64,000 bases of DNA from assembly GCA_003223645.1 (NCBI GenBank), contig QHVT01000005.1, forward strand, positions 496,001 through 560,000, given 5' to 3'. Positions 1-64,000 of this stretch are shown here, one piece after another. A program made the translations under genes and the position numbers. Positions within the stretch are counted from its first letter, which is position 1; each line of letters starts with the position of its first letter. This DNA comes from Acidobacteriota bacterium (lineage in GTDB: Bacteria; Acidobacteriota; Thermoanaerobaculia; Gp7-AA8). The notes beneath the pieces were generated by a model. That model did not search any database and was not told where the DNA came from. It saw only the letters and a list, made by a program, of their open reading frames with translations.

Positions 1-770
1 AATTTGAAGTGGGCGACGCCGTCCGGCGAGTTGACGCGCGTGATCTTCACTTCGAGCGGCGTCTCGCGCTCGTTGACGATGAACGCGTCGGCGTCGATGT
101 AGCGCCCGCGGTCGTCGTAGCCGATGACGCGCACTTCGACGCGCTTCGGCAACTTTCCGAGATCGAGCTCGGCGCTGTACGGCGGCGCGTTGCGCGCCAT
201 GATTTTTTTCCCGTCTGCGAAAAACTCGACGCGCTTCACCGGCGGCTGCACTTCCACGTTGACGATGAAGAGATTCGGCGCGACGTCGCGCCGCGGCGGC
301 AGGATCTTCACCGCGCCGACCTGCTCCGGAATCACGCCTTCCGCGAGAATCCCCTCCGCGCCTTCATTCGGACCGGCGATATACGGCTTGTTGGTCTTCG
401 CCAGCGTCACCGTTTCGGCGGTCTTGCTGATGATCACCGGCGGCGTCGCGTCGTCGATCGGCATGATCAGCCGCACTTCGACGTCGGCCGTGCCCGCGGC
501 GAACGGCTGGATCATCGACACCGGCTCGCGGCTGTACGGAACCGCGATCCGAAAATTGCGGATGACCGTTCCGTCTTGCATGAGGGAGCCTTGCAGAAAG
601 ATCGGAACCTCCTGCGCGACGTCCGGCGGCGTGGAGAAGCGGAACGTGATGCGCGTGACGACCGCGCCCTGATCGTTGTCGCCTAACGGCTCGACGTTGA
701 CGGTGAGCGGCTTCGGCTCGTCAGCGAGCGCGAGCGCTGCAAATGCCAGGATCAGCAGTAGTTTTCGCAT
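1..770 (-). CDS. Secreted protein of unknown function, partial (runs off left edge)
   Basis: The reverse strand opens at 770 with a short hydrophobic signal peptide (MRKLLLILAFAALALAD) and stays open to the window edge, giving about 256 residues with no stop. The exported part looks like stacked beta-sandwich modules. The segment around residues 175-230 (VKRVEFFADGKKIMARNAPP onward) resembles the Ig-like repeats in large Acidobacteriota secreted proteins, some of which carry a VWFA-related domain. No catalytic motif is visible. The gene is divergent from the HAD phosphatase, with about 80 bp between starts. The C-terminus lies outside the window, so the full function cannot be judged. Export is well supported; the Ig-like assignment is an inference from the beta-rich pattern. 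Confidence 0.6.
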   Translation of the reverse strand, partial: MRKLLLILAFAALALADEPKPLTVNVEPLGDNDQGAVVTRITFRFSTPPDVAQEVPIFLQGSLMQDGTVIRNFRIAVPYSREPVSMIQPFAAGTADVEVRLIMPIDDATPPVIISKTAETVTLAKTNKPYIAGPNEGAEGILAEGVIPEQVGAVKILPPRRDVAPNLFIVNVEVQPPVKRVEFFADGKKIMARNAPPYSAELDLGKLPKRVEVRVIGYDDRGRYIDADAFIVNERETPLEVKITRVNSPDGVAHFK

Positions 771-850
771 AGAAGGGACCACGAGGATACGCGGACCGTT
801 CTCGCGTGCGGTTTCAAAAACGCGAACAAGTTAGAATCGACGGCTCAAAA
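771..850. promoter_or_regulatory. Divergent intergenic region between secreted protein and HAD phosphatase
   Basis: This 80 bp gap must hold promoters for two divergent genes. A TAGAAT hexamer at 832-837 could be a -10 box, but it lies only about 13 bp from the ATG at 851 and no good -35 box is paired with it. A small inverted repeat (GTTCTCGCGT with ACGCGAAC) lies at about 799-826. The promoter call is weak. Confidence 0.25.
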
Positions 851-1519
851 ATGGCCGGAATCGCACTTCGCTACCGCGCTGTGCTGTTCGATCTCGACGG
901 GACGCTCGTCGACTCGTACAGCGCGCTCGCCGAGGCCGTGAACCACGCGCGGCGGACGCACGGATTGTGCGATTTGAGCGCGGGACGCATCAAAGAATTC
1001 ATCGGCGACGGCATCGAGCGCCTGCTGCAGCGCGCGTTCGAGCGCACCGACGTGCCGCGCAGCGTGCACGACGCGTTCGTCGCCCGCTACGACGAAGTGT
1101 GCTGCGCGGAGTCGAAAGTGCTGGCGGACGTCGAGACGACACTCGATCGGTTGTCGAAACTGCGCGTGAAGATGGCGGTCTGCACCAACAAGACGACCTT
1201 CTTCTCGAAAAAGATCCTCGACTTCCTCGGCCTCTCGCGTCATTTCGCCGCGATCGTCGGCCCCGACGTCGCGGGCGCACGCAAACCAGACGCGAAGCAT
1301 CTCCTCTTCACGCTCGACTCGGTGCGCTGCGATCCCGAACACGCGCTCTTCGTCGGCGACATGCCGGTCGACGTCCGCGCCGCGCGCAACAGCGGGCTCG
1401 ACGCCGCGGTCGTACCGACCGGATCGTCGTCGCGCGAGGAGCTCGTCGCGGCGAAGCCCGATCATTTCCTCGAGCGCTTTTCCGATCTGATGAAGATCGT
1501 GAGACGTGAGGCCGCATGA
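851..1519 (+). CDS. gph: HAD-superfamily phosphatase, phosphoglycolate phosphatase-like
   Basis: The protein has 222 residues from the ATG at 851; an upstream in-frame GTG at 806 is less likely. HAD motif I is FDLDGT, with nucleophile Asp14 and acid/base Asp16. A helical cap follows, then motif II in AVCTNKT, motif III lysine in GARKPDAKH, and motif IV in FVGDMPVDVRAARNSG. The architecture matches Gph/PGP enzymes that remove phosphate from 2-phosphoglycolate or similar small phosphoesters. It stands at the head of a serine-biosynthesis run and is separated from serB only by a palindromic element, so the two are probably cotranscribed. The exact substrate cannot be read from sequence. Confidence 0.8.
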   Translation: MAGIALRYRAVLFDLDGTLVDSYSALAEAVNHARRTHGLCDLSAGRIKEFIGDGIERLLQRAFERTDVPRSVHDAFVARYDEVCCAESKVLADVETTLDRLSKLRVKMAVCTNKTTFFSKKILDFLGLSRHFAAIVGPDVAGARKPDAKHLLFTLDSVRCDPEHALFVGDMPVDVRAARNSGLDAAVVPTGSSSREELVAAKPDHFLERFSDLMKIVRREAA

Positions 1520-1591
1520 GGTTGCGCGGTTGCGCAGTCGCGCGGTTCTTGGGGCCGCTGCGGAACCGCGCGACCGCGTGACTGCGCAACC
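1520..1591. repeat. Palindromic element filling the gph-serB gap exactly (family A)
   Basis: Two imperfect 29-bp arms (1520-1548 and 1563-1591) flank a 14-bp centre. The arms begin GGTTGCGC and end GCGCAACC. The element starts on the base after the gph stop and ends on the base before the serB ATG. Related arms occur at 27452-27501 and 33962-34026. Confidence 0.8.
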
Positions 1592-2242
1592 ATGCGAAGC
1601 AAATACCGCCACGTTTTTTTCGACGTCGACTCCACGCTCGTCACGATCGAAGGCATCGCATCGCTTGCCGGCGACAACGCTGAAATCCGAAAACTGACCG
1701 ACGCCGCGATGAACGGCGAGCTGACCGTCGAGGAGGTGTACGCGAAGAGACTCGAGATCATTCGTCCTTCGCGCGCGGACATCGACGCGCTCTCACAGCG
1801 CTATCTCGCTTCGTTCGTCGACGGCGCGGAAGAAACGATCGCCGCGCTGCAAGCCGCGGGTGCGAACGTGCAGCTCGTCACCGGCGGCATCGCGCAAGCG
1901 GTCGCGCCGCTCGCGGAAAAATTGCGCGTGCCGTCGCGCTCAGTGCACGCGGTTGCGCTCTCGTTCAACGACGACGGCAGCTACAAGGACTTCGATCGCC
2001 GCTCGCTCCTCACACGCACGAAAGGAAAAGAGCTGGCCGTCCACGCGCTGCTCGCGCGATCGAAAGGCGCATCCGCATTCATCGGCGACGGCGTGACGGA
2101 CCTCGAGACGAAGCCGGTCGTCGACCTCTTCATCGGATTCGGAGGTGTGGTCGAGAGAGCGATCGTGAGGGAGAATGCGGAGGTGTATGTGGCGGAGGCG
2201 ACTCTGCGTGCAGTGCTGCCGTATTTAGTGGAGAACGAATGA
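1592..2242 (+). CDS. serB: Phosphoserine phosphatase
   Basis: The product has 216 residues and is a cytosolic HAD phosphatase that would release serine from O-phosphoserine, the last step of the phosphorylated serine pathway. Motif I is FFDVDSTLV (nucleophile Asp11, Asp13), as in SerB. Motif II is VQLVTGG and motif IV is AFIGDGVTDLETKP. The small helical cap follows the first motif (NGELTVEEVYAKRLEIIRPS). The next two genes encode a class V aminotransferase and 3-phosphoglycerate dehydrogenase, so all three pathway steps are adjacent. The start ATG directly abuts a palindromic element, and the stop codon lies inside the arm of the next one. Confidence 0.9.
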   Translation: MRSKYRHVFFDVDSTLVTIEGIASLAGDNAEIRKLTDAAMNGELTVEEVYAKRLEIIRPSRADIDALSQRYLASFVDGAEETIAALQAAGANVQLVTGGIAQAVAPLAEKLRVPSRSVHAVALSFNDDGSYKDFDRRSLLTRTKGKELAVHALLARSKGASAFIGDGVTDLETKPVVDLFIGFGGVVERAIVRENAEVYVAEATLRAVLPYLVENE

Positions 2243-2345
2243 AGGCAGAAGGCAGAAGGCAGAAAGCAGAAGTGGGAAGTAAGCACGAGCGCGAGCTTGT
2301 GTTCCTTCTGCCTTCTGCCTTCTGCCTTCTGCCTTCTGCTTTCAT
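2238..2345. repeat. Palindromic element of 7-bp GGCAGAA repeats between serB and the aminotransferase
   Basis: The left arm is a run of GGCAGAA heptamers from about 2238 to 2272. The right arm is the complementary TTCTGCC run from about 2304 to 2345. The centre is GC-rich. The arm overlaps the serB stop codon, and the element ends 11 bp before the next ATG. Confidence 0.8.
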
Positions 2346-2356
2346 CTCTCGAACCC

Positions 2357-3436
2357 ATGCCTGACCGCTGCACTTACTTCGTTCCCGGCCCGACGTGGGT
2401 TCGCCCCGCGATCCTGCAGGAGCTGACGCGCCCGATGATCGGGCATCGCAGCGCGGAATTTCGCGAGCTGTTCACGCGGATCAACGCCGATCTGAAGCCG
2501 CTGTTCACGACGACGCAGGACACGTTCATCGTCACGTCATCCGGCACGGGCGTCATGCAGGCCGCACTCGAAAATTGCGTCGCGCGACGCGTGCTCGTCA
2601 CGACGTGCGGCGCGTTCTCCGAGCGCTGGTACCAGATCGCCGAGTCCCTCGGTCTCGAGGTCGATCGACTCGACGCCGGCTGGGGCAAAGCGATCAATCC
2701 CGACGCGCTCGCGGACCATCTCGCGCGCCATCAGCGTACACACTACGACGCCGTCACGATTACGCACAACGAGACTTCGACCGGCGTGACCAACGACGTC
2801 GGAATCCTCGCCGCGGTGATCCGCGACGCCGCGCCCGACGCGCTCATCCTCGCCGACGCCGTCTCCTCCCTCGGCGGCATTCCGGTGAAATTCGATGAGT
2901 GGAACCTCGACGTCTGCCTCGCCAGCGTTCAGAAATGCATCGGCCTTCCGCCCGGCATCACCGTCGCCGCGGTGTCGCAGAACGCGCTCGATCGCGCGAA
3001 GAAGCATCCCTATCGCGGCACCTACTTCGACTTCCTGAGCTACGTTGAGCGTGCGAAAGACAACAGCGTGCCGTCGACGCCGTCGATCCCGCACTTCTAC
3101 GCGCTCGCCGCGCAGCTCGAGAACATCGTGCGCGCCGAGGGGCTCGAAGCGCGCTTCACGCGGCATTTGCAAATGCGCGATCTCGTGCACAAGCGCGTGC
3201 AGCAGTTCGGAAAGGTCGCCGGCGATCCGTCGCACGCTTCGGCGACCGTTACCGCGGTCGAGCCTGCGATGAGCGCGGAGAAAATCCGCGCGGAAATGAA
3301 GCAGCGCGGCTACACGCTCGGCGGCGGGTACGGTCAGTGGAAAGAGAGGACGTTCCGCATCGGCCACATGGGCGACATGCCGGTGGAGGACGTCGAAGCG
3401 ATGCTCGATGTGCTCGGAGAGGTCGCGCGCGGATGA
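2357..3436 (+). CDS. Class V pyridoxal-phosphate aminotransferase (probable phosphoserine/alanine-glyoxylate type)
   Basis: The product has 359 residues from the ATG at 2357; an in-frame start further upstream would translate the palindromic element and is rejected. Fold-type I features are the N-terminal NFVPGP-like segment YFVPGPTWVR, the phosphate-binding SSGTGVMQA, the cofactor Asp in ILADAVSSLGG, and the Schiff-base Lys in ASVQKCIGLPPG. The C-terminal domain ends YTLGGGYGQWKERTFRIGHM, typical of the alanine-glyoxylate/serine-pyruvate family. It sits between serB and serA and overlaps serA by 4 bases, so it very likely supplies the phosphoserine transamination (SerC) step. A glyoxylate aminotransferase role is the alternative. 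Confidence 0.8.
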   Translation: MPDRCTYFVPGPTWVRPAILQELTRPMIGHRSAEFRELFTRINADLKPLFTTTQDTFIVTSSGTGVMQAALENCVARRVLVTTCGAFSERWYQIAESLGLEVDRLDAGWGKAINPDALADHLARHQRTHYDAVTITHNETSTGVTNDVGILAAVIRDAAPDALILADAVSSLGGIPVKFDEWNLDVCLASVQKCIGLPPGITVAAVSQNALDRAKKHPYRGTYFDFLSYVERAKDNSVPSTPSIPHFYALAAQLENIVRAEGLEARFTRHLQMRDLVHKRVQQFGKVAGDPSHASATVTAVEPAMSAEKIRAEMKQRGYTLGGGYGQWKERTFRIGHMGDMPVEDVEAMLDVLGEVARG

Positions 3437-5019
3437 CGATGTACCGCGTTCTCGTCACCGACACGCTCGCCGAATCGGGGCTCGCCATTCTGCGCAACGC
3501 CGCGGACGTCGAGCTCGACTACCGCGCGGGTTTGAAAGGCGACGAACTGCTCGCCGCCGTTCGCGAATCCGACGCGCTGATCACGCGCAGCGGAACGGCG
3601 GTCACGCCGGAGCTCGTGAACGCGGGCGACCGGCTGCGCATCGTGGGACGCGCCGGCGTCGGTCTCGACAACGTCGACGTCGACGCCTGCACCGCGCGCG
3701 GCATCCTCGTCATCAACGCGCCGACGGCAAACATCATGTCGGCCACCGAGCACACGATGGCGATGCTGCTGGCGATGTGCCGGAACGTGCCGGAGGCGCA
3801 TGCGAGCGTGAAGCGCGGCCAGTGGACGCGCTCGAAGTTCATGGGCGTGGAGCTGAACGAGAAAACGCTCGGCATCATCGGACTCGGACGCATCGGCACA
3901 CGCGTCGCCATCCGCGCGCGTGCGTTCGGAATGAACGTGATCGCACACGACCCATACATCGCCGACACCGCGTTCAAGACCGTCGAGGCCGAGCGCGCAT
4001 CGCTCGACCGGTTGCTCGCATTCGCCGACTTCATCACCATCCACACGCCGCTCAACGACGAAACGCGAGGCATGATCGGCGCGGCGCAGATCGCGAAGAT
4101 GAAAGACGGCGTGCGCGTCCTCAACATCGCGCGCGGCGGCCTCTACGACGAGCAGGCGCTCGCCGACGCGCTCAACAGCGGAAAAATTGCCGGCGCTGCG
4201 ATCGACGTGTACGAAGACGAGCCGCCGCAGAAAGACCATCCGCTCGTCAACGCGAAGAACGCAATCGTGTCGCCGCACATCGGCGCGAACACGATCGAGG
4301 CGCAGGACCGCGTCGCCGTGCAGACCTCGGAGATGGTCGTCGAGGCGCTGCGCGGATCGATCTTCGTTTCGGCCGTAAACCTCCCCTTCGAAGGACTCGA
4401 CGACGCCGACAAGGCGCCGATGATCCGACTCGCCGAGAAACTCGGCCACTTCGCCGCGCAGATCATCGACGGCCCCGTCAGCCGCGCCGAAGTCGAGCTG
4501 TGGGGCATCGACGAACACCTCAAGAAAATCATCTCCGTCGCGGCGCTCAAGGGACTGCTCACGCCGTTCCTCGAACAGACCGTGAACTTCGTGAACGCCG
4601 AACAGCTCGCGCAGACGCGCGGCATCGCGATCACATCGAAAACGCACCCGTCGCCGCGTGACTACGCGAACCTCATCACCTTTCGCGCGTCCTCTCCTTC
4701 CGAAGAAGTGTGTGTTTCAGGCACGGTTTTCCACGAACGGAATCAGCGTATCGTTTCCGTGAACAATTACCGTGTTGAATTCAAACCCGAAGGGCACCTC
4801 GTCTACATCATCAACAAGGACGTCCCCGGCGTCGTCGGCAAGGTCGGCATGACCCTCGGCGAAGCCGGCGTCAACATCGCCGAGTACAACCTCGCGCGCA
4901 ACACCAGCGGCGGCACGGCAATGTCGATCGTCGCCGTCGATAGCCCGCTCGCCGCCGACCTCCTCGACGAATTGCAGCACGCGCGCGCGATTGTCGAGCT
5001 GAAACAGGTGAAACTGTAG
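3433..5019 (+). CDS. serA: D-3-phosphoglycerate dehydrogenase
   Basis: The product has 528 residues from the ATG at 3433, which overlaps the aminotransferase stop (ATGA). This is the long SerA form. A substrate domain interrupted by the NAD domain has the Rossmann motif GLGRIGTRVA, catalytic Arg in NIARGGLYDE and catalytic His in VSPHIGANT. An intervening domain follows at residues ~315-450. A C-terminal ACT domain begins near LVYIINKDVPGVVGKVG and usually binds serine for feedback inhibition. It oxidises 3-phosphoglycerate to 3-phosphohydroxypyruvate, the first pathway step. With serB and the aminotransferase it forms a complete serine operon, although in the order last-middle-first. Confidence 0.95.
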   Translation: MTMYRVLVTDTLAESGLAILRNAADVELDYRAGLKGDELLAAVRESDALITRSGTAVTPELVNAGDRLRIVGRAGVGLDNVDVDACTARGILVINAPTANIMSATEHTMAMLLAMCRNVPEAHASVKRGQWTRSKFMGVELNEKTLGIIGLGRIGTRVAIRARAFGMNVIAHDPYIADTAFKTVEAERASLDRLLAFADFITIHTPLNDETRGMIGAAQIAKMKDGVRVLNIARGGLYDEQALADALNSGKIAGAAIDVYEDEPPQKDHPLVNAKNAIVSPHIGANTIEAQDRVAVQTSEMVVEALRGSIFVSAVNLPFEGLDDADKAPMIRLAEKLGHFAAQIIDGPVSRAEVELWGIDEHLKKIISVAALKGLLTPFLEQTVNFVNAEQLAQTRGIAITSKTHPSPRDYANLITFRASSPSEEVCVSGTVFHERNQRIVSVNNYRVEFKPEGHLVYIINKDVPGVVGKVGMTLGEAGVNIAEYNLARNTSGGTAMSIVAVDSPLAADLLDELQHARAIVELKQVKL

Positions 5020-5021
5020 TC

Positions 5022-6008
5022 ATGCATTACCGCAAGCTCGGCAATACCGACATCACCGTGTCCGAAATCGGTTTCGGAGCGTGGGCGATCGGCGGGCGCG
5101 CGGACGCCGGCGGAACGCCCCTCGGATGGGGGCGGACGAACGACGAAGACTCGCTGGCGGCGATCCGGCGCGCGCGTGAATTGGGCGTCACGTTCTTCGA
5201 CACGTCGGACTCGTACGGCTTCGGCCGCAGCGAGTCGCTCCTCGGCATCGTGTTGTCGCGGCGGCGCGAAGACGTCGTGATCGCGACGAAGGGCGGCATC
5301 TCGCGCGACAGCGACGGGAAGTTGACGAAGGACTTTTCGCCCGCGCACCTCTCGCACGCGGTCGACGGCTCGCTCAAGCGTCTGCGCAGCGACTACATCG
5401 ATCTCTATCAGCTGCACAATCCGTCGCTGGACGATCTTCAGCGCGACGACATTCATGAAGCGATGGACCGGCTGCAGAGCGTGGGCAAGATTCGCTACTG
5501 GGGCGTGTCGATCAACACGCCGGATGAAGGGATCGAGATCGTGAAGCGCGGCTGGGGCTACTCGCTGCAGGTGCTGTACAACGTGCTCAATCAGGCGCCG
5601 GCGAAGGAGCTGTTTCCGCTCGCGAAAGAAAAAGGCTACGGCATCATCGCGCGCGTGCCGCTCGCGTCGGGACTCCTGAGCGGAAAGTTCCGCACCGACT
5701 CGACGTTCGCGATCGACGACATCCGCCAGAACTTTCTGACCGCGAAGCGGCTCGAGGAAGCGATCCCGCGCGTCGACGAGGCGAAGTCGATCATCGGCGG
5801 AACCGCGCGTTCCCTCGCGGAAGGCGCGCTGCGATTCGTGCTCGCGAGCGACGCGGTGTCGACGACGATTCCCGGCGCGAAGAATGTGCGGCAGGTGGAG
5901 ATGAACGTCGCCGCGGATGAAGTGCGCATCCCGCAGGAAGTCGTCGACAAACTGCGCGCGCGGCTGGGCGACTTCAATTTCTATCAGAAGCACGGCATCC
6001 GGATTTAG
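5022..6008 (+). CDS. Aldo/keto reductase
   Basis: The product has 328 residues and starts two bases after the serA stop, so it is probably in the same transcript. It has the N-terminal beta hairpin and the AKR TIM-barrel pattern. The catalytic Asp/Tyr region is FFDTSDSYGFGRSE, the Lys is in VIATKGG, and DYIDLYQLHNP carries the family's barrel strand. The NADPH-binding C-terminal part has TIPGAKNVRQVEMN. The closest broad type is the YccK/YajO-like group that acts on small aldehydes and ketones. The physiological substrate is unknown, and nothing ties it mechanistically to serine synthesis. Confidence 0.85.
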   Translation: MHYRKLGNTDITVSEIGFGAWAIGGRADAGGTPLGWGRTNDEDSLAAIRRARELGVTFFDTSDSYGFGRSESLLGIVLSRRREDVVIATKGGISRDSDGKLTKDFSPAHLSHAVDGSLKRLRSDYIDLYQLHNPSLDDLQRDDIHEAMDRLQSVGKIRYWGVSINTPDEGIEIVKRGWGYSLQVLYNVLNQAPAKELFPLAKEKGYGIIARVPLASGLLSGKFRTDSTFAIDDIRQNFLTAKRLEEAIPRVDEAKSIIGGTARSLAEGALRFVLASDAVSTTIPGAKNVRQVEMNVAADEVRIPQEVVDKLRARLGDFNFYQKHGIRI

Positions 6009-6015
6009 CGTTCGC

Positions 6016-6855
6016 ATGCGCAGCAAACTCGACGCGGAGATCGACGCGCTCTTCCAGCTTCCTCTCGCCGAATTCACGGGCGAGCGCAACGCGCTGGCCG
6101 CGCGGCTCAAGAAAGACGGACGAGCGGACGATGCCGCGCGCGTGAAGGCGCTCGCAAAAGCTCCGGCTACCGCGTGGGCGGTGAATCAGCTGTACTGGCA
6201 GGACCGAAAAGGTTTCGACCGCCTGCTCGCGTTGAGCGAGAAGGTGCGCAAGGCGCACACCGGTGCGTCGCCGGATCTCCGCGAGCTGTTGGAAGAGCGG
6301 CGCGCGATGGTTTCCGATCTAACCGAGCGCGCGTCGGCGATTCTCCGCGACGGCGGCCACGCAGTGACGCCGGATGCGACGCGACGAATCGGAATCACGC
6401 TCGAGTCGCTCGCGTCGTGGGGTCACACCGAAGGAGCGCCGCAGGCGGGGCGATTGGCGGCCGATCTCGAACCGCTGGGATTCGACGGCTTGGCGGCGCT
6501 CATGGGCGGTGCGAAGCTCGCGCCGGCGAAAGTGCTGCAGTTCCGCATCGCGCGCGAACAGAAGAAATCGGCGGAAGACGTTGCGGTTGCACGCGCGTAG
6601 GCGAAGGAAAACGTGAAGGCCGCGGAAAAAGCGCTCACCGCGGCGCAGCGCAGCGCGGAGCGCGCGGAAGCAGCGCTCCAAAAAGCGACCGAGCGCGCCG
6701 AGGCGATCGAGAGGCAGAAGCAGGAGATCGACGCGCGCTATGCCGAGGCGAAGGAAGCGGCGCGCGCTGCGTCAGCCGAGGCGAAGAAGGCGGAACAAAC
6801 AGTCGCGAGTGCGGAAAGAGCGTTGGAGCGAGCTCGCACGGCGCTCGACGATTAG
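6016..6855 (+). pseudogene. Coiled-coil protein gene interrupted by an in-frame TAG
   Basis: An ATG at 6016 opens a 194-residue helical protein that stops at a TAG at 6598-6600. The same frame continues at once for 84 more codons to a stop at 6855, and this tail is a strongly charged alanine/glutamate/lysine/arginine coiled coil (KAAEKALTAAQRSAERAEAA). The two halves together would make a 279-residue protein. The N-terminal part (ALFQLPLAEFTGERNALAAR, then WAVNQLYWQ) resembles an uncharacterised family in high-GC bacteria whose members carry such a tail. The likely explanations are a nonsense mutation, a sequencing error, or amber readthrough. No enzyme motif is visible. The gene follows the aldo/keto reductase by 7 bp, and its end overlaps the convergent amidohydrolase stop. 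Confidence 0.65.
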
Positions 6856-7988
6856 TGGCGCGCGGATCGTCGCCGCACGTCGTAGGCGATCCACTGTCCG
6901 TGCAGCATCACGCCCGCGGGCGTGCGCAGCGTCGAGAGGTTCTCAAGCGGGTTCGTGTTCACGAGCACGAGATCGGCGCGCGCGCCGGACGTGATCACGC
7001 CGAGGGTCGCGTCGCCGAAATACTCGCCGGGATTCCGCGTCGCCGCGGCGAGCACTTCGTAGCGCGTGAGACCGGCGGCAAACAACTCGTCGAGCTCATC
7101 GTGCAGAGCGACGCCCGCGGGAACGAGGTAACCGGAATCGGTGCCGGCGAGGATGCGCGCGTGCGCGTCGTGCAACGCGATGAGCAGCGCGCGGCGCTGA
7201 TCGAGCAGACGCTGACGGTCGGCGGGCGGCATATTGATCGTCACGTACTGCGTGTACACGGCCATCGTCGGACAGTTCCACACGCCGGCGTCGCGCGACG
7301 CGATCGCGAGCTCGCGATTCAGCGCGTCGTCGCCGAGCGGATAGCCGCTGAGATGCTCGATGGAGTCCTGCATCTCGATCGCGTGGCGGATGTCGACGAA
7401 GCGCGTCACGTGTCCCGCGACTTTCACGCCCCGCGCGCGAGCGGCGGCGATCAGCGCGTCGTAAACGTCACGCGCGAGATCGTCGTAGACCTTGATCGAG
7501 TCGCAGCCGCGCGCGAGCTGCGCGTCGATCATCGTTTGTGCGTCCTCGGCCCGCGTCGCAGACACCGAGAACGGCGGATTCTGCGCGTTCGGACCCGCGA
7601 GCAGTTTGCTGGCGACGTAAATGCGCGGACCGAACGGCTGCGCGCGGACGATTGCGAGCACGCTGTCGAGTCCCGCGAGATCGCGCACGGTGGTGATGCC
7701 GTTCTCGACATAGCGCGGCAGATCGACCGCGCGAATGTGCACGTGCATGTCGACGAGTCCCGGCACGAGCCAGCGCCCGCGTCCGTACACGATCTGCGCG
7801 TCGTCCGGCACCGTCACTTCGTCGACCGGACCGATGGTCTGGACGTGGTCACCATCCACGATGACGGTCTGCGAGAGCAGCACGCGCTCGCTGTCCATCG
7901 GCACAACGTTCACACCGACGATGGCAACGCGCTGCGCGTGCGCGGCGAGCGCGATGAGAAGGACGAGCAGTGCGCGAGCGCGTCTCAT
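6852..7988 (-). CDS. Exported amidohydrolase-family metal-dependent hydrolase
   Basis: The product has 378 residues with a cleavable-looking signal peptide (MRRARALLVLLIALAAHA). Metal-binding HxH is in VPGLVDMHVHI. Lys in DSIKVYDD is the usual carbamylated bridging residue. Further His ligands are in VAGHVTRF and SIEHLSG, and the late Asp is in ILAGTDSGYL. This is the imidazolonepropionase/prolidase-like branch of amidohydrolases, which cleave C-N bonds in peptides or cyclic amides. The substrate is not deducible. Its start overlaps the stop of the PQQ-propeller gene by 4 bases (ATGA), so the two exported proteins are cotranscribed. Confidence 0.8.
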   Translation of the reverse strand: MRRARALLVLLIALAAHAQRVAIVGVNVVPMDSERVLLSQTVIVDGDHVQTIGPVDEVTVPDDAQIVYGRGRWLVPGLVDMHVHIRAVDLPRYVENGITTVRDLAGLDSVLAIVRAQPFGPRIYVASKLLAGPNAQNPPFSVSATRAEDAQTMIDAQLARGCDSIKVYDDLARDVYDALIAAARARGVKVAGHVTRFVDIRHAIEMQDSIEHLSGYPLGDDALNRELAIASRDAGVWNCPTMAVYTQYVTINMPPADRQRLLDQRRALLIALHDAHARILAGTDSGYLVPAGVALHDELDELFAAGLTRYEVLAAATRNPGEYFGDATLGVITSGARADLVLVNTNPLENLSTLRTPAGVMLHGQWIAYDVRRRSARH

Positions 7989-9112
7989 CGCAATGCGTAG
8001 ACAAAACCGCGCGAGGTCATGACGAAGAGCATTCCTTCACCGGCCGCGACTCCAGTGTAGTTGTGGCCGGTGAGGCGCGTTTTGAACAATTCGTGACCAG
8101 TAGCGGCTTCGAGCGCCACGACGTCTTTCTGTTCGTTGTCGTCGTTCGGCTGATGCGCGCCGAACGTGCCGATGTAAATGACTGTGTCGGCGATCACGAC
8201 TTCACTGGCCATGTCGGAAGCTGTGTACGTCCACCGCGTCGTGCCGGTGAGTAGATCAAAGGCGACGACTTGTCGAATGTCGTTCGTTGTGTAGGCGACG
8301 CCGTTCAGCAGCGCGACAGGCGTCCAGTAACGAACGCCGGTAGGCGGCGCGACGTGCCACCGCTCCGCTCCGCTGCGCGCGTCGTACGCGATGACGTAGC
8401 CGTCTTCCGCGGTTGCGACCAACACGCCGGCGCTGACCGGAACGGCGTACCAGATCGCATCGCGTGTCTTGCGCCACACCTCGTGGCCATCGCTCGCAGT
8501 GAGCGCGAAGATCGTCTTCTCCGCAGCGAAGTAAACGAGTCCGTCGGACAGAACGACGTGACAGTGAATGTGTCCGCCCGCGGAGAAGCGCCACTTTTCC
8601 GCGCGCGTGTTCGCGTCGATCGCGTACAACGTTCCGGCTTCCGTACCAAAGTACAGCGTCCCGTTGCTCCACAGCGGCGCGCCGACTCCCCAATCGTCCT
8701 CGGCGAACGACCAGAGCGTCGCACCGGTCGCGGCACTCAGCGCGTAGATGTGCTTGTCCTCGCCGGAGACGTACACGACATCGCCGGCGATTGTGGGCGG
8801 CGAGGAGAACACACCGAGACGTTGCGAGCGCCACAGGATCTCTCCGGTGGCCGCGCTGAGCGTCGTGATGCGGCCGTCACTCGTAGGGACGAAGACTTTG
8901 CCGTTCGCGTAAACCGGCGCGCTGAACGACTCGTCGACCGCGGTTTGCCAGGCGATGCGCGTGAACGTGCGCGGACCAGTGCCCCGCACGACGCCGTTCC
9001 GCTCCGCGTTGCCGCGATACGTCGCGATCGGTTCCGGTGCGGGATGGCGCACGGCGCGCGTTTTCGCGACGGCCGCGGTCGCAATCAAGAGAACGATGAA
9101 CGTGTAGCGCAT
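7985..9112 (-). CDS. Exported PQQ-type beta-propeller protein
   Basis: The product has 375 residues from the ATG at 9112 (MRYTFIVLLIATAAVA signal peptide); an ATG 18 bases upstream is also possible. At least six PQQ-like blades can be counted, each with the tryptophan docking pattern (for example ATGEILWRSQR, ATGATLWSFAE, ARSGAERWHVAP, LLTGTTRWTYT). There are no alcohol dehydrogenase residues or cytochrome CxxCH motif, so a binding or scaffold role like BamB or related propellers is more likely than quinoprotein catalysis. The gene is the first of a two-gene unit with the amidohydrolase. Confidence 0.75.
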   Translation of the reverse strand: MRYTFIVLLIATAAVAKTRAVRHPAPEPIATYRGNAERNGVVRGTGPRTFTRIAWQTAVDESFSAPVYANGKVFVPTSDGRITTLSAATGEILWRSQRLGVFSSPPTIAGDVVYVSGEDKHIYALSAATGATLWSFAEDDWGVGAPLWSNGTLYFGTEAGTLYAIDANTRAEKWRFSAGGHIHCHVVLSDGLVYFAAEKTIFALTASDGHEVWRKTRDAIWYAVPVSAGVLVATAEDGYVIAYDARSGAERWHVAPPTGVRYWTPVALLNGVAYTTNDIRQVVAFDLLTGTTRWTYTASDMASEVVIADTVIYIGTFGAHQPNDDNEQKDVVALEAATGHELFKTRLTGHNYTGVAAGEGMLFVMTSRGFVYALR

Positions 9113-9217
9113 GCGGGTGACGCTACGCACGCGCGCGCATTCCGAAGCGCGTTTTGTGACGGCGGCGGCGATTCGAGGGACGGCGGCGGGCTATGATGCT
9201 TTCGTCTCGTCCCGTCC

Positions 9218-9952
9218 ATGTCCGTCGCCATCCCTCCGGATTCCGGAGCCGTCACACAGGACACCGGTGCTTCGCACCCGCGCGGTACTGTGACGCCGAT
9301 GAACGCGCCGGGCGTCAAGACGTTCTTCGCCACACTGTGGGCGTCGATGGCAATCGTCGTCTCCGCCGCTACCTACGCGAGCACGCGCCTCGGCGCTCCC
9401 GCGATTTATCCCGCCGAGTATCCGTTCAACGCCGCGATCTATCTGATGTGGGTGCCGCTCGTCCCCTTTCTCGTCGCATTCGCGCGTCGCCACGCGCCCC
9501 TGCGCGGCCGACGACTGAGGATCGCGCTCATTCATTCGCTCGTCGCAGTCGCGCTCATCCTCGCGAAGCTGTTCGTGCATCGACTCTTCTTCTGCAACGG
9601 ATACGACGGCGCGTGGGGCGATTGCGTGATGGGCATCCGCCTCGAAGCGTGGCTCGTGAACTGGTACATGGGCGAGTTGCTCGTCTACGCCGCGACGGTC
9701 GGCGGCACGTGGGCATTCGATGCGATGGAACGCGGGCATCGGCGCGAGCTCTCGGTCGCGGATAAAGAACGCGAGCTGGCAGCGGCGGAGTTGCAGTCGG
9801 CGCGCGGGCACATCGCGCCGGGCGAGATGAAATCGCTCTTCGCGTCGATCACGGAAAAGCTGCATCACGACCCCGCCGGCGCGGAGTCGATGATCACGGA
9901 AGTCGCGGATTCGCTGCGCACCGTCGTGCAGGCGATCCGGGCGGGACAATGA
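9218..9952 (+). CDS. Membrane protein, degenerate LytS-type histidine kinase fragment
   Basis: The product has 244 residues from the ATG at 9218; an ATG at 9299 also fits and removes a proline/serine-rich leader. Four membrane segments lie at about residues 36-54, 68-86, 104-122 and 146-165, followed by a short charged coiled coil. The last ~45 residues (MKSLFASITEKLHHDPAGAE) align by eye with the LytS dimerisation/His region of the next gene (NPHFLFNALNSV), but the phospho-accepting His and the NPHF signature are absent. No ATPase domain follows. It overlaps the intact kinase by 4 bases, so it may act as a membrane partner of that kinase. The function is inferred only. Confidence 0.6.
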   Translation: MSVAIPPDSGAVTQDTGASHPRGTVTPMNAPGVKTFFATLWASMAIVVSAATYASTRLGAPAIYPAEYPFNAAIYLMWVPLVPFLVAFARRHAPLRGRRLRIALIHSLVAVALILAKLFVHRLFFCNGYDGAWGDCVMGIRLEAWLVNWYMGELLVYAATVGGTWAFDAMERGHRRELSVADKERELAAAELQSARGHIAPGEMKSLFASITEKLHHDPAGAESMITEVADSLRTVVQAIRAGQ

Positions 9953-11001
9953 GAAAACTTCCCTCGCTGCTGCTCACGTTTCCGCTGTTGTTCGCGATCG
10001 GCTGGTCCGCGCAGATCGTCGCGATCATCATGCGCTACGACTACATCACCGAGATTCATCTCCGGTCGGCGGCCGTACAAGTCGCAATCTGGCTGGTGAT
10101 GGTGATCCCGGCCTTTCTCGTGCTCGACGTCATCCTTCGCCGCGTGCGATCGCGAATAATCGAGGCGGTCTCGATCACGATCCTCTGCGCCGCATGCGCG
10201 CTGGCGGGACAATTCCTGTACGGCAACGTCGCGTGGTCGAATCGCTGGTATCACCGCGGCGACCGCCCGTACTTCATCATCGACACGCGCGAAGCGACGG
10301 CCATGCGCCTGGCCACGCGGCGCATTGAATTGCCGCTGCTGATCGCCGCATGCGCGCTGCTCATCGGACGCTTCCTCCTCGCCGATCGCCAGGAGCGCGA
10401 GCGCGCGTTGCGCGAGAAGCGGCTGGAGACGCGCCTCTCGATCGCGCGCCTGCAGCTGTTGCGCTCGCAGCTCAATCCGCACTTTCTCTTCAACGCGCTG
10501 AACTCGGTGATGGCGCTCGTGCGCCGCGACCCGCGCGCGGCCGAGGCGATGCTCGCGCGCCTGTCGCGCTTCTACGAGATCACGGCGGCGACCGAGGGAA
10601 GGATGTGGATTCCGTTGCGCGACGAAGTGGCGTTCGCACGCGAGTACCTCGACATCGAGCAGATCCGCTTCGGCGCGCGCCTCGCCGTCACGATCGAGGC
10701 AGCGGCACTCGACGCGCGCGTTCCCGCGCTGCTGCTGCAGCCGCTCGTCGAAAACGCGGTTCGACACGGCGCCGCGAAAACGACCGGCGCGGTTTGGATC
10801 CGCCTGCGCATCGCGAACGACGGCGAACACGTGCGCATCGAGATCGCGAATCGCGGCGCGTTCCAATCGAACGGCGAGGGCGTCGGCCTCGCGAACACGC
10901 GCCAGCGTCTGCGCGAGGCATTCGGAGATGCGTCCGCGCTCGAGATCGCATGCCTCGCGGATGAAACACGCGTGATCGTGACCGTGCCGGAGGCCGCGTG
11001 A
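9949..11001 (+). CDS. LytS/YehU-family sensor histidine kinase
   Basis: The product has 350 residues. Four hydrophobic segments lie in the first ~145 residues, with no recognised extracellular domain, followed by a coiled-coil linker. The His_kinase domain begins LRSQLNPHFLFNALNSV with phospho-acceptor His178. The ATPase part has the N box LLQPLVENAVRHGAA and glycine box GEGVGLANTRQRL. Kinases of this family phosphorylate LytTR-type regulators, and the next gene, which overlaps by 4 bases (GTGA), is exactly that. The signal is unknown. The preceding gene is a degenerate relative, suggesting duplication followed by decay or specialisation. Confidence 0.88.
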   Translation: MRKLPSLLLTFPLLFAIGWSAQIVAIIMRYDYITEIHLRSAAVQVAIWLVMVIPAFLVLDVILRRVRSRIIEAVSITILCAACALAGQFLYGNVAWSNRWYHRGDRPYFIIDTREATAMRLATRRIELPLLIAACALLIGRFLLADRQERERALREKRLETRLSIARLQLLRSQLNPHFLFNALNSVMALVRRDPRAAEAMLARLSRFYEITAATEGRMWIPLRDEVAFAREYLDIEQIRFGARLAVTIEAAALDARVPALLLQPLVENAVRHGAAKTTGAVWIRLRIANDGEHVRIEIANRGAFQSNGEGVGLANTRQRLREAFGDASALEIACLADETRVIVTVPEAA

Positions 11002-11696
11002 AGCTGCGCGTGGTCATCGTCGACGACGAGCCGCTGGCGCGGCAGCGCATTCGCGATCTGCTCGCGGGCGAATCCGTCGAGATCGCGGGCGAATGCGAGG
11101 ACGGTCCGCAGGCGCTGGAGGTCATCCGCGAGCTCGCGCCCGACCTCGTGTTCCTCGACGTGCAGATGCCGGGACTCGACGGCTTCGAGGTCCTGAACCT
11201 GCTCGACACGCGGCCGATGATCATCTTCACGACGGCCTTCGACGCGTACGCAGTCCGCGCGTTCGATGAGCACGCGCTCGATTACCTCCTCAAGCCGATC
11301 GACGCCGCGCGATTCGCGGAAGCGTTGAAGCGAGTGCGCCGTGCCGGGCACCGCGAGTGGCAACCGCTCAAGCGTGTGGTCGTGAAGACGCCCGGCCGCG
11401 TCCTCTTCATCGAAACGCGCGACGTCGAGTGGGTCGAAGCCGCGGGCAATTACGTGCGCGTCCACGCACACGGCGAAGCGCACCTCGTGCGGATCTCGAT
11501 GCAGGCGCTCGAGCAGCGCCTCGATCCGCGCGCGTTCGCGCGCATCCATCGCAGCACGATCGTCAACGTTGGCCGCGTCGCCGCGCTCAACGCCACGTTC
11601 CGCGGGGAATACGACGTGGTCCTCAAGAGCGGCGAGACGCTGGCAATGCAGCGCTCGTATCACGACCGGCTGCGCGCGGCCCTCGGCGACTTCTAA
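10998..11696 (+). CDS. LytTR-family response regulator
   Basis: The product has 232 residues with a GTG start inside the kinase stop. The receiver domain (1-120) has acidic pocket Asp9/Asp10, phospho-acceptor Asp54 in FLDVQMPG, and a conserved Lys in YLLKPID. The C-terminal LytTR DNA-binding domain (~130-230) is recognisable by VEWVEAAGNYVRVH and FARIHRSTIVNV. It would be phosphorylated by the adjacent LytS-type kinase and regulate promoters with paired imperfect direct repeats. Targets are not visible here. The gene ends just before a long palindromic element. Confidence 0.92.
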   Translation: MKLRVVIVDDEPLARQRIRDLLAGESVEIAGECEDGPQALEVIRELAPDLVFLDVQMPGLDGFEVLNLLDTRPMIIFTTAFDAYAVRAFDEHALDYLLKPIDAARFAEALKRVRRAGHREWQPLKRVVVKTPGRVLFIETRDVEWVEAAGNYVRVHAHGEAHLVRISMQALEQRLDPRAFARIHRSTIVNVGRVAALNATFRGEYDVVLKSGETLAMQRSYHDRLRAALGDF

Positions 11697-11701
11697 CGTG
11701 T

Positions 11702-11805
11702 GTCATCCCGAGCGTGAGCGAGGGACCTGGGGTTCGGGTGGGGTGGCGATGAGCGGGCCTCGAAGCACACAGCCACCCAGGTCCCTCGCTCACGCTCGGG
11801 ATGAC
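11702..11805. repeat. Long palindromic element with perfect 29-bp arms (family B)
   Basis: Arms at 11702-11730 and 11777-11805 are exact reverse complements over 29 bp, beginning GTCATCCCGAGCGTGAGCG. The centre is 46 bp. It lies between the LytTR regulator and uvrA. A diverged relative with the same GTCATYCCGAG termini is at 24728-24826. Stretches like this are common as dispersed repeats in Acidobacteriota-type genomes. Confidence 0.85.
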
Positions 11806-11835
11806 AAGTCGCGTCTGAAACGTTCTCCCTTTGTT

Positions 11836-14610
11836 ATGCCCTCTCGTACGATCTCCATCCGCGGCGCGCGGACGCACAATCTCAAGAATGTTTCGGTCGA
11901 CATTCCGCAGCGGCAGCTGACGGTGATCACCGGTCCCTCCGGCTCGGGAAAATCGTCGCTGGCGTTCAACACGCTGTACGCCGAGGGACAGCGGCGGTTC
12001 GTCGAGTCGATGTCGACGTATGTGCGGCAGTTCCTGGAGCGCATCGACCGGCCGGACGTCGATGACATCGACGGGATCCTTCCGGCGATCTCGATCGAAC
12101 AGAAGAATTCGGTAAAGAACGCGCGGTCCACGGTCGCGACTGCCACCGAGCTCGCCGACCACATCCGTCTCTTCATGAGTTACTGCGGCGAGACGTGGTG
12201 TTCCGATTGTCGCGTCATCGTGCGCAAGGAAACGCCGCAGTCAATCACGAGCGAGATCCTGGCGACGTTAAAGGACAAGCGTGCGGTCGTCCTCGCGCCG
12301 ATTTTCTTCGAGGCGCAGCATCGCGCCATCGTCACTGAGCAGTTGATCCAAACCGGCTTCTATCGCATCTGGATCAACGGCGAAGTGTGCGATCTGAACG
12401 ACGTCGACACGAAAGGATTCACCTCGCTGGAGATCGTGATCAACCGATTGCGCATTGAAGAATCGCGCAGCGCGCAGATCACCGAGGGGATCGAGCAGGC
12501 GTTCGAGCTTTCGAAGGGGACGGTGAACGTGCTCGAAGAAAGTGAAGAGGGCGCGCCGGGAGGCGCTGTCAAAGTATGGCTGTCTCATCGCTTCACGTCG
12601 CACTTCGCGTGCAACAAATGCGGGACGGAGTTCCTCGAGCCCACGCCGCACATGTTCTCGTTCAACTCGCCCCTCGGCGCGTGCACGAACTGCCAGGGCT
12701 ACGGACGGATCATCGGCATCGACATGGAGAAGGTGATCCCGAACCGCGACCTGCGGCTCGACGAGCTGCCGGTGGCGCCGTGGAACTCGGCGGGGTACGA
12801 GGACTGCTACGAAGACCTCGAAAAGGCGGCGAAGAAATACAAGCTGCGCCTCGACGTGCCGGTCAAAGATCTGACGCCCGCCGAGTGGGAGATCCTCTAC
12901 AACGGACGCAGCAAGTGGTACGGCATAAAAGGCTTTTTCGAGTGGCTGGAGACGAAGAAGTACAAGATTCACGTGCGCGTGAAGCTGGCGAAGTACCGCA
13001 GCTACGAGCCGTGCCCGCAGTGCCGCGGCTCGCGCCTCAAGAGCGTCGTCAACAACGTGAAGTTCCGCGACCTCACCGTCGGCGAGATCTTCGCGATGAA
13101 CGTGAAGAACGCGCGGCATTTCTGGGAGTTCCTCCCGCTCTCGAAGCAGGAAGAAGCGCTGGCCGGACATCTGCGCCGCGAGATCGTGAATCGTCTCGTC
13201 TATCTCGACGAAGTCGGCCTCTCGTATCTCACGCTCGACCGCCAGACACGCACGCTCTCCGGCGGCGAGTCGCAGCGCATCAACCTCGCCGCGGCACTCG
13301 GCAGTTCGCTCACTGAGACGATGTACGTGATTGACGAGCCGACGGTGGGCTTGCACGCGCGCGACAGCGAGCGATTGCTCGCAGTTTTGCGACGGCTGAA
13401 GAACGCGGGGAACACCGTGATTGTGGTGGAGCACGATCCGACGATCATTGGAGGAGCGGATTACCACGTGGAGCTGGGACCGGGGGCGGGGGAGTTCGGG
13501 GGGGAGGTTGTTCACTCCGGCGCAAGCCCCTCACCCGGCGCTTCGCGCCACCCTCTCCCCGCGGAGCGGGGAGAGGGGCCACGGGAGGAGTGTGGATCGA
13601 TCCGGATCGTCAACGCCCGCGAGCACAACCTGGGTGGCGTCACCGCCGAGATTCCCCTCGGCAAGCTCGTCGCGGTCACGGGCGTCTCCGGCTCCGGCAA
13701 GTCGACGCTCATCCGCAACTGTCTCTTCAATCGCTATCGCCGCGACGTGCGCGGAGTCGCGGGGCTCGACACCGGAAAAGTCGACGCGATCGAAGGCACC
13801 GAGTTGATTTACGACATGGAGCTCGTCGATCAGTCGCCGATCGGGCGCTCGTCGCGATCGAATCCGGCGACCTACATCAAAGCGTGGGACGAGATCCGCA
13901 AGCTGCTCGCGGAGACGACAGCCGCGAAGCTCAACGGCGTCACCGCCGGCATGTTCTCGTTCAACACGACGGGCGGCCGCTGCGAGACGTGTCAGGGCGC
14001 GGGCACGGTGACGATCGACATGCAGTTTCTCGCCGACGTCGAAGTCGTCTGCGACAAATGCGACGGACGCCGCTTCGGCGAGCAGGTCATGAAGGTCACG
14101 TTCAAGGGAAAGAACGTGAACGACATCCTGCAGATGACCGTCGACGAAGCGGCGAAGTTCTTCGTTGCGAAACGCGCGCTGCTGAAGAAGCTCGACGCGC
14201 TTCGCTCGGTCGGCCTTGGCTATCTGCGGCTCGGACAATCGACCGACTCGCTCTCCGGCGGTGAAGCGCAGCGACTGAAGCTCGCGTCGTTTCTCTGCGA
14301 GGCATCGCAGAGCGAGAAGCCGCGGCTCTTCCTCTTCGACGAGCCGACGACCGGACTGCATCACAGCGACGTGCAGGTGCTTATGAAGACGTTCCGCGAT
14401 CTCATCGACCGCGGCAACTCCGTGTTGGTCATCGAGCACAACACGCAGCTCATCGAAGAGTCCGACTGGGTCATCGATCTCGGCCCCGAGGGAGGAGACC
14501 AGGGAGGCGAGATCGTTGCAGTCGGAACGCCGGAAGAGATCGCGGCGAATCCGCGGTCGATCACGGGACGCTATCTTCGCCTGTCACGAGCGGTCGCAGG
14601 CGCGGCCTGA
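11836..14610 (+). CDS. uvrA: Excinuclease ABC subunit A, divergent form
   Basis: The product has 924 residues from the ATG at 11836; earlier in-frame starts would translate the palindromic element. It carries two ABC cassettes: Walker [10 protein letters not shown] and GVSGSGKST, signatures [12 protein letters not shown] and [12 protein letters not shown], and Walker B segments [12 protein letters not shown] and [12 protein letters not shown]. Zinc-binding cysteines sit in [18 protein letters not shown] and in [16 protein letters not shown]. UvrA recognises bulky DNA lesions with UvrB in nucleotide excision repair. The segment [20 protein letters not shown] and the [11 protein letters not shown] stretch differ from textbook UvrA, so this may be a UvrA2-like paralogue. 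A palindromic element lies in frame in the linker between the two halves (residues ~564-581). Confidence 0.9.
13526..13578. repeat. Palindromic element in frame inside uvrA
   Basis: Within the uvrA linker two nested hairpins occur: GGCGC-TTC-GCGCC near 13538-13550, and a 12-bp perfect stem at 13551-13562 and 13566-13577 with a 3-base loop (CCCTCTCCCCGC paired with GCGGGGAGAGGG). The stretch is translated as a Pro/Ser/Gly-rich linker and does not shift the frame. Confidence 0.75.
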
Positions 14611-14633
14611 GCGGGCCTAACGCACGCGATTTG

Positions 14634-14662
14634 TTGCATTTGGACAGACAGTCCGGTACACA
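14634..14662 (+). promoter_or_regulatory. Predicted promoter of the OPT transporter
   Basis: A TTGCAT hexamer (14634-14639) and TACACA (14657-14662) are separated by 17 bp. The spacer holds an inverted repeat GGAC-AGACA-GTCC, a possible operator. A stem of GCGCCCG with CGGGCGC follows at 14673-14689, and a good ribosome binding site (GAGGAGAG) precedes the ATG at 14722. Confidence 0.4.
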
Positions 14663-14721
14663 ATGCATTTCGGCGCCCGAAGCGGGCGCGGCTCCACATT
14701 CGAGCGAGAGGAGAGAACTTC

Positions 14722-17094
14722 ATGACCACAGTCCCGCAAGGACTTCCGGATGAAGTCGGGTGGAAACCCGAAGGCCCGGCCTCGTTTACGCCCTACATTC
14801 AATCGGAAACGGTCCTGCCCGAGCTGACCGCGCGCGCGGTGATCGTCGGCACGATTCTCGGCATGATCTTCGGCGCGTCGTCGCTGTACCTGGTGCTGAA
14901 AGTCGGCCTCACCGTCAGCGCGTCGATTCCCGTTGCCGTCATCTCGATCACGCTGTTCCGCATCCTGTCGTCGATGGGAGCGCGCAACGCGACGATCCTC
15001 GAGAACAACATCTCGCAGACGGCGGGATCGGCGGGCGAGTCGATCGCCTTCGGCGTCGGCGTCACGATGCCGGCCATCCTGATCCTCGGCTTCGATCTCG
15101 AATGGACGCGCGTGCTGCTCGTCGCCGTGTTAGGCGGATTGATCGGCATCCTGATGATGATTCCGCTGCGGCGCGCGCTCATCGTCGCGCAGCACGGAGT
15201 GCTGAAGTATCCCGAAGGCACCGCGTGCGCCGAGGTGTTGAAAGCGGGCGCGAGTCCGGAGTCGCGCGCGGCCGCGTCCGAAGAAGCGCGGCGTGAACAG
15301 GAAGCGCTCGGCGGCGCAGCCGTCGGCGCGAAGACGATTTTCACGGGATTCGGCATCGGCCTTCTGTACAAGACCGCGTACGCCGCGTTCCGCACGTGGA
15401 AAGACACACCGGAGAAAATCTTCGGTGCGCCGTTCACCGGCGCGTCCGTCGCCGTCGAGATCTCGCCGGAGCTCCTCGGCGTCGGCTACATCATCGGACC
15501 GCGCATCGCTTCGATCATGTGCGCGGGCGGCGTGCTCGCGTATCTCGTGCTGATCCCGATGATCAAGTTCTTCGGCGCGAGTCTCGGCGCTCCGCTTGCG
15601 CCCGAGACCGGCGGCCAGCTGATCAAGAACATGAGCCCGAACGCGATTCGCAACGCGTACGTGCTGTACATCGGCGCGGGCGCGGTTGCGGCGGGCGGCA
15701 TCATCAGCGTGTTCCGCTCGCTGCCGATCATCTGGCACGGCATCCGAGGCGGCCTGCGCGATCTGTCGAGCGCCAAGACGAAGGAAGCCGACACAACGCC
15801 GCGCATCGATCGCGATCTGTCGATGAAAGTCGTGCTGATCGGAATCGTCGCGCTGATCATCGTGATCGCGTTCTCGAATCCGCTGTACATCGGCGGCGTC
15901 GGCATCGCGGCGCGCGTCGCGGCGGCGATCCTGATCATCGTGTTCGGGTTCCTGTTCGTGACGGTGTCATCGCGACTGACCGGCGAGATCGGCTCATCGT
16001 CGAACCCGATCTCCGGCATGACCGTCGCGACGCTGCTCCTCACCTGTCTCGTCTTCCTGATGCTGGGTTGGACAGGGAGCAATTACTTCGTCACCGCGCT
16101 CTCGATCGGCGCGATCGTTTGCATCGCGTCTTCGAATGGCGGCACGACGTCGCAGGATCTGAAGACCGGATATCTCGTCGGCGCGACGCCGAGCAAACAG
16201 CAGATTTCGATTCTCATCGGCGCGCTCGCATCGGCGCTCGTGCTGGGGCCGATCCTGCTCGGTTTGAACAACGCGTACTCGGTCTACGTGCCCGTTGGAC
16301 GCGCGCCGGCCGGTGTTCAGGCCGGAGCCGCGAAGACGACCGATGTCGTGCCCTCGAGCGAATTCCACGGACGCGACCACGTCCGCGGAATCATCTACAC
16401 CGGCGAAAAAGACGCGAAGCAGTACAACGTCTGGTTCCGTGAAGGAGCCGAGGGGGCGAACGCCGAGAAGTATCTCGTCGATGACGCCGGACATCCGGTG
16501 TACTACGTCGATCCCGGCATCAACGGCGCGATCGACAAGTTGCCGAACGGCCAGGAAGTGAAGAAGTTCAGCGCGCCGAAGGCGACGCTGATGTCGTACA
16601 TCATCAAAGGCATTCTCGGCGGGAAGCTGCCGTGGGGACTCGTGCTCCTCGGCGTGATGATCGCGATCGTCCTCGAGATGTCGGGCATTCCGTCTCTCGC
16701 GTTTGCCGTCGGCGTGTATCTGCCGCTTTCGTCGTCGTCGCCGATTCTCGTCGGCGGCATGGTGCGCTGGGCGGTGGACAGGTGGATCGCGAAGAAGCAC
16801 GCCGGAAAGAATCTGACGGAAGATCAACTCGTCGCCGAAGGCGACAAGAGCCCGGGCGTGTTGATGGCTTCGGGTTACATCGCGGGTGGAGCGATCGCCG
16901 GAATCCTGATCGCGCTGCTGCTCGGCGTTCCGACATTCGACAATCTCAACAACGCGATCGCGAAGTGGTCCGCCCACAATCCGTTCTTCGAAGGACCGAT
17001 GGCGGATGCGCTCTCACTGATCCCGTTCGCGATCCTCATCCTCCTGCTTTATCTCACCGGTCGTGAGAAGATACTCGCTCACCGCGAGACTTGA
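14722..17094 (+). CDS. OPT-family oligopeptide transporter
   Basis: The product has 790 residues and is a polytopic inner-membrane protein with about fourteen or more hydrophobic segments. Features of the bacterial OPT family are the N-terminal [20 protein letters not shown] region, the [17 protein letters not shown] helix, [16 protein letters not shown], and the late helices [20 protein letters not shown]. The family imports oligopeptides or metal-chelate conjugates with protons. A soluble insert at residues ~520-630 (after [13 protein letters not shown]) contains a Tyr/Asp-rich stretch that is longer than usual. It overlaps the DUF2339 gene by 4 bases. Its substrate is undetermined. Confidence 0.88.
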
Positions 17095-19526
17095 TCTTGA
17101 CCTTCATCGCCATTGCCGTCGCCGTGGTCGCGCTCATCATCGCGATCACGGCGCGGCAACGCGTGCAAGAGCTCGAACGGATCTTCAACGTTCCACAACC
17201 CGCCGCCCCTCCGCCTCAACCGACTCCCGCACCTGCACCCGCATCTGCACCAGCACCTGTCTCTTCTCCATCCGAGCCACCGCCCCCTCCCCCCACACCC
17301 CGACCCCCCATCCCCCCACTGCTGCGCCTTCCCACCATAAACGCCGCCTTCGACTGGGAGTCGCTCGTCGGCGTCAAACTTTTCTCATGGATCGCCGGCA
17401 TCGCGCTCGTGCTCGCGGCGGTGTTTCTCTTCAAGTACTCCGTCGAGCACGGATGGCTGCGGCCTGCGATTCGCGCGGGCTTCGGACTCATCACCGGCAT
17501 CACGCTGCTGATCGTCTGCGAGTTGCGGGTGGCGCGGAACTATCGCTTTACCGCGAACGCGATGCACGGCGCGGGGATCGCGATCCTCTACGCGACGCTC
17601 TTCTCGATGCACGTGCTGTGGCATCTCGTTCCGGCCGCGGTTGCGTTCATCGGGATGTTGTTCGTCACCGCGGCGGCGGTGTATCTCTCCACGCGTCGCG
17701 AGTCCGTCTTCATCGCGCTCCTCGGCCTCATCGGCGGCTTCGCAACGCCCGCGCTTTTGTCGTCCGGCGAGAATCGCCCGCTCGCACTCTTCTCGTACCT
17801 GCTGCTGCTCAACGGCGGCATTTCGTGGATTGCGTATCGCAAGCGCTGGCCGCTGCTGACCGCGCTCAGCTTCGCGTTGACCGCGTTTTATCAATGGGCG
17901 TGGGTCCATCAGTTTTTGACGAAGGGACAGATGCCGCTCGCCGCGGGCATCTTCGCGGTGTTCGCGCTGGTCGGCGCGAGCGCGCTGTGGGACAAGCAGG
18001 CGGATGAATGGCAGCCGATCTTCCGGCTGGTCGCGCGCGCGGCCGCCGCGGTGCCGCTGATCTTTGCGTTCTTCACCGCGATCGTGCCGGAGTACGGCGC
18101 GCGCTACAACGTGCTGTTCGGATTCCTGCTCATGATCGTGCTCGGCCTCACCGCGATCGCATCATGGCGCGGTCCCGAATGGCTGCATCACCTCGGCGGT
18201 GCGGCGGCCGGCTTCACGTTCTTCATCTGGCTCTCGGCCTCGTACACGCATGAGTCGTGGCCGTGGTCGCTCGTGTGGCTCGCGGCGTTCGTCGCGCTGT
18301 ACCTCGCGAAGACGAGCTACGCGTCGGCGCTGCTCTTCTTCGTATTCACCGGCCTTGCGATTCGCGAGCCGGCACACGACATCGTGCTCACCGACGCGAT
18401 GCTCGCGCTGCTCGCGATCGTCTTCGCGGTCACGTGGCGCAAAGGACAGTTGCTCATCGCCGCGACTGCCGTCGCGCTCTCGTCGATCGCGCTGATGACG
18501 ATTGCGCCACCGACGCCGCTGCTCCTTGCATCGCACACGGCGCTCTTCGTTGCGATTCTCGTCATCGCCGCGTTGACGGAGCATCACATCCTCGCCGTGC
18601 TCGCGATTCCGTTCTACGTCGCGATGCTGATCACCTCGAAAACTTCCGGACCGAACGAACAGTTGCTGTTCGCGTTCGTGCCGTTCGCGTTGTTCGTCGC
18701 GTACGCGTTCTACAAACGGCAATCGCATCTCGCGAGTCTCGCCGCGTGTCTCGCCAGCGCCGCGTTTTTCTTTCCGGCGTGGGACGCGCTGAAGGACCTC
18801 GGCTTCAAGGACGTCATCGGTCTTCTTCCGCTCGCGCAGGCGCTCGTGCTCGTCGCGCTGTTCTGGCGCAACCGCTTCGTCTTCGTCGCCGGAACCGCGC
18901 TCGCGTTCATCACCGCGGCGATTCCTCTGCAGTTCGAAAAGGAATGGATCGTGGTGTGGTGGGCGCTCGAGGCAGCGGCGCTGGCGTGGCTCTATGCACG
19001 CGTGCGTCATGCCGGCCTGCTCGTCTGGAGCTCGATCCTGACGATCACGACGCTGCTGTGGCTTCTCGCCGACGAACGCCTGCACGATGATCGCGGAGTC
19101 TTTCTCACCTGCGCCGCGGCGATGTTCGTCGCCGCGTATCTCGACGCGACGCTGCGCGCGCTTTACGCGGCCGCGGGCACGATCGAGTTGTTCGCGTTGC
19201 TCAATTTCGAGATCGCAAACTACTTTGAAGACGTGGCGTCCTCACTCAGCCAGGATCTTACGTACACGATCGCCTGGGCCGCGTTCGCGGTGGCGATGCT
19301 GATCATCGGCATCGCTCTTCGCTCGCGCGTCGCGCGCATCGCCGCCCTCGGCCTCTTGCTCGTGACGGTGCTGAAGTGCTTTCTGCACGACCTCGCGCAG
19401 CTCGGCGGTCTCTATCGCGTGGCGTCGCTGTTCGGGCTTGCGGTCTCGCTTGTTCTTGTCGGCTTATTGCTGCAGAAGTTCGTGATCGCGAGAGCCGGGG
19501 AACCGGCGGCGGTAAAATCGGAGTGA
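17091..19526 (+). CDS. DUF2339 multi-pass membrane protein
   Basis: The product has 811 residues with a TTG start overlapping the OPT stop. Residues 1-20 are hydrophobic. Residues ~30-80 are an extreme Pro/Ala/Ser linker, followed by FDWESLVGVKLFSWIAGIAL, the hallmark entry of DUF2339 proteins. About twenty further hydrophobic helices run to the C-terminus. DUF2339 proteins are inner-membrane proteins of unknown function. The overlap with the peptide transporter suggests coexpression, but nothing shows a shared role. Confidence 0.85.
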   Translation: MILTFIAIAVAVVALIIAITARQRVQELERIFNVPQPAAPPPQPTPAPAPASAPAPVSSPSEPPPPPPTPRPPIPPLLRLPTINAAFDWESLVGVKLFSWIAGIALVLAAVFLFKYSVEHGWLRPAIRAGFGLITGITLLIVCELRVARNYRFTANAMHGAGIAILYATLFSMHVLWHLVPAAVAFIGMLFVTAAAVYLSTRRESVFIALLGLIGGFATPALLSSGENRPLALFSYLLLLNGGISWIAYRKRWPLLTALSFALTAFYQWAWVHQFLTKGQMPLAAGIFAVFALVGASALWDKQADEWQPIFRLVARAAAAVPLIFAFFTAIVPEYGARYNVLFGFLLMIVLGLTAIASWRGPEWLHHLGGAAAGFTFFIWLSASYTHESWPWSLVWLAAFVALYLAKTSYASALLFFVFTGLAIREPAHDIVLTDAMLALLAIVFAVTWRKGQLLIAATAVALSSIALMTIAPPTPLLLASHTALFVAILVIAALTEHHILAVLAIPFYVAMLITSKTSGPNEQLLFAFVPFALFVAYAFYKRQSHLASLAACLASAAFFFPAWDALKDLGFKDVIGLLPLAQALVLVALFWRNRFVFVAGTALAFITAAIPLQFEKEWIVVWWALEAAALAWLYARVRHAGLLVWSSILTITTLLWLLADERLHDDRGVFLTCAAAMFVAAYLDATLRALYAAAGTIELFALLNFEIANYFEDVASSLSQDLTYTIAWAAFAVAMLIIGIALRSRVARIAALGLLLVTVLKCFLHDLAQLGGLYRVASLFGLAVSLVLVGLLLQKFVIARAGEPAAVKSE

Positions 19527-19536
19527 TCGGAAATCG

Positions 19537-20505
19537 ATGGCGAACGAAGTTCTCTATTTCCACGCTCCCTGTTTCGACGGAATCGCGTCCGCGGTCATCG
19601 CATCCGAGTTCCTGACGACCCACCACGGCTGGTCCGGCATCGAGCTGAGACCGGTCGACTACTCCGTGCGCACCAAGTGGCTGTCGATCGATCCCGGCGA
19701 CCGGATGGCCGTCGTCGATTTTCTCTTTCACCCGCGCGCGTCGTTCTGGGCCGATCATCACACGACGAGCTTTCTCGACGAGCGATCGCGCTCTATGTTT
19801 CAGCGCGACGCGAATCCTCTTTGGATTTACGACGAGGACGCGCCTTCGTGCGCCGGCCTGCTCTGGCGGACGCTCGAGAATCGATTCGGCTTTCGCGCGC
19901 CGCGCTTTGCTGATCTGATGCAGGCAGCAGAAAAGATTGACGCGGCGGCGTATCAGTCGGTGCACGAGGCCATGTCGACGGACACGCCGGACATGCTGAT
20001 CTCCGCGAGTCTCGCAGTTGCGGATGCCGATTACTGCGCGTTTCTCGTGCGCGCGCTTCGTGATCGCGATTTGCGGGAAGTCGCGGAGTCGCCGAACGTT
20101 CGACAGCGGGCGGAACGCACTGCAAGCCTTTCGCAGGCGGGTCTCGATCGCCTTCGCGACACGGTACGCGTCCGGAACGAGATCATTCTCTTCGAGGTCG
20201 ACGCGCACGGCGTGATGTTGAACCGCTATGCGCCGTGGCTGTTCTTTCCCGAGGCGCGTTACTCGGTGGGAGTCGTGCGTGGCGATCACGGGACGAAGGT
20301 CACGACGATGCGGAATCCCTGGCGCGAGTTCGAAAGCGTCCACCTCGGGGAAATCGCGCAGCGTTTCGGCGGCGGCGGACATCAGCGCGTGGCGTCGATC
20401 GTCGTCCCCGCCGCGCGAGAGCATGACGCGAGCGCGATTGCGCAGCAAATTGCTGCGGACATCACCGCGGCAGAAGACGCGGAACGCATGATTGGCAGCC
20501 GATGA
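19537..20505 (+). CDS. DHH-superfamily phosphoesterase
   Basis: The product has 322 residues. The N-terminal DHH domain has DGIASAVIA (metal-binding Asp region), VVDFLFHP and the namesake FWADHHTTSF. The C-terminal DHHA1-type substrate domain ends FGGGGHQRVASIVVP, the GGGH signature. Relatives hydrolyse short oligonucleotides (nanoRNA), pAp or cyclic dinucleotide products. The spacing of motifs is shorter than in NrnA, so the substrate is uncertain. The stop overlaps the ATG of a short downstream remnant. Confidence 0.78.
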   Translation: MANEVLYFHAPCFDGIASAVIASEFLTTHHGWSGIELRPVDYSVRTKWLSIDPGDRMAVVDFLFHPRASFWADHHTTSFLDERSRSMFQRDANPLWIYDEDAPSCAGLLWRTLENRFGFRAPRFADLMQAAEKIDAAAYQSVHEAMSTDTPDMLISASLAVADADYCAFLVRALRDRDLREVAESPNVRQRAERTASLSQAGLDRLRDTVRVRNEIILFEVDAHGVMLNRYAPWLFFPEARYSVGVVRGDHGTKVTTMRNPWREFESVHLGEIAQRFGGGGHQRVASIVVPAAREHDASAIAQQIAADITAAEDAERMIGSR

Positions 20506-20612
20506 TTCAGCGGTTCAACTTCTACGATCTTTACGGCTATTTTCTGCCGGGTTCGGCGCTGATCGACTTTCTCCATCTTCGCGCGGATCAGGCACCTTCA
20601 GTCGCACCGTAG
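20502..20612 (+). pseudogene. Truncated membrane-protein gene remnant
   Basis: A 36-codon frame begins in an ATGA overlap with the DHH gene and reads MIQRFNFYDLYGYFLPGSAL. That start matches the opening of a family of membrane proteins that begin with a YDxxGYxxPG motif and continue for several hundred residues. Here the sequence diverges after about 22 residues and stops. The overlap with an upstream gene argues it was once translated in the operon. I read it as a deletion remnant; a genuine micro-protein is possible. Confidence 0.4.
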
Positions 20613-20613
20613 C

Positions 20614-20955
20614 TCAGACTCGCCGGCGAAACTTCTCACGCTCCGAGCGGGACCACGTAGCGGCGACGAGCCGCGCGCGCCAGCGCGGCAGTGTGCGCGC
20701 GAGCCAGACATGCGCGCCGATCGCGGCGTTCATGAAAGAGAGCAGCGTCAGCGACTGCGCGCGGCCGGCGAACGGAAGCCGCGACTCGGGCCAGCGAACG
20801 AACAGCGCGTCGACGGCGAGCAGCAACGCGACCTGCACGCCGTCGCGCCACAACGCGCGCCTTCGCGCCTTGCGCATCGCCGCGCGCGCGTCGCAGACGA
20901 TCGCGGGCGGGCAGGAGTCACTCGTGACTCCGGGAAGTAGCGATCGTGTCAGCAT
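20614..20955 (-). CDS. Small predicted membrane protein, hypothetical
   Basis: The frame has 113 residues from an ATG at 20955; a start at 20877 (MRKARRRALWRDGVQV) is more plausible because it opens on a basic patch before the first helix. Two hydrophobic segments (VQVALLLAVDALFV and LLSFMNAAIGAHVWLA) are followed by a basic tail. No homologous family is recognised. It is convergent with the remnant gene, with one base between stops. Codon composition is typical for the window, and a near-perfect 8-bp palindrome (GGAGTCAC/GTGACTCC) lies at 20914-20931 upstream of the shorter start. Confidence 0.4.
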   Translation of the reverse strand: MLTRSLLPGVTSDSCPPAIVCDARAAMRKARRRALWRDGVQVALLLAVDALFVRWPESRLPFAGRAQSLTLLSFMNAAIGAHVWLARTLPRWRARLVAATWSRSEREKFRRRV

Positions 20956-21033
20956 TTGCTCGATGTGTCCGACATTGACGTATCAATAACTATTCCACTG
21001 CTCGCTTGGGGCAACCTCAGCGTTAGATGTGCC

Positions 21034-21098
21034 TGGAGTGTGCACGCCTCTGGCGCGCCTCCCGCCCAAAAGGCGCGCCGGAGGCGCGCACCACTCCA
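21034..21098. repeat. Palindromic element (family C) upstream of the hypothetical membrane gene
   Basis: The left arm starts at 21034 (GGAGTGTGCACGCCTC) and the right arm runs 21071-21098 (AGGCGCGCCGGAGGCGCGCA onward). They pair imperfectly over about 26 bp around an 11-bp centre. The 28-bp right arm occurs again at 53910-53937 inside recF with no visible difference. Confidence 0.75.
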
Positions 21099-21103
21099 AC
21101 ACC

Positions 21104-22351
21104 TCAGCGATTGCGCAGCTTCATCGTCTGCGCGATGAGATTTCCGTCCGCATCGCGGAACGCTTTCAGCAGCACGATGTCGTTCACGCGCAGCGCCGAA
21201 GCCGTCGTCGTCAGGTTCGCCGCTTTCATTCGCACGACCAGATCCTCGGCGGCCCACAAGCGAAAGTCGCGATTGGCGTCGCGATCGCGCATGCCGAGGG
21301 TCGCGGAGTCTTCGAGAGTTTCCGTGACGGTTGCGGTGATCGTGACGAGCGAGTACGAGGAGATCGGCGCGTGCACTTCGACGCGCGAGCCGCTGGTGAT
21401 GCGCACCGTCGACGCTAGAAAGATGTCGCCGGTGCGATTGAAGCTGCCGGTGATCTCGATGTGATCGCCGGCGTGCAAATCGCGCGCGTGCACACGCGAG
21501 CCGTTCGGATCTTCGGCTTCGTTCATGTCGACGCGCACTTCGCCGCGGCCGTCGTCGACGTACGCGTAGTCGAGTCCGGACTCGCTGCGCGTCACCGTGC
21601 CGATGAGTGTCGTCACCACGCCGCCGGTACGTCCGGTGTCGTTCTCCTGCACCGAGCGCGTGACTTCGATGCGCCGCGCACCGACTTCATCGAGCTGCGC
21701 ATCGCGCGGATCGATCTCGACGCGGATCGCGTCGCCGATCTCGAGGTTCGCGACCTGGTAAGTCTGATTGCGATAGACGACTGGCGTGTTCCGATACGTG
21801 CGCACCGTCATCATCCGCCGCTGCGGCGTCTGAATGACGATGCGTCCTTCGTTGACGTTGATCTGGCGGATCGTTCCTTCGACGGTGTTTGTCGTCGCGC
21901 TCGTCGTCGGGCGCACGTCGGTCGGCGTCGAAACGGACGTCGGCGAGCGCGTGTCACCGACGCCGGTCGGCGATGCCGGAACGCTGCGGCCGAGAAGCGT
22001 GACCGTGTCGGCGGTGACGATGCCGTTGGCGCGGCTCGAGCCGCGCACTTCGATGCGGTCACCGAGGCGGACGTTCGAGAAGCCTTTCGTCCCGACAAAG
22101 ATCTCGGGTTTGTTGTTGATGACGGTGCCGAAGCCGCGGTACTGCGTTGTGACCGCGTCCGTCTCGACGGTAATGCGCGATCCCGGATTGCTGTCCGATT
22201 CGACCTGCAACTGGTTCTGTCCCGAATCGACGTCGATCACCGAACCGACGAGCGCATTCGTCCCGTACGACGGACTGTTTTGCGCAAAAGAGGACACGGC
22301 AGACAACACAAGGATCGCGAAAACCGCGGAAATACGCAGGTTTCGGGTCAT
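21104..22351 (-). CDS. Exported protein with repeated DUF5666-like beta-barrel domains
   Basis: The product has 415 residues from the ATG at 22351 (signal peptide NLRISAVFAILVLSAVSSFA); an upstream in-frame ATG would remove the clear signal start. Three or four OB-like repeats, each with a G-x-V/I turn followed by a short helix and the pattern GDRIEVRG / GDAIRVEID / GDHIEITG, match DUF5666. A Thr/Ser/Pro-rich linker sits at ~135-165. Function is unknown; such proteins are often periplasmic or outer-membrane associated in Acidobacteriota. It is preceded by a 120-bp leader with strong complementarity. Confidence 0.7.
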   Translation of the reverse strand: MTRNLRISAVFAILVLSAVSSFAQNSPSYGTNALVGSVIDVDSGQNQLQVESDSNPGSRITVETDAVTTQYRGFGTVINNKPEIFVGTKGFSNVRLGDRIEVRGSSRANGIVTADTVTLLGRSVPASPTGVGDTRSPTSVSTPTDVRPTTSATTNTVEGTIRQINVNEGRIVIQTPQRRMMTVRTYRNTPVVYRNQTYQVANLEIGDAIRVEIDPRDAQLDEVGARRIEVTRSVQENDTGRTGGVVTTLIGTVTRSESGLDYAYVDDGRGEVRVDMNEAEDPNGSRVHARDLHAGDHIEITGSFNRTGDIFLASTVRITSGSRVEVHAPISSYSLVTITATVTETLEDSATLGMRDRDANRDFRLWAAEDLVVRMKAANLTTTASALRVNDIVLLKAFRDADGNLIAQTMKLRNR

Positions 22352-22471
22352 AAAGCCTCCATTTCGAGAGTTACAAGCGCAAACCGCGCGCCTAGCCGGC
22401 ACGGCCGGCACCGCTAGTTGCCCAAGGCTTAGCCACGATGATCGCCCGAGGAACGCTCAGTGCCGGTTCCT
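22352..22471 (-). promoter_or_regulatory. Possible structured leader of the DUF5666 gene
   Basis: The 120 bases upstream of the start on the minus strand contain CCGGCAC near the 5' end and GTGCCGGCCGTGCCGGC further on, able to close a long stem enclosing smaller hairpins (GGAAC/GTTCC, GGCTAAGCC). GAAATGGAGG near the start is the ribosome binding site. It matches no riboswitch class I recognise, including c-di-GMP types, so I claim only potential secondary structure. Confidence 0.3.
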
Positions 22472-23755
22472 TTACCTCTCTGAGACGATCTTCCCGGCAA
22501 TAACGCTTCGCTTCACCGCGCGATCGTCGCCCATGAAGATCAGGCCGGCGAGAAGATCGACCAGGGAGGCGGCACGGCCGGTGCGCATCGAGAGCAGCGG
22601 CGTGCCGTGCGGGTCGATGACGATGAAGTCGGCGGACTTGCCGGGCTCGAGGCTGCCGGTCTCGTCGTCGAGACGCAGCGCGCGCGCGCCGCCGAGCGTC
22701 GCGAGGTACCAGAGATGGAACGGACTCAGCGAGACGTTCTGCACCTGCTGCACTTTGTACGCGTCGGCCATGGCGTTGAACATCGAAGGCGTCGTGCCGG
22801 CGCCGATGTCGCTGCCAAGCCCGACGTGCACGCCGGAGTCGAGCACGCGGAACAAAGGAAAGAGACCGCTGCCGAGGAAGAGATTCGAGTTCGGGCAGTG
22901 CGAGATGCGCGCGCCGCGCGCCGCGAGGAGATGCAGCTCTTCGGCGGTCAGCCACACGCCGTGCGCAAGCACGGTCTTCTCGTCGAGCAATCCGTAGCGA
23001 TCGTAGACGTCGGCGTATTCGGCTTCAGGAAAGAGAGACTGCACCCACAGCACTTCGTTCTTGTTTTCGGAGATGTGCGTGTGCACCCACGCGTCGGGAA
23101 ATTCTTTTTTTAGCTGCCCCGCGGCTTCGAGCAGCTCCGGCGTCGACGTCGGCGCGAAGCGGGGAGTGATCGCGTAGTGCAGCAGTCCGCGTCCGTGCCA
23201 CTTCTGCAGGAGCGTGCGGCTTTCGTCGTACGACTGCTTCGGACTCGCGTCGAGCAGATAGTCCGGCGCGTTGCGATCCATCATCGTCTTGCCGATGATT
23301 CCGCGGAATCCGCGACGCTCCGCTTCTTCGAAAAAGATGTCCGTCGCCTGCGGATGAATCGTCGAGAAGACGAGCGCGGCGAGCGTGCCGTGCCGCAGCA
23401 ATTCGTCGTAGAAGGCAAGTGCGACTTCGCGCGCGTGCTCGGGATCTTCGAACTTGCGCTCGGTCGGAAACGTGTAGCGGTTCAGCCACTCGAGGAGATG
23501 TCCGCCGTACGAGCCGATCATCTCGAGCTGCGGCGCATGCAGATGCGTGTCGATGAAGCCGGGCGTGATCAGCGCGTCGTCGCCGAGGTCGATGATGGTG
23601 CCTTCGGGCTTCTCGGAGGAATCACCGACACTGTGAATGCGGCCGTTGTCGTCGACGGCGAGGAAGCCGCTCGCCCAGTAGCGATACGTCGCGTCCGGTC
23701 CGTTCGGGAACGGATCCGCCACCGGCGTGAAGACGCGCGCGCGGTAGACCTGCAT
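22472..23755 (-). CDS. guaD: Guanine deaminase
   Basis: The product has 427 residues. It is a cytosolic amidohydrolase that would convert guanine to xanthine plus ammonia for purine catabolism. Metal-binding motif is PGFIDTHLHAPQ. Further ligands and substrate contacts are HTHISENKNEV, LAHGVWL and SHCPNSNLFLGSG, with the late catalytic Asp in VGLGSDIGAGT. Length and motif order match GuaD. Its start codon overlaps the stop of the 3'-5' exonuclease gene by one base, so they share a transcript. Confidence 0.9.
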   Translation of the reverse strand: MQVYRARVFTPVADPFPNGPDATYRYWASGFLAVDDNGRIHSVGDSSEKPEGTIIDLGDDALITPGFIDTHLHAPQLEMIGSYGGHLLEWLNRYTFPTERKFEDPEHAREVALAFYDELLRHGTLAALVFSTIHPQATDIFFEEAERRGFRGIIGKTMMDRNAPDYLLDASPKQSYDESRTLLQKWHGRGLLHYAITPRFAPTSTPELLEAAGQLKKEFPDAWVHTHISENKNEVLWVQSLFPEAEYADVYDRYGLLDEKTVLAHGVWLTAEELHLLAARGARISHCPNSNLFLGSGLFPLFRVLDSGVHVGLGSDIGAGTTPSMFNAMADAYKVQQVQNVSLSPFHLWYLATLGGARALRLDDETGSLEPGKSADFIVIDPHGTPLLSMRTGRAASLVDLLAGLIFMGDDRAVKRSVIAGKIVSER

Positions 23756-24708
23756 CAGATGTCGTCGTCGAGCGGCAGCGGAGCAGGCGCGAGCTTCTCG
23801 AGCACGATCGCCTGATGTTTCCCGGTCATCACTTCCACGGCCGGCTCGGTTTCCTCCAGCGAGGTTGCGAGAGCGAGCGACGTTTGCGTAACGGAATCGA
23901 TGAACGAGCTTTCGTCGGACAGCGGCGGCTCTGGCGGCATCATGCCGATCATCGGAAGCTGCACGGCCGATTTGTCGGCGAGCTTCTGCCGCTGGTCTTT
24001 CTCATCCGACGTCTTGAAGTCGTTGTTGAAAATGAGCAGCGTCGCGGCGAGTTTCTCGTACAGCTCCGCGGTCGCGCGCACGTCCTCGAGGCAGTAGTCG
24101 GCGATCTCGCGATGCCGTCCCGCCCGATACCACGTCTCGACCGAGCGCCCGTCGACGCCTTCGCTCTTCGACGTCTCGACGCCGAACGCCTTGCATGCGA
24201 GGTCGAGGTTGAACTTGAACTGGCGTGAGTTGACGGTGCCGAAGAAGTTCAGCGTCTCGCGCAGATCGCAGTTCGGATGAAAGCCGTAGCGATATCCGAC
24301 GAGATCGCGCTTCGGCACGAGGCCGTTGATCGCGGAGCGGATCATGAGAAACGGTCCGTCGAACTGGCGGCCGTTGAAGGAGATGAAGCGGGAGTCGCTC
24401 TCGAAGAAGCCCCAGAATTTCTCGAGAATCTGTTTCTCGGTGCCGGAGATGTACGTGCGCGGGCCGACGCGCTCCGTTTTCACTTCGGTCTGTCCCGGCA
24501 CTTCGTACAGCGCGCATGAGCGGCCGTCTTCGATGTTGATCACGCCGATCGCCACGATCCGTCCGCGAAACGGCGAGAGTCCGCCCGCCCGCCGCGCCTC
24601 CTCGGCGTCGCCTTCGGACAAACCTTTAATTAGATATTCGCGGACGTACGGGTCGTTCTCTTCCCAGGGAATGCCGACCGTCTCGATGTCGATGACGAGC
24701 TTTTTCAT
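23755..24708 (-). CDS. PolB-like predicted 3'-5' exonuclease
   Basis: The product has 317 residues from the ATG at 24708 (MKKLVIDIETVG); an in-frame ATG 24 bases upstream is weaker. Exo I is LVIDIETVG, Exo II is FISFNGRQFDGPFL, and Exo III is IADYCLEDVRATAE, giving the DEDDy triad typical of the DNA polymerase B proofreading domain. A ~90-residue C-terminal tail is acidic and specific to this group. Family members are stand-alone exonucleases of uncertain role in DNA repair or nucleic-acid turnover. It is cotranscribed with guaD. Confidence 0.82.
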   Translation of the reverse strand: MKKLVIDIETVGIPWEENDPYVREYLIKGLSEGDAEEARRAGGLSPFRGRIVAIGVINIEDGRSCALYEVPGQTEVKTERVGPRTYISGTEKQILEKFWGFFESDSRFISFNGRQFDGPFLMIRSAINGLVPKRDLVGYRYGFHPNCDLRETLNFFGTVNSRQFKFNLDLACKAFGVETSKSEGVDGRSVETWYRAGRHREIADYCLEDVRATAELYEKLAATLLIFNNDFKTSDEKDQRQKLADKSAVQLPMIGMMPPEPPLSDESSFIDSVTQTSLALATSLEETEPAVEVMTGKHQAIVLEKLAPAPLPLDDDI

Positions 24709-24727
24709 AGTGGTGGACCGGACGCAT

Positions 24728-24826
24728 GTCATTCCGAGCCGCGAAGACGGCGAGGAATCCCCGGCAAATGCACGTGACTCGCTCCGTCGGCCGGGGATCC
24801 TTCGCCGTCTGCGCGACTCAGGATGA
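24728..24826. repeat. Palindromic element (family B) upstream of the exonuclease gene
   Basis: The left arm is 24728-24765 (GTCATTCCGAGCCGCGAAGA onward) and the right arm about 24789-24826 (ends CAGGATGAC). They pair imperfectly over 38 bp with a central spacer of about 23 bp. The end motif is shared with the 11702-11805 element. Confidence 0.8.
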
Positions 24827-24840
24827 CGCTTGAAGCTATC

Positions 24841-25782
<942 letters not shown>

Positions 25783-25788
25783 CTATCA

Positions 25789-27450
25789 ATGCTTTCCGAC
25801 TTCACTGCCACTGCAAACGCAATCGCCGCAACCACGAAAAAGAGCGAGAAAGAACGGATTCTCGCGGATTACCTCGCTTCGCTCGACGACGCGTCGCTGG
25901 AGCGCGCGGTGGTGTTTTTCTCGGGCTCGCCATTCGCGCGGCGCGAGGAGCGCGTGACGGGGGTGGGGGGTGCGGCGATCGGGGAGGCGGTCGCGGAAGC
26001 GAGCGGGCGATCGGTCGAGGAAGTGTGGGAAGCGTGGCCGAAGTATGCGGACGCGGGCGACACGGTGGCGGAGTCGTTCGCCGACGATCCGTCGCGCGAC
26101 ATCACGCTGTCTGAGCTCGGCGAGTATTTCGAGCGCATCGCGGCGACGCAGGGCGCGATCGCGAAGAAAGAGGTACTGGCGGAACTGCTGCGCAAGGTCG
26201 ACAAACAGGGCGCACGGTACGTTGTCAAAATTTTGACACGGGAGCTACGCATCGGACTCGTGGAAGGACTCGTCGAGTCGTCGATCGCGAAGGCGTTCGG
26301 ACGCAAGCTCGACGCCGTGCGCCGCGCGAACATGTTCACCGGCGACATCGGAGCGACGGCGCTGCTCGCGAAGTCGGATGCGCTCGACAGCGCGAAGATG
26401 TCGCTCTTCCATCCGTTCGCGTTCATGCTCGCGCAACCGGAAGAGGATCCGGCCGAGATCGTTGCCGCGCTGGGCGTCGACGCGATTGCGGACGACAAGT
26501 ACGACGGCATCCGCGCGCAGATTCACACCGACGGGAACGACGTGAAGATCTACTCGCGCACGCTCGACAACGTGACGCATCGCTTTCCCGAGCTCGAATC
26601 TGCTGCGCGTTCGTTGGGGCGTGCAGTGATTCTCGACGGCGAGATCGTCGCGTTCCGCGATCGCATTCTTCCGTTTGCCGTCATCCAAACACGCCTCGGA
26701 CGAAGACAGGTGAGCGAGAAGCTGCTCGCAGAGGCGCCGGTGGTGTACTTCGCGTTCGACTTGTTGTTTCTCGATGGGGAAGTGTTGTTCGAGCTGCCGC
26801 TGCGCGAACGGCTCGCGCGGCTGCGCGACGTCGTTGTGGGTGCCGCTGCCCTCAGCGGCACCGCGACCGCTGAGGGCAGCGGTCGCCACATCCGCATTTC
26901 GGAGCAGTCGCCCGTCCGCGACGCGAAGCACGTCGATGAATTGTTCGACGCGGCACGTGCGCGCGCGAACGAAGGGCTCGTGGTCAAGGATCCGGAATCG
27001 ATCTACACGCCGGGACGGCGCGGCAAGTCATGGCTGAAGTACAAGAAGGCGCTGGCGACGCTCGACTGTGTGGTCACGTACGCGCAGTGGGGAAACGGCA
27101 AGCGGCGCAACGTGCTCTCTGATCTCACGTTCGGCGTGCTGCGCGACAACGAGATCGTGAATATCGGCAAGGCGTACTCCGGCCTCACCGACGCGGAGAT
27201 CGCGGAGATGACGGAGCATTTCAAGAAGACCACGATCGAGCAGCACGGGCCGGTGTTCAAAGTGCAGCCGACGATCGTGCTGGAGATCGCGTTCGACCGC
27301 ATCCAGGAGTCGAAACGCCACAAGTCGGGCTACGCGCTGCGCTTCCCGCGCATCGTGCGCATCCGCGACGACAAAACGCCGGAGCAGATCTCAACCATCG
27401 ACGAAGTTCGCCGTATCTACGAGGGACAGCTCAAACGGGAGCTGGGATAA
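25789..27450 (+). CDS. ATP-dependent DNA ligase
   Basis: The product has 553 residues from the ATG at 25789. The architecture follows the archaeal/eukaryote-like LigB type: an N-terminal DNA-binding domain (~1-190), then a nucleotidyltransferase domain with catalytic Lys in ADDKYDGIRAQIH, motif III FDLLFLDG, motif IV ANEGLVVKDPES and motif V SWLKYKKA, and a C-terminal OB domain from about residue 415. It seals nicks with ATP. Bacterial chromosomes usually rely on NAD ligase LigA for replication, so this one likely serves repair. A palindromic element is in frame at 26836-26889 (translated VGAAALSGTATAEGSGRH), in the loop after motif III. Confidence 0.92.
   Translation: MLSDFTATANAIAATTKKSEKERILADYLASLDDASLERAVVFFSGSPFARREERVTGVGGAAIGEAVAEASGRSVEEVWEAWPKYADAGDTVAESFADDPSRDITLSELGEYFERIAATQGAIAKKEVLAELLRKVDKQGARYVVKILTRELRIGLVEGLVESSIAKAFGRKLDAVRRANMFTGDIGATALLAKSDALDSAKMSLFHPFAFMLAQPEEDPAEIVAALGVDAIADDKYDGIRAQIHTDGNDVKIYSRTLDNVTHRFPELESAARSLGRAVILDGEIVAFRDRILPFAVIQTRLGRRQVSEKLLAEAPVVYFAFDLLFLDGEVLFELPLRERLARLRDVVVGAAALSGTATAEGSGRHIRISEQSPVRDAKHVDELFDAARARANEGLVVKDPESIYTPGRRGKSWLKYKKALATLDCVVTYAQWGNGKRRNVLSDLTFGVLRDNEIVNIGKAYSGLTDAEIAEMTEHFKKTTIEQHGPVFKVQPTIVLEIAFDRIQESKRHKSGYALRFPRIVRIRDDKTPEQISTIDEVRRIYEGQLKRELG
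26836..26889. repeat. Palindromic element in frame inside the DNA ligase gene
   Basis: Arms at 26836-26858 and 26867-26889 pair at 20 of 23 positions (core CCGCTGCCCTCAGCGG). The element is translated without frame shift into a Gly/Ala/Ser/Thr linker in the nucleotidyltransferase domain. Confidence 0.75.
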
Positions 27451-27451
27451 A

Positions 27452-27501
27452 CAGTTACGCGGTTACGCGGCGATGGCTGTTGCCGCGCAACTGCGAAACT
27501 G
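27452..27501. repeat. Palindromic element (family A) between ligase and PspC
   Basis: Arms at 27452-27471 (CAGTTACGCGGTTACGCGGC) and 27482-27501 pair imperfectly over 20 bp around a 10-bp centre. It shares the GTTACGCGGT-type core with the elements at 1520 and 33962. Confidence 0.7.
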
Positions 27502-27525
27502 CGCGACTGCGAAACCGGAGACAAC

Positions 27526-27711
27526 ATGCCCCTCTATCGATCACAGCGACACAAGATCCTCGGCGGCGTCTGCGGCGGGATCGCCGAATGGCTCGGGTGG
27601 GACCCGACGATGGTGCGCGTGCTCTACGTGCTGGCGTCGATCCTCTCGGTCGCGTTCCCCGGAACAATCGTCTACATCGTGCTCTGGATTGTCGTCCCGA
27701 AAGCACCATAA
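27526..27711 (+). CDS. PspC-domain small membrane protein
   Basis: The product has 61 residues. It matches the minimal PspC domain: an N-terminal amphipathic segment YRSQRHKILGGVCGGIAEWL, a conserved GVCGGIAEWLGWDPTMVR motif, and a hydrophobic C-terminal helix ending IVYIVLWIVVPKAP. PspC proteins sense envelope stress in the inner membrane or, in many phyla, have unknown roles as stand-alone peptides. There is no pspA or pspB nearby. It precedes metX by 12 bp and is probably cotranscribed. Confidence 0.85.
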   Translation: MPLYRSQRHKILGGVCGGIAEWLGWDPTMVRVLYVLASILSVAFPGTIVYIVLWIVVPKAP

Positions 27712-27723
27712 ACTCCCCGCTCC

Positions 27724-28821
27724 ATGCCGGACGAGAGTTTCATCAGCGAGCCGCCGAAAGAGCTCGTGCTGCCGGACGGCTTCCGCTTCACGCACGGCCA
27801 GGTGATCTCGCCGTTCACGATCGTGTACGAAACGTTCGGCGCGCTAAACGCGGAGAAGTCGAACGCGATCCTCGTCTGTCACGCGCTCTCCGCGAGCGCG
27901 CACGCGGCGGGAAAGTACGCGCCGGAGGACAAGCCGGGATGGTGGGACGGACTCGTCGGATTCAGCAAGCCGATCGATCTCGACAAGTACTTCGTCGTTT
28001 GCGTGAATCTGCCGGGATCGCCGTTCGGCACGACCGCGCCGAAGAATGTCGATCCTGCGACGGGCAAAGCGTACGGCTCGCGTTATCCGTGGCCGACGAT
28101 CGAAGACATGGTGCAGTCGCAGAAGATCGTGATCGATCACCTCGGCATCTCGCATCTCCGCTCCATCGCCGGCGGTTCGCTCGGCGGAATGCAGGTGCTG
28201 ATGTGGTGCGCGATGTATCCCGATTTCTCCGACTCGATCATCGCCATGGCCACCGGCTCTGCCGTCCCGGTCACCGGCATCGCGTGGCACATCCTTGGCC
28301 GCAAGATCATCGAGGCCGATCAGTGCTTCAAAGGCGGCGATTACTACGACGATGATGAACGTGCCGGGGAATCGCTGCGCGGACTGCAGGTCGCGCGCAT
28401 GCTCGGACACATGACGTATCTCTCCGCAGAGTCGCTGCAACGAAAGTTCGGACGCCGCCGGCGCGGCAACACGCGACAGTTCGAGATCGACTCGTACTTC
28501 GAATATCAGGGACAGAAGTTCGCCGCGCTCTACGACGCAAACTCGTACATCCGCGTGCAGGCCGCGATGGACGAGATGGATCTCGAAGAACAGTACGGCG
28601 ATCTCAAGACGGCGTTCGCGCGATGGAGGGGTCGCACGCTGCTCGTCTCGTTCGACACGGACTGGCTGTTTCCGCCGATCGAAACGGAGCGCGTCGCCGC
28701 GGCCATGCGCGCGTTAGGCATCGAGGCGCATCACGAAGCGATGATCTCCGCGAACGGCCACGACACGTTCCTGATGGACTACGACCTGATCTCGCCGGCC
28801 GTACGTGCGTTTCTGCGCTGA
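27724..28821 (+). CDS. metX: Homoserine O-acetyltransferase
   Basis: The product has 365 residues of the alpha/beta-hydrolase acyltransferase family. The nucleophile Ser is in IAGGSLGGMQVLMW. The oxyanion segment is VCHALSASAHA, the conserved stretch NLPGSPFGTTAP follows it, and the Asp-His pair is in the C-terminal SFDTDWLFPP and ANGHDTFLMDYD. It acetylates homoserine from acetyl-CoA in methionine synthesis. Some MetX-like proteins use succinyl-CoA or serine, and the sequence does not settle this. It is the last gene before a palindromic element and a strand switch to the convergent topA block. Confidence 0.9.
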   Translation: MPDESFISEPPKELVLPDGFRFTHGQVISPFTIVYETFGALNAEKSNAILVCHALSASAHAAGKYAPEDKPGWWDGLVGFSKPIDLDKYFVVCVNLPGSPFGTTAPKNVDPATGKAYGSRYPWPTIEDMVQSQKIVIDHLGISHLRSIAGGSLGGMQVLMWCAMYPDFSDSIIAMATGSAVPVTGIAWHILGRKIIEADQCFKGGDYYDDDERAGESLRGLQVARMLGHMTYLSAESLQRKFGRRRRGNTRQFEIDSYFEYQGQKFAALYDANSYIRVQAAMDEMDLEEQYGDLKTAFARWRGRTLLVSFDTDWLFPPIETERVAAAMRALGIEAHHEAMISANGHDTFLMDYDLISPAVRAFLR

Positions 28822-28836
28822 GCTTCCCTTTTTTTC

Positions 28837-28948
28837 AGTTTATCCCGCGCGTAGACGCGGGATCTCTCCGTGCACCGGCACAAATTGCTCCGATGGGCGA
28901 CCAGCGTTCGTGCACGAGGAGATCCCGCGTCTGCGCGCGGGATAAACT
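28837..28948. repeat. Palindromic element (family D) between metX and the topA cluster
   Basis: Arms 28837-28866 and 28919-28948 are reverse complements with one mismatch in 30 bp (AGTTTATCCCGCGCGTAGAC onward). The centre is 52 bp. A partial extra half-copy (CCGCGGGATAAC) follows at about 28954-28965. It lies between convergent genes, so it could serve as a bidirectional terminator, although no U-tract follows. Confidence 0.8.
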
Positions 28949-28978
28949 AAAAGCCGCGGGATAACTAAAAGCCGAGAC

Positions 28979-29299
28979 TCAACGAAACCGCTCGTCCGGC
29001 TCGCTGAGCAACTCCACGTCTTCCAGCGACGCGATTCCGCATCCGCCGTCGAGCAGGCGATAGCCGATGGCGACGCTGCCGTCTTCGATGCGCTCGGCCT
29101 GGATCACGATCACCGGCGTCGGCTCGCCGACGCCTTCTTCACGCACGATCGCGCAGGCGGGAAGATCGAGATCGACAGGCTCGCCGTCCACCGCGAAGAT
29201 CGCGCATCCGGCTTTCACATCGGCATCCGTTGCGGCGCGGCCTTCGACCGCCGGCGTCGCGCGCCACTTGGCCATCTCGATCGGATCTTCGATGCTCAC
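28979..29299 (-). CDS. Small acidic hypothetical protein following topA
   Basis: The product has 106 residues from a GTG at 29299 that overlaps the topA stop (GTGA), so it is translationally coupled to topA. It is acidic, with one likely beta-rich domain and two cysteines (ADVKAGCAIFAVDGEPVDLD and LLDGGCGIASLED). It lacks a signal peptide or membrane segment. I do not recognise a family. A longer in-frame start upstream of 29299 would run into the topA coding region in another frame and is rejected. Confidence 0.55.
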   Translation of the reverse strand: MSIEDPIEMAKWRATPAVEGRAATDADVKAGCAIFAVDGEPVDLDLPACAIVREEGVGEPTPVIVIQAERIEDGSVAIGYRLLDGGCGIASLEDVELLSEPDERFR

Positions 29300-31731
29300 T
29301 CGTTTGCGGCTGCTGCTGGCGCGATCGGCGCGCGGTAGTCGCACTCCGGGTTGTTGCAGTACTCGATCTGCCCTTCGCGCTTGGTTTCCTTCTCGAGGAG
29401 ATACGGCGCGTGGCATTTCGGACATTCACGCTGCACGGGGCGGTTGTTCAGCGTGAACTCGCATTTCGGATAGCGGTTGCACGAATAGAAGACGCCGCGG
29501 CGCGAGATGCGCTCGACGATCTCGCCTTCGCCGCACTTCGGGCACTTCACGCCGGTAGGCTTCGGAGGCGTCGTCTTGCGGCCGCCGATCTTGCGGATGG
29601 TCTTGCACTCCGGATAGCCGGAGCACGAGTAGAACGGGCCGTAGCGGCCGCTCTTGAGCACCATCTCTTTGCCGCAGTTCTCGCACGGCGGCTGCGGCTC
29701 GGACGGCAGATTCGCCGCCGCTTTCATCAGCTTCGGATCTTTCGTGTTCTTGCAGTCGGGATAGCCGGTACAGGCGAAGAACTGGCCGAAACGCGAGCGC
29801 TTGAGCGCCATCGGCTTGCCGCACTTGTCGCAGATGATCTGCTCGTCGTCCGACGTCGCTTCGGCAGCTGCGCCTTTCGCCATCTCCTTCGTCGTCTTGC
29901 ACTCGGGATAGTTGGAGCAGGCCAGGAACTCGCCGAAGCGGCCGAACTTGATCACCATCGGCGATCCGCAGGTTTCGCACTTTTCATCCGTCTCGACGCC
30001 GGTGCCTTTTACCGACGTCATCTCGGTCGCCGCGCGGCCGAGATCGACGTTGAACTTGAGGGAGAACTCCTTCATCAAGTCCTTCCACTCGCGCTTCCCG
30101 TCTTCGACTTCGTCGAGCTCTTCTTCGAGCCGCGCGGTATAGCCCTCGTCGATGATGTCGCCGAAAGATTGTTTGAGCAGCGTGATCACGAGCGTGCCGA
30201 GGTGCGTAGGAAGGAACTTACCGTCGTGCTTGTAGGTGTAGTCGCGGGCCTGGATCGTGGTGAGGATCTGGCCGTACGTCGACGGGCGCCCGATTCCGTT
30301 GTCTTCGAGCGCCTTCACGAGCGTCGCCTCGGTGTAGCGCGGCGGCGGCTGCGTGAAGTTCTGTTTCGTGTCGAGATTGATCAGCGAGAGCACGTCGCCT
30401 TCGTTCAGCGGCGGCAGCGCTTTCTCGTCAGGCTTTTCCTCGTCCTCGTCTTCGTCCGTATTCACGTCGCGGAAGACGGCCAGGAAGCCGGCGAACTTGA
30501 GCACTTCGCCCGAGGCACGAAGCGTAAGGTTGTTGACCGCGATGTCGGCGTCGGTGACGTCGAAGATCGCCGGCTTCATCTGGGACGCGACGAAGCGCTC
30601 CCAGATCAATTTGTAGATGTTGTACTCCTCGCGGGTGAGGAAGTCCTTGACCTTCTCGGGATCGAGGTCCATCGACGTCGGGCGGATGGCCTCGTGCGCT
30701 TCCTGCGCCTGTGCAGCTTTTTTGACACGATATACGTTCGGCTTTTCAGGCAGGATATCGTTGCCGTATTTCGCGGCGATATATTGTCTGACTTCGCCGA
30801 GGGCGTCGTCGCTGATGCGGACCGAGTCGGTGCGCATGTAGGTGATGAGACCGGCGAAGCCGAGGTTGCCGAGCTCCTTGCCTTCGTAGAGCTTTTGCGC
30901 GATCTGCATCGTGCGCTTCACCGGATACTTGAAACGGGCGTATCCGGTGCGCTGCAACGTCGAGGTGATGAACGGCGGCGCGGCGGACGACTTCTTTTCT
31001 TTGCGCGCGACTTCGCTGACGATGAACTTGCCGCTCTTCAGCGTCGCTTCGATCTTGCGCGCCAGCTCCTCGTTCGGGACCTCGGCCTTCTTGCCGTCGA
31101 TCTTCGACAGCTTCGCGACGAACTGCGGCGGCGTGCCGGCTTCGAGCTTCGCGGCGAACGACCAGTACTCGACCGGGACGAACGCTTTGATCTGTTCCTC
31201 GCGGTCGACGATCATCTTCATCGCCACCGACTGCACGCGTCCGGCGGAGAGGCCGCGGCGCACTTTGTCCCACAGGAGCGGCGAGAGTTTGTAGCCGACG
31301 AGACGGTCGAGCACGCGCCGGGCCTGCTGCGCGTTGACCTTGTTCATGTCGATCTCGCCGGGATGCTCGATCGCTTTTTTGACTGCGTTCTTGGTGATCT
31401 CGTGGAAGAGGATGCGGCGGACTTTCTTCGACTCGCCGCCGAGGAGGTTCATCACGTGCCAGCCGATCGCTTCTCCTTCGCGATCAGGGTCCGAGGCGAT
31501 GAAGATGGTGTCGGCTTTTTTTGCGGCGGCTTTGAGCTCGCTGACGACCTTCTCTTTGCCTTCGAGGATTTCGTACGTCGGCTCGAACGTCTCCTCGTTC
31601 ACCCCGAGCTCGCTTTTCGGCAAATCGCGGACGTGTCCGACCGACGCTTTGACGAGATAGTCGCTTCCGATGAACTTGTTGATCGTCTTCGCTTTCGCGG
31701 GAGACTCGACGATGACGAGGTTTTTGGCCAT
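29296..31731 (-). CDS. topA: DNA topoisomerase I
   Basis: The product has 811 residues. The TOPRIM domain opens AKNLVIVESPAKAKTINKFI, with acidic DxD at IASDPDREGEAIGW. The active-site Tyr is in GLITYMRTDSVRIS. After the catalytic core, five C4 zinc-ribbon repeats run to the C-terminus, the first four beginning CETCGSPM, CDKCGKPM, CENCGKEM and CPKCGEGE; the last reads CPKCHAP with CNNPEC. It relaxes negative supercoils. A short acidic linker (DEDEDEEKPDEK) interrupts the core near residues 425-436. The next gene is translationally coupled. It is the rightmost gene of a block transcribed toward the terminus side. Confidence 0.96.
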   Translation of the reverse strand: MAKNLVIVESPAKAKTINKFIGSDYLVKASVGHVRDLPKSELGVNEETFEPTYEILEGKEKVVSELKAAAKKADTIFIASDPDREGEAIGWHVMNLLGGESKKVRRILFHEITKNAVKKAIEHPGEIDMNKVNAQQARRVLDRLVGYKLSPLLWDKVRRGLSAGRVQSVAMKMIVDREEQIKAFVPVEYWSFAAKLEAGTPPQFVAKLSKIDGKKAEVPNEELARKIEATLKSGKFIVSEVARKEKKSSAAPPFITSTLQRTGYARFKYPVKRTMQIAQKLYEGKELGNLGFAGLITYMRTDSVRISDDALGEVRQYIAAKYGNDILPEKPNVYRVKKAAQAQEAHEAIRPTSMDLDPEKVKDFLTREEYNIYKLIWERFVASQMKPAIFDVTDADIAVNNLTLRASGEVLKFAGFLAVFRDVNTDEDEDEEKPDEKALPPLNEGDVLSLINLDTKQNFTQPPPRYTEATLVKALEDNGIGRPSTYGQILTTIQARDYTYKHDGKFLPTHLGTLVITLLKQSFGDIIDEGYTARLEEELDEVEDGKREWKDLMKEFSLKFNVDLGRAATEMTSVKGTGVETDEKCETCGSPMVIKFGRFGEFLACSNYPECKTTKEMAKGAAAEATSDDEQIICDKCGKPMALKRSRFGQFFACTGYPDCKNTKDPKLMKAAANLPSEPQPPCENCGKEMVLKSGRYGPFYSCSGYPECKTIRKIGGRKTTPPKPTGVKCPKCGEGEIVERISRRGVFYSCNRYPKCEFTLNNRPVQRECPKCHAPYLLEKETKREGQIEYCNNPECDYRAPIAPAAAANE

Positions 31732-31810
31732 TGCGGAGGTGACGAATGCGTTTCTGAACGCCGGATATTCCTATCACGGGAAAGGGAAGGAGCGAGAAAA
31801 CGCTACAAGT

Positions 31811-31873
31811 AGTGGAGCGGCGCGCTCTTAGCGCGCCGGGATTTTCGGCGGGCTGAGAGCCCCGCGCTCCACT
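31811..31873. repeat. Palindromic element (family E) between topA and the NtrC-type regulator
   Basis: Arms of about 27 bp begin AGTGGAGCGGCGCGCTCTTA and end GCGCTCCACT; they pair imperfectly around a short central loop. The right arm overlaps the last bases of the regulator gene. A close relative lies in frame inside mnmE at 45893-45955. Confidence 0.75.
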
Positions 31874-33257
31874 ATTCTTCTTCGTCGTCGCCGTCGCCGT
31901 CGACTCCGGCGCTCTTGTATTTCTTCGTTTTGTTGTAGAGCGTCTTGTAGGAGATGCCGAGGATCTCGGCGGTGCGGCGGCGGTCGCCGTCGGTCATGTG
32001 CAGCGTTTCTTCAATGACGATGCGCTCGACTTCTTCCATCGGCTGGCCGAGCGGAATCGTGACGCTGTTCTTGGAGCGTTTGCGGCGATTGCCGGCGAGC
32101 TTGTCGGGGAGGCACTCGACGGTGAGCGTGTCGGTGCGCGCCATGATGAACGCGCGGTTGATCACGTTGCGCAGCTCGCGCACGTTGCCCTGCCACTCGT
32201 AGGCCTGCAGCGCCTCGATGAAGTCGGGGTCGATCTTGTCGACGTTCTTGTCCTCGGTCTCGTTCAGCTTCTGCAGGAAGAAGTGCGAAAAGAGCGGGAT
32301 GTCTTCGAGGCGCTCCCGCAGCGGCGGCACTTCGATGGGGAAGACGTTCAACCGGTAGTAGAGGTCCTCGCGCATCTTGCCGTCCTGGATCGCTTTCTGC
32401 GGATCGCGGTTAGAAGCGGCGATGATGCGCGCGTCGATGTTGATCTCGTCGTTGCCGCCGACGCGGCGGAACTTTCCTTCTTCGAGCACGCGCAGCAGTT
32501 TTACCTGCAGCTCGATCGGCATCTCGGTGATCTCGTCGAGAAACACCGTGCCGCCTTTGGCGAGCTCGAAGTAGCCTTCGCGGCGCTTGATCGCGTTCGT
32601 GAACGCGCCCTTCTCATGTCCGAAGATTTCGGACTCGATGAGCGTCGGCGAGATCGCACCGCAGTTGAAGGCGATGAACGGTTTGTTGCGTCTCCTGGAA
32701 AGCGAATGGATGGTGTTGGCGACGACTTCCTTGCCCGATCCCGACTCGCCGACGATGAAGACGTTGGCGTCGGTGTTCGCGACCATCTCGATCTCTTCGA
32801 AGAGCCGCTGCATCTTCGGCGACTTGCCGACGAGATGTCCGAGAGATCCCATCTTCTGCAGCTGGCGCCGCAGCTCGAGGATCTCCTGCTTCATCATCTG
32901 CTTGTCTTCGACCGACTTCAGAATGACTTGCAGGCGCGGGAGGTCCACCGGCTTGGTGACGTAATCCTCGGCGCCAACCTTCAGCGCTTTCACTGCCGAG
33001 TCGACAGTCGCATGACCGGTGAGGATCACGACCGGAATGTCGGGATAGGTTTCTTTGACGCGATGCAGGAGGTCGAGGCCGGAGCCGTCCGGCAGTTTGA
33101 GATCGACGATCGCGACATCGGGAACGAGCTTGTTGATCGAGTTCCAGCCAGCTTTCACCGTGTCGGCGACTTCCGGTTCGTAACCCCACTCCTCTACGAC
33201 GTCGGCCATTCCGGCACTGGTGGCACGATCATCATCAACGATCAGGACTCTTTTCAT
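31872..33257 (-). CDS. NtrC-family sigma54-dependent response regulator
   Basis: The product has 461 residues in three domains. The receiver domain (1-120) has the acidic cluster VDDD and phospho-Asp in AIVDLKLPDG. The AAA+ domain (~140-375) has Walker A GESGSGKE, Walker B TVFLDEITEMP, and Arg fingers in REDLYYRLNVFPIEVPPLRER. The Fis-type HTH ends RRTAEILGISYKTLYNKTKK. The sigma54-contact loop reads GAFTNA in place of the usual GAFTGA. It would activate sigma54 promoters on phosphorylation. The upstream overlapping gene is a degenerate kinase-like partner. Sigma54 itself is not in the window. The C-terminus is unusually acidic (GDGDDEEE). Confidence 0.92.
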   Translation of the reverse strand: MKRVLIVDDDRATSAGMADVVEEWGYEPEVADTVKAGWNSINKLVPDVAIVDLKLPDGSGLDLLHRVKETYPDIPVVILTGHATVDSAVKALKVGAEDYVTKPVDLPRLQVILKSVEDKQMMKQEILELRRQLQKMGSLGHLVGKSPKMQRLFEEIEMVANTDANVFIVGESGSGKEVVANTIHSLSRRRNKPFIAFNCGAISPTLIESEIFGHEKGAFTNAIKRREGYFELAKGGTVFLDEITEMPIELQVKLLRVLEEGKFRRVGGNDEINIDARIIAASNRDPQKAIQDGKMREDLYYRLNVFPIEVPPLRERLEDIPLFSHFFLQKLNETEDKNVDKIDPDFIEALQAYEWQGNVRELRNVINRAFIMARTDTLTVECLPDKLAGNRRKRSKNSVTIPLGQPMEEVERIVIEETLHMTDGDRRRTAEILGISYKTLYNKTKKYKSAGVDGDGDDEEE

Positions 33258-33913
33258 CGCTCTCCCAGGGGAAACGTGAACCGCAGCGTGACCTTATCAC
33301 GATCCTCGGACGCGTTCAGCTCACCACCATAAGTCTCGGCGATGAGCCTTGCAACCGCGAGCGAGAGATCGGCGTTGCCCTGCGGGTCCGTGTAATACAG
33401 CTTGAACAGCTTCGTCAGTTCGAGCCCCTCCGTCGCGGGCGAGCCCGTGATCGCGACGGCGTAGCATCCGTCGTGGCACCCGGCAACGAGATGCACATCG
33501 CCTCCGGCAAACAGCTTTACAGCGCTCTCGAAGAACAGCTTCATCGCCTCGCGGATTCTCGATTCGTGCGCGAGAATTACCGCCGTTTCATTTGCGTCCC
33601 ACGCAAATCCGGCAGAGGCCGCTGCGGCGCCGGCCGCGGCTGCGATGTCGACGTTCGAGGGCGGCTCTTCGTTTTTCGGTGGCGTGGAGAGCAGGAAGAA
33701 GACGTCGAAGATGTGGCCCATGCGCCGCAGCTCGGTCTCGATCGCGGCGCTGTAGCCATCGATCTTCTCGTCGTCGCCGGCGATCTTGCGCAGCCGTATG
33801 CGCAGCAATTCGAGATTGAGGACGGCCACGTTGAGCGGCGTCTTCAGATCGTGCGCAGTGTCCGCGCTGCGGCGGAAGTTCGCGCGCGCGAAGGTCTCGA
33901 GCCACGGTTCCAT
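33254..33913 (-). CDS. Degenerate sensor kinase-like protein, possible histidine phosphotransferase
   Basis: The product has 219 residues, soluble, with no sensor domain. It opens near the dimerisation helix with AHDLKTPLNVAVLNLELL; His21 is in the H-box position. The C-terminal ATPase fold is recognisable but eroded: the N-box Asn is replaced (FFESAVKLFAG), no Asp is visible in the G1 position (AITGSPATEG), and the glycine box reads ADLSLAVARL. It overlaps the NtrC-type gene by 4 bases. A phosphotransfer role like Spo0B or ChpT fits better than an active kinase, but this is an inference from missing residues. Confidence 0.65.
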   Translation of the reverse strand: MEPWLETFARANFRRSADTAHDLKTPLNVAVLNLELLRIRLRKIAGDDEKIDGYSAAIETELRRMGHIFDVFFLLSTPPKNEEPPSNVDIAAAAGAAAASAGFAWDANETAVILAHESRIREAMKLFFESAVKLFAGGDVHLVAGCHDGCYAVAITGSPATEGLELTKLFKLYYTDPQGNADLSLAVARLIAETYGGELNASEDRDKVTLRFTFPLGER

Positions 33914-33961
33914 GAGTTTTCGAACCGAGCCGAGCTTAATGCAAACGGATTGCCGGAAGGT

Positions 33962-34026
33962 ACGGTTGCGCAGTCACGCGGTCACGCGGTCGAAGTCCGC
34001 CACGTAACTGCGCGACCGCGTAACCG
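33962..34026. repeat. Palindromic element (family A) between atpC and the kinase-like gene
   Basis: Imperfect arms of about 25 bp (ACGGTTGCGCAGTCACGCGG onward, paired with a right arm ending CGCGTAACCGA) with a short centre. It ends a few bases before the atpC stop region. Confidence 0.65.
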
Positions 34027-34029
34027 AGG

Positions 34030-34446
34030 TTAGTGTTCGCGTCCGAGGTTGATCAGCGCGACCGATTCCTCGAGCCGCGCTTCGACGATCGCGAATTCGG
34101 GATCGTGCGACGAAAGGTACGCGAGCTCTTTCTCCGCCGAAGTGCGCTCCGCTTCGGCGGCGGCGCGATCGATCTCCGACGGCAGCACGCCGCGCTCCGC
34201 GAGCACGATCACGCGCTCGGGCAGCACTTCGGCGAATCCCCACGAGATCACGAGGCGGCTCCACGTCGCGCCGCTGCGATAGCGAAGCTCGCCGATCTTC
34301 AGCAGCGCGAGGAGGGGAGTGTGGCCGGGGAGAATTCCCAGCTCGCCGTCGTAGCCCGGCAGAATCACTTCGTCGACGACGGCGTCGATGATCTTCCGCT
34401 CGCGCGCGACGATCGTGAGGTTGATCTTGGTCGGGAGATCCGCCAT
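34030..34446 (-). CDS. atpC: F1 ATP synthase epsilon subunit
   Basis: The product has 138 residues. The N-terminal beta-sandwich (KINLTIVARERKIIDAVVDE, then GYDGELGILPGHTPLLALLKIG) and C-terminal helical hairpin (REVLPSEIDRAAAEAER-like helices) are standard. It couples F1 to the c-ring rotor and can inhibit ATP hydrolysis. It is the last gene of the ATP operon, 4 bases after atpD. Confidence 0.93.
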   Translation of the reverse strand: MADLPTKINLTIVARERKIIDAVVDEVILPGYDGELGILPGHTPLLALLKIGELRYRSGATWSRLVISWGFAEVLPERVIVLAERGVLPSEIDRAAAEAERTSAEKELAYLSSHDPEFAIVEARLEESVALINLGREH

Positions 34447-34450
34447 CGGT

Positions 34451-35917
<1,467 letters not shown>

Positions 35918-36781
35918 TTACTTTCCCGCGGCCGCGGCGCCCGAAACGATCTCGATGATCTCTTTGGTGATTTGCGCCTGGCGAATCCGGTTGTAGTTGA
36001 GGGTGAGGGAGTCGACGAGCTCGCCGGCGTTCTTGGTCGCCGCTTCCATCGCCGTCATGCGCGCGCCCTGTTCCGCGGCCGCGCTTTCGAGCAGGATCCG
36101 ATAGAGCTGGAATTCGATGTGCCGCGGCAAGAGCTCGCCGAGGATCTGTTCCGGACCGGGCTCGTAGAGATACTCGATCTCCGGCTCCTGCCCTTCGGCC
36201 CAGTCGCGTTGCAGCGGCAGGAGCCGCTCCAGCGTCACTTTCTGGGCGATGATCGATTTGAATTCGTTGTAGATGACGTAGACCGCGTCGAGATCGCCGT
36301 TGATGAAGTCTTCGGTGATCATCGTCGCGATCTCGCGCACCGTGTCGTGCCCCAGCGCCTGCATCAACTGCAGTCCCTGGCGCCGCAGCGGAAGCGAGCG
36401 GCGTCTGAAAAACGCGTTGGATTTGTTGCCGATCGGCAGCAGCTGCACTTCCGGCCACTTCTTCTCCGCAATCGTGTTCATCGCGCCCCGAATGACGTTC
36501 GTGTTGAACGCGCCGCACAATCCGCGATCGGCAGTGACGATGATGAGCAGGACCTTGTCTTCGCGCTCGCGCTCCGCGAGGAGCGGATGCTTCTTCACGT
36601 TGACGCGCGTCGAGATCGAAGTCAGCATTTCGCGCAGGCCCGCGGCGTACGGGCGCGCGGCGAACATGCGCTCCTGGGCGCGGCGGAGCTTTGCCGCGGC
36701 CACCATCTTCATGGCTTTGGTGAGCTGCTGCGTGCTCTTTATGCTGCGGATGCGGCGTCTGAGATCGATGGTGCTAGGCAT
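35918..36781 (-). CDS. atpG: F1 ATP synthase gamma subunit
   Basis: The product has 287 residues. The N-terminal coiled coil begins STIDLRRRIRSIKSTQQLTK, and the C-terminal helix has the DNAGELVDSLTLNYNRIRQA-type segment (here TKNAGELVDSLTLNYNRIRQ). It rotates inside the alpha3beta3 ring. The gap to atpA (36782-36807) holds a degenerate directly repeated AGCTCTTAGG. Confidence 0.95.
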   Translation of the reverse strand: MPSTIDLRRRIRSIKSTQQLTKAMKMVAAAKLRRAQERMFAARPYAAGLREMLTSISTRVNVKKHPLLAEREREDKVLLIIVTADRGLCGAFNTNVIRGAMNTIAEKKWPEVQLLPIGNKSNAFFRRRSLPLRRQGLQLMQALGHDTVREIATMITEDFINGDLDAVYVIYNEFKSIIAQKVTLERLLPLQRDWAEGQEPEIEYLYEPGPEQILGELLPRHIEFQLYRILLESAAAEQGARMTAMEAATKNAGELVDSLTLNYNRIRQAQITKEIIEIVSGAAAAGK

Positions 36782-36807
36782 AGCTCTTAGGTCTTGGCTC
36801 CCAGCTC
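36782..36807. repeat. Short degenerate repeat in the atpA-atpG gap
   Basis: This 26-bp gap reads AGCTCTTAGG twice, flanking GTCTTGGCTCCC. It resembles half of a palindromic element of the kind seen elsewhere in the window but lacks a complementary arm. A decayed element or coincidence are both possible. Confidence 0.35.
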
Positions 36808-38346
<1,539 letters not shown>

Positions 38347-38358
38347 AAAGTTCTCCGA

Positions 38359-38901
38359 TTAATGGCTCAGGCTAATGACTCTTTGAAATTTGTGAATCTT
38401 GCCGATGACCGAGGCGTCCCATACTTCGCTGCCGATGCGGGCGACGAAGCCGCCGAGAAGCGACGGATCGGTGCGAATGTCCAGCTCGACTTTCTTTCCG
38501 ACTTTCTTTCCCAGCGTGTCGGCGAGCTGCGTGATCTCGTCATGGGAGAGATGCTTCGCGCTGCGCACTTCGGCGACCGCGACGCCGAGCTGCTGATTCA
38601 CGTACGCCGCGAGCGCGGCGAGAATCGCCCCGATGTCGTTGATGCGATGGAAGCGCACCAGCACCTCGAGCGTCTTCGTGGCGAGCTCAGAGAGTCGCAT
38701 GCGTGCGGCGATCTTCTGCGTGACGCCGAGCTTCGTCGCTTCGTCGAACGCCGGACTCGCGTACAGCTCCCGCAGTTCGGCCGAGGCGCGCAGCGACGAC
38801 TCGAAGCGCATCAGCTCTCCGCGAATCTCGTTCGCTTTCTGCGCGGAGCCGGCGGCGTCGATGATGGCGCGCGCGTAGGGACGCGCGAAACGGCGGATCA
38901 T
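38359..38901 (-). CDS. atpH: F1 ATP synthase delta subunit
   Basis: The product has 180 residues from the ATG at 38901 (MIRRFARPYARAIIDAAG). An in-frame ATG at 39027 would translate the palindromic element between atpF and atpH and is rejected. The C-terminal motif LLGGFVARIGSEVWDASV is typical. It links F1 to the b-type stator stalk. Confidence 0.93.
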   Translation of the reverse strand: MIRRFARPYARAIIDAAGSAQKANEIRGELMRFESSLRASAELRELYASPAFDEATKLGVTQKIAARMRLSELATKTLEVLVRFHRINDIGAILAALAAYVNQQLGVAVAEVRSAKHLSHDEITQLADTLGKKVGKKVELDIRTDPSLLGGFVARIGSEVWDASVIGKIHKFQRVISLSH

Positions 38902-38918
38902 CGCGCCACCGCCTGTCC

Positions 38919-39004
38919 GGATGGCAGATGGCGGATGGCGGATGGCAGAAGCAATGCAGCTCGCCGTTGGTTCTTCCGCCATCTGCCATCTGCCATCTGC
39001 CATC
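38919..39004. repeat. Palindromic element (family F) between atpF and atpH
   Basis: Left arm at about 38919-38950 is a GGATGGCAGATGGCGGAT-type run; the right arm 38971-39004 is the complementary GCCATCTGCCATC run. Both are built of 7-bp GATGGCR units. It breaks the otherwise tight ATP operon. Related elements are at 50573-50618 and 60570-60700. Confidence 0.8.
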
Positions 39005-39031
39005 TCATGAACGCTGCGTTCTGCCATCCGG

Positions 39032-39679
39032 TCACGACCGCACCTCGCTCACCTGTCTGAGGCTGTCCTGGAACAGGCGCTTCTGATCGTCATCGTTGAT
39101 CTTCTCGCGCAAGATCTGCTCGGCGCGCTCGGCGGCGAGCTGTCCCGCGTATTCGGTCAGTTCGTGGCGCGCGTGTTTGAGACGGTTGTCGACTTCGTTG
39201 CGCGCCGTCTGCAGGATCTTCGCGGCCTCCGCCTCGGCGGCGGCAACGAGCTCGCGCTTCTGCCGCTCGCCTTCGGCTTGCGCGCGCTCGTGAATCGCGT
39301 GGACTTCGCCTTCGATCGCAGCGAGCCGCGCCTGAATGTCGCTCGCGACCTGATCGGCTTTCGTGCGGCGCTCTTTCGCTTCGTCGGCGGCGCGGCGAAT
39401 CGCGGCGCTGCGCTCGGACATCGCGGACTTCAGCGGCTTGCGCACGAAGTACACGAGCACGCCGAGGAAGAGCAGCATGTTGGCGAGCTTCAGGATCCAG
39501 GCGGGGATGCCGAAGTATGTTTTTGGCGCCTCGCCTTCGCCGCCATGCGCCTCGTCCGGATGCGCGGTCTCGTGCGCGGCTTTTTCGGCGCCGTGCGCGA
39601 CATCGCCGGATTGCGGATGCTCCTGCGTGAACGCGAGCGGCGCGAAGAGAAGAACGAGCATGAGGAGCAGTCTGCGCAT
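39032..39679 (-). CDS. atpF: F0 ATP synthase b subunit with signal peptide
   Basis: The product has 215 residues from the ATG at 39679, which overlaps the b' stop by one base; a GTG three bases upstream is possible. A signal-peptide-like start (MRRLLLMLVLLFAPLAFT) is followed by a His/Glu/Gly/Ala-rich linker (residues ~20-52), then a membrane helix (ILKLANMLLFLGVLVYFV) and a long charged coiled coil. It is the longer of two b-type stalk subunits. Such exported-start b subunits occur in some Gram-negative phyla. Confidence 0.88.
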   Translation of the reverse strand: MRRLLLMLVLLFAPLAFTQEHPQSGDVAHGAEKAAHETAHPDEAHGGEGEAPKTYFGIPAWILKLANMLLFLGVLVYFVRKPLKSAMSERSAAIRRAADEAKERRTKADQVASDIQARLAAIEGEVHAIHERAQAEGERQKRELVAAAEAEAAKILQTARNEVDNRLKHARHELTEYAGQLAAERAEQILREKINDDDQKRLFQDSLRQVSEVRS

Positions 39680-40113
39680 CACACGGCCCTCCCGAGAATG
39701 CGCTCGGCGGCGAGCCGCGCGAGCGACTCGGAGTCGCGCACGATCGTGTCGCGCGCCACCTTCACGTCGCTGGTCAGCTTCTCATCCGCTTCGGCGACGA
39801 TCTGCTTCGCCTCACCGGACGTGCGGTCGATCATCTGCTGCCGCTGCGCTCCGGCCTCTCCGCGGAAGCGATCGCGCAGGTGTGCGGCCTCGCGCTTCGC
39901 GGCGTGCAGTTGCGTCTCCATCTTTTCGGTCGCGTCCTGGAAGCGCGCCATCGCGTCTTCGTAAAGCTTCTCGGCCGTCTTCGTCTCGGTGTCGCGCGCT
40001 TCGAGCACGTCGTTGACGGGCTTGAGGAAGAACGTGCGCACGACCAGGTAATTGATCACGAAGATCACCAGGATCGCGAGCAGAGAGTAGTCGGGCGTCA
40101 GACTGATTTGCAT
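39679..40113 (-). CDS. F0 ATP synthase b' subunit
   Basis: The product has 144 residues from the ATG at 40113. It opens MQISLTPDYSLLAILVIFVI, a single N-terminal membrane helix, followed by a charged coiled coil ending RLAAERILGRAV. It forms the peripheral stalk with the longer b subunit. It is the first gene of the operon. The c-ring and a-subunit genes (atpE, atpB) and atpI are absent upstream; the next gene is divergent. Confidence 0.85.
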   Translation of the reverse strand: MQISLTPDYSLLAILVIFVINYLVVRTFFLKPVNDVLEARDTETKTAEKLYEDAMARFQDATEKMETQLHAAKREAAHLRDRFRGEAGAQRQQMIDRTSGEAKQIVAEADEKLTSDVKVARDTIVRDSESLARLAAERILGRAV

Positions 40114-40206
40114 AGTTGTTCGGGAAACTCGGCCTCGGGGCCGCGCGGGAGGGCTCCAGGCGCGCGAATATCCCCAAAAAGCGCGCGTTTTATAGCACAA
40201 CGACCG
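40114..40206. promoter_or_regulatory. Divergent promoter region of the ATP operon and YkgJ-like gene
   Basis: The 93 bases hold both start regions. A GCGCG inverted repeat around GAATATCCCCAAAAA (about 40165-40188) is followed by TTTTATAG, which could be part of a -10 box for the rightward gene or a weak hairpin. No convincing pair of hexamers is seen for the ATP operon. Confidence 0.3.
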
Positions 40207-40761
40207 ATGAAAGAGAACTACCGAGCGATTCTCGACCGCGCCGACGAGCATTTCGCGTCGGTGATGCGCGAGCAGCCTCAGAACCTCCAGTGCGGGCGCG
40301 GCTGTTCGCTTTGCTGCTACGGCCTCTTCGAGATCGGGTCCGGCGACGTGCCGGTGATCGCGGAAGGACTCGAGCAACTGCATCCGATGCGGCGGAAGAA
40401 GATCATCCGCCGCGCGCTGGAGCTGCAGGCGCCGAATCTCCGCGAGTGTACGCCTGAGGAGAAGGAAGCGTTCTTCGAGCAGACGAAGTCGACGCCCTGT
40501 CCGCTGCTCGACGAGAGCGGCGCGTGCACGATGTACGAGCACCGCCCGCTGGTCTGCCGCACGTTCGGCCTGCCGCTGCGCGAGGGACGCAAGTACATCG
40601 GCGACATCTGCGAGCTGAATTTCACCGACTCCACACGCGCCGAGCGGACGTCGGCGGCGTGGGATCTCGAGTGGGAAGACGTGATCGGGCCGGAGGACGA
40701 GTTCACGATCCCGGAAGTGATCGTCCTCGTCAGCCGTCTTCGCGGCTGGATTGAGGATTGA
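40207..40761 (+). CDS. YkgJ-family cysteine-cluster protein
   Basis: The product has 184 residues. Cysteines are arranged as CGRGCSLCCYG at ~33-43, CPLLDESGACTMY and RPLVCRTFG, and a late ICELNF, the pattern of the CxxCxxCC zinc/iron-sulfur binding YkgJ family. The biochemical role of the family is not established. It is the only rightward gene in an otherwise leftward 21-kb block. Its stop codon lies inside a palindromic element (40755-40815). Confidence 0.85.
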   Translation: MKENYRAILDRADEHFASVMREQPQNLQCGRGCSLCCYGLFEIGSGDVPVIAEGLEQLHPMRRKKIIRRALELQAPNLRECTPEEKEAFFEQTKSTPCPLLDESGACTMYEHRPLVCRTFGLPLREGRKYIGDICELNFTDSTRAERTSAAWDLEWEDVIGPEDEFTIPEVIVLVSRLRGWIED

Positions 40762-40815
40762 GAATTGAGGATTGAGAAAGTTAGAACCACTTCCTCAACC
40801 CTCAATTCTCAATCC
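40755..40815. repeat. Palindromic element of GGATTGAGA units overlapping the YkgJ stop
   Basis: Left arm 40755-40777 (GGATTGAGAATTGAGGATTG) and right arm 40793-40815 (ends CTCAATTCTCAATCC) pair imperfectly over about 23 bp. It sits between convergent YkgJ and bactofilin genes. Confidence 0.7.
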
Positions 40816-40826
40816 GCCGAAGGCGG

Positions 40827-41198
40827 CTACCCCTTCGCGGCTATGTTGGTGACATTCGCCGGCTTCTTGTCCCCCATCGAACAATTGCCCTGAAAGATCG
40901 CGCCTTCTTCGATGATGAGCGCTGGCGTGTCGATGTCGCTATAGACCTTGCCGTTGCGGTGAATCTCGACGCGCTGGTCAGCGATGATCTTGCCGACGAC
41001 GGTGCCGCTGATGGCGATGCGTCCGACGTGAAAGTCCCCTTCGATGTGCGCGCTCTCGCCGACGATCAGCTCATTCTTCGACGTGATCTTGCCGTTGAAC
41101 TTTCCGTCGATGCGCATCGTGTCCTCGAACTCGAGCTCGCCCTTGAACGACGATCCGCGATCGAGGAATCCGTTGAGTTCGCCTGTCTTGCCCTTCAT
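40827..41198 (-). CDS. Bactofilin
   Basis: The product has 123 residues. The core (residues ~18-105) is a beta-helix of repeating hydrophobic/glycine strands (FKGELEFEDTMRIDGKFNG, SAHIEGDFHVGRIAISGTVV) with disordered termini, typical of the bactofilin (DUF583) family. Bactofilins polymerise without nucleotide into cytoskeletal filaments and in several bacteria anchor the ParABS system. Its placement directly after parB, with a 4-base overlap, fits that role. Confidence 0.9.
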   Translation of the reverse strand: MKGKTGELNGFLDRGSSFKGELEFEDTMRIDGKFNGKITSKNELIVGESAHIEGDFHVGRIAISGTVVGKIIADQRVEIHRNGKVYSDIDTPALIIEEGAIFQGNCSMGDKKPANVTNIAAKG

Positions 41199-42055
41199 CT
41201 CCGTCTCCCCATCATTTCATCGACCAGCCGGATCAGCTCTTCTTCGCTTCCAAAGCGCGCGCGAATCACTCCGCCGCGCCTTTTCCGGTCGATTTCTACT
41301 TTGCAACGTAAAGTCCTTGATAACTTGTCTTCGGCGTCGCGCGTGAAGACATCTTTCTGCTTCTCCGGCTCGGCTGCCTTCGGCGATTTCTCGGCCGCCA
41401 GCATCTCGGTCTGCCGGACGTTGAGGTTGCGCTTCACCACGCGCTCGGCGAGCTGTTCCTGCTTCTTCGGCGACGCGACGGCGAGGATCGCGCGTGCGTG
41501 TCCCATCGAAAGTTGTCCCGACGCGAGCAGCTTCTTCACTCCTTCCGGGAGTTTCATCAGCCGGAGGAAGTTCGCGATCGTCGACCGCTCTTTGCCGACC
41601 TGTTTGGAGATCTCTTCCTGTGTCAGTCCGAACTCTTCGTGGAGCTGGTGGTAGGCATTCGCTTCTTCGATCGGGTTGAGGTCCTCGCGCTGGATGTTCT
41701 CGATCAGCGCGATCTGCAGCACGTCGCTGTCGGTCGTGCTCTCCTTGATGACGACAGGTACTTTGCCGAGCCCAGCTCTTTGCGCTGCCCGGAAGCGGCG
41801 CTCGCCGGCGATCAATCGATACTTGTGATCGCCGATGCGCGTGACAACGAGCGGCTGCACGATGCCGTGCTCGCGGACGCTGCGCGCGAGCTCTTCGATC
41901 GACGCCTCATTGAATGTCTTGCGCGGCTGATACGGGTTCGGCGTGATCTGCTCCACCAGGATTTCGGCGAGTCCGCTCGCAAGCGGCGCCTCGGCCGCGC
42001 GCGTCGGGATCAAGGCTCCGAGTCCTCTGCCGAGTGCTTTCTTCTGCGTGCTCAT
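41195..42055 (-). CDS. parB: Chromosome-partitioning protein ParB (CTPase)
   Basis: The product has 286 residues. The CTP-binding boxes are [25 protein letters not shown] (GERRFRA motif) and [14 protein letters not shown]. The HTH domain has [22 protein letters not shown]-terminal dimerisation segment ends [13 protein letters not shown]. ParB loads at parS sites, slides on DNA and organises the origin. parA, bactofilin and two parS sites are close by. Confidence 0.96.
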
Positions 42056-42825
42056 TGCCGACCCGTCTCCGCGCGCTGGATGAATTCCTTCGCGAGATTG
42101 ATGTAGGCCTCGCTGCCGCGCGAGCGAATGTCGTAGAGGATAATCGGTTTCCCGAACGACGGCGCCTCACCTAAGCGAACGTTGCGCGGGATGACGGTGC
42201 GGTAGACCTTGTCGCCGAAGTGGGTCCGCACCTCTTCCGCGACCTGCCGCGCGAGGTTGATCCGCTCGTCGTACATCGTGAGCGCGATGCCTTCGATCTC
42301 GAGTTGCGGATTGAGCATGTCGCGCACCCGGTCGATCGTGTTGATGAGCTGCGCGATGCCTTCGATTGCGAAATACTCGCACTGCATCGGCACGAGGACG
42401 GAGTTGGCGGCGGTGAGGCCGTTGATGGTGAGGAGGCCGAGGGACGGCGGCGAGTCGATGAGGATGTAGTCGTAGTCTTTGGCGACTTCCTGCAGCGCCT
42501 TGCGGAGATGGAACTCGCGGCCGATGGCGTCGGAGAGCTCGAGCTCCGCGCCGACGAGATCGACCGAGGAGGGCGCGACCTGGAAGTTTGGCAGCTCGGT
42601 CTCGCGGATGATCTCGCGGATGTTCATCCCGTCGGTGAGGACGGGATACATCGACTTCTCGTCGGTCTTCGGCAGGCCGACGCCGGAGGTCGCATTCGCC
42701 TGCGGATCGAGATCGACGAGGAGCACGTTGCGCTCACATGCGGCGAGCGAAGCAGCGAGATTGATCGCCGTCGTCGTTTTGCCGACGCCGCCTTTCTGAT
42801 TCGCGAGCGAGACGATCTTTGTCAT
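42052..42825 (-). CDS. parA: Chromosome-partitioning ATPase ParA
   Basis: The product has 257 residues of the Soj type. The deviant Walker A is [17 protein letters not shown], motif II has [16 protein letters not shown], and Walker B-like [14 protein letters not shown] follows. There is no N-terminal HTH, typical of chromosomal ParA. It binds DNA as an ATP dimer and is released by ParB. It overlaps rsmG (ATGA) and parB by 4 bases each. Confidence 0.96.
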
Positions 42826-43439
42826 GACTGTTCCACGTGGAACGTGAGCAGCACCAAGTAGTTGGACTCGCCTCTCGGCAGCTTCACCGGGGGTTCCGCA
42901 TGAAATCCTTCCATCGGTGGAGTGTCGGGCGCGCCTTGAAAAAGCGCGACGCGCGCTCCGTCATGCAGGTGATCTTTCAGCGTCGGCACCCACCCTTCGG
43001 GCGCGCCGACAGCGCGCGAGGTCACGAGAGAAAACCGCAGACTTGCAGGAAGTCGCCCCAAAAGGCGCTGCAATCTATCACCGTGCACCTGCGAGTTCAA
43101 TCCGCATTCACGTACGACGTGCTTCAGGAACGCCCACTTCTTCTGGTCCGCCTCGACGAGGTGAAAGCGCGCGTACGGCGAGAGAATCGCCATCGGAATC
43201 GCCGGCAATCCCCCACCCGATCCGAAGTCCAGCACCTCGCCTCGCGGCTTCAGGATCTCCGCAGCCGCAACCGCCTCGGCGATGTGCTCATCGAGATGCT
43301 CGCGCGCCTCCGGGCCAATGAGATTGACCTTCGCGTTCCACTTCAGGAGCTCGGCTTGATAGATTGCGATCGCCTCGGCGGACATCGATACGATTCTACG
43401 AGGCATTCCAACGTCCGGCGGAGTCTTCGATTGGTCCAC
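42822..43439 (-). CDS. rsmG: 16S rRNA (guanine527-N7)-methyltransferase
   Basis: The product has 205 residues from a GTG at 43439. SAM motif I is [18 protein letters not shown], and the substrate region follows with [20 protein letters not shown] codons at 43406 and 43385 are alternative starts. The GTG is favoured because GGAGG lies 5 bases upstream of it, in the last unit of the 21-bp repeat array. The parS site overlaps its end. It methylates G527 of 16S rRNA; loss gives low-level streptomycin resistance in other bacteria. Confidence 0.88.
42829..42844. other. parS: parS site inside the 3' end of rsmG
   Basis: The sequence TGTTCCACGTGGAACG matches the consensus TGTTCCACGTGGAACA at 15 of 16 positions. 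It encodes the RsmG C-terminus (FHVEQS) and lies 4 bases upstream of the parA start. ParB binds such sites near the origin. Confidence 0.92.
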
Positions 43440-43441
43440 AC

Positions 43442-43714
43442 GAGCCTCCAGGGCTCTCGGTCGAGCCTCCAGGGCTTACAGTTAAGCCTCCAGGGCTTAT
43501 GGTTAAGCCTCCAGGGCTTATGGTTAAGCCTCCAGGGCTTACGGTTAAGCCTCCAGGGCTTATGGTTAAGCCTCCAGGGCTTACGGTTAAGCCTCCAGGG
43601 CTTACGGTTAAGCCTCCAGGGCTTACGGTTAAGCCTCCAGGGCTTACGGTTAAGCCTCCAGGGCTTACGGTTAAGCCTCCAGGGCTTACGGACGAGCCTC
43701 CAGGGCTCTCGGTC
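43442..43714. repeat. Array of thirteen 21-bp hairpin units between mnmG and rsmG
   Basis: Thirteen consecutive 21-bp units tile the region with no spacers, plus a partial unit at 43715. Units 1 and 13 read GAGCCTCCAGGGCTCTCGGT; units 3-12 read AAGCCTCCAGGGCTTAYGGT with C/T variation. Each contains an inverted repeat: RAGCC, loop TCCAG, GGCTY. When the left arm starts GAGCC the right arm is GGCTC, and when it starts AAGCC the right arm is GGCTT, so pairing is kept; unit 2 mixes G and T, still a G-U wobble in RNA. On the minus strand each unit carries GGAGG. The mnmG stop lies in unit 12, and the rsmG start follows unit 1. Confidence 0.92.
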
Positions 43715-45575
43715 GAGCCTCCCGTCGCCGCAGATGCATTCGCAGAATCGCGACCGCGGCGGGCGTAACTCCAGGAATCCGCGACGCCTGCCCCAGTGAC
43801 ATCGGTTGCACGCGCGTGAGCTTCTCGACCATCTCGCGCGATAGGCCGGGGAGCGCGTACGACATCTGGCGCGGGATCGCGGCCTCGTCGTCGTTCTGCG
43901 CTTTCTCCGCCTCGCGCTGCTGGCGCTCGATGTAGCCGGCGTAGCGGAGACGACTGACGACGCCTTCCCTCTCCTCTTCCGTCAGCGCGCGAAACGCGTC
44001 CGCGAATTCGGGTTGTGCATTCGCCGCCGCTTCGGTGAGTCGGTCGATGTCGAGACTCGGCCGCTGCGTCAGCTTTGCGATCGTGGTCTGCGCGGTCAGC
44101 TCGATGCCGGCTTCACGCAGCCATGCGTTCGTTTCCCGATCGGGATACAGATCAGCCACGGCCGCGCCGGTCGCGCGCTGCATCCGCGCAAGACGCGCGT
44201 CGATACGGCGCTTGCGCTCGTCGTCGAGGATACCGAGGTGGTCGGCGACGGGAGAGAGCCGCTCGTAGACGGAGTCGCATCCGAGCAGGAGACGATGCTC
44301 CGCGCGCGAGGTGAACATGCGGTACGGCTCCTCGGTGCCGAGCGTGACGAGGTCGTCAATCATCACCGCGGCGTACGCCTGATCGCGGCGCAGCACGACC
44401 GGCTCCCCTCCGCGGACGTACTGCAGCGCGTTGATGCCGGCCACGAGTCCCTGCGCGGCCGCTTCTTCGTAGCCCGAAGTTCCGTTGATCTGGCCGGCGA
44501 GAAAGAGTCCTTCGACGCCGCGGGCCTGCAGCGTCGCGTCGAGCTGCTCGGGATTCACGAAGTCGTACTCGACCGCGTAGCCGTAGCGCGCAATCTTCGC
44601 GTACTCGAATCCAGGCAGCGAGCGGACAACCGCGTCCTGCACATCAGGCGGCAGCGAAGTCGAGATGCCGTTCATGTACAGCCACGGGTGCGCGAGGCCT
44701 TCCGGCTCGACGAAGACCTGATGCCGTTCCTTCTCCGCGAAACGGACGACCTTGTCTTCGATCGACGGACAGTAGCGCGGACCGGTCGCGTTGATTTGTC
44801 CCGAGTACATCGGTGCGCGATGAAGATTTGCACGGATCAGCTCGTGCGCATATGCGCTCGTGTATGTGAGCCAGCAGAGGATCTGCGGCTGCTCGAGGCG
44901 ATCGGTGAGAATCGAGAACGGACGCGGACGCGTGTCGCCGGGCGCTTCTTCGAGACGCGAGAAGTCGACCGTGGTCTTGTCGACGCGCGGCGGTGTTCCA
45001 GTCTTGAGGCGGCCGAGACGCAGACCGAATGCGCGCAGCGAATCGGAGAGCGTCTCCGCGGAAGACTCGCCGAAGCGGCCGCCGGTCGTCTTCACTTCTC
45101 CCGAATGCATGAGCGCGCGGAGAAACGTGCCGGTGGTGACGATGACGGCGCGGGCGTTGAGGCGCGTGCCGTCCTGCAGAGTCACGCCGTTGCGGTCGAG
45201 CGAAGTGACCGAGCCTTCGACGATGGTGAGGTTCGGTTCCGCGGCGAGAATGTCCTGCACGGCCTGCGCGTAAAGATCGCGGTCGCACTGGGCTCGCGGT
45301 CCCTGTACCGCCGGACCCTTCGAGCGGTTGAGCACCTTGAATTGAATGCCGGCATGATCGGTGGCTTCGCCCATCAGGCCGCCGAGGGCGTCGATTTCTT
45401 TGACGAGGTTGCCTTTGGCGAGACCACCGATCGCGGGATTGCACGACATGCGACCGATGGCATCGCGCAGCATCGTGACCATCGCCACGCGAGCGCCTCC
45501 GCGAGCGGCGACGCGCGCGGCCTCAGCCCCGGCGTGGCCGCCGCCGATGACGACGATGTCGAATGCGGTCTGCAT
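43686..45575 (-). CDS. mnmG: tRNA uridine-5-carboxymethylaminomethyl modification enzyme MnmG
   Basis: The product has 629 residues. FAD-binding is VIGGGHAGAEAARVA. Conserved segments include MSCNPAIGGLAKGNLVKEID and TGTFLRALMHSGE. With MnmE it forms the cmnm5U34 modification of several tRNAs. The last ~10 residues (EARPRALEARP) are encoded by units of the 21-bp array, so the normal C-terminus has been replaced or extended by repeat sequence. The start codon touches a parS site. Confidence 0.95.
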   Translation of the reverse strand: MQTAFDIVVIGGGHAGAEAARVAARGGARVAMVTMLRDAIGRMSCNPAIGGLAKGNLVKEIDALGGLMGEATDHAGIQFKVLNRSKGPAVQGPRAQCDRDLYAQAVQDILAAEPNLTIVEGSVTSLDRNGVTLQDGTRLNARAVIVTTGTFLRALMHSGEVKTTGGRFGESSAETLSDSLRAFGLRLGRLKTGTPPRVDKTTVDFSRLEEAPGDTRPRPFSILTDRLEQPQILCWLTYTSAYAHELIRANLHRAPMYSGQINATGPRYCPSIEDKVVRFAEKERHQVFVEPEGLAHPWLYMNGISTSLPPDVQDAVVRSLPGFEYAKIARYGYAVEYDFVNPEQLDATLQARGVEGLFLAGQINGTSGYEEAAAQGLVAGINALQYVRGGEPVVLRRDQAYAAVMIDDLVTLGTEEPYRMFTSRAEHRLLLGCDSVYERLSPVADHLGILDDERKRRIDARLARMQRATGAAVADLYPDRETNAWLREAGIELTAQTTIAKLTQRPSLDIDRLTEAAANAQPEFADAFRALTEEEREGVVSRLRYAGYIERQQREAEKAQNDDEAAIPRQMSYALPGLSREMVEKLTRVQPMSLGQASRIPGVTPAAVAILRMHLRRREARPRALEARP

Positions 45576-45590
45576 GTTCCACGTGGAACA
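45575..45590. other. parS: parS site in the mnmE-mnmG gap
   Basis: TGTTCCACGTGGAACA is a perfect 16-bp consensus. It fills the whole gap between the mnmE stop (45591-45593) and the mnmG start (45573-45575). Confidence 0.96.
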
Positions 45591-47024
45591 TCACTTGCCG
45601 ATACAAAACTTTCCAAAGATTTCCGACAGAACGTCTTCGCGGGTGATAGCGCCCGTGAGGACGCCGAGGGCGTTTGCGGCGCGGTAGAGGTCGACCACGA
45701 TCATCTGTTCGTCGAGGCCGCTTTCGATCGAGCTCAGCGCGGCCTCCAGGCCGGACTCGCATTCGGCGACGGCGACTCGCTGCCGCTCGTTCACCAGCGC
45801 GCCTTCCGGAGCAGCGAAGCGTTCGCGGACGAGGACGTCGAGGCGGCGCAGGAGCTCGTCGATGCCGTGGTCGGTGACGGCGCTGACAACGAGTGGAGCG
45901 GCGGGCTCTAGCCCGCCGTTTTCCGGGGCCGGCGGGCTAAAGTCCGCCGCTCCACCAGACACGACATCCGACTTTGTGTAGACAAGTAGCTCGTTTCCAT
46001 CAAGTACTTGTCGTTCGCGAGCATCTTCTTCCGTCAAGCCCGCGGTGGTATCCACTAAATACAGCACGATGTCCGCGCTGCGCGCTGCTTCGCGCGCGCG
46101 CTCGATACCGATGCCTTCGACGAGGTCGGCGCTTTCGCGGAGGCCGGCGGTGTCGGCGAGCGTGACGGGAAGGCCGCCGATCTCGATCGTCTCGCGCACG
46201 ATGTCGCGCGTCGTTCCGGGAATCGGCGTCACGATCGCGCGGTCGCTGCCGACGAGGCGGTTGAGCAGTGTCGACTTGCCGGCGTTCGGACGGCCGAGAA
46301 TCACCGCCGACAATCCCGCGCGCGTCGCACTTCCGCGGCGATACGTTTCCGCGAGCGTGTGCGCGTCGCGCAGCGCACCTTCGATTCGCGCGCGCGCTTC
46401 GTCGCGCGCGATGAACTCATAGCCTTCTTCCGAAAAATCGAGCGCGGCTTCGAGTCGCGAGATCACTTCGAGCAGCGTCTGCCGGATCGCTGTCGCCTTG
46501 CGGCTCAGCACTCCCTCGAGATTCGAGAGCGACAGCTTCGCCTGCAGCGCGGTGCGCGCGTTGATCAAATCCGCGATCGACTCCGCCTGCACGAGATCCA
46601 TCTTGCCGTTGAGCACCGCGCGCTCGGTGAACTCGCCCGGCTCGGCCATCCGCGCGCCCAACGCGACGCATGCGGCGATGAGGCGCTCGACGAGCAACGG
46701 GTTGCCGTGCAGCGTGAGCTCGATGAGATCGTTGCCGGTGAATGAATGCGGCGCCTCGTAGCGAATGGCGATGCATTCGTCGAACAGCTCGTTGTCGACA
46801 AACAGCTGCGTGAGTGCGGCGTTGCGCGGCGCCGGTGCGGCGCTGCGCGAGAGCGACATCAGGATGCCGATTGCGAGCGGCCCGTCGAGACGGATGATGG
46901 CCAGCGCGCTGCGCGCCGTGGGCGTCGCCGGGGCGACAATCGTGTCGAACGCGCTTGGAGCGGAGGGCGAAGGGCGGAGGTCAGAGGGCGGTTGCGGGTG
47001 GGATTGCCCTCTGCCCTCTGCCAT
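45591..47024 (-). CDS. mnmE: tRNA modification GTPase MnmE
   Basis: The product has 477 residues. The N-terminal folate-binding domain begins FDTIVAPATPTARSALAIIR. The G domain has G1 GRPNAGKSTLLN, G2 TPIPGTTRDIV, G3 DTAG and G4 TKSD; the C-terminus ends with CIGK. It works with MnmG. Two palindromic elements invade it: the start codon and first ~25 residues derive from the 46957-47033 element, and another is in frame between G4 and G5 (translated ADFSPPAPENGGLEPAAP). No other start codon lies nearer to the conserved domain, so translation must begin within the element. Confidence 0.93.
   Translation of the reverse strand: MAEGRGQSHPQPPSDLRPSPSAPSAFDTIVAPATPTARSALAIIRLDGPLAIGILMSLSRSAAPAPRNAALTQLFVDNELFDECIAIRYEAPHSFTGNDLIELTLHGNPLLVERLIAACVALGARMAEPGEFTERAVLNGKMDLVQAESIADLINARTALQAKLSLSNLEGVLSRKATAIRQTLLEVISRLEAALDFSEEGYEFIARDEARARIEGALRDAHTLAETYRRGSATRAGLSAVILGRPNAGKSTLLNRLVGSDRAIVTPIPGTTRDIVRETIEIGGLPVTLADTAGLRESADLVEGIGIERAREAARSADIVLYLVDTTAGLTEEDARERQVLDGNELLVYTKSDVVSGGAADFSPPAPENGGLEPAAPLVVSAVTDHGIDELLRRLDVLVRERFAAPEGALVNERQRVAVAECESGLEAALSSIESGLDEQMIVVDLYRAANALGVLTGAITREDVLSEIFGKFCIGK
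45893..45955. repeat. Palindromic element (family E) in frame inside mnmE
   Basis: Arms 45893-45917 and 45931-45955 pair with two mismatches in 25 bp (GTGGAGCGGCGGGCTCTAGC onward). It is translated without frame shift into a Pro/Glu/Asn/Gly-rich loop between the GTPase G4 and G5 motifs. It resembles the element at 31811-31873. Confidence 0.85.
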
Positions 47025-47033
47025 CAGCCCTCC
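46957..47033. repeat. Palindromic element supplying the mnmE start
   Basis: Left arm is a GGAGGGC-type run of 7-bp units (46957 onward); right arm is about 47006-47033, GCCCTCTGCCCTCTGCCATC. The mnmE ATG and a GGAGGG ribosome binding site lie in its right arm on the minus strand. Confidence 0.8.
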
Positions 47034-47043
47034 GACGGTGCGC

Positions 47044-47997
47044 TCACTGCTCCGGCGGAGCGTCCGCGGTCTCGCCTGCCGGTTCGTCGCCGCGCGGAAC
47101 GATCGCCACCCGTTTGTAGAAGCCCTCGCCGCGCGAGACGGTCGTCACGTCTGCGTCGTCGCGCAACGCGAGATGGACGATGCGCCGCTCGATCGGTGTC
47201 ATGGCCGGCAATAGTTCTTCCCGCCCGTCACGCCGCACGCGATCCGCGATTTCTTTCGCCTGCGCCCCCAAATCCTCGGTGCGTTTGCTCTTGAACCCCT
47301 CGCAATCGAGCTCGACGTCTTTCTCGACGCGTCGTCCGGTCAGCGCTTTGTTGGTCAGCACCTGGAGCGCATCGAGCAGCTCGCCGTGACGATCGATCAC
47401 GCGGCGCGAGTCGCTGCCGTACAGTCGAATCGTGATCTGCTCGTCGTTCTCTTCGCTGCGCGTGACGAGATCGAGCCGCGCGAGCGCGATCACGTCGTCG
47501 CACCATTCGCGCACCGAGCGCGCGGCGTCCGACTCTTCGCCCTGCTCCGGAACTTCACCCATGAAGCGCTCGAAGTCGCCCGGCTGAAAATCATCCTGGT
47601 GCGGTCGGCGACCTCCTCCGCCGCGACGTCCGCGGCCGCCGCGATCACCACCGCGGTCGCCGCCGGAATCGCGTCGTCCACCGCCACCGCCGCCACCACC
47701 ACCGCCGCCCCGCCCTCCGCGACGGCCGCCGCGATCACTGCGCGGCGGGCGCGACTCGGCCTGCGGCGCGGCCGCGGCAGCGGGAACGGCCGCGCGAGCG
47801 GGAGCCGGAGCCGGAACGGCCGGATCGGCCGCGACGTCGTTCACGTCGGCTTCGATGACGACACGCTTCGTGCCGCCGAGGAATCCGCGCTTTTCGAGAA
47901 GTACGTGGTAGGTGAGCTTCCAGCGCTCGACTCCCAACGTCTGCGCGGCGTGCTCTAACGCCTCTTCGAGATTTCGTCCTTCGAAACGCTGGCTCAT
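47044..47997 (-). CDS. khpB: KhpB/Jag-family RNA-binding protein
   Basis: The product has 317 residues. A Jag_N domain (SQRFEGRNLEEALEHAA to KRGFLGGTK) is followed by a long disordered Ala/Pro then Arg/Gly linker with an uninterrupted run of eleven glycines near residue 100. A KH domain (TIRLYGSDSRRVIDRHGELLD) and an R3H domain (MTPIERRIVHLALRDD, then VSRGEGFYKRVAIVP) follow. KhpB with KhpA binds many RNAs and affects cell division in Gram-positives. The RGG-like linker may add RNA affinity. It sits between mnmE and yidC. Confidence 0.9.
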   Translation of the reverse strand: MSQRFEGRNLEEALEHAAQTLGVERWKLTYHVLLEKRGFLGGTKRVVIEADVNDVAADPAVPAPAPARAAVPAAAAAPQAESRPPRSDRGGRRGGRGGGGGGGGGGGRRDSGGDRGGDRGGRGRRGGGGRRPHQDDFQPGDFERFMGEVPEQGEESDAARSVREWCDDVIALARLDLVTRSEENDEQITIRLYGSDSRRVIDRHGELLDALQVLTNKALTGRRVEKDVELDCEGFKSKRTEDLGAQAKEIADRVRRDGREELLPAMTPIERRIVHLALRDDADVTTVSRGEGFYKRVAIVPRGDEPAGETADAPPEQ

Positions 47998-48000
47998 CGT

Positions 48001-49659
48001 TTATGCCTGCTGCAATTCAGCAGGATGATCCTTCCACCATCTATTCATGATCAACTGCTGAACGATCGTCAAGATGTTCTGCACGAGCCAGTAGAGCACA
48101 AGCCCGCACGGAAAATCCTTGAAAAGGAAGCCGAAGAAGAGCGGCATGATCAGAAACATCCGCCGCTGCGACGGGTCGCCGGTCGCCGGCATGAGATACG
48201 TCTGCAGGAACATCGTCGCCGTCATGAGGATCGGCAGGATGTACGTCGGATCCTTGTCCGACAGGTCGTGGATCCAGAGCATGAACGGTGCGCCGCGCAG
48301 CTCGATTGCGTGCGACAGCAGGCTGTAGAAGCCCCACAGGATCGGCAACTGCACGACCAGCGGCAGGCAGCCGGCCATCGGATTGATGCCCTCTTTCTGA
48401 TAGAGCTGCATCTGCTCCGTGTTCATCTTCTGCCGCTGCTCGGCGTCGGTCTTGTGCTTCTTGTACTTCGCGCGCAGCGCCTCGATCTTCGGCTGGACCT
48501 TCTGCATCTTCTTCATCGAGACGTTCTGCTTGTGCTGCAGCGGATACAGAAGAATCTTCAGGACGATCGTGAGCACGACGATGGCGAAGCCGTAGTTGTG
48601 CGTATAGCGGTTCAGCCAGACCAGCGCGCCGAGGAGAAAGCGCGCGATGACGCCGAGCCATCCGAACTGCAGCGCGTCGCCGAAGCCGTAGGTGTCGAGG
48701 AGCTTGGTCTCCTTCGGACCGAAGAACGAGTCGCCGGCCACGACTCCGTTAACAGCGTTAACCCCGGCGTAGAAGTCGTCGCGGATCTTCTTGCCTTTGG
48801 CGTCGATGAGCGTCAGGCGGCGAAGGATTCCTTCGCCGCCGGTCTTCACGCGAAGCGCGGTGAGGAAGTAGTTGTCGGCGAGGCCGATGTACTGCGCCGA
48901 GTCGAAGATGCGATAGGGCTCCCCTTTTTCGCGCGGGATGATGCGGAACTTGTTCTCGCGCTCGACGACGCCGTTGCCGGTCGTGACGATGCGCGAGTCC
49001 TGCTCTTCCGGATCGAGCGTGCGAATGCCGGGACCGATGACGACGCGATACGGCACCGGCGGCGCGATCGCGACGTTGAAGTCGAAGAGATACGGATTCG
49101 CCGTGAAGCGAAACGTCTTCGTCGCGGTCGTCTTCCCGTCGGAGTAGCGATACTCGACGATGTGATCGCCGCGCTCATCGCGCTCGCCGACGGTGTAGAG
49201 CGCGGTGTTCAGGCCGGCGGCGAACGCTTTGTCCTGCGCCTGGATCGCGAACGGATAATCGCTGCGACCCTTCTCGCGCCGCGCCTTCACCATCTCGACG
49301 GGCAGTTTGCTGTGCTTGCGCGCGTACTTTTTCAGCTGGAACGAGATCAGTTGCGCGCCGCGATTGCTGAACACCGCTGTGTATTCGGGCCTGTCGATGA
49401 TCGTGCGCTTTTCGGCTTCGGCGACGACACGCGCAACCGGTGGAGTGATGCCCGCCTCGGGCGTCCTGGAGACCTCGGCGGACGGGGCGGCCGCGGCGCC
49501 ACTGGTCGTCGCGGCAGTTGTCGTCGCTTTCTGGACTGCCGCAGGCTTCGGCGGCTCCGGTTTCTTCGCCAGTTCGGGGAACAGCTTCGGCGCGAGCGCC
49601 GCCCAGCCCCACAAAAAGGCGATGGAGATGACGATCGCGAGAAAAATACGTTTTTCCAT
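48001..49659 (-). CDS. yidC: Membrane protein insertase YidC
   Basis: The product has 552 residues. An N-terminal helix (IFLAIVISIAFLWGWAALAP) is followed by an Ala/Pro/Thr linker, the large periplasmic beta-domain of Gram-negative YidC (~75-340), and five C-terminal membrane helices including FGFLFKDFPCGLVLYWLVQN. It inserts membrane proteins with or without Sec. It overlaps none of its neighbours but is tightly packed with yidD (2 bases). Confidence 0.95.
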   Translation of the reverse strand: MEKRIFLAIVISIAFLWGWAALAPKLFPELAKKPEPPKPAAVQKATTTAATTSGAAAAPSAEVSRTPEAGITPPVARVVAEAEKRTIIDRPEYTAVFSNRGAQLISFQLKKYARKHSKLPVEMVKARREKGRSDYPFAIQAQDKAFAAGLNTALYTVGERDERGDHIVEYRYSDGKTTATKTFRFTANPYLFDFNVAIAPPVPYRVVIGPGIRTLDPEEQDSRIVTTGNGVVERENKFRIIPREKGEPYRIFDSAQYIGLADNYFLTALRVKTGGEGILRRLTLIDAKGKKIRDDFYAGVNAVNGVVAGDSFFGPKETKLLDTYGFGDALQFGWLGVIARFLLGALVWLNRYTHNYGFAIVVLTIVLKILLYPLQHKQNVSMKKMQKVQPKIEALRAKYKKHKTDAEQRQKMNTEQMQLYQKEGINPMAGCLPLVVQLPILWGFYSLLSHAIELRGAPFMLWIHDLSDKDPTYILPILMTATMFLQTYLMPATGDPSQRRMFLIMPLFFGFLFKDFPCGLVLYWLVQNILTIVQQLIMNRWWKDHPAELQQA

Positions 49660-49660
49660 T

Positions 49661-49879
49661 TCAAGGGACGGGGTCCCAACCTCCAGGATTGAACGGATGG
49701 CAGCGTGCGAGGCGCCGCATGCCGAGCCAGACGCCGCGGGCGGCGCCGTATTTCTCGACGGCCTGCATCGTATACATGGAACAGGTCGGCTCGAAGCGGC
49801 ACATCGGCGGAAGGAGCGGCGAGAGGAAGCGCTTGTAGGCTCTCAGAAGAAGAAGCGCCGCGGATCGGATCGGCTTCAT
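49661..49879 (-). CDS. yidD: Membrane protein insertion efficiency factor YidD
   Basis: The product has 72 residues. Signature motifs are [34 protein letters not shown], and the terminal [13 protein letters not shown]. It overlaps rnpA by 4 bases (ATGA). It assists YidC. Confidence 0.92.
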
Positions 49880-50259
49880 GGCCGCATGCTGCCGGCGTCC
49901 GTCACCACGCGCTGCAGCGCGCGCCCGAGGTCGCGGCTGTAGTCGGCGAAAGACGCGTCGGCGGCGTTCGGTTTCACGTTGACGACCACGTCGACCGAGC
50001 GCTGGTCGATTCCCAGCGGCTCGCGTTGCCGCCGGTAGACTTCGCGAGTCCAGCGCTTCAGTCGATTGCGAATGTTGGCTTTCCCGATCTTTTTCGTCGC
50101 GGTGATGCCGATGCGCGAGAGCGACAACTCGTTGGCGGCGAAGAACAAGACGACGTAGCGGGAAACGACTTTCCGGCCCGTTTCATAGACACGAAGAAAC
50201 TCGCGACGCTTCGCCAGTCGCTTCCCTTTCGGTAAAGCCTCCGAGCCGGAAGGTTCCAC
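49876..50259 (-). CDS. rnpA: Ribonuclease P protein component
   Basis: The product has 127 residues. The core is [20 protein letters not shown] and the RNA-binding RNR motif region [20 protein letters not shown]. It supports the catalytic RNA in removing tRNA 5' leaders. It lies next to rpmH, the ancient arrangement. Confidence 0.94.
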
Positions 50260-50281
50260 CGGATACCCGCGAGCGCCCGCG

Positions 50282-50422
50282 TCAAACCGCGAGGCGCTTG
50301 CGGCCCTTGCGGCGGCGGCGCGAGAGGACGGCCTGTCCGTCCTTGGTGCGCATGCGGACGAGGAAACCGTGAGTCCGCTTGCGACGCCGGTTGTTCGGCT
50401 GAAATGTACGCTTCGATGCCAT
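50282..50422 (-). CDS. rpmH: 50S ribosomal protein L34
   Basis: The product has 46 residues, read from an ATG at 50422. It reads [20 protein letters not shown], then [20 protein letters not shown]. It is highly basic and matches L34 throughout. It precedes rnpA in the same operon. Confidence 0.97.
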
Positions 50423-50770
50423 TTGCTAACCCTCTGAAAAGAAAGCGGTGAGTATAGAAGGCAGAGGACAGGTGGTCAACGGCGGTCCTCCGGCCGTGCG
50501 CGCAAACGCCCTTGAGAGAGGGGGAAATTCCAGATGGTAGATGGCGGAGGGCGGAGCGCGAAACAGATGAAGGATGGCAGACTGCGGATGGCAAAACCGC
50601 CATCTGCCATCTGCCATCCTCCATCGAAAACCTCTGCGATCTGCCATCCAAAAAAGTACCTTCCCCACCTGCCTTGTTGGTGCTAGACTCGCTCCCCCCT
50701 GAAAAGGCTCCAGAATTTCCACAACTGTGGAAAAGCTGTGGATTCTCAAGGAGATAGCCCGCTTCCCCTC
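50423..50770. other. oriC: Origin-proximal intergenic region (oriC candidate, left part)
   Basis: This 348-bp region between divergent rpmH and dnaA holds a GATGGCR-family palindrome (50573-50618) and a cluster of DnaA-box-like sites: ATTTCCACA at 50715-50723, TTTTCCACA on the minus strand at 50726-50734 and GAATCCACA on the minus strand at 50737-50745. The strand switch at this point is typical of oriC. A ribosome-binding-like AAGGAG lies at 50748-50753, but it is 16 bp from the dnaA ATG. Confidence 0.75.
50573..50618. repeat. Palindromic element (family F) in the oriC region
   Basis: Left arm GATGGCAGACTGCGGATGGC (50573-50592) and right arm GCCATCTGCCATCTGCCATC (50599-50618), 20 bp each, pair imperfectly around a 6-bp loop. 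Flanking related GATGG and CCATC tracts extend it to about 50532-50651. Confidence 0.8.
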
Positions 50771-52075
50771 ATGAATACGTGGACTCAAGTCCTTGCCCGA
50801 ATCGAGCAGGTCGTAGATCGGTCAGACTATGAGAACTGGCTCGCCCAGACCAAGCTCGTATCGCAAAAAGGCGACACGCTCGACGTAGCCGTGCCGTCGC
50901 AACGGGCCGTGGACGAGATCCGTGAGCGCTTCGGCACGCAGATCCGCGGATTTCTGAACGAGATCTCCCGCGAGCGGCTGCAAGTCCACTTCGTCGTCGA
51001 CGGATTTCTGAACGACGACCTCCCGATCACGATCGCTCCTCCCAAGGAAGAGCTCCCCACCGCGACGTTCAATCCGCGCTACCGGTTCGAAACGTTCGTC
51101 GTCGGCAATTCGAATCAGCTCGCGTACGCGGCGTCGAAGTCGATCGCCGAAAATCCGAGCGGCTCCTTCAACCCGCTCTTCATCTACGGCGGCGCCGGGC
51201 TCGGCAAAACGCACTTGATCCAGGCCATCGGCCATCAACTGCGCGGCTCGCGTCCGAAAATGAAAGTCGTCTACATGTCGGCCGAGTCGTTCATGACCGA
51301 GCTGATCGCGTCGATTCGATTCGACAAGATGGCTTCGTTCCGCGATCGCTATCGCTCCGTCGACGCGCTGCTGCTCGACGACATCCAGTTCATTGCCGGC
51401 AAGGAGCGGACGCAGGAAGAGTTCTTCCACACCTTCAACGCGCTCTACGAGGCGCAAAAACAAATCGTCTTCACGTCCGATCGTCCTCCGAAAGAAATCC
51501 CCACGCTCGAAGAGCGGCTGCGCTCGCGGTTCGAATGGGGACTGACGGCCGACATCCAGGCGCCCGATCTCGAGACGAAAGTCGCGATCCTCCGCAAGAA
51601 AGCGGAAGAGAAGAAAATCGATCTCCCGCAGGACGCCGCGCTCTTCATCGCCGAGCGTGTGCGCTCGAACATTCGCGAGCTGGAAGGACATCTCAACCGC
51701 GTCGTCGCATTCGCCTCGCTCACCGGCAACGCGATCAACATCGAGGTCGTGCAGGAAGCGCTGAAAGACGTTCTCTCGAAAGAGAACAAGCCGATCACGC
51801 CGACCGAGATTCTCCGCATCGTCGCCGCGCACTACGGCCTCAAGGTCAGCGACATCAAAGCGAAGAGCAATGCCAAGACGATCGCGTTTCCGCGTCAGGT
51901 CGCGATGTACATGTGCAAGGATCTGACGGATCTCTCGTACCCTGAGATCGGAAAGCTCTTCAACGACAAGCACCACTCGACCGTCATGTACTCGGTGCAG
52001 CAGATCAAGAAGATGCTCGACAGCGATCAGCAGTTCGCGCGAACGGTGGAGATGCTGTCGAAACAGTTCCGCTGA
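50771..52075 (+). CDS. dnaA: Chromosomal replication initiator DnaA
   Basis: The product has 434 residues from the ATG at 50771; a GTG at 50738 is in frame but would overlap the DnaA boxes. Walker A is GGAGLGKTHLIQAIG, Walker B is LLLDDIQFIAGKE, and the Arg region is RLRSRFEWGL. Domain IV binds DnaA boxes: its signature reads LSYPEIGKLFNDKHHSTVMY, where KHHSTV replaces the common RDHTTV. It opens oriC. Confidence 0.96.
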   Translation: MNTWTQVLARIEQVVDRSDYENWLAQTKLVSQKGDTLDVAVPSQRAVDEIRERFGTQIRGFLNEISRERLQVHFVVDGFLNDDLPITIAPPKEELPTATFNPRYRFETFVVGNSNQLAYAASKSIAENPSGSFNPLFIYGGAGLGKTHLIQAIGHQLRGSRPKMKVVYMSAESFMTELIASIRFDKMASFRDRYRSVDALLLDDIQFIAGKERTQEEFFHTFNALYEAQKQIVFTSDRPPKEIPTLEERLRSRFEWGLTADIQAPDLETKVAILRKKAEEKKIDLPQDAALFIAERVRSNIRELEGHLNRVVAFASLTGNAINIEVVQEALKDVLSKENKPITPTEILRIVAAHYGLKVSDIKAKSNAKTIAFPRQVAMYMCKDLTDLSYPEIGKLFNDKHHSTVMYSVQQIKKMLDSDQQFARTVEMLSKQFR

Positions 52076-52324
52076 TTCATTTCCGCAGCCGCTGCGGAAA
52101 CCACCGTTGAAAAGATGAGGATGCTTTTTCATGCCGCACGGTGAAGGTCCGCGAATGCGGAAAAGACCGGAAAACGCGCATGCTTTTCCGCACAACGACT
52201 CACAACTTTCTAGAAGCGCGACTGCTATACTTTTCAAATCTTTGCGTCGTAATCAGACGAAATCCACACTGCCTGCTACTACCTCTACAAGAGAACTAGA
52301 GTCGGTTTGAAGGAAGAAGAGCAA
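52076..52324. other. dnaA-dnaN intergenic region with TTTCCGCA repeats (oriC candidate, right part)
   Basis: This 249-bp gap contains a perfect 10-bp-arm palindrome, TTTCCGCAGC-C-GCTGCGGAAA, at 52080-52100, and further TTTTCCGCA-type sites at 52156-52164 (minus strand) and 52184-52192 (plus strand). The motif differs from the DnaA box TTTTCCACA by one base. A likely dnaN -10 box is TATACT at 52226-52231. Confidence 0.6.
52203..52231 (+). promoter_or_regulatory. Predicted dnaN promoter
   Basis: TATACT at 52226-52231 is a good -10 hexamer, 17 bp downstream of CAACTT (52203-52208), a poor -35. The start ATG of dnaN is about 94 bp further on. Confidence 0.35.
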
Positions 52325-53461
52325 ATGGAGCTGACCGTCGGAAAAGCGGATCTGCAGAAGGAACTGCAACTCTGTCAGGGAGTGGTCGAGAAGCGCTCGA
52401 CGATTCCGATTCTGTCGAACGTTCTTCTGAAAGCCGCGGACGGAAGACTGCAGATCGCCGCGACCGATCTCGACGTCACGATTCTCAGCTCCTGCGCCGC
52501 GCGCATCACTACGCCCGGTGGAGCCACGATCGAAGCGAAGCGCCTCTTCGACATCGTCCGCTCGCTGCCCGAGGACGACGTGCACATGACGATGCAGGAG
52601 AACAACTCCGTCCTCATCGAGGCCGGCACCGCCAAGTTCCGTCTCCTCGGCCTCCCCGCCGAGGATTACCCGACGCTGCCGACGGTCAACGTGTCCGAGG
52701 GCTACACGATGCCGTTGGATGAGCTGAAGACCATGGTGGCGAAAGTGAAGTTCGCCATCACGCACGAAGAGACGCGTTTCCAGCTCAACGGCGCGCTGCT
52801 CAAAGTGCAGCCGAACAAGATGGAGATGGTCGCAACCGACGGACACCGCATGGCGCTGATCAACTTCCCGTCCGGCATCACCGGCGCGAAAGGCAAGAAG
52901 GGAACCGATCTCACGATTCTCATCCCGCGCAAAGCGCTCGACGAGATTCTGCGTCTCGAAGCGGGCGGGGAGGACGGCACGGTGCAGTTCGGCGTTTCGG
53001 AGAATCAACTTTTCTTCGAAGCCGGCGAGCGACGCCTTCTCGCGCGCATGATCGACGTCAACTTTCCGAACTACATGGAAGTGATCTCGCGCGACAACGA
53101 CCGCCACGTGCTCGTCGACCGCGATCGCCTGCTCTCCACGATCAAGCGCATCTCGCTCGTCGCCAACGAGCGCACGCGCGCCGTGCGCTTCGACTTCTCG
53201 CCCGGCAAGCTCACAGTGTCCTCGACGAATCCCGAGCTCGGCGACGCGCGCGAGACCGTTCCCATCGACTACGCCGGACAGCCGTTCTACGTCGGCCTCA
53301 ACGCCGCGTACCTGATGGACTTCCTCAGCGCCGCCGACACGCCGAGTGTCTCGCTCGATCTGAAAGACGAGAACAGTCAGTGCATCGGCAAGCCGGCGTC
53401 GTCGGGGGAGGACCTGCCGTATGACTACTTGTATGTAGTCATGCCGATGCGGCTGGCGTAG
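52325..53461 (+). CDS. dnaN: DNA polymerase III beta clamp
   Basis: The product has 378 residues from the ATG at 52325, preceded by AAGGAAGAAG; a TTG 18 bases upstream is possible. Three repeated clamp domains (residues ~1-120, 128-245, 247-375) end with PYDYLYVVMPMRLA, the conserved C-terminus. It forms the ring that tethers polymerase III. Confidence 0.95.
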   Translation: MELTVGKADLQKELQLCQGVVEKRSTIPILSNVLLKAADGRLQIAATDLDVTILSSCAARITTPGGATIEAKRLFDIVRSLPEDDVHMTMQENNSVLIEAGTAKFRLLGLPAEDYPTLPTVNVSEGYTMPLDELKTMVAKVKFAITHEETRFQLNGALLKVQPNKMEMVATDGHRMALINFPSGITGAKGKKGTDLTILIPRKALDEILRLEAGGEDGTVQFGVSENQLFFEAGERRLLARMIDVNFPNYMEVISRDNDRHVLVDRDRLLSTIKRISLVANERTRAVRFDFSPGKLTVSSTNPELGDARETVPIDYAGQPFYVGLNAAYLMDFLSAADTPSVSLDLKDENSQCIGKPASSGEDLPYDYLYVVMPMRLA

Positions 53462-53481
53462 GTTTTAGTTGATCCCGTGTT

Positions 53482-53596
53482 TTAGTTGATCCCGCGCGAA
53501 GACGCGGGATCTCCGGTTCCACCGCGCGAACGCTGCCCATAGGCCATACCCTGCCGGTGTAACCGAGATCCCCGCGTCTACGCGCGGGGACAAACT
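53482..53596. repeat. Palindromic element (family D) between dnaN and recF
   Basis: Left arm about 53482-53513 (TTAGTTGATCCCGCGCGAAG onward), right arm 53565-53596 ending CGCGGGGACAAACT, imperfect over about 30 bp with a 51-bp centre. A partial TTAGTTGATCCCG copy precedes it at 53465-53477. It resembles 28837-28948. Confidence 0.8.
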
Positions 53597-53629
53597 GAAG
53601 CACCGAAAGCGGCGATAAACTGCAAACAG

Positions 53630-54739
53630 TTGATCCTCCGCCACATCACCACGCAGAACTTCCGCAATCTCGGCGACGCGGAAACCGCGTTTCATCCGCA
53701 AACCAACATCCTCGTCGGCCGCAACGGCCAGGGAAAGACGAACCTCCTCGAGGCGATCTACTTTCTCGCGACGACGAAGTCATTTCGTACTTCGCGCATC
53801 GCCAGTCTCTTTCGATTCGGCGCGAGCAATGTGTTCGTGAGCGGAGCGCTCGAGCGCGCGGATCTCGAAAAGAACCTTTCGGTTGGACTCGGCGTGCCCC
53901 CGCCCGTAGGCGCGCCGGAGGCGCGCACCACTCCAGGGCAACGCCGCGTGCTGATGATCAACGGCGAGAAGGTCACGCTCGCCGCGTATCTGAACGCGAT
54001 GAGCGTCTTCGCCTACTCGGCCGCGCGGCTCGAAGTGATTCGTGGCACGCCGGAAGAGCGGCGGCGATTTCTCGATCGCGGCGCGGCCAGCGTGAACGCC
54101 GCCTATCTCGAGCAGTTCGCGCGCTACATGCGCGCGCTCAAACAGCGCAACGCGCTTCTCGCCGACATCGCGATGAATCGCCAGTCGGCCGCGTCGCTCG
54201 ACGCGTGGGACAACGAGCTGCGCGAAGCCGCGGCGCCGGTGCATCGCGCGCGCGCAGCGTACGCGAACGATCTCGGCGAAGCATTCGCGCAGATCGTGAA
54301 ACGCCACGGCTATCACATCGCGGCGCTCGAAATGCACTACAGGCCGAATGCACTCGAAGACAAGCGGCGCGAGGAAATTCGCGCGCGGATGACGCTCTCC
54401 GGTCCGCAGCGCGATCTCGTCGAGTTCGTCCTCGAGGGACGTCCCGCGAGCGAAGTGTTGTCGGGCGGCGAGCAGAAGATGATCGTGCTGTTTCTCAAGT
54501 TCGCGAAGCTGGAGCTTTTCCGCCGCCGTCACGACGACGCGCCGCTCTTTCTTCTCGACGACATCGATGCCGAGCTCGACCTCGAAATCCTGCACGATTT
54601 GTTGACGAAATTGCCGGTTGCAACTCAGCTGTTCGCGACGTCCGCCAAGGAAGCCTTTCTCGATGCGCTGACGACCGGCCCGCACCGCCGCCTAACCTTT
54701 GAAAACGGGCGAGTTACAGCCGCGCGTGATTTCGCCTGA
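53630..54739 (+). CDS. recF: DNA replication and repair protein RecF
   Basis: The product has 369 residues with a TTG start. Walker A is ILVGRNGQGKTNLLEA, the signature is LSGGEQKMIVLF, and Walker B is LFLLDDIDAELD. It loads RecA at gaps with RecO and RecR. A half-copy of a palindromic element is in frame at 53910-53937 (translated VGAPEARTTPGQ), in a loop between strands of the N-terminal lobe. Confidence 0.95.
   Translation: MILRHITTQNFRNLGDAETAFHPQTNILVGRNGQGKTNLLEAIYFLATTKSFRTSRIASLFRFGASNVFVSGALERADLEKNLSVGLGVPPPVGAPEARTTPGQRRVLMINGEKVTLAAYLNAMSVFAYSAARLEVIRGTPEERRRFLDRGAASVNAAYLEQFARYMRALKQRNALLADIAMNRQSAASLDAWDNELREAAAPVHRARAAYANDLGEAFAQIVKRHGYHIAALEMHYRPNALEDKRREEIRARMTLSGPQRDLVEFVLEGRPASEVLSGGEQKMIVLFLKFAKLELFRRRHDDAPLFLLDDIDAELDLEILHDLLTKLPVATQLFATSAKEAFLDALTTGPHRRLTFENGRVTAARDFA
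53910..53937. repeat. Half-copy of a family C element in frame inside recF
   Basis: The 28 bp match the right arm at 21071-21098. It contains a small inverted repeat (GGCGCGCC, CGCG) and encodes a short proline/arginine loop. No left arm is present. Confidence 0.8.
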
Positions 54740-54767
54740 AAACGGCTGTTTCCGGCAATTTTCCGGC

Positions 54768-54773
54768 TACAAT
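54768..54773 (+). promoter_or_regulatory. Predicted -10 box of gyrB
   Basis: TACAAT is a good -10 hexamer. It follows a TTTCCGGCAATTTTCCGGC direct repeat; the region 17 bp upstream (GCTGTT) is a poor -35. The gyrB ATG is about 107 bp downstream, with AGGAAAGAG just before it. Confidence 0.35.
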
Positions 54774-54879
54774 TCGACGTTACCCATCGTAGCGAAAAAC
54801 TGACGCGATTCCGGCCGCCGTGACGGCGCCCACTCACCCGCGGACAGTTCCCCGGAAACCCCAGGAAAGAGCACTCTGA

Positions 54880-57269
<2,390 letters not shown>

Positions 57270-57270
<1 letters not shown>

Positions 57271-59879
57271 TGGCCGATACCGATTACCCGCACATCAACG
57301 AAGAGCGCGTTCCCGTCAACATCGAAGACGAGATGCGCAGGTCGTATCTCGACTACGCAATGTCCGTCATTATCGGGCGCGCGCTGCCCGACGTCCGCGA
57401 CGGTCTCAAGCCCGTGCATCGCCGCATCCTCTACGGCATGTACGAGCAGGGCAACACGTCCGGGAAGGCGTACAAGAAATCCGCGCGCATCGTCGGCGAC
57501 GTGATGGGCAAATTCCATCCGCACGGCGACAGCGCGATCTACGACACCGTCGTCCGCATGGCGCAGGACTTTTCGATGCGCTATCGCCTTGTCGACGGCC
57601 AGGGAAACTTCGGCTCCATCGACGGCGACAACCCCGCGGCGATGCGCTACACCGAGGTGCGTCTCACCAAGCTCGCCGAAGAGCTGATGCGGGACGACAT
57701 CGACAAAGAGACGATCGACTGGGTTCCGAACTACGACGGCTCGATGTCCGAGCCCTCGGTGCTTCCGGCGAAGTATCCGAACCTCCTCGTCAACGGATCA
57801 TCCGGAATCGCCGTCGGCATGGCCACGAACATTCCGCCGCACAACCTCGGCGAAGTGATCGATGCCTGCCTGATGGTCATCGACAACCCGAAAGCGACAT
57901 GGCAGGAGCTGATGACCGTCCTGCCGGGCCCCGATTTTCCGACCGGCGGCTTCATTCACGGCATTGAAGGCATCCGCCAGGCCTACGCGACCGGCCGCGG
58001 CATCATCCAGATGCGCGCGAAGGCGCATTTCGAGACGCAGAAGAAGAGCGAGAAGCAGCAGATCGTCGTGACGGAAGTTCCGTACATGACGAACAAGGCG
58101 CGCCTGCTCGAGAAGATCCGCGATCTCGTGCTCGAGAAGCGCATCGAAGGCATCTCCGATCTGCGCGACGAGTCGGATCGCGACGGCATCCGCGTCGTCG
58201 TCGAGTTGAAGCGCGACGCGATTCCGGAGATCGTGCTGAACAACCTGTATCGCAACACGCAGATGCAGACGACGTTCGGCATCATCTTTCTCGCGATCGT
58301 CAACAACAAGCCGGAGGTCATGGACCTCCCGACGATCCTCCGGCACTTCGTCGAGCATCGCAAAGAGATCGTCGTCCGTCGCACGCGCTTCGACCTGCGC
58401 AAAGCGGAAGAGCGCGCGCACATCCTCGAAGGACTCGTCAAAGCGCTCGACGTCATCGACGAGCTGATCGCGCTGATCCGCGGCAGCCGCACGCCGCAGG
58501 AGGCGAAGGACGGTCTCGTCACGCGCTGGCAGTTCTCCGAGATCCAGGCGCAGGCGATTCTCGACATGCGCCTGCAGCGCCTGACCGGTCTCGAGCGCGA
58601 GAAGCTCGTGCAGGAGTATCAGGAAATCCTCGCGACGATCGCGCGTCTCAAAGAGATCCTCGCCTCGGAGAAACTGATCCTCGACATCATTTCGACCGAG
58701 CTGCGCGACATCAAAGAAAGCTACAACGATCCGCGCCGCACCGAGATCATCCCCGACACGACCGAGATCTCGATCGAAGACCTCGTCGCCGACGAGGACA
58801 TGGTCATCACCGTCTCGCGCGGCGGCTACATCAAGCGCTCGCCGCTGTCGATGTATCGCTCGCAGGGCCGCGGCGGCAAAGGCCGCATCGGCATGCAGAC
58901 GAAAGAAGAAGACATCGTCGAGCATCTCTTCGTCGCGTCGACGCACGCGTACATGCTGGTGTTCACCGATCGCGGCCGTATGTACTGGCTGAAAGTGCAC
59001 GCGACCCCTGAAGTCGGCGTGAACGCGCGCGGCAAGGCGATCGTGAATTTGCTGCCGGTCGAGCAAGGAGAGAACGTGCGCGCGCTGCTGACGACGCGCG
59101 ACTTCACGGAAGGCAAGTACGTCGTGATGGCGACGCGCGGCGGCAAGATCAAGAAGACCGAGCTCGCGGCGTTCTCGAACGTCCGCTCTACCGGAATCAT
59201 CGCGATCGACATCGGCGAAGGCGACGATCTCTACGCCGTCCGCCTGTCCGACGGCAACTCCGACATCTTCGTCGGCAAGGCCGGCGGCCGCGTGATCCGC
59301 TTCAATGAAGCCGATGTCCGTCCGATGGGACGCGGCGCCGCCGGCGTGCGCGCCGTCGCGCTGCGCGAAGACGATCACGTCGTCGAGATGGATGTTCTTC
59401 CCGCCGGCGCGGTCGTCGAAGACGACGTCGAGACGGAAGTCGAAGCAGATGAATCGGCAGAAGTCGTCGGCGACGGCACACGCGGATACATCTTCACTGT
59501 GACCGAGGGCGGCTACGGCAAGAAGACGCCCGTGTCCGCGTATCCGACGAAGCATCGCGGCGGCTACGGTGTGATCGACATCAAGACCGAGCGTTACGGA
59601 AAAGTCGCCGGAATGGCGGTCGTGTTCGAAGAGGACCAGCTGCTGCTCATCAGCGAGCAGGGCATGATCCTCCGCGTTCCGGTGTCGTCGATTCGGGCGA
59701 AGGGCCGCAACATTCACGGCGTTCGCATCGTGAAGCTCGACGAGAACGATCGCGTCGTCGCGGCGGTGAAGGTGGTCGAGAAAGAACAGCCCGAAGACGG
59801 TGCTCCCGACGAAAACGGTGCTCCCGACGAAAACGGCGTTCCTGAAGATGACGGAGCGTCCGAGGAGCCGGTGCACTAG
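57270..59879 (+). CDS. gyrA: DNA gyrase subunit A
   Basis: The product has 869 residues. Active-site Tyr is in [17 protein letters not shown]. The quinolone-resistance region reads [20 protein letters not shown], wild-type-like with Ser and Asp. Six blades of the C-terminal beta-pinwheel follow, starting near [20 protein letters not shown], with the GyrA box QGRGGKG. The tail is acidic and contains a tandem [13 protein letters not shown]-type repeat. It is the second gene of the gyr pair. Confidence 0.97.
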
Positions 59880-59890
59880 AATTTGTGCGT

Positions 59891-60178
59891 ATGGTGCGGC
59901 CGTCGCGGGAACGCCTGAATCAACTCGCGCGAGAGCTGCTCGACGCCTTGGCGCGCTCGCAGGCCGTCATTCTCCTCAAGGATCGCGAAGTCGTGCGCCA
60001 GGCCATGGCACACGCGCTCACCGACGAGCTGCGCCGCGAAGAAGAGCGCGAGGAGAACGCGCGCAAACGCATCGCCGCGATGGCGCGTCACGCGCCGAAA
60101 CACGGCACGCCCGAGTACGAAGAGTTGTTCCGCAAATTCGTGGAAGAAGAGTATTTGCGGGAAGGACTGGATACCTAG
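59891..60178 (+). CDS. DUF507-family protein
   Basis: The product has 95 residues from the ATG at 59891 (GTG at 59885 is also in frame). The helical pattern RERLNQLARELLDALARSQA, then EREENARKRIAAMARHAP, then EYEELFRKFVEEEYLREGL, matches the two-part DUF507 family found in Deltaproteobacteria, Acidobacteriota and relatives. The function is unknown. It starts 11 bp after gyrA. Its stop codon lies inside the arm of a perfect 27-bp palindrome. Confidence 0.75.
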   Translation: MVRPSRERLNQLARELLDALARSQAVILLKDREVVRQAMAHALTDELRREEEREENARKRIAAMARHAPKHGTPEYEELFRKFVEEEYLREGLDT

Positions 60179-60270
60179 GCCCAGAGGCTCAAGGGCTCAG
60201 AGGCGCATAGTCACAACTCAAAGCGATTCGTTTTTGTCGGTCTCCTCTGAGCCCTTGAGCCTCTGGGCCT
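60177..60270. repeat. Palindromic element with perfect 27-bp arms
   Basis: Arms 60177-60203 (AGGCCCAGAGGCTCAAGGGC onward) and 60244-60270 are exact reverse complements. The left arm overlaps the DUF507 stop, and the right arm encodes the last residues of the opposite-strand zinc-ribbon protein. Confidence 0.85.
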
Positions 60271-60529
60271 TTGAGCCTGTAAGTGTGACCTCTTCCTCCC
60301 CGATCATCCGCCGCAATCGCTGCGCTTTCACTCTCTCGAAAATCCCGCCCGTGTGTCCCGCCGGAATCCAGCTGTTGCCGGCGCACTTCGGGCAGCGCCC
60401 GCGGAAGGCGATATTCTTTCCACAGTCCGGACAAATGATGACCAGCGAGTGGGAGAGCTCGAATTTCTGCTCCCCCTCGGCATCCAGACTGTTCAGGAAC
60501 GCGGCGAGGTTTGAAAAGGTCTCTTCCAC
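60218..60529 (-). CDS. Small zinc-ribbon protein, hypothetical
   Basis: The product has 103 residues from a GTG at 60529; earlier frame extensions translate palindrome sequence. Two CxxC pairs, CPDCGKNIAFRGRCPKCAG, form a probable zinc ribbon. The N-terminus is a helix (TFSNLAAFLNSLDAEGEQKF). The C-terminal ~18 residues (TGSKAQRLKGSEETDKNESL) come from the neighbouring palindromic element. I do not recognise a family. It lies between two palindromes. Confidence 0.5.
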   Translation of the reverse strand: MEETFSNLAAFLNSLDAEGEQKFELSHSLVIICPDCGKNIAFRGRCPKCAGNSWIPAGHTGGIFERVKAQRLRRMIGEEEVTLTGSKAQRLKGSEETDKNESL

Positions 60530-60569
60530 TGCAACGCACGCTTTAGTGCATGCGACATGCCGGGAGAAC

Positions 60570-60700
60570 GATGGCAGATGGCGGATGGCAGATGGCGGAT
60601 GGCAGATGGCGAAGAACCGAGTTATGCCTTCATCCGCCATCCGCCATCCGCCATCCGCCATCCGCCATCCGCCATCCGCCATCCGCCATCCGCCATCCGT
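60570..60700. repeat. Palindromic element with nine CCGCCAT heptamers next to rng
   Basis: Left arm 60570-60610 is a GATGGCRGATGGC run; the right arm contains nine tandem CCGCCAT units (60634-60696) preceded by CAT. The end of the element is 2 bases before the rng stop (60703-60705). It belongs to the same family as 38919-39004 and 50573-50618. Confidence 0.85.
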
Positions 60701-60702
60701 TA

Positions 60703-62199
60703 TCAAATCCGCATCACGTCAAATTGCTCGTGATGCAGCGCTTCGTCCGGCTTGAACACGAGATGGATGCCCATCGTCCGCTCGATTTCCTCGAAGATCG
60801 GATCGCCCGTGTGCAGCGACCCATAAACGACGGGATTCACGCGCACGATCACGTCCTGTCCTTCATGCAGGTCGCGCAGCTTCATCAGCTCGCGCCAGAC
60901 CTCCAGCGCAATCGTCGTGTTCGATTTGATGCGCCCGCTGCCGCCGCAATACGGGCACGCCTGCGTCAGCGAGCGCTCGAGACTCTGCCGCACGCGTTTG
61001 CGCGTCATCTCGATCAGGCCGAACTCCGAGATCTGCAGGATCTTCGTCTTCGAGCGGTCTTTGCGAATCTCGTTTTCGAGCGTCTCGAAAAGCTTCTGGC
61101 GATTCGAGACGTCTTCCATGTCGATGAAGTCGAGCACGATGATTCCGCCTAAATCGCGCAGTCGAATCTGCCGCACGATCTCTTTCGCCGCCTCGAGGTT
61201 CGTGCGGAACACCGTCTCTTCGAGATTCTTCTTCCCGACGTACTTGCCCGTGTTCACGTCGATCGCAACCAGCGCCTCGGTCTGGTTGATGACGATGTAG
61301 CCGCCGGACTTCAGCCACACTTTCGATTTCAGCGCCTTCGCGATCTCCGGCTCGATGCCGAACTCGTCGAAGATCGGCTCGTCGCGGCGGAAGAGACGCA
61401 CGCGCGATACGAGCTGCGGCTGGATCTGATCGAGGAACTCGACGATGCGCTGGTATTGATCGACCGAGTCGACCCACACGCTCTTGAACTCCGGCGAGAG
61501 CACGTCGCGAATCGTGCGCAGGACAAGATCGAGATCGTGATGAATCGCCGACGGCGCGGACGACTTTTCCGCGCGCCGCTTGATGTGGTCCCACAGATCG
61601 GTGAGATAGCGCAGGTCCGCGAGGAACTCTTCTTCGCCGCGGCCTTCGCCGGCGGTGCGCACGATGAAGCCGCCGTGATTACCGTTGCGCACCTTCTCGA
61701 GAATTTCTTTCAGCCGCGTGCGCTCCGCTTCGTCTTCGATGCGCCGCGAAACGCCGACGTGATTCACCGTCGGCATGTAGACGAGGAATCGTCCCGGCAG
61801 CGTGATGTGACTCGTGATGCGCGCGCCCTTGCCGGCGATCGTGTCCTTCGACACCTGCACCACGATTTCCTGCCCTTCGCGCAACAGATCCGCGATCGAC
61901 GCCTCCGGGCGATGCGATGTGACGTCGTCCAGATGCAGTTCGTCCGGCGACTCGCTCTCGTACTCTTCGAGATCCTCGATCACGTCGGAGACGTAGAGGA
62001 ACGCATCGCGCTCGAGACCGAGGTCAACGAACGCGGACTGCATCCCCGGCAGCACTTTCGTGACGCGGCCTTTGTAGATGTTCCCGACGATCGTGCGATG
62101 CCGCGTGCGCTCGACCCACAGCTCGACGACCTGTCCTTCGTCGAGCACCGCGATGCGCGACTCGTGTCGCGTCGCATTGATCACGATCTCCCGCGACAT
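60703..62199 (-). CDS. rng: Ribonuclease G/E family endoribonuclease
   Basis: The product has 498 residues from the ATG at 62199. The S1-like domain begins GNIYKGRVTKVLPGMQSAFV. Catalytic domain motifs include ALVAIDVNTGKYVGKKNLEE, LRDLGGIIVLDFIDMEDVSN, and the zinc-link CPYCGGSGRI. Such enzymes cleave single-stranded RNA and mature 16S rRNA 5' ends (RNase G) or degrade mRNA (RNase E). The lack of a long C-terminal scaffold points to RNase G. Confidence 0.93.
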   Translation of the reverse strand: MSREIVINATRHESRIAVLDEGQVVELWVERTRHRTIVGNIYKGRVTKVLPGMQSAFVDLGLERDAFLYVSDVIEDLEEYESESPDELHLDDVTSHRPEASIADLLREGQEIVVQVSKDTIAGKGARITSHITLPGRFLVYMPTVNHVGVSRRIEDEAERTRLKEILEKVRNGNHGGFIVRTAGEGRGEEEFLADLRYLTDLWDHIKRRAEKSSAPSAIHHDLDLVLRTIRDVLSPEFKSVWVDSVDQYQRIVEFLDQIQPQLVSRVRLFRRDEPIFDEFGIEPEIAKALKSKVWLKSGGYIVINQTEALVAIDVNTGKYVGKKNLEETVFRTNLEAAKEIVRQIRLRDLGGIIVLDFIDMEDVSNRQKLFETLENEIRKDRSKTKILQISEFGLIEMTRKRVRQSLERSLTQACPYCGGSGRIKSNTTIALEVWRELMKLRDLHEGQDVIVRVNPVVYGSLHTGDPIFEEIERTMGIHLVFKPDEALHHEQFDVMRI

Positions 62200-62232
62200 G
62201 CGGCGCGAATTGTAGACTGCGTTCCCGTGACG

Positions 62233-62676
62233 ATGACGATCTACTTGTCCGGTGCCATCAGCGGCGGCCGCGCGGACGTGGCGCTCTACCGCCGCATCGT
62301 CGACGCGCTGGAGGACGACGGCTTCCACGTGCTCGCCGGGTCCGTTGCCGCGGAACACGTCTCCGACGCCGGCGATCCGCTCGATCCGGGCGTGATCTTC
62401 GAGCGCGACATGCGCTGGATCGAGGAAGCGGACGTGCTCCTGGCGGAGGTGTCGATGCCATCGACAGGAGTGGGCTACGAGATCGCGGCCGCGCGTTACC
62501 TGCACGACATCCCGGTGATCTGCCTCTACCGCCGCGCGCACACCAAACGCTGCACGGCGATGGTCGCCGGCGACCGCAATATCACGCTGATCGAGTACGA
62601 AGACGAGCCCGCAATGCTGGCGCGCCTGCGGGAATCGCTCCGGGACATCGGGCGTTCTACCGCCCGCCTGCCTTGA
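62233..62676 (+). CDS. DNPH1-like 2'-deoxynucleoside 5'-phosphate N-hydrolase
   Basis: The product has 147 residues from the ATG at 62233. The nucleoside 2-deoxyribosyltransferase fold opens IYLSGAISGGRADVALYRRI. The catalytic Glu region is PSTGVGYEIAAARYL. It hydrolyses the glycosidic bond of deoxynucleoside monophosphates in related enzymes. It is divergent from rng, starts only 33 bp apart. Confidence 0.78.
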   Translation: MTIYLSGAISGGRADVALYRRIVDALEDDGFHVLAGSVAAEHVSDAGDPLDPGVIFERDMRWIEEADVLLAEVSMPSTGVGYEIAAARYLHDIPVICLYRRAHTKRCTAMVAGDRNITLIEYEDEPAMLARLRESLRDIGRSTARLP

Positions 62677-62729
62677 CCATGGCAGAGCGCGGTGCTAAGT
62701 TCCGCGCCCTCTCGTTGTAGTGCCAGTAC

Positions 62730-62805
62730 TCCGGCATAGCTCAGTTGGTAGAGCAGCGGACTGTTAATCCGCGGGTCGTAGGTTCGAGTCCTACTGCCGG
62801 AGCCA
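62730..62805 (+). tRNA. tRNA-Asn (GTT anticodon)
   Basis: The cloverleaf is complete: acceptor stem TCCGGCA with TGCCGGA, D-arm with GCTCAGTTGGTAGAGC, anticodon loop CTGTTAA (GTT), T-arm with GTTCGAGTC, discriminator G, and an encoded CCA at 62803-62805. Confidence 0.98.
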
Positions 62806-62813
62806 GGGCGGCG

Positions 62814-63539
62814 CTACGTTCTCCTTGCGAGAAACACCTCATCCGTCATGTCCTCGTCATGACGCACGACCAGCTCCACTTCGTACCCGACGCTCGTCAG
62901 AATCCGCGTCCACGTTTCCCGCGAAAACAATCCTTCGATATGCGTGTCGTGCACGGATGTGACGGCGTCTCCGTCGCGCAGCAGGAACGCGTATTCGACG
63001 CGGTAGGTGTCGTCCGCGGGATCGGGATCCCACGCCCATTCGATGCCGCGCAGTGAGCGCGTTCCGCTGTCGCCGCTGATCACATTTGTTTTCTCGCGGA
63101 AAGTCTCGCGCACGTAGTCGGGCGCGAAGATCGCTGCGCCGCCGGCGCGCGTGTGTTCGAAGGCGGTACGCGCGACGGCGAGCAAGTCCTCCTCGCTCGT
63201 CATGTACATCACGGCGTCGTGGATCATGATGGCGTCGAAGGTGCGGCCGAGGCGGAGGGTGCGCATGTCGCCGGCGACGTGCTCGCATTCGGGATTCAGT
63301 CCGCGGCTGAGCGCGAGCATGTCCTCCGACAAATCAGTCAGCGTGCAACGGAAGCGTTGTTTGAAATAGAAGGCGTTGTTTCCCGCGCCGGCGCCGAGCT
63401 CGAGGAGCGTTTGCACGGGCGGAACGATTGCGTGCGCGAACGCTTCGATGTAGCTGGTCGCTTCGTCCCAATGATCTTCGTGCGGGTCGACGAGGCGGTA
63501 CCACGGGATGAGATCGCGATAGAGCATCATCGGGCGCAT
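62814..63539 (-). CDS. Class I SAM-dependent methyltransferase
   Basis: The product has 241 residues. SAM motif I is TLLELGAGAGNNAFYF, acidic motif II is in TLTDLSEDML, and post I has FDAIMIHDAVMYM. The N-terminus and C-terminus (WTRILTSVGYEVELVV) fit the ubiquinone/small-molecule type rather than rRNA enzymes. The substrate is not apparent. It is convergent with the tRNA gene. Confidence 0.82.
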   Translation of the reverse strand: MRPMMLYRDLIPWYRLVDPHEDHWDEATSYIEAFAHAIVPPVQTLLELGAGAGNNAFYFKQRFRCTLTDLSEDMLALSRGLNPECEHVAGDMRTLRLGRTFDAIMIHDAVMYMTSEEDLLAVARTAFEHTRAGGAAIFAPDYVRETFREKTNVISGDSGTRSLRGIEWAWDPDPADDTYRVEYAFLLRDGDAVTSVHDTHIEGLFSRETWTRILTSVGYEVELVVRHDEDMTDEVFLARRT

Positions 63540-63575
63540 TGTCTCGTTTTTCGATTACTCTGATGCCGCGTCCGC

Positions 63576-64000
63576 ATGACCATCGCCCCCTTTCCCACCA
63601 CCCGCCGCAGTGTGATCGTTGCGCTCTCCAGCGGCGATGCGGCCGAGCGGACCCGCGCGTTCGACACGCTGCTCGCGTGTTACTGGAAGCCGCTGTACAA
63701 GTACGCGCGCGTCGCGTTCCGTCGCACGCGCGAGGACGCGGAAGACCTGACGCAGAGCTTCTTCGCGCGTGCGTTCGAGAAGGAATCGCTCGCGGCGTAC
63801 GACGCGTCCAAGGCAAGCTTCCGCACGTTTCTGCGGCTGTTGTTCGATCGCCACGCGGCGAATGAATGGAAGGCCGGGCAGCGGCTGAAGCGCGGCGGCG
63901 GTGAAGTGCATCTCGACTTCGAATCGGCGGAGCTGGAGATCGGACGCGATGCGTCGGCGAGCGTGACGCCCGAGGAGTACTTTCAGCGCGAGTGGGTGCG
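63576..64000 (+). CDS. ECF-type RNA polymerase sigma factor, partial
   Basis: The gene runs off the right edge; about 141 residues are visible from the ATG at 63576. Region 2 is recognisable at FDTLLACYWKPLYKYARVAF, with EDAEDLTQSFFARAFEK and FRTFLRLLFDRHAANEW. The LTQSFFARAF pattern is typical of sigma factors abundant in Planctomycetes and Acidobacteriota. The target promoters and any anti-sigma partner are outside the window. Confidence 0.85.
   Translation, partial: MTIAPFPTTRRSVIVALSSGDAAERTRAFDTLLACYWKPLYKYARVAFRRTREDAEDLTQSFFARAFEKESLAAYDASKASFRTFLRLLFDRHAANEWKAGQRLKRGGGEVHLDFESAELEIGRDASASVTPEEYFQREWV

Follow-up and report, generated by a model that had tools for sequence, protein, structure and literature searches.

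A REPIN in frame in the GTPase domain of MnmE, and its relatives inside and outside the genes of an acidobacterial genome

The mnmE gene described here carries, between the G4 and G5 motifs of its GTPase domain, a 63-bp palindrome that keeps the reading frame and that is a REPIN, an element of a known mobile bacterial kind. We hold with considerable confidence that the best explanation is a REPIN population spread by a REP-associated tyrosine transposase and tolerated in loops and linkers, the MnmE copy included. The element lies in a 64-kb stretch of DNA, which we call the window. Its source is a genome (G000) of 6.38 Mb in 51 contigs, 96.67% complete.

The palindrome occupies window positions 45893-45955, with arms at 45893-45918 and 45930-45955 (26 nt each, 92% complementary) separated by an 11-nt spacer, and consists of two REPs in opposite orientation. 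Both its coordinates and its in-frame position between G4 (TKSD) and G5 (SAVTDHG) had been read correctly from the letters. Pfam and two NCBIfam equivalogs above cut-off identify the host ORF as MnmE. Its translation runs TKSDVVS-GGAADFSPPAPENGGLEPAAP-LVVSAVTDHG, the element supplying 21 residues, many of them Gly, Ala or Pro. Two of the six frames of the element are open. Folded as single-stranded DNA, its + strand reaches -31.5 kcal/mol, whereas shuffles average -14.8 (z -7.8) and none of 200 does as well. The gene is intact and, among the matches listed in its own genome, is the single full-length copy, the five further MnmE matches being either partial or outside the list. The features of the window that matter to the argument are:

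45893..45955, no strand: REPIN of two inverted REPs, translated in frame in mnmE as GGAADFSPPAPENGGLEPAAP.
45893..45918, + strand: REP 1, with GTGG tag, AG, 9-bp stem (CGGCGGGCT/AGCCCGCCG) and 2-nt loop; matches the GGGCT-subtype pattern without mismatch.
45930..45955, - strand: REP 2, inverted, with one stem mismatch (GGACT for GGGCT); matches the pattern without mismatch, the pattern having N at that base.
45591..47024, - strand: mnmE, 477 aa, host gene of the element; two MnmE equivalogs above cut-off.
31812..31872, no strand: diverged intergenic REPIN, left tag as in the MnmE element; begins on the stop codon of the adjoining gene, presumably a regulator.
14671..14697, - strand: single degenerate REP, GTGGAGCCGCGCCCGCTTCGGGCGCCG, the third REP site in the window.

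The intergenic REPIN had been proposed as a relative of the MnmE element at 31811-31873, outside genes. Its position outside genes stands; the core is slightly narrower (31812-31872) and the right-hand tag has diverged. The kinship is also upheld, as the two elements align with a score of 28, whereas 500 palindrome-preserving shuffles give a mean of 0.58 (sd 4.35) and never exceed 13. As single-stranded DNA, the stretch 31811-31873 folds with z -5.7 on the + strand and -4.8 on the - strand relative to shuffles. The first base of the tag is the final base of the stop codon in gene 31872-33257 (-), which from the look of its translation we take to be an NtrC-type regulator, and the element lies upstream of gene 29296-31731 (-), presumably, on the same grounds, topoisomerase I.

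Repeats of other types also occur in the window. A minisatellite at 43443-43722 (21-bp unit, 13.3 copies, 93% matches) spans the 3' end of ORF 43686-45575 (-), which by look and position we take to be mnmG, and extends beyond it. Arrays of 7-bp units (GAAGGCA, GATGGCA, GGATTGA and similar), mostly inverted pairs, lie at 2241-2343, 38918-39005, 40748-40815, 50566-50653 and 60557-60699. Palindromes of another type, at 11701-11806 and 24728-24827, start with TGTCATCC and GTCATTCC, the first having perfect 31-nt arms. Finally, a GC-rich inverted repeat at 21040-21091 (21-nt arms, 90%, with CACTCC nearby) is perhaps a further REP-like type.

Across the genome, the pattern GTGGAGCGGCG-N20-50-CGCCGCTCCAC finds 177 exact-tagged inverted pairs (164 with a stricter pair pattern), and the reversed-pattern control finds 0. 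In most of the pairs listed the stems are GGCCGC or GCCCGC around a central TCTCGCGA-like spacer, and this main family has the layout GTGG, AG, 9-bp stem and 3-nt loop. The MnmE element, with its 2-nt loop, belongs to a GGGCT subtype that has 13 exact single-REP matches in the genome, two of which are its own arms; the 11-base tag, GTGGAGCGGCG, is common to both subtypes. Family and MnmE element alike agree in guide, stem and loop with the GT[AG]G REP rule, given in the passages of PMC6006769 on REP structure as a hairpin (7-20-bp stem, 2-5-nt loop) that a GTAG or GTGG guide precedes at a distance of 0-2 nt. Inverted pairing and high copy number are likewise present. Given its GTGG tag, the family lies outside the GTAG superfamily in the strict sense that PMC3733652 gives the term where it describes it, and also outside the CGTC superfamily. 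All six frames are open in 117 of 129 examined pairs (25-28% in shuffles), a count that amounts almost to one observation because the copies are related. At one place (L136:1995-2591), four REPINs stand in tandem at 175-bp spacing.

The whole genome contains one Y1_Tnp match. The protein is a REP-associated tyrosine transposase (NF047646, the REP_Tyr_transpos equivalog, 103.5 bits against a cut-off of 80), and its translation has HVH, Y-IFN-NP and WQ motifs, which the class descriptions in PMC6006769 assign to class 2. By count rather than by alignment, the residues at the relevant offsets from the W of WQ are D and R; at these positions the same descriptions place a D, and in some cases an R, in subclasses 2.5 and 2.7. 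The protein also has the counterpart of R104. Same-tag REPINs surround the gene, with one upstream, one over the 3' end and two downstream. Searched for in named genomes, relatives of the transposase amounted to one locus, 49% identical, from an Acidobacteria MAG. The REPIN over the 3' end (L001:1879-1948) gives the transposase ORF an in-frame C-terminal tail, VERRPLRAPGSRDKSAAEAAAAPQ.

The REPs adjoining the transposase share the 11-base tag of the MnmE element and differ from it in stem, being of the GGCCGC/GCCCGC subtypes and not of GGGCT. For this reason, we would assign to the RAYT/TnpA-REP system the tagged family and not the GGGCT subtype. The GGGCT subtype may owe its spread to a different transposase, perhaps one that no longer exists in the genome.

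Three of 30 genomes (own included) contain exact-tagged pairs, with 177 in G000, 15 in G008 and 2 in G015. G008 and G015 represent two other genera of the same taxonomic family, and both carry the GGGCT subtype. Exact-tagged pairs are absent from the other 27, the congener G001 included, under a pattern that diverged tags would escape. Y1_Tnp matches were found in 24 of the 30 genomes and not in G001. The best-scoring Y1_Tnp locus in G008 (one of 2 matches) and in G015 (one of 6) has no 9-bp REP hairpins in its flanks.

These observations bear on whether the hairpins spread without the present transposase, either by recombination or replication slippage among themselves or through another transposase now lost. 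The subtype difference between MnmE element and transposase flanks would be expected under such a history, as would the bare flanks of the best Y1_Tnp genes in G008 and G015, and it would also accommodate certain host linkers that look replaced, not lengthened. The tag common to both subtypes speaks against it, and in the congener exact-tagged pairs and Y1_Tnp match are both missing; we regard spread without this transposase as unlikely.

At the MnmE site itself, relatives supply the comparison. A search of 60 genomes (own included) yielded 30 loci, 29 of them from relatives. All 17 readable orthologues of the same family and order lack the insert (18 in total, G008 having N there). Counted by hand between the Asp of G4 and the Ser of G5, the loop has 27 residues here, 9-12 in the 17 readable relatives and 10 in G001. 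The 11 more distant orthologues have other loop lengths, and by eye none contains such a peptide. The insert is thus not a general property of MnmE, in line with the sequence-only reading. Three solved MnmEs (1xzp, 3geh and 3gee) have 21-23 residues in that loop, again by hand count, so the G4-G5 site tolerates length change. The MnmE of G008 seemed to be broken in exactly this loop; what interrupts it is a stretch of N in the assembled sequence and not a REPIN.

The gene context of other copies was assessed on 96 stretches of the genome covering 129 distinct pairs of the 177. These were chosen by contig order, arm sequence or earlier REP hits, not by gene context, and the MnmE copy, being the starting point, is outside the 129. 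A home-made codon-usage test on 210-nt flanks called 28 pairs in frame, 8 shifted on the same strand, 2 opposed, 49 one-sided and 42 neither. As a control, 3000 places were drawn at random, of which 58.7% were called in frame and 4.3% shifted. REPINs thus avoid genes (22% in frame against 58.7%, p 1e-17), and by the same comparison they lie mostly outside genes, as is characteristic of REPINs. We read the one-sided and neither calls as intergenic or gene-edge, which goes beyond what the test proves. Among the shifted calls, the upstream gene stops just before the element in one, reads through to a stop 8-31 nt past its end in six and continues for 255 nt in one; these look mostly like elements between close genes, not broken genes.

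A copy in TrpF that the codon-usage test missed was found via Pfam, which brings the in-frame copies to 29. Another candidate (L114) failed the test and was left out of the count. Of the 29 host ORFs, 20 have a Pfam match above cut-off, 2 a weaker one and 7 none. The match spans the insert in five (TrpF, an alpha/beta hydrolase, an AMP-binding enzyme, a GT9 glycosyltransferase and a GntR-aminotransferase protein). In others the insert lies between or beside domains, among them ETF-alpha, an ABC-F protein, a Wzt-like ABC protein, an EgtB/OvoA-like enzyme (below equivalog cut-offs) and a binding-protein-permease fusion. In G008 and G015 together, 4 of the 9 pairs examined (of 17) are in frame, on our own reading of the codon-usage test with the G000 codon table. 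NCBIfam identifies two of the hosts, CarB and PheT, above cut-off. The other two score above cut-off in Pfam: a 2-oxoacid dehydrogenase E2, whose best NCBIfam match falls just short, and a beta-lactamase-fold protein. A Pfam match spans the insert in CarB and in the beta-lactamase-fold protein.

The proposal, made from sequence alone, of a mobile family found both between and within genes is supported by the 177 pairs against a control of 0, the flanked transposase, the 17 empty MnmE sites and the 28 of 129 copies in frame. We infer that the REPINs moved and that this transposase was the enzyme. A RAYT/TnpA-REP, an HUH-class enzyme acting on single strands, would recognize the REP hairpin and its guide on exposed single-stranded DNA and would place REPIN copies at pyrimidine-rich sites. 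In a base-by-base profile, the flanks before GTGG prefer C, C/T and T/A (C-Y-W). According to the cleavage assays presented in PMC8266576, a guide changed to GTGG leads to cleavage at CC, and a GTGG substrate is also cleaved at CA, less efficiently. The flank preference, judged from base composition, would fit such guide-directed cleavage. Insertions into genes would mostly be purged, and those keeping the frame in loops or inter-domain linkers would survive. Such copies presumably do little harm. The MnmE copy would have landed in the G4-G5 loop, which varies in length, most likely once the lineage had parted from the congener, and its 21 extra residues are probably tolerated by the GTPase as a surface loop, in an enzyme that presumably still works.

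The in-frame copies are not evenly distributed over reading phases. Twenty of the 29 enter as xGAA.., 6 as VERR.. and 3 as LWSG.. (chi-square 17.0, p 2e-4), the commonest phase being the one that gives a small-residue peptide and the one in which the MnmE copy is also read. This bias could come from a target-sequence preference, not from selection. Element lengths modulo 3 are 1 in 14 copies, 2 in 10 and 0 in 5; the in-frame copies therefore must vary in their junctions or spacers. For 5 host genes of 30 (the 29 and MnmE), lengths were compared with relatives by hand count, the elements themselves amounting to 21-24 residues. The excess length in the region of the insert is 17 residues for MnmE (vs G001), 11-16 for TrpF (vs G010 and G001), 1 for ETF-alpha (vs G003), and 2 for the ABC-F protein and 25 for the hydrolase (both vs G001). 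Judged by these lengths, some sites look like replacement of a native linker (ETF-alpha and ABC-F; partly TrpF and MnmE) and the hydrolase looks like plain insertion.

A bolder reading is that the REPIN population provides proteins throughout the genome with ready-made linkers, selection having shaped a mobile hairpin to be tolerable in proteins. It suggests itself because the main family is stop-free in six frames, the small-residue phase is favoured and several sites replace a native linker of similar length. The in-frame share, however, is far below random, the MnmE element has only 2 of 6 frames open and the hydrolase gained 25 residues with no replacement, and we think this reading improbable.

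Alternatively, the insert could have been co-opted in MnmE, its longer loop altering the activity of the enzyme or a partner contact and being kept by selection. An intact mnmE that is the sole full-length match listed in the genome would suit this, and the solved MnmEs with 21-23-residue loops make a long loop compatible with the enzyme. The same type of peptide nevertheless recurs in unrelated proteins, pointing to a tolerated mobile insert rather than an MnmE-specific role, and we give co-option very little weight. That the palindrome arose by chance in an ordinary GC-rich linker, in a window of 63% GC and a loop of varying length, can be dismissed in view of its folding (z -7.8, none of 200 shuffles as good) and the 13 exact REP-type matches that include both its arms, and is refuted by copy number (177 pairs, control 0).

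The family stands closest to REPINs and RAYT/TnpA-REP systems ('REPtrons'), with which it shares the inverted REP pair, the GT[AG]G guide, a transposase gene flanked by the same tag and high copy number, going by the descriptions in PMC3116915, PMC6006769 and PMC8266576. Unlike the extragenic copies that are the subject of the analyses in PMC3116915, 28 of 129 examined copies are here in frame in genes. In-frame REPs have already been published: the sections of PMC3733652 (2013) on intragenic GTAG and CGTC REPs describe REP dimers in ORFs, encoding 20-30 residues, which they regard as tolerable in loops and linkers and which are most numerous in O. terrae and R. conorii and with tRNA pseudouridine synthases among their genes. 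The present case differs from what those sections report in its GTGG tag, its host genome and hosts that include MnmE, TrpF, ETF-alpha, CarB and PheT, although shared hosts are possible. The Rickettsia palindromic elements (RPEs), also already published, resemble it in being palindromic repeats that have become in-frame parts of conserved proteins. In the account of them in PMC2229807, RPEs are Rickettsia-specific and 105-146 bp long, and that account describes no GTGG-tagged REP pair; at 63 bp, and in a genome of 6.38 Mb where that of R. japonica has 1.28 Mb, the MnmE element falls outside them. In literature on REPIN/RAYT with coding sequences or Acidobacteria/Acidobacteriota, no title among the matches listed concerns the present family.

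The present genome extends this range, since a sizeable part of its REPINs stands in translated frames and relatives offer empty sites for comparison. It opens the questions of how a mobile hairpin can come to lie in a conserved enzyme and leave it working, whether selection acts on phase or loop position, and whether such inserts may gain function.
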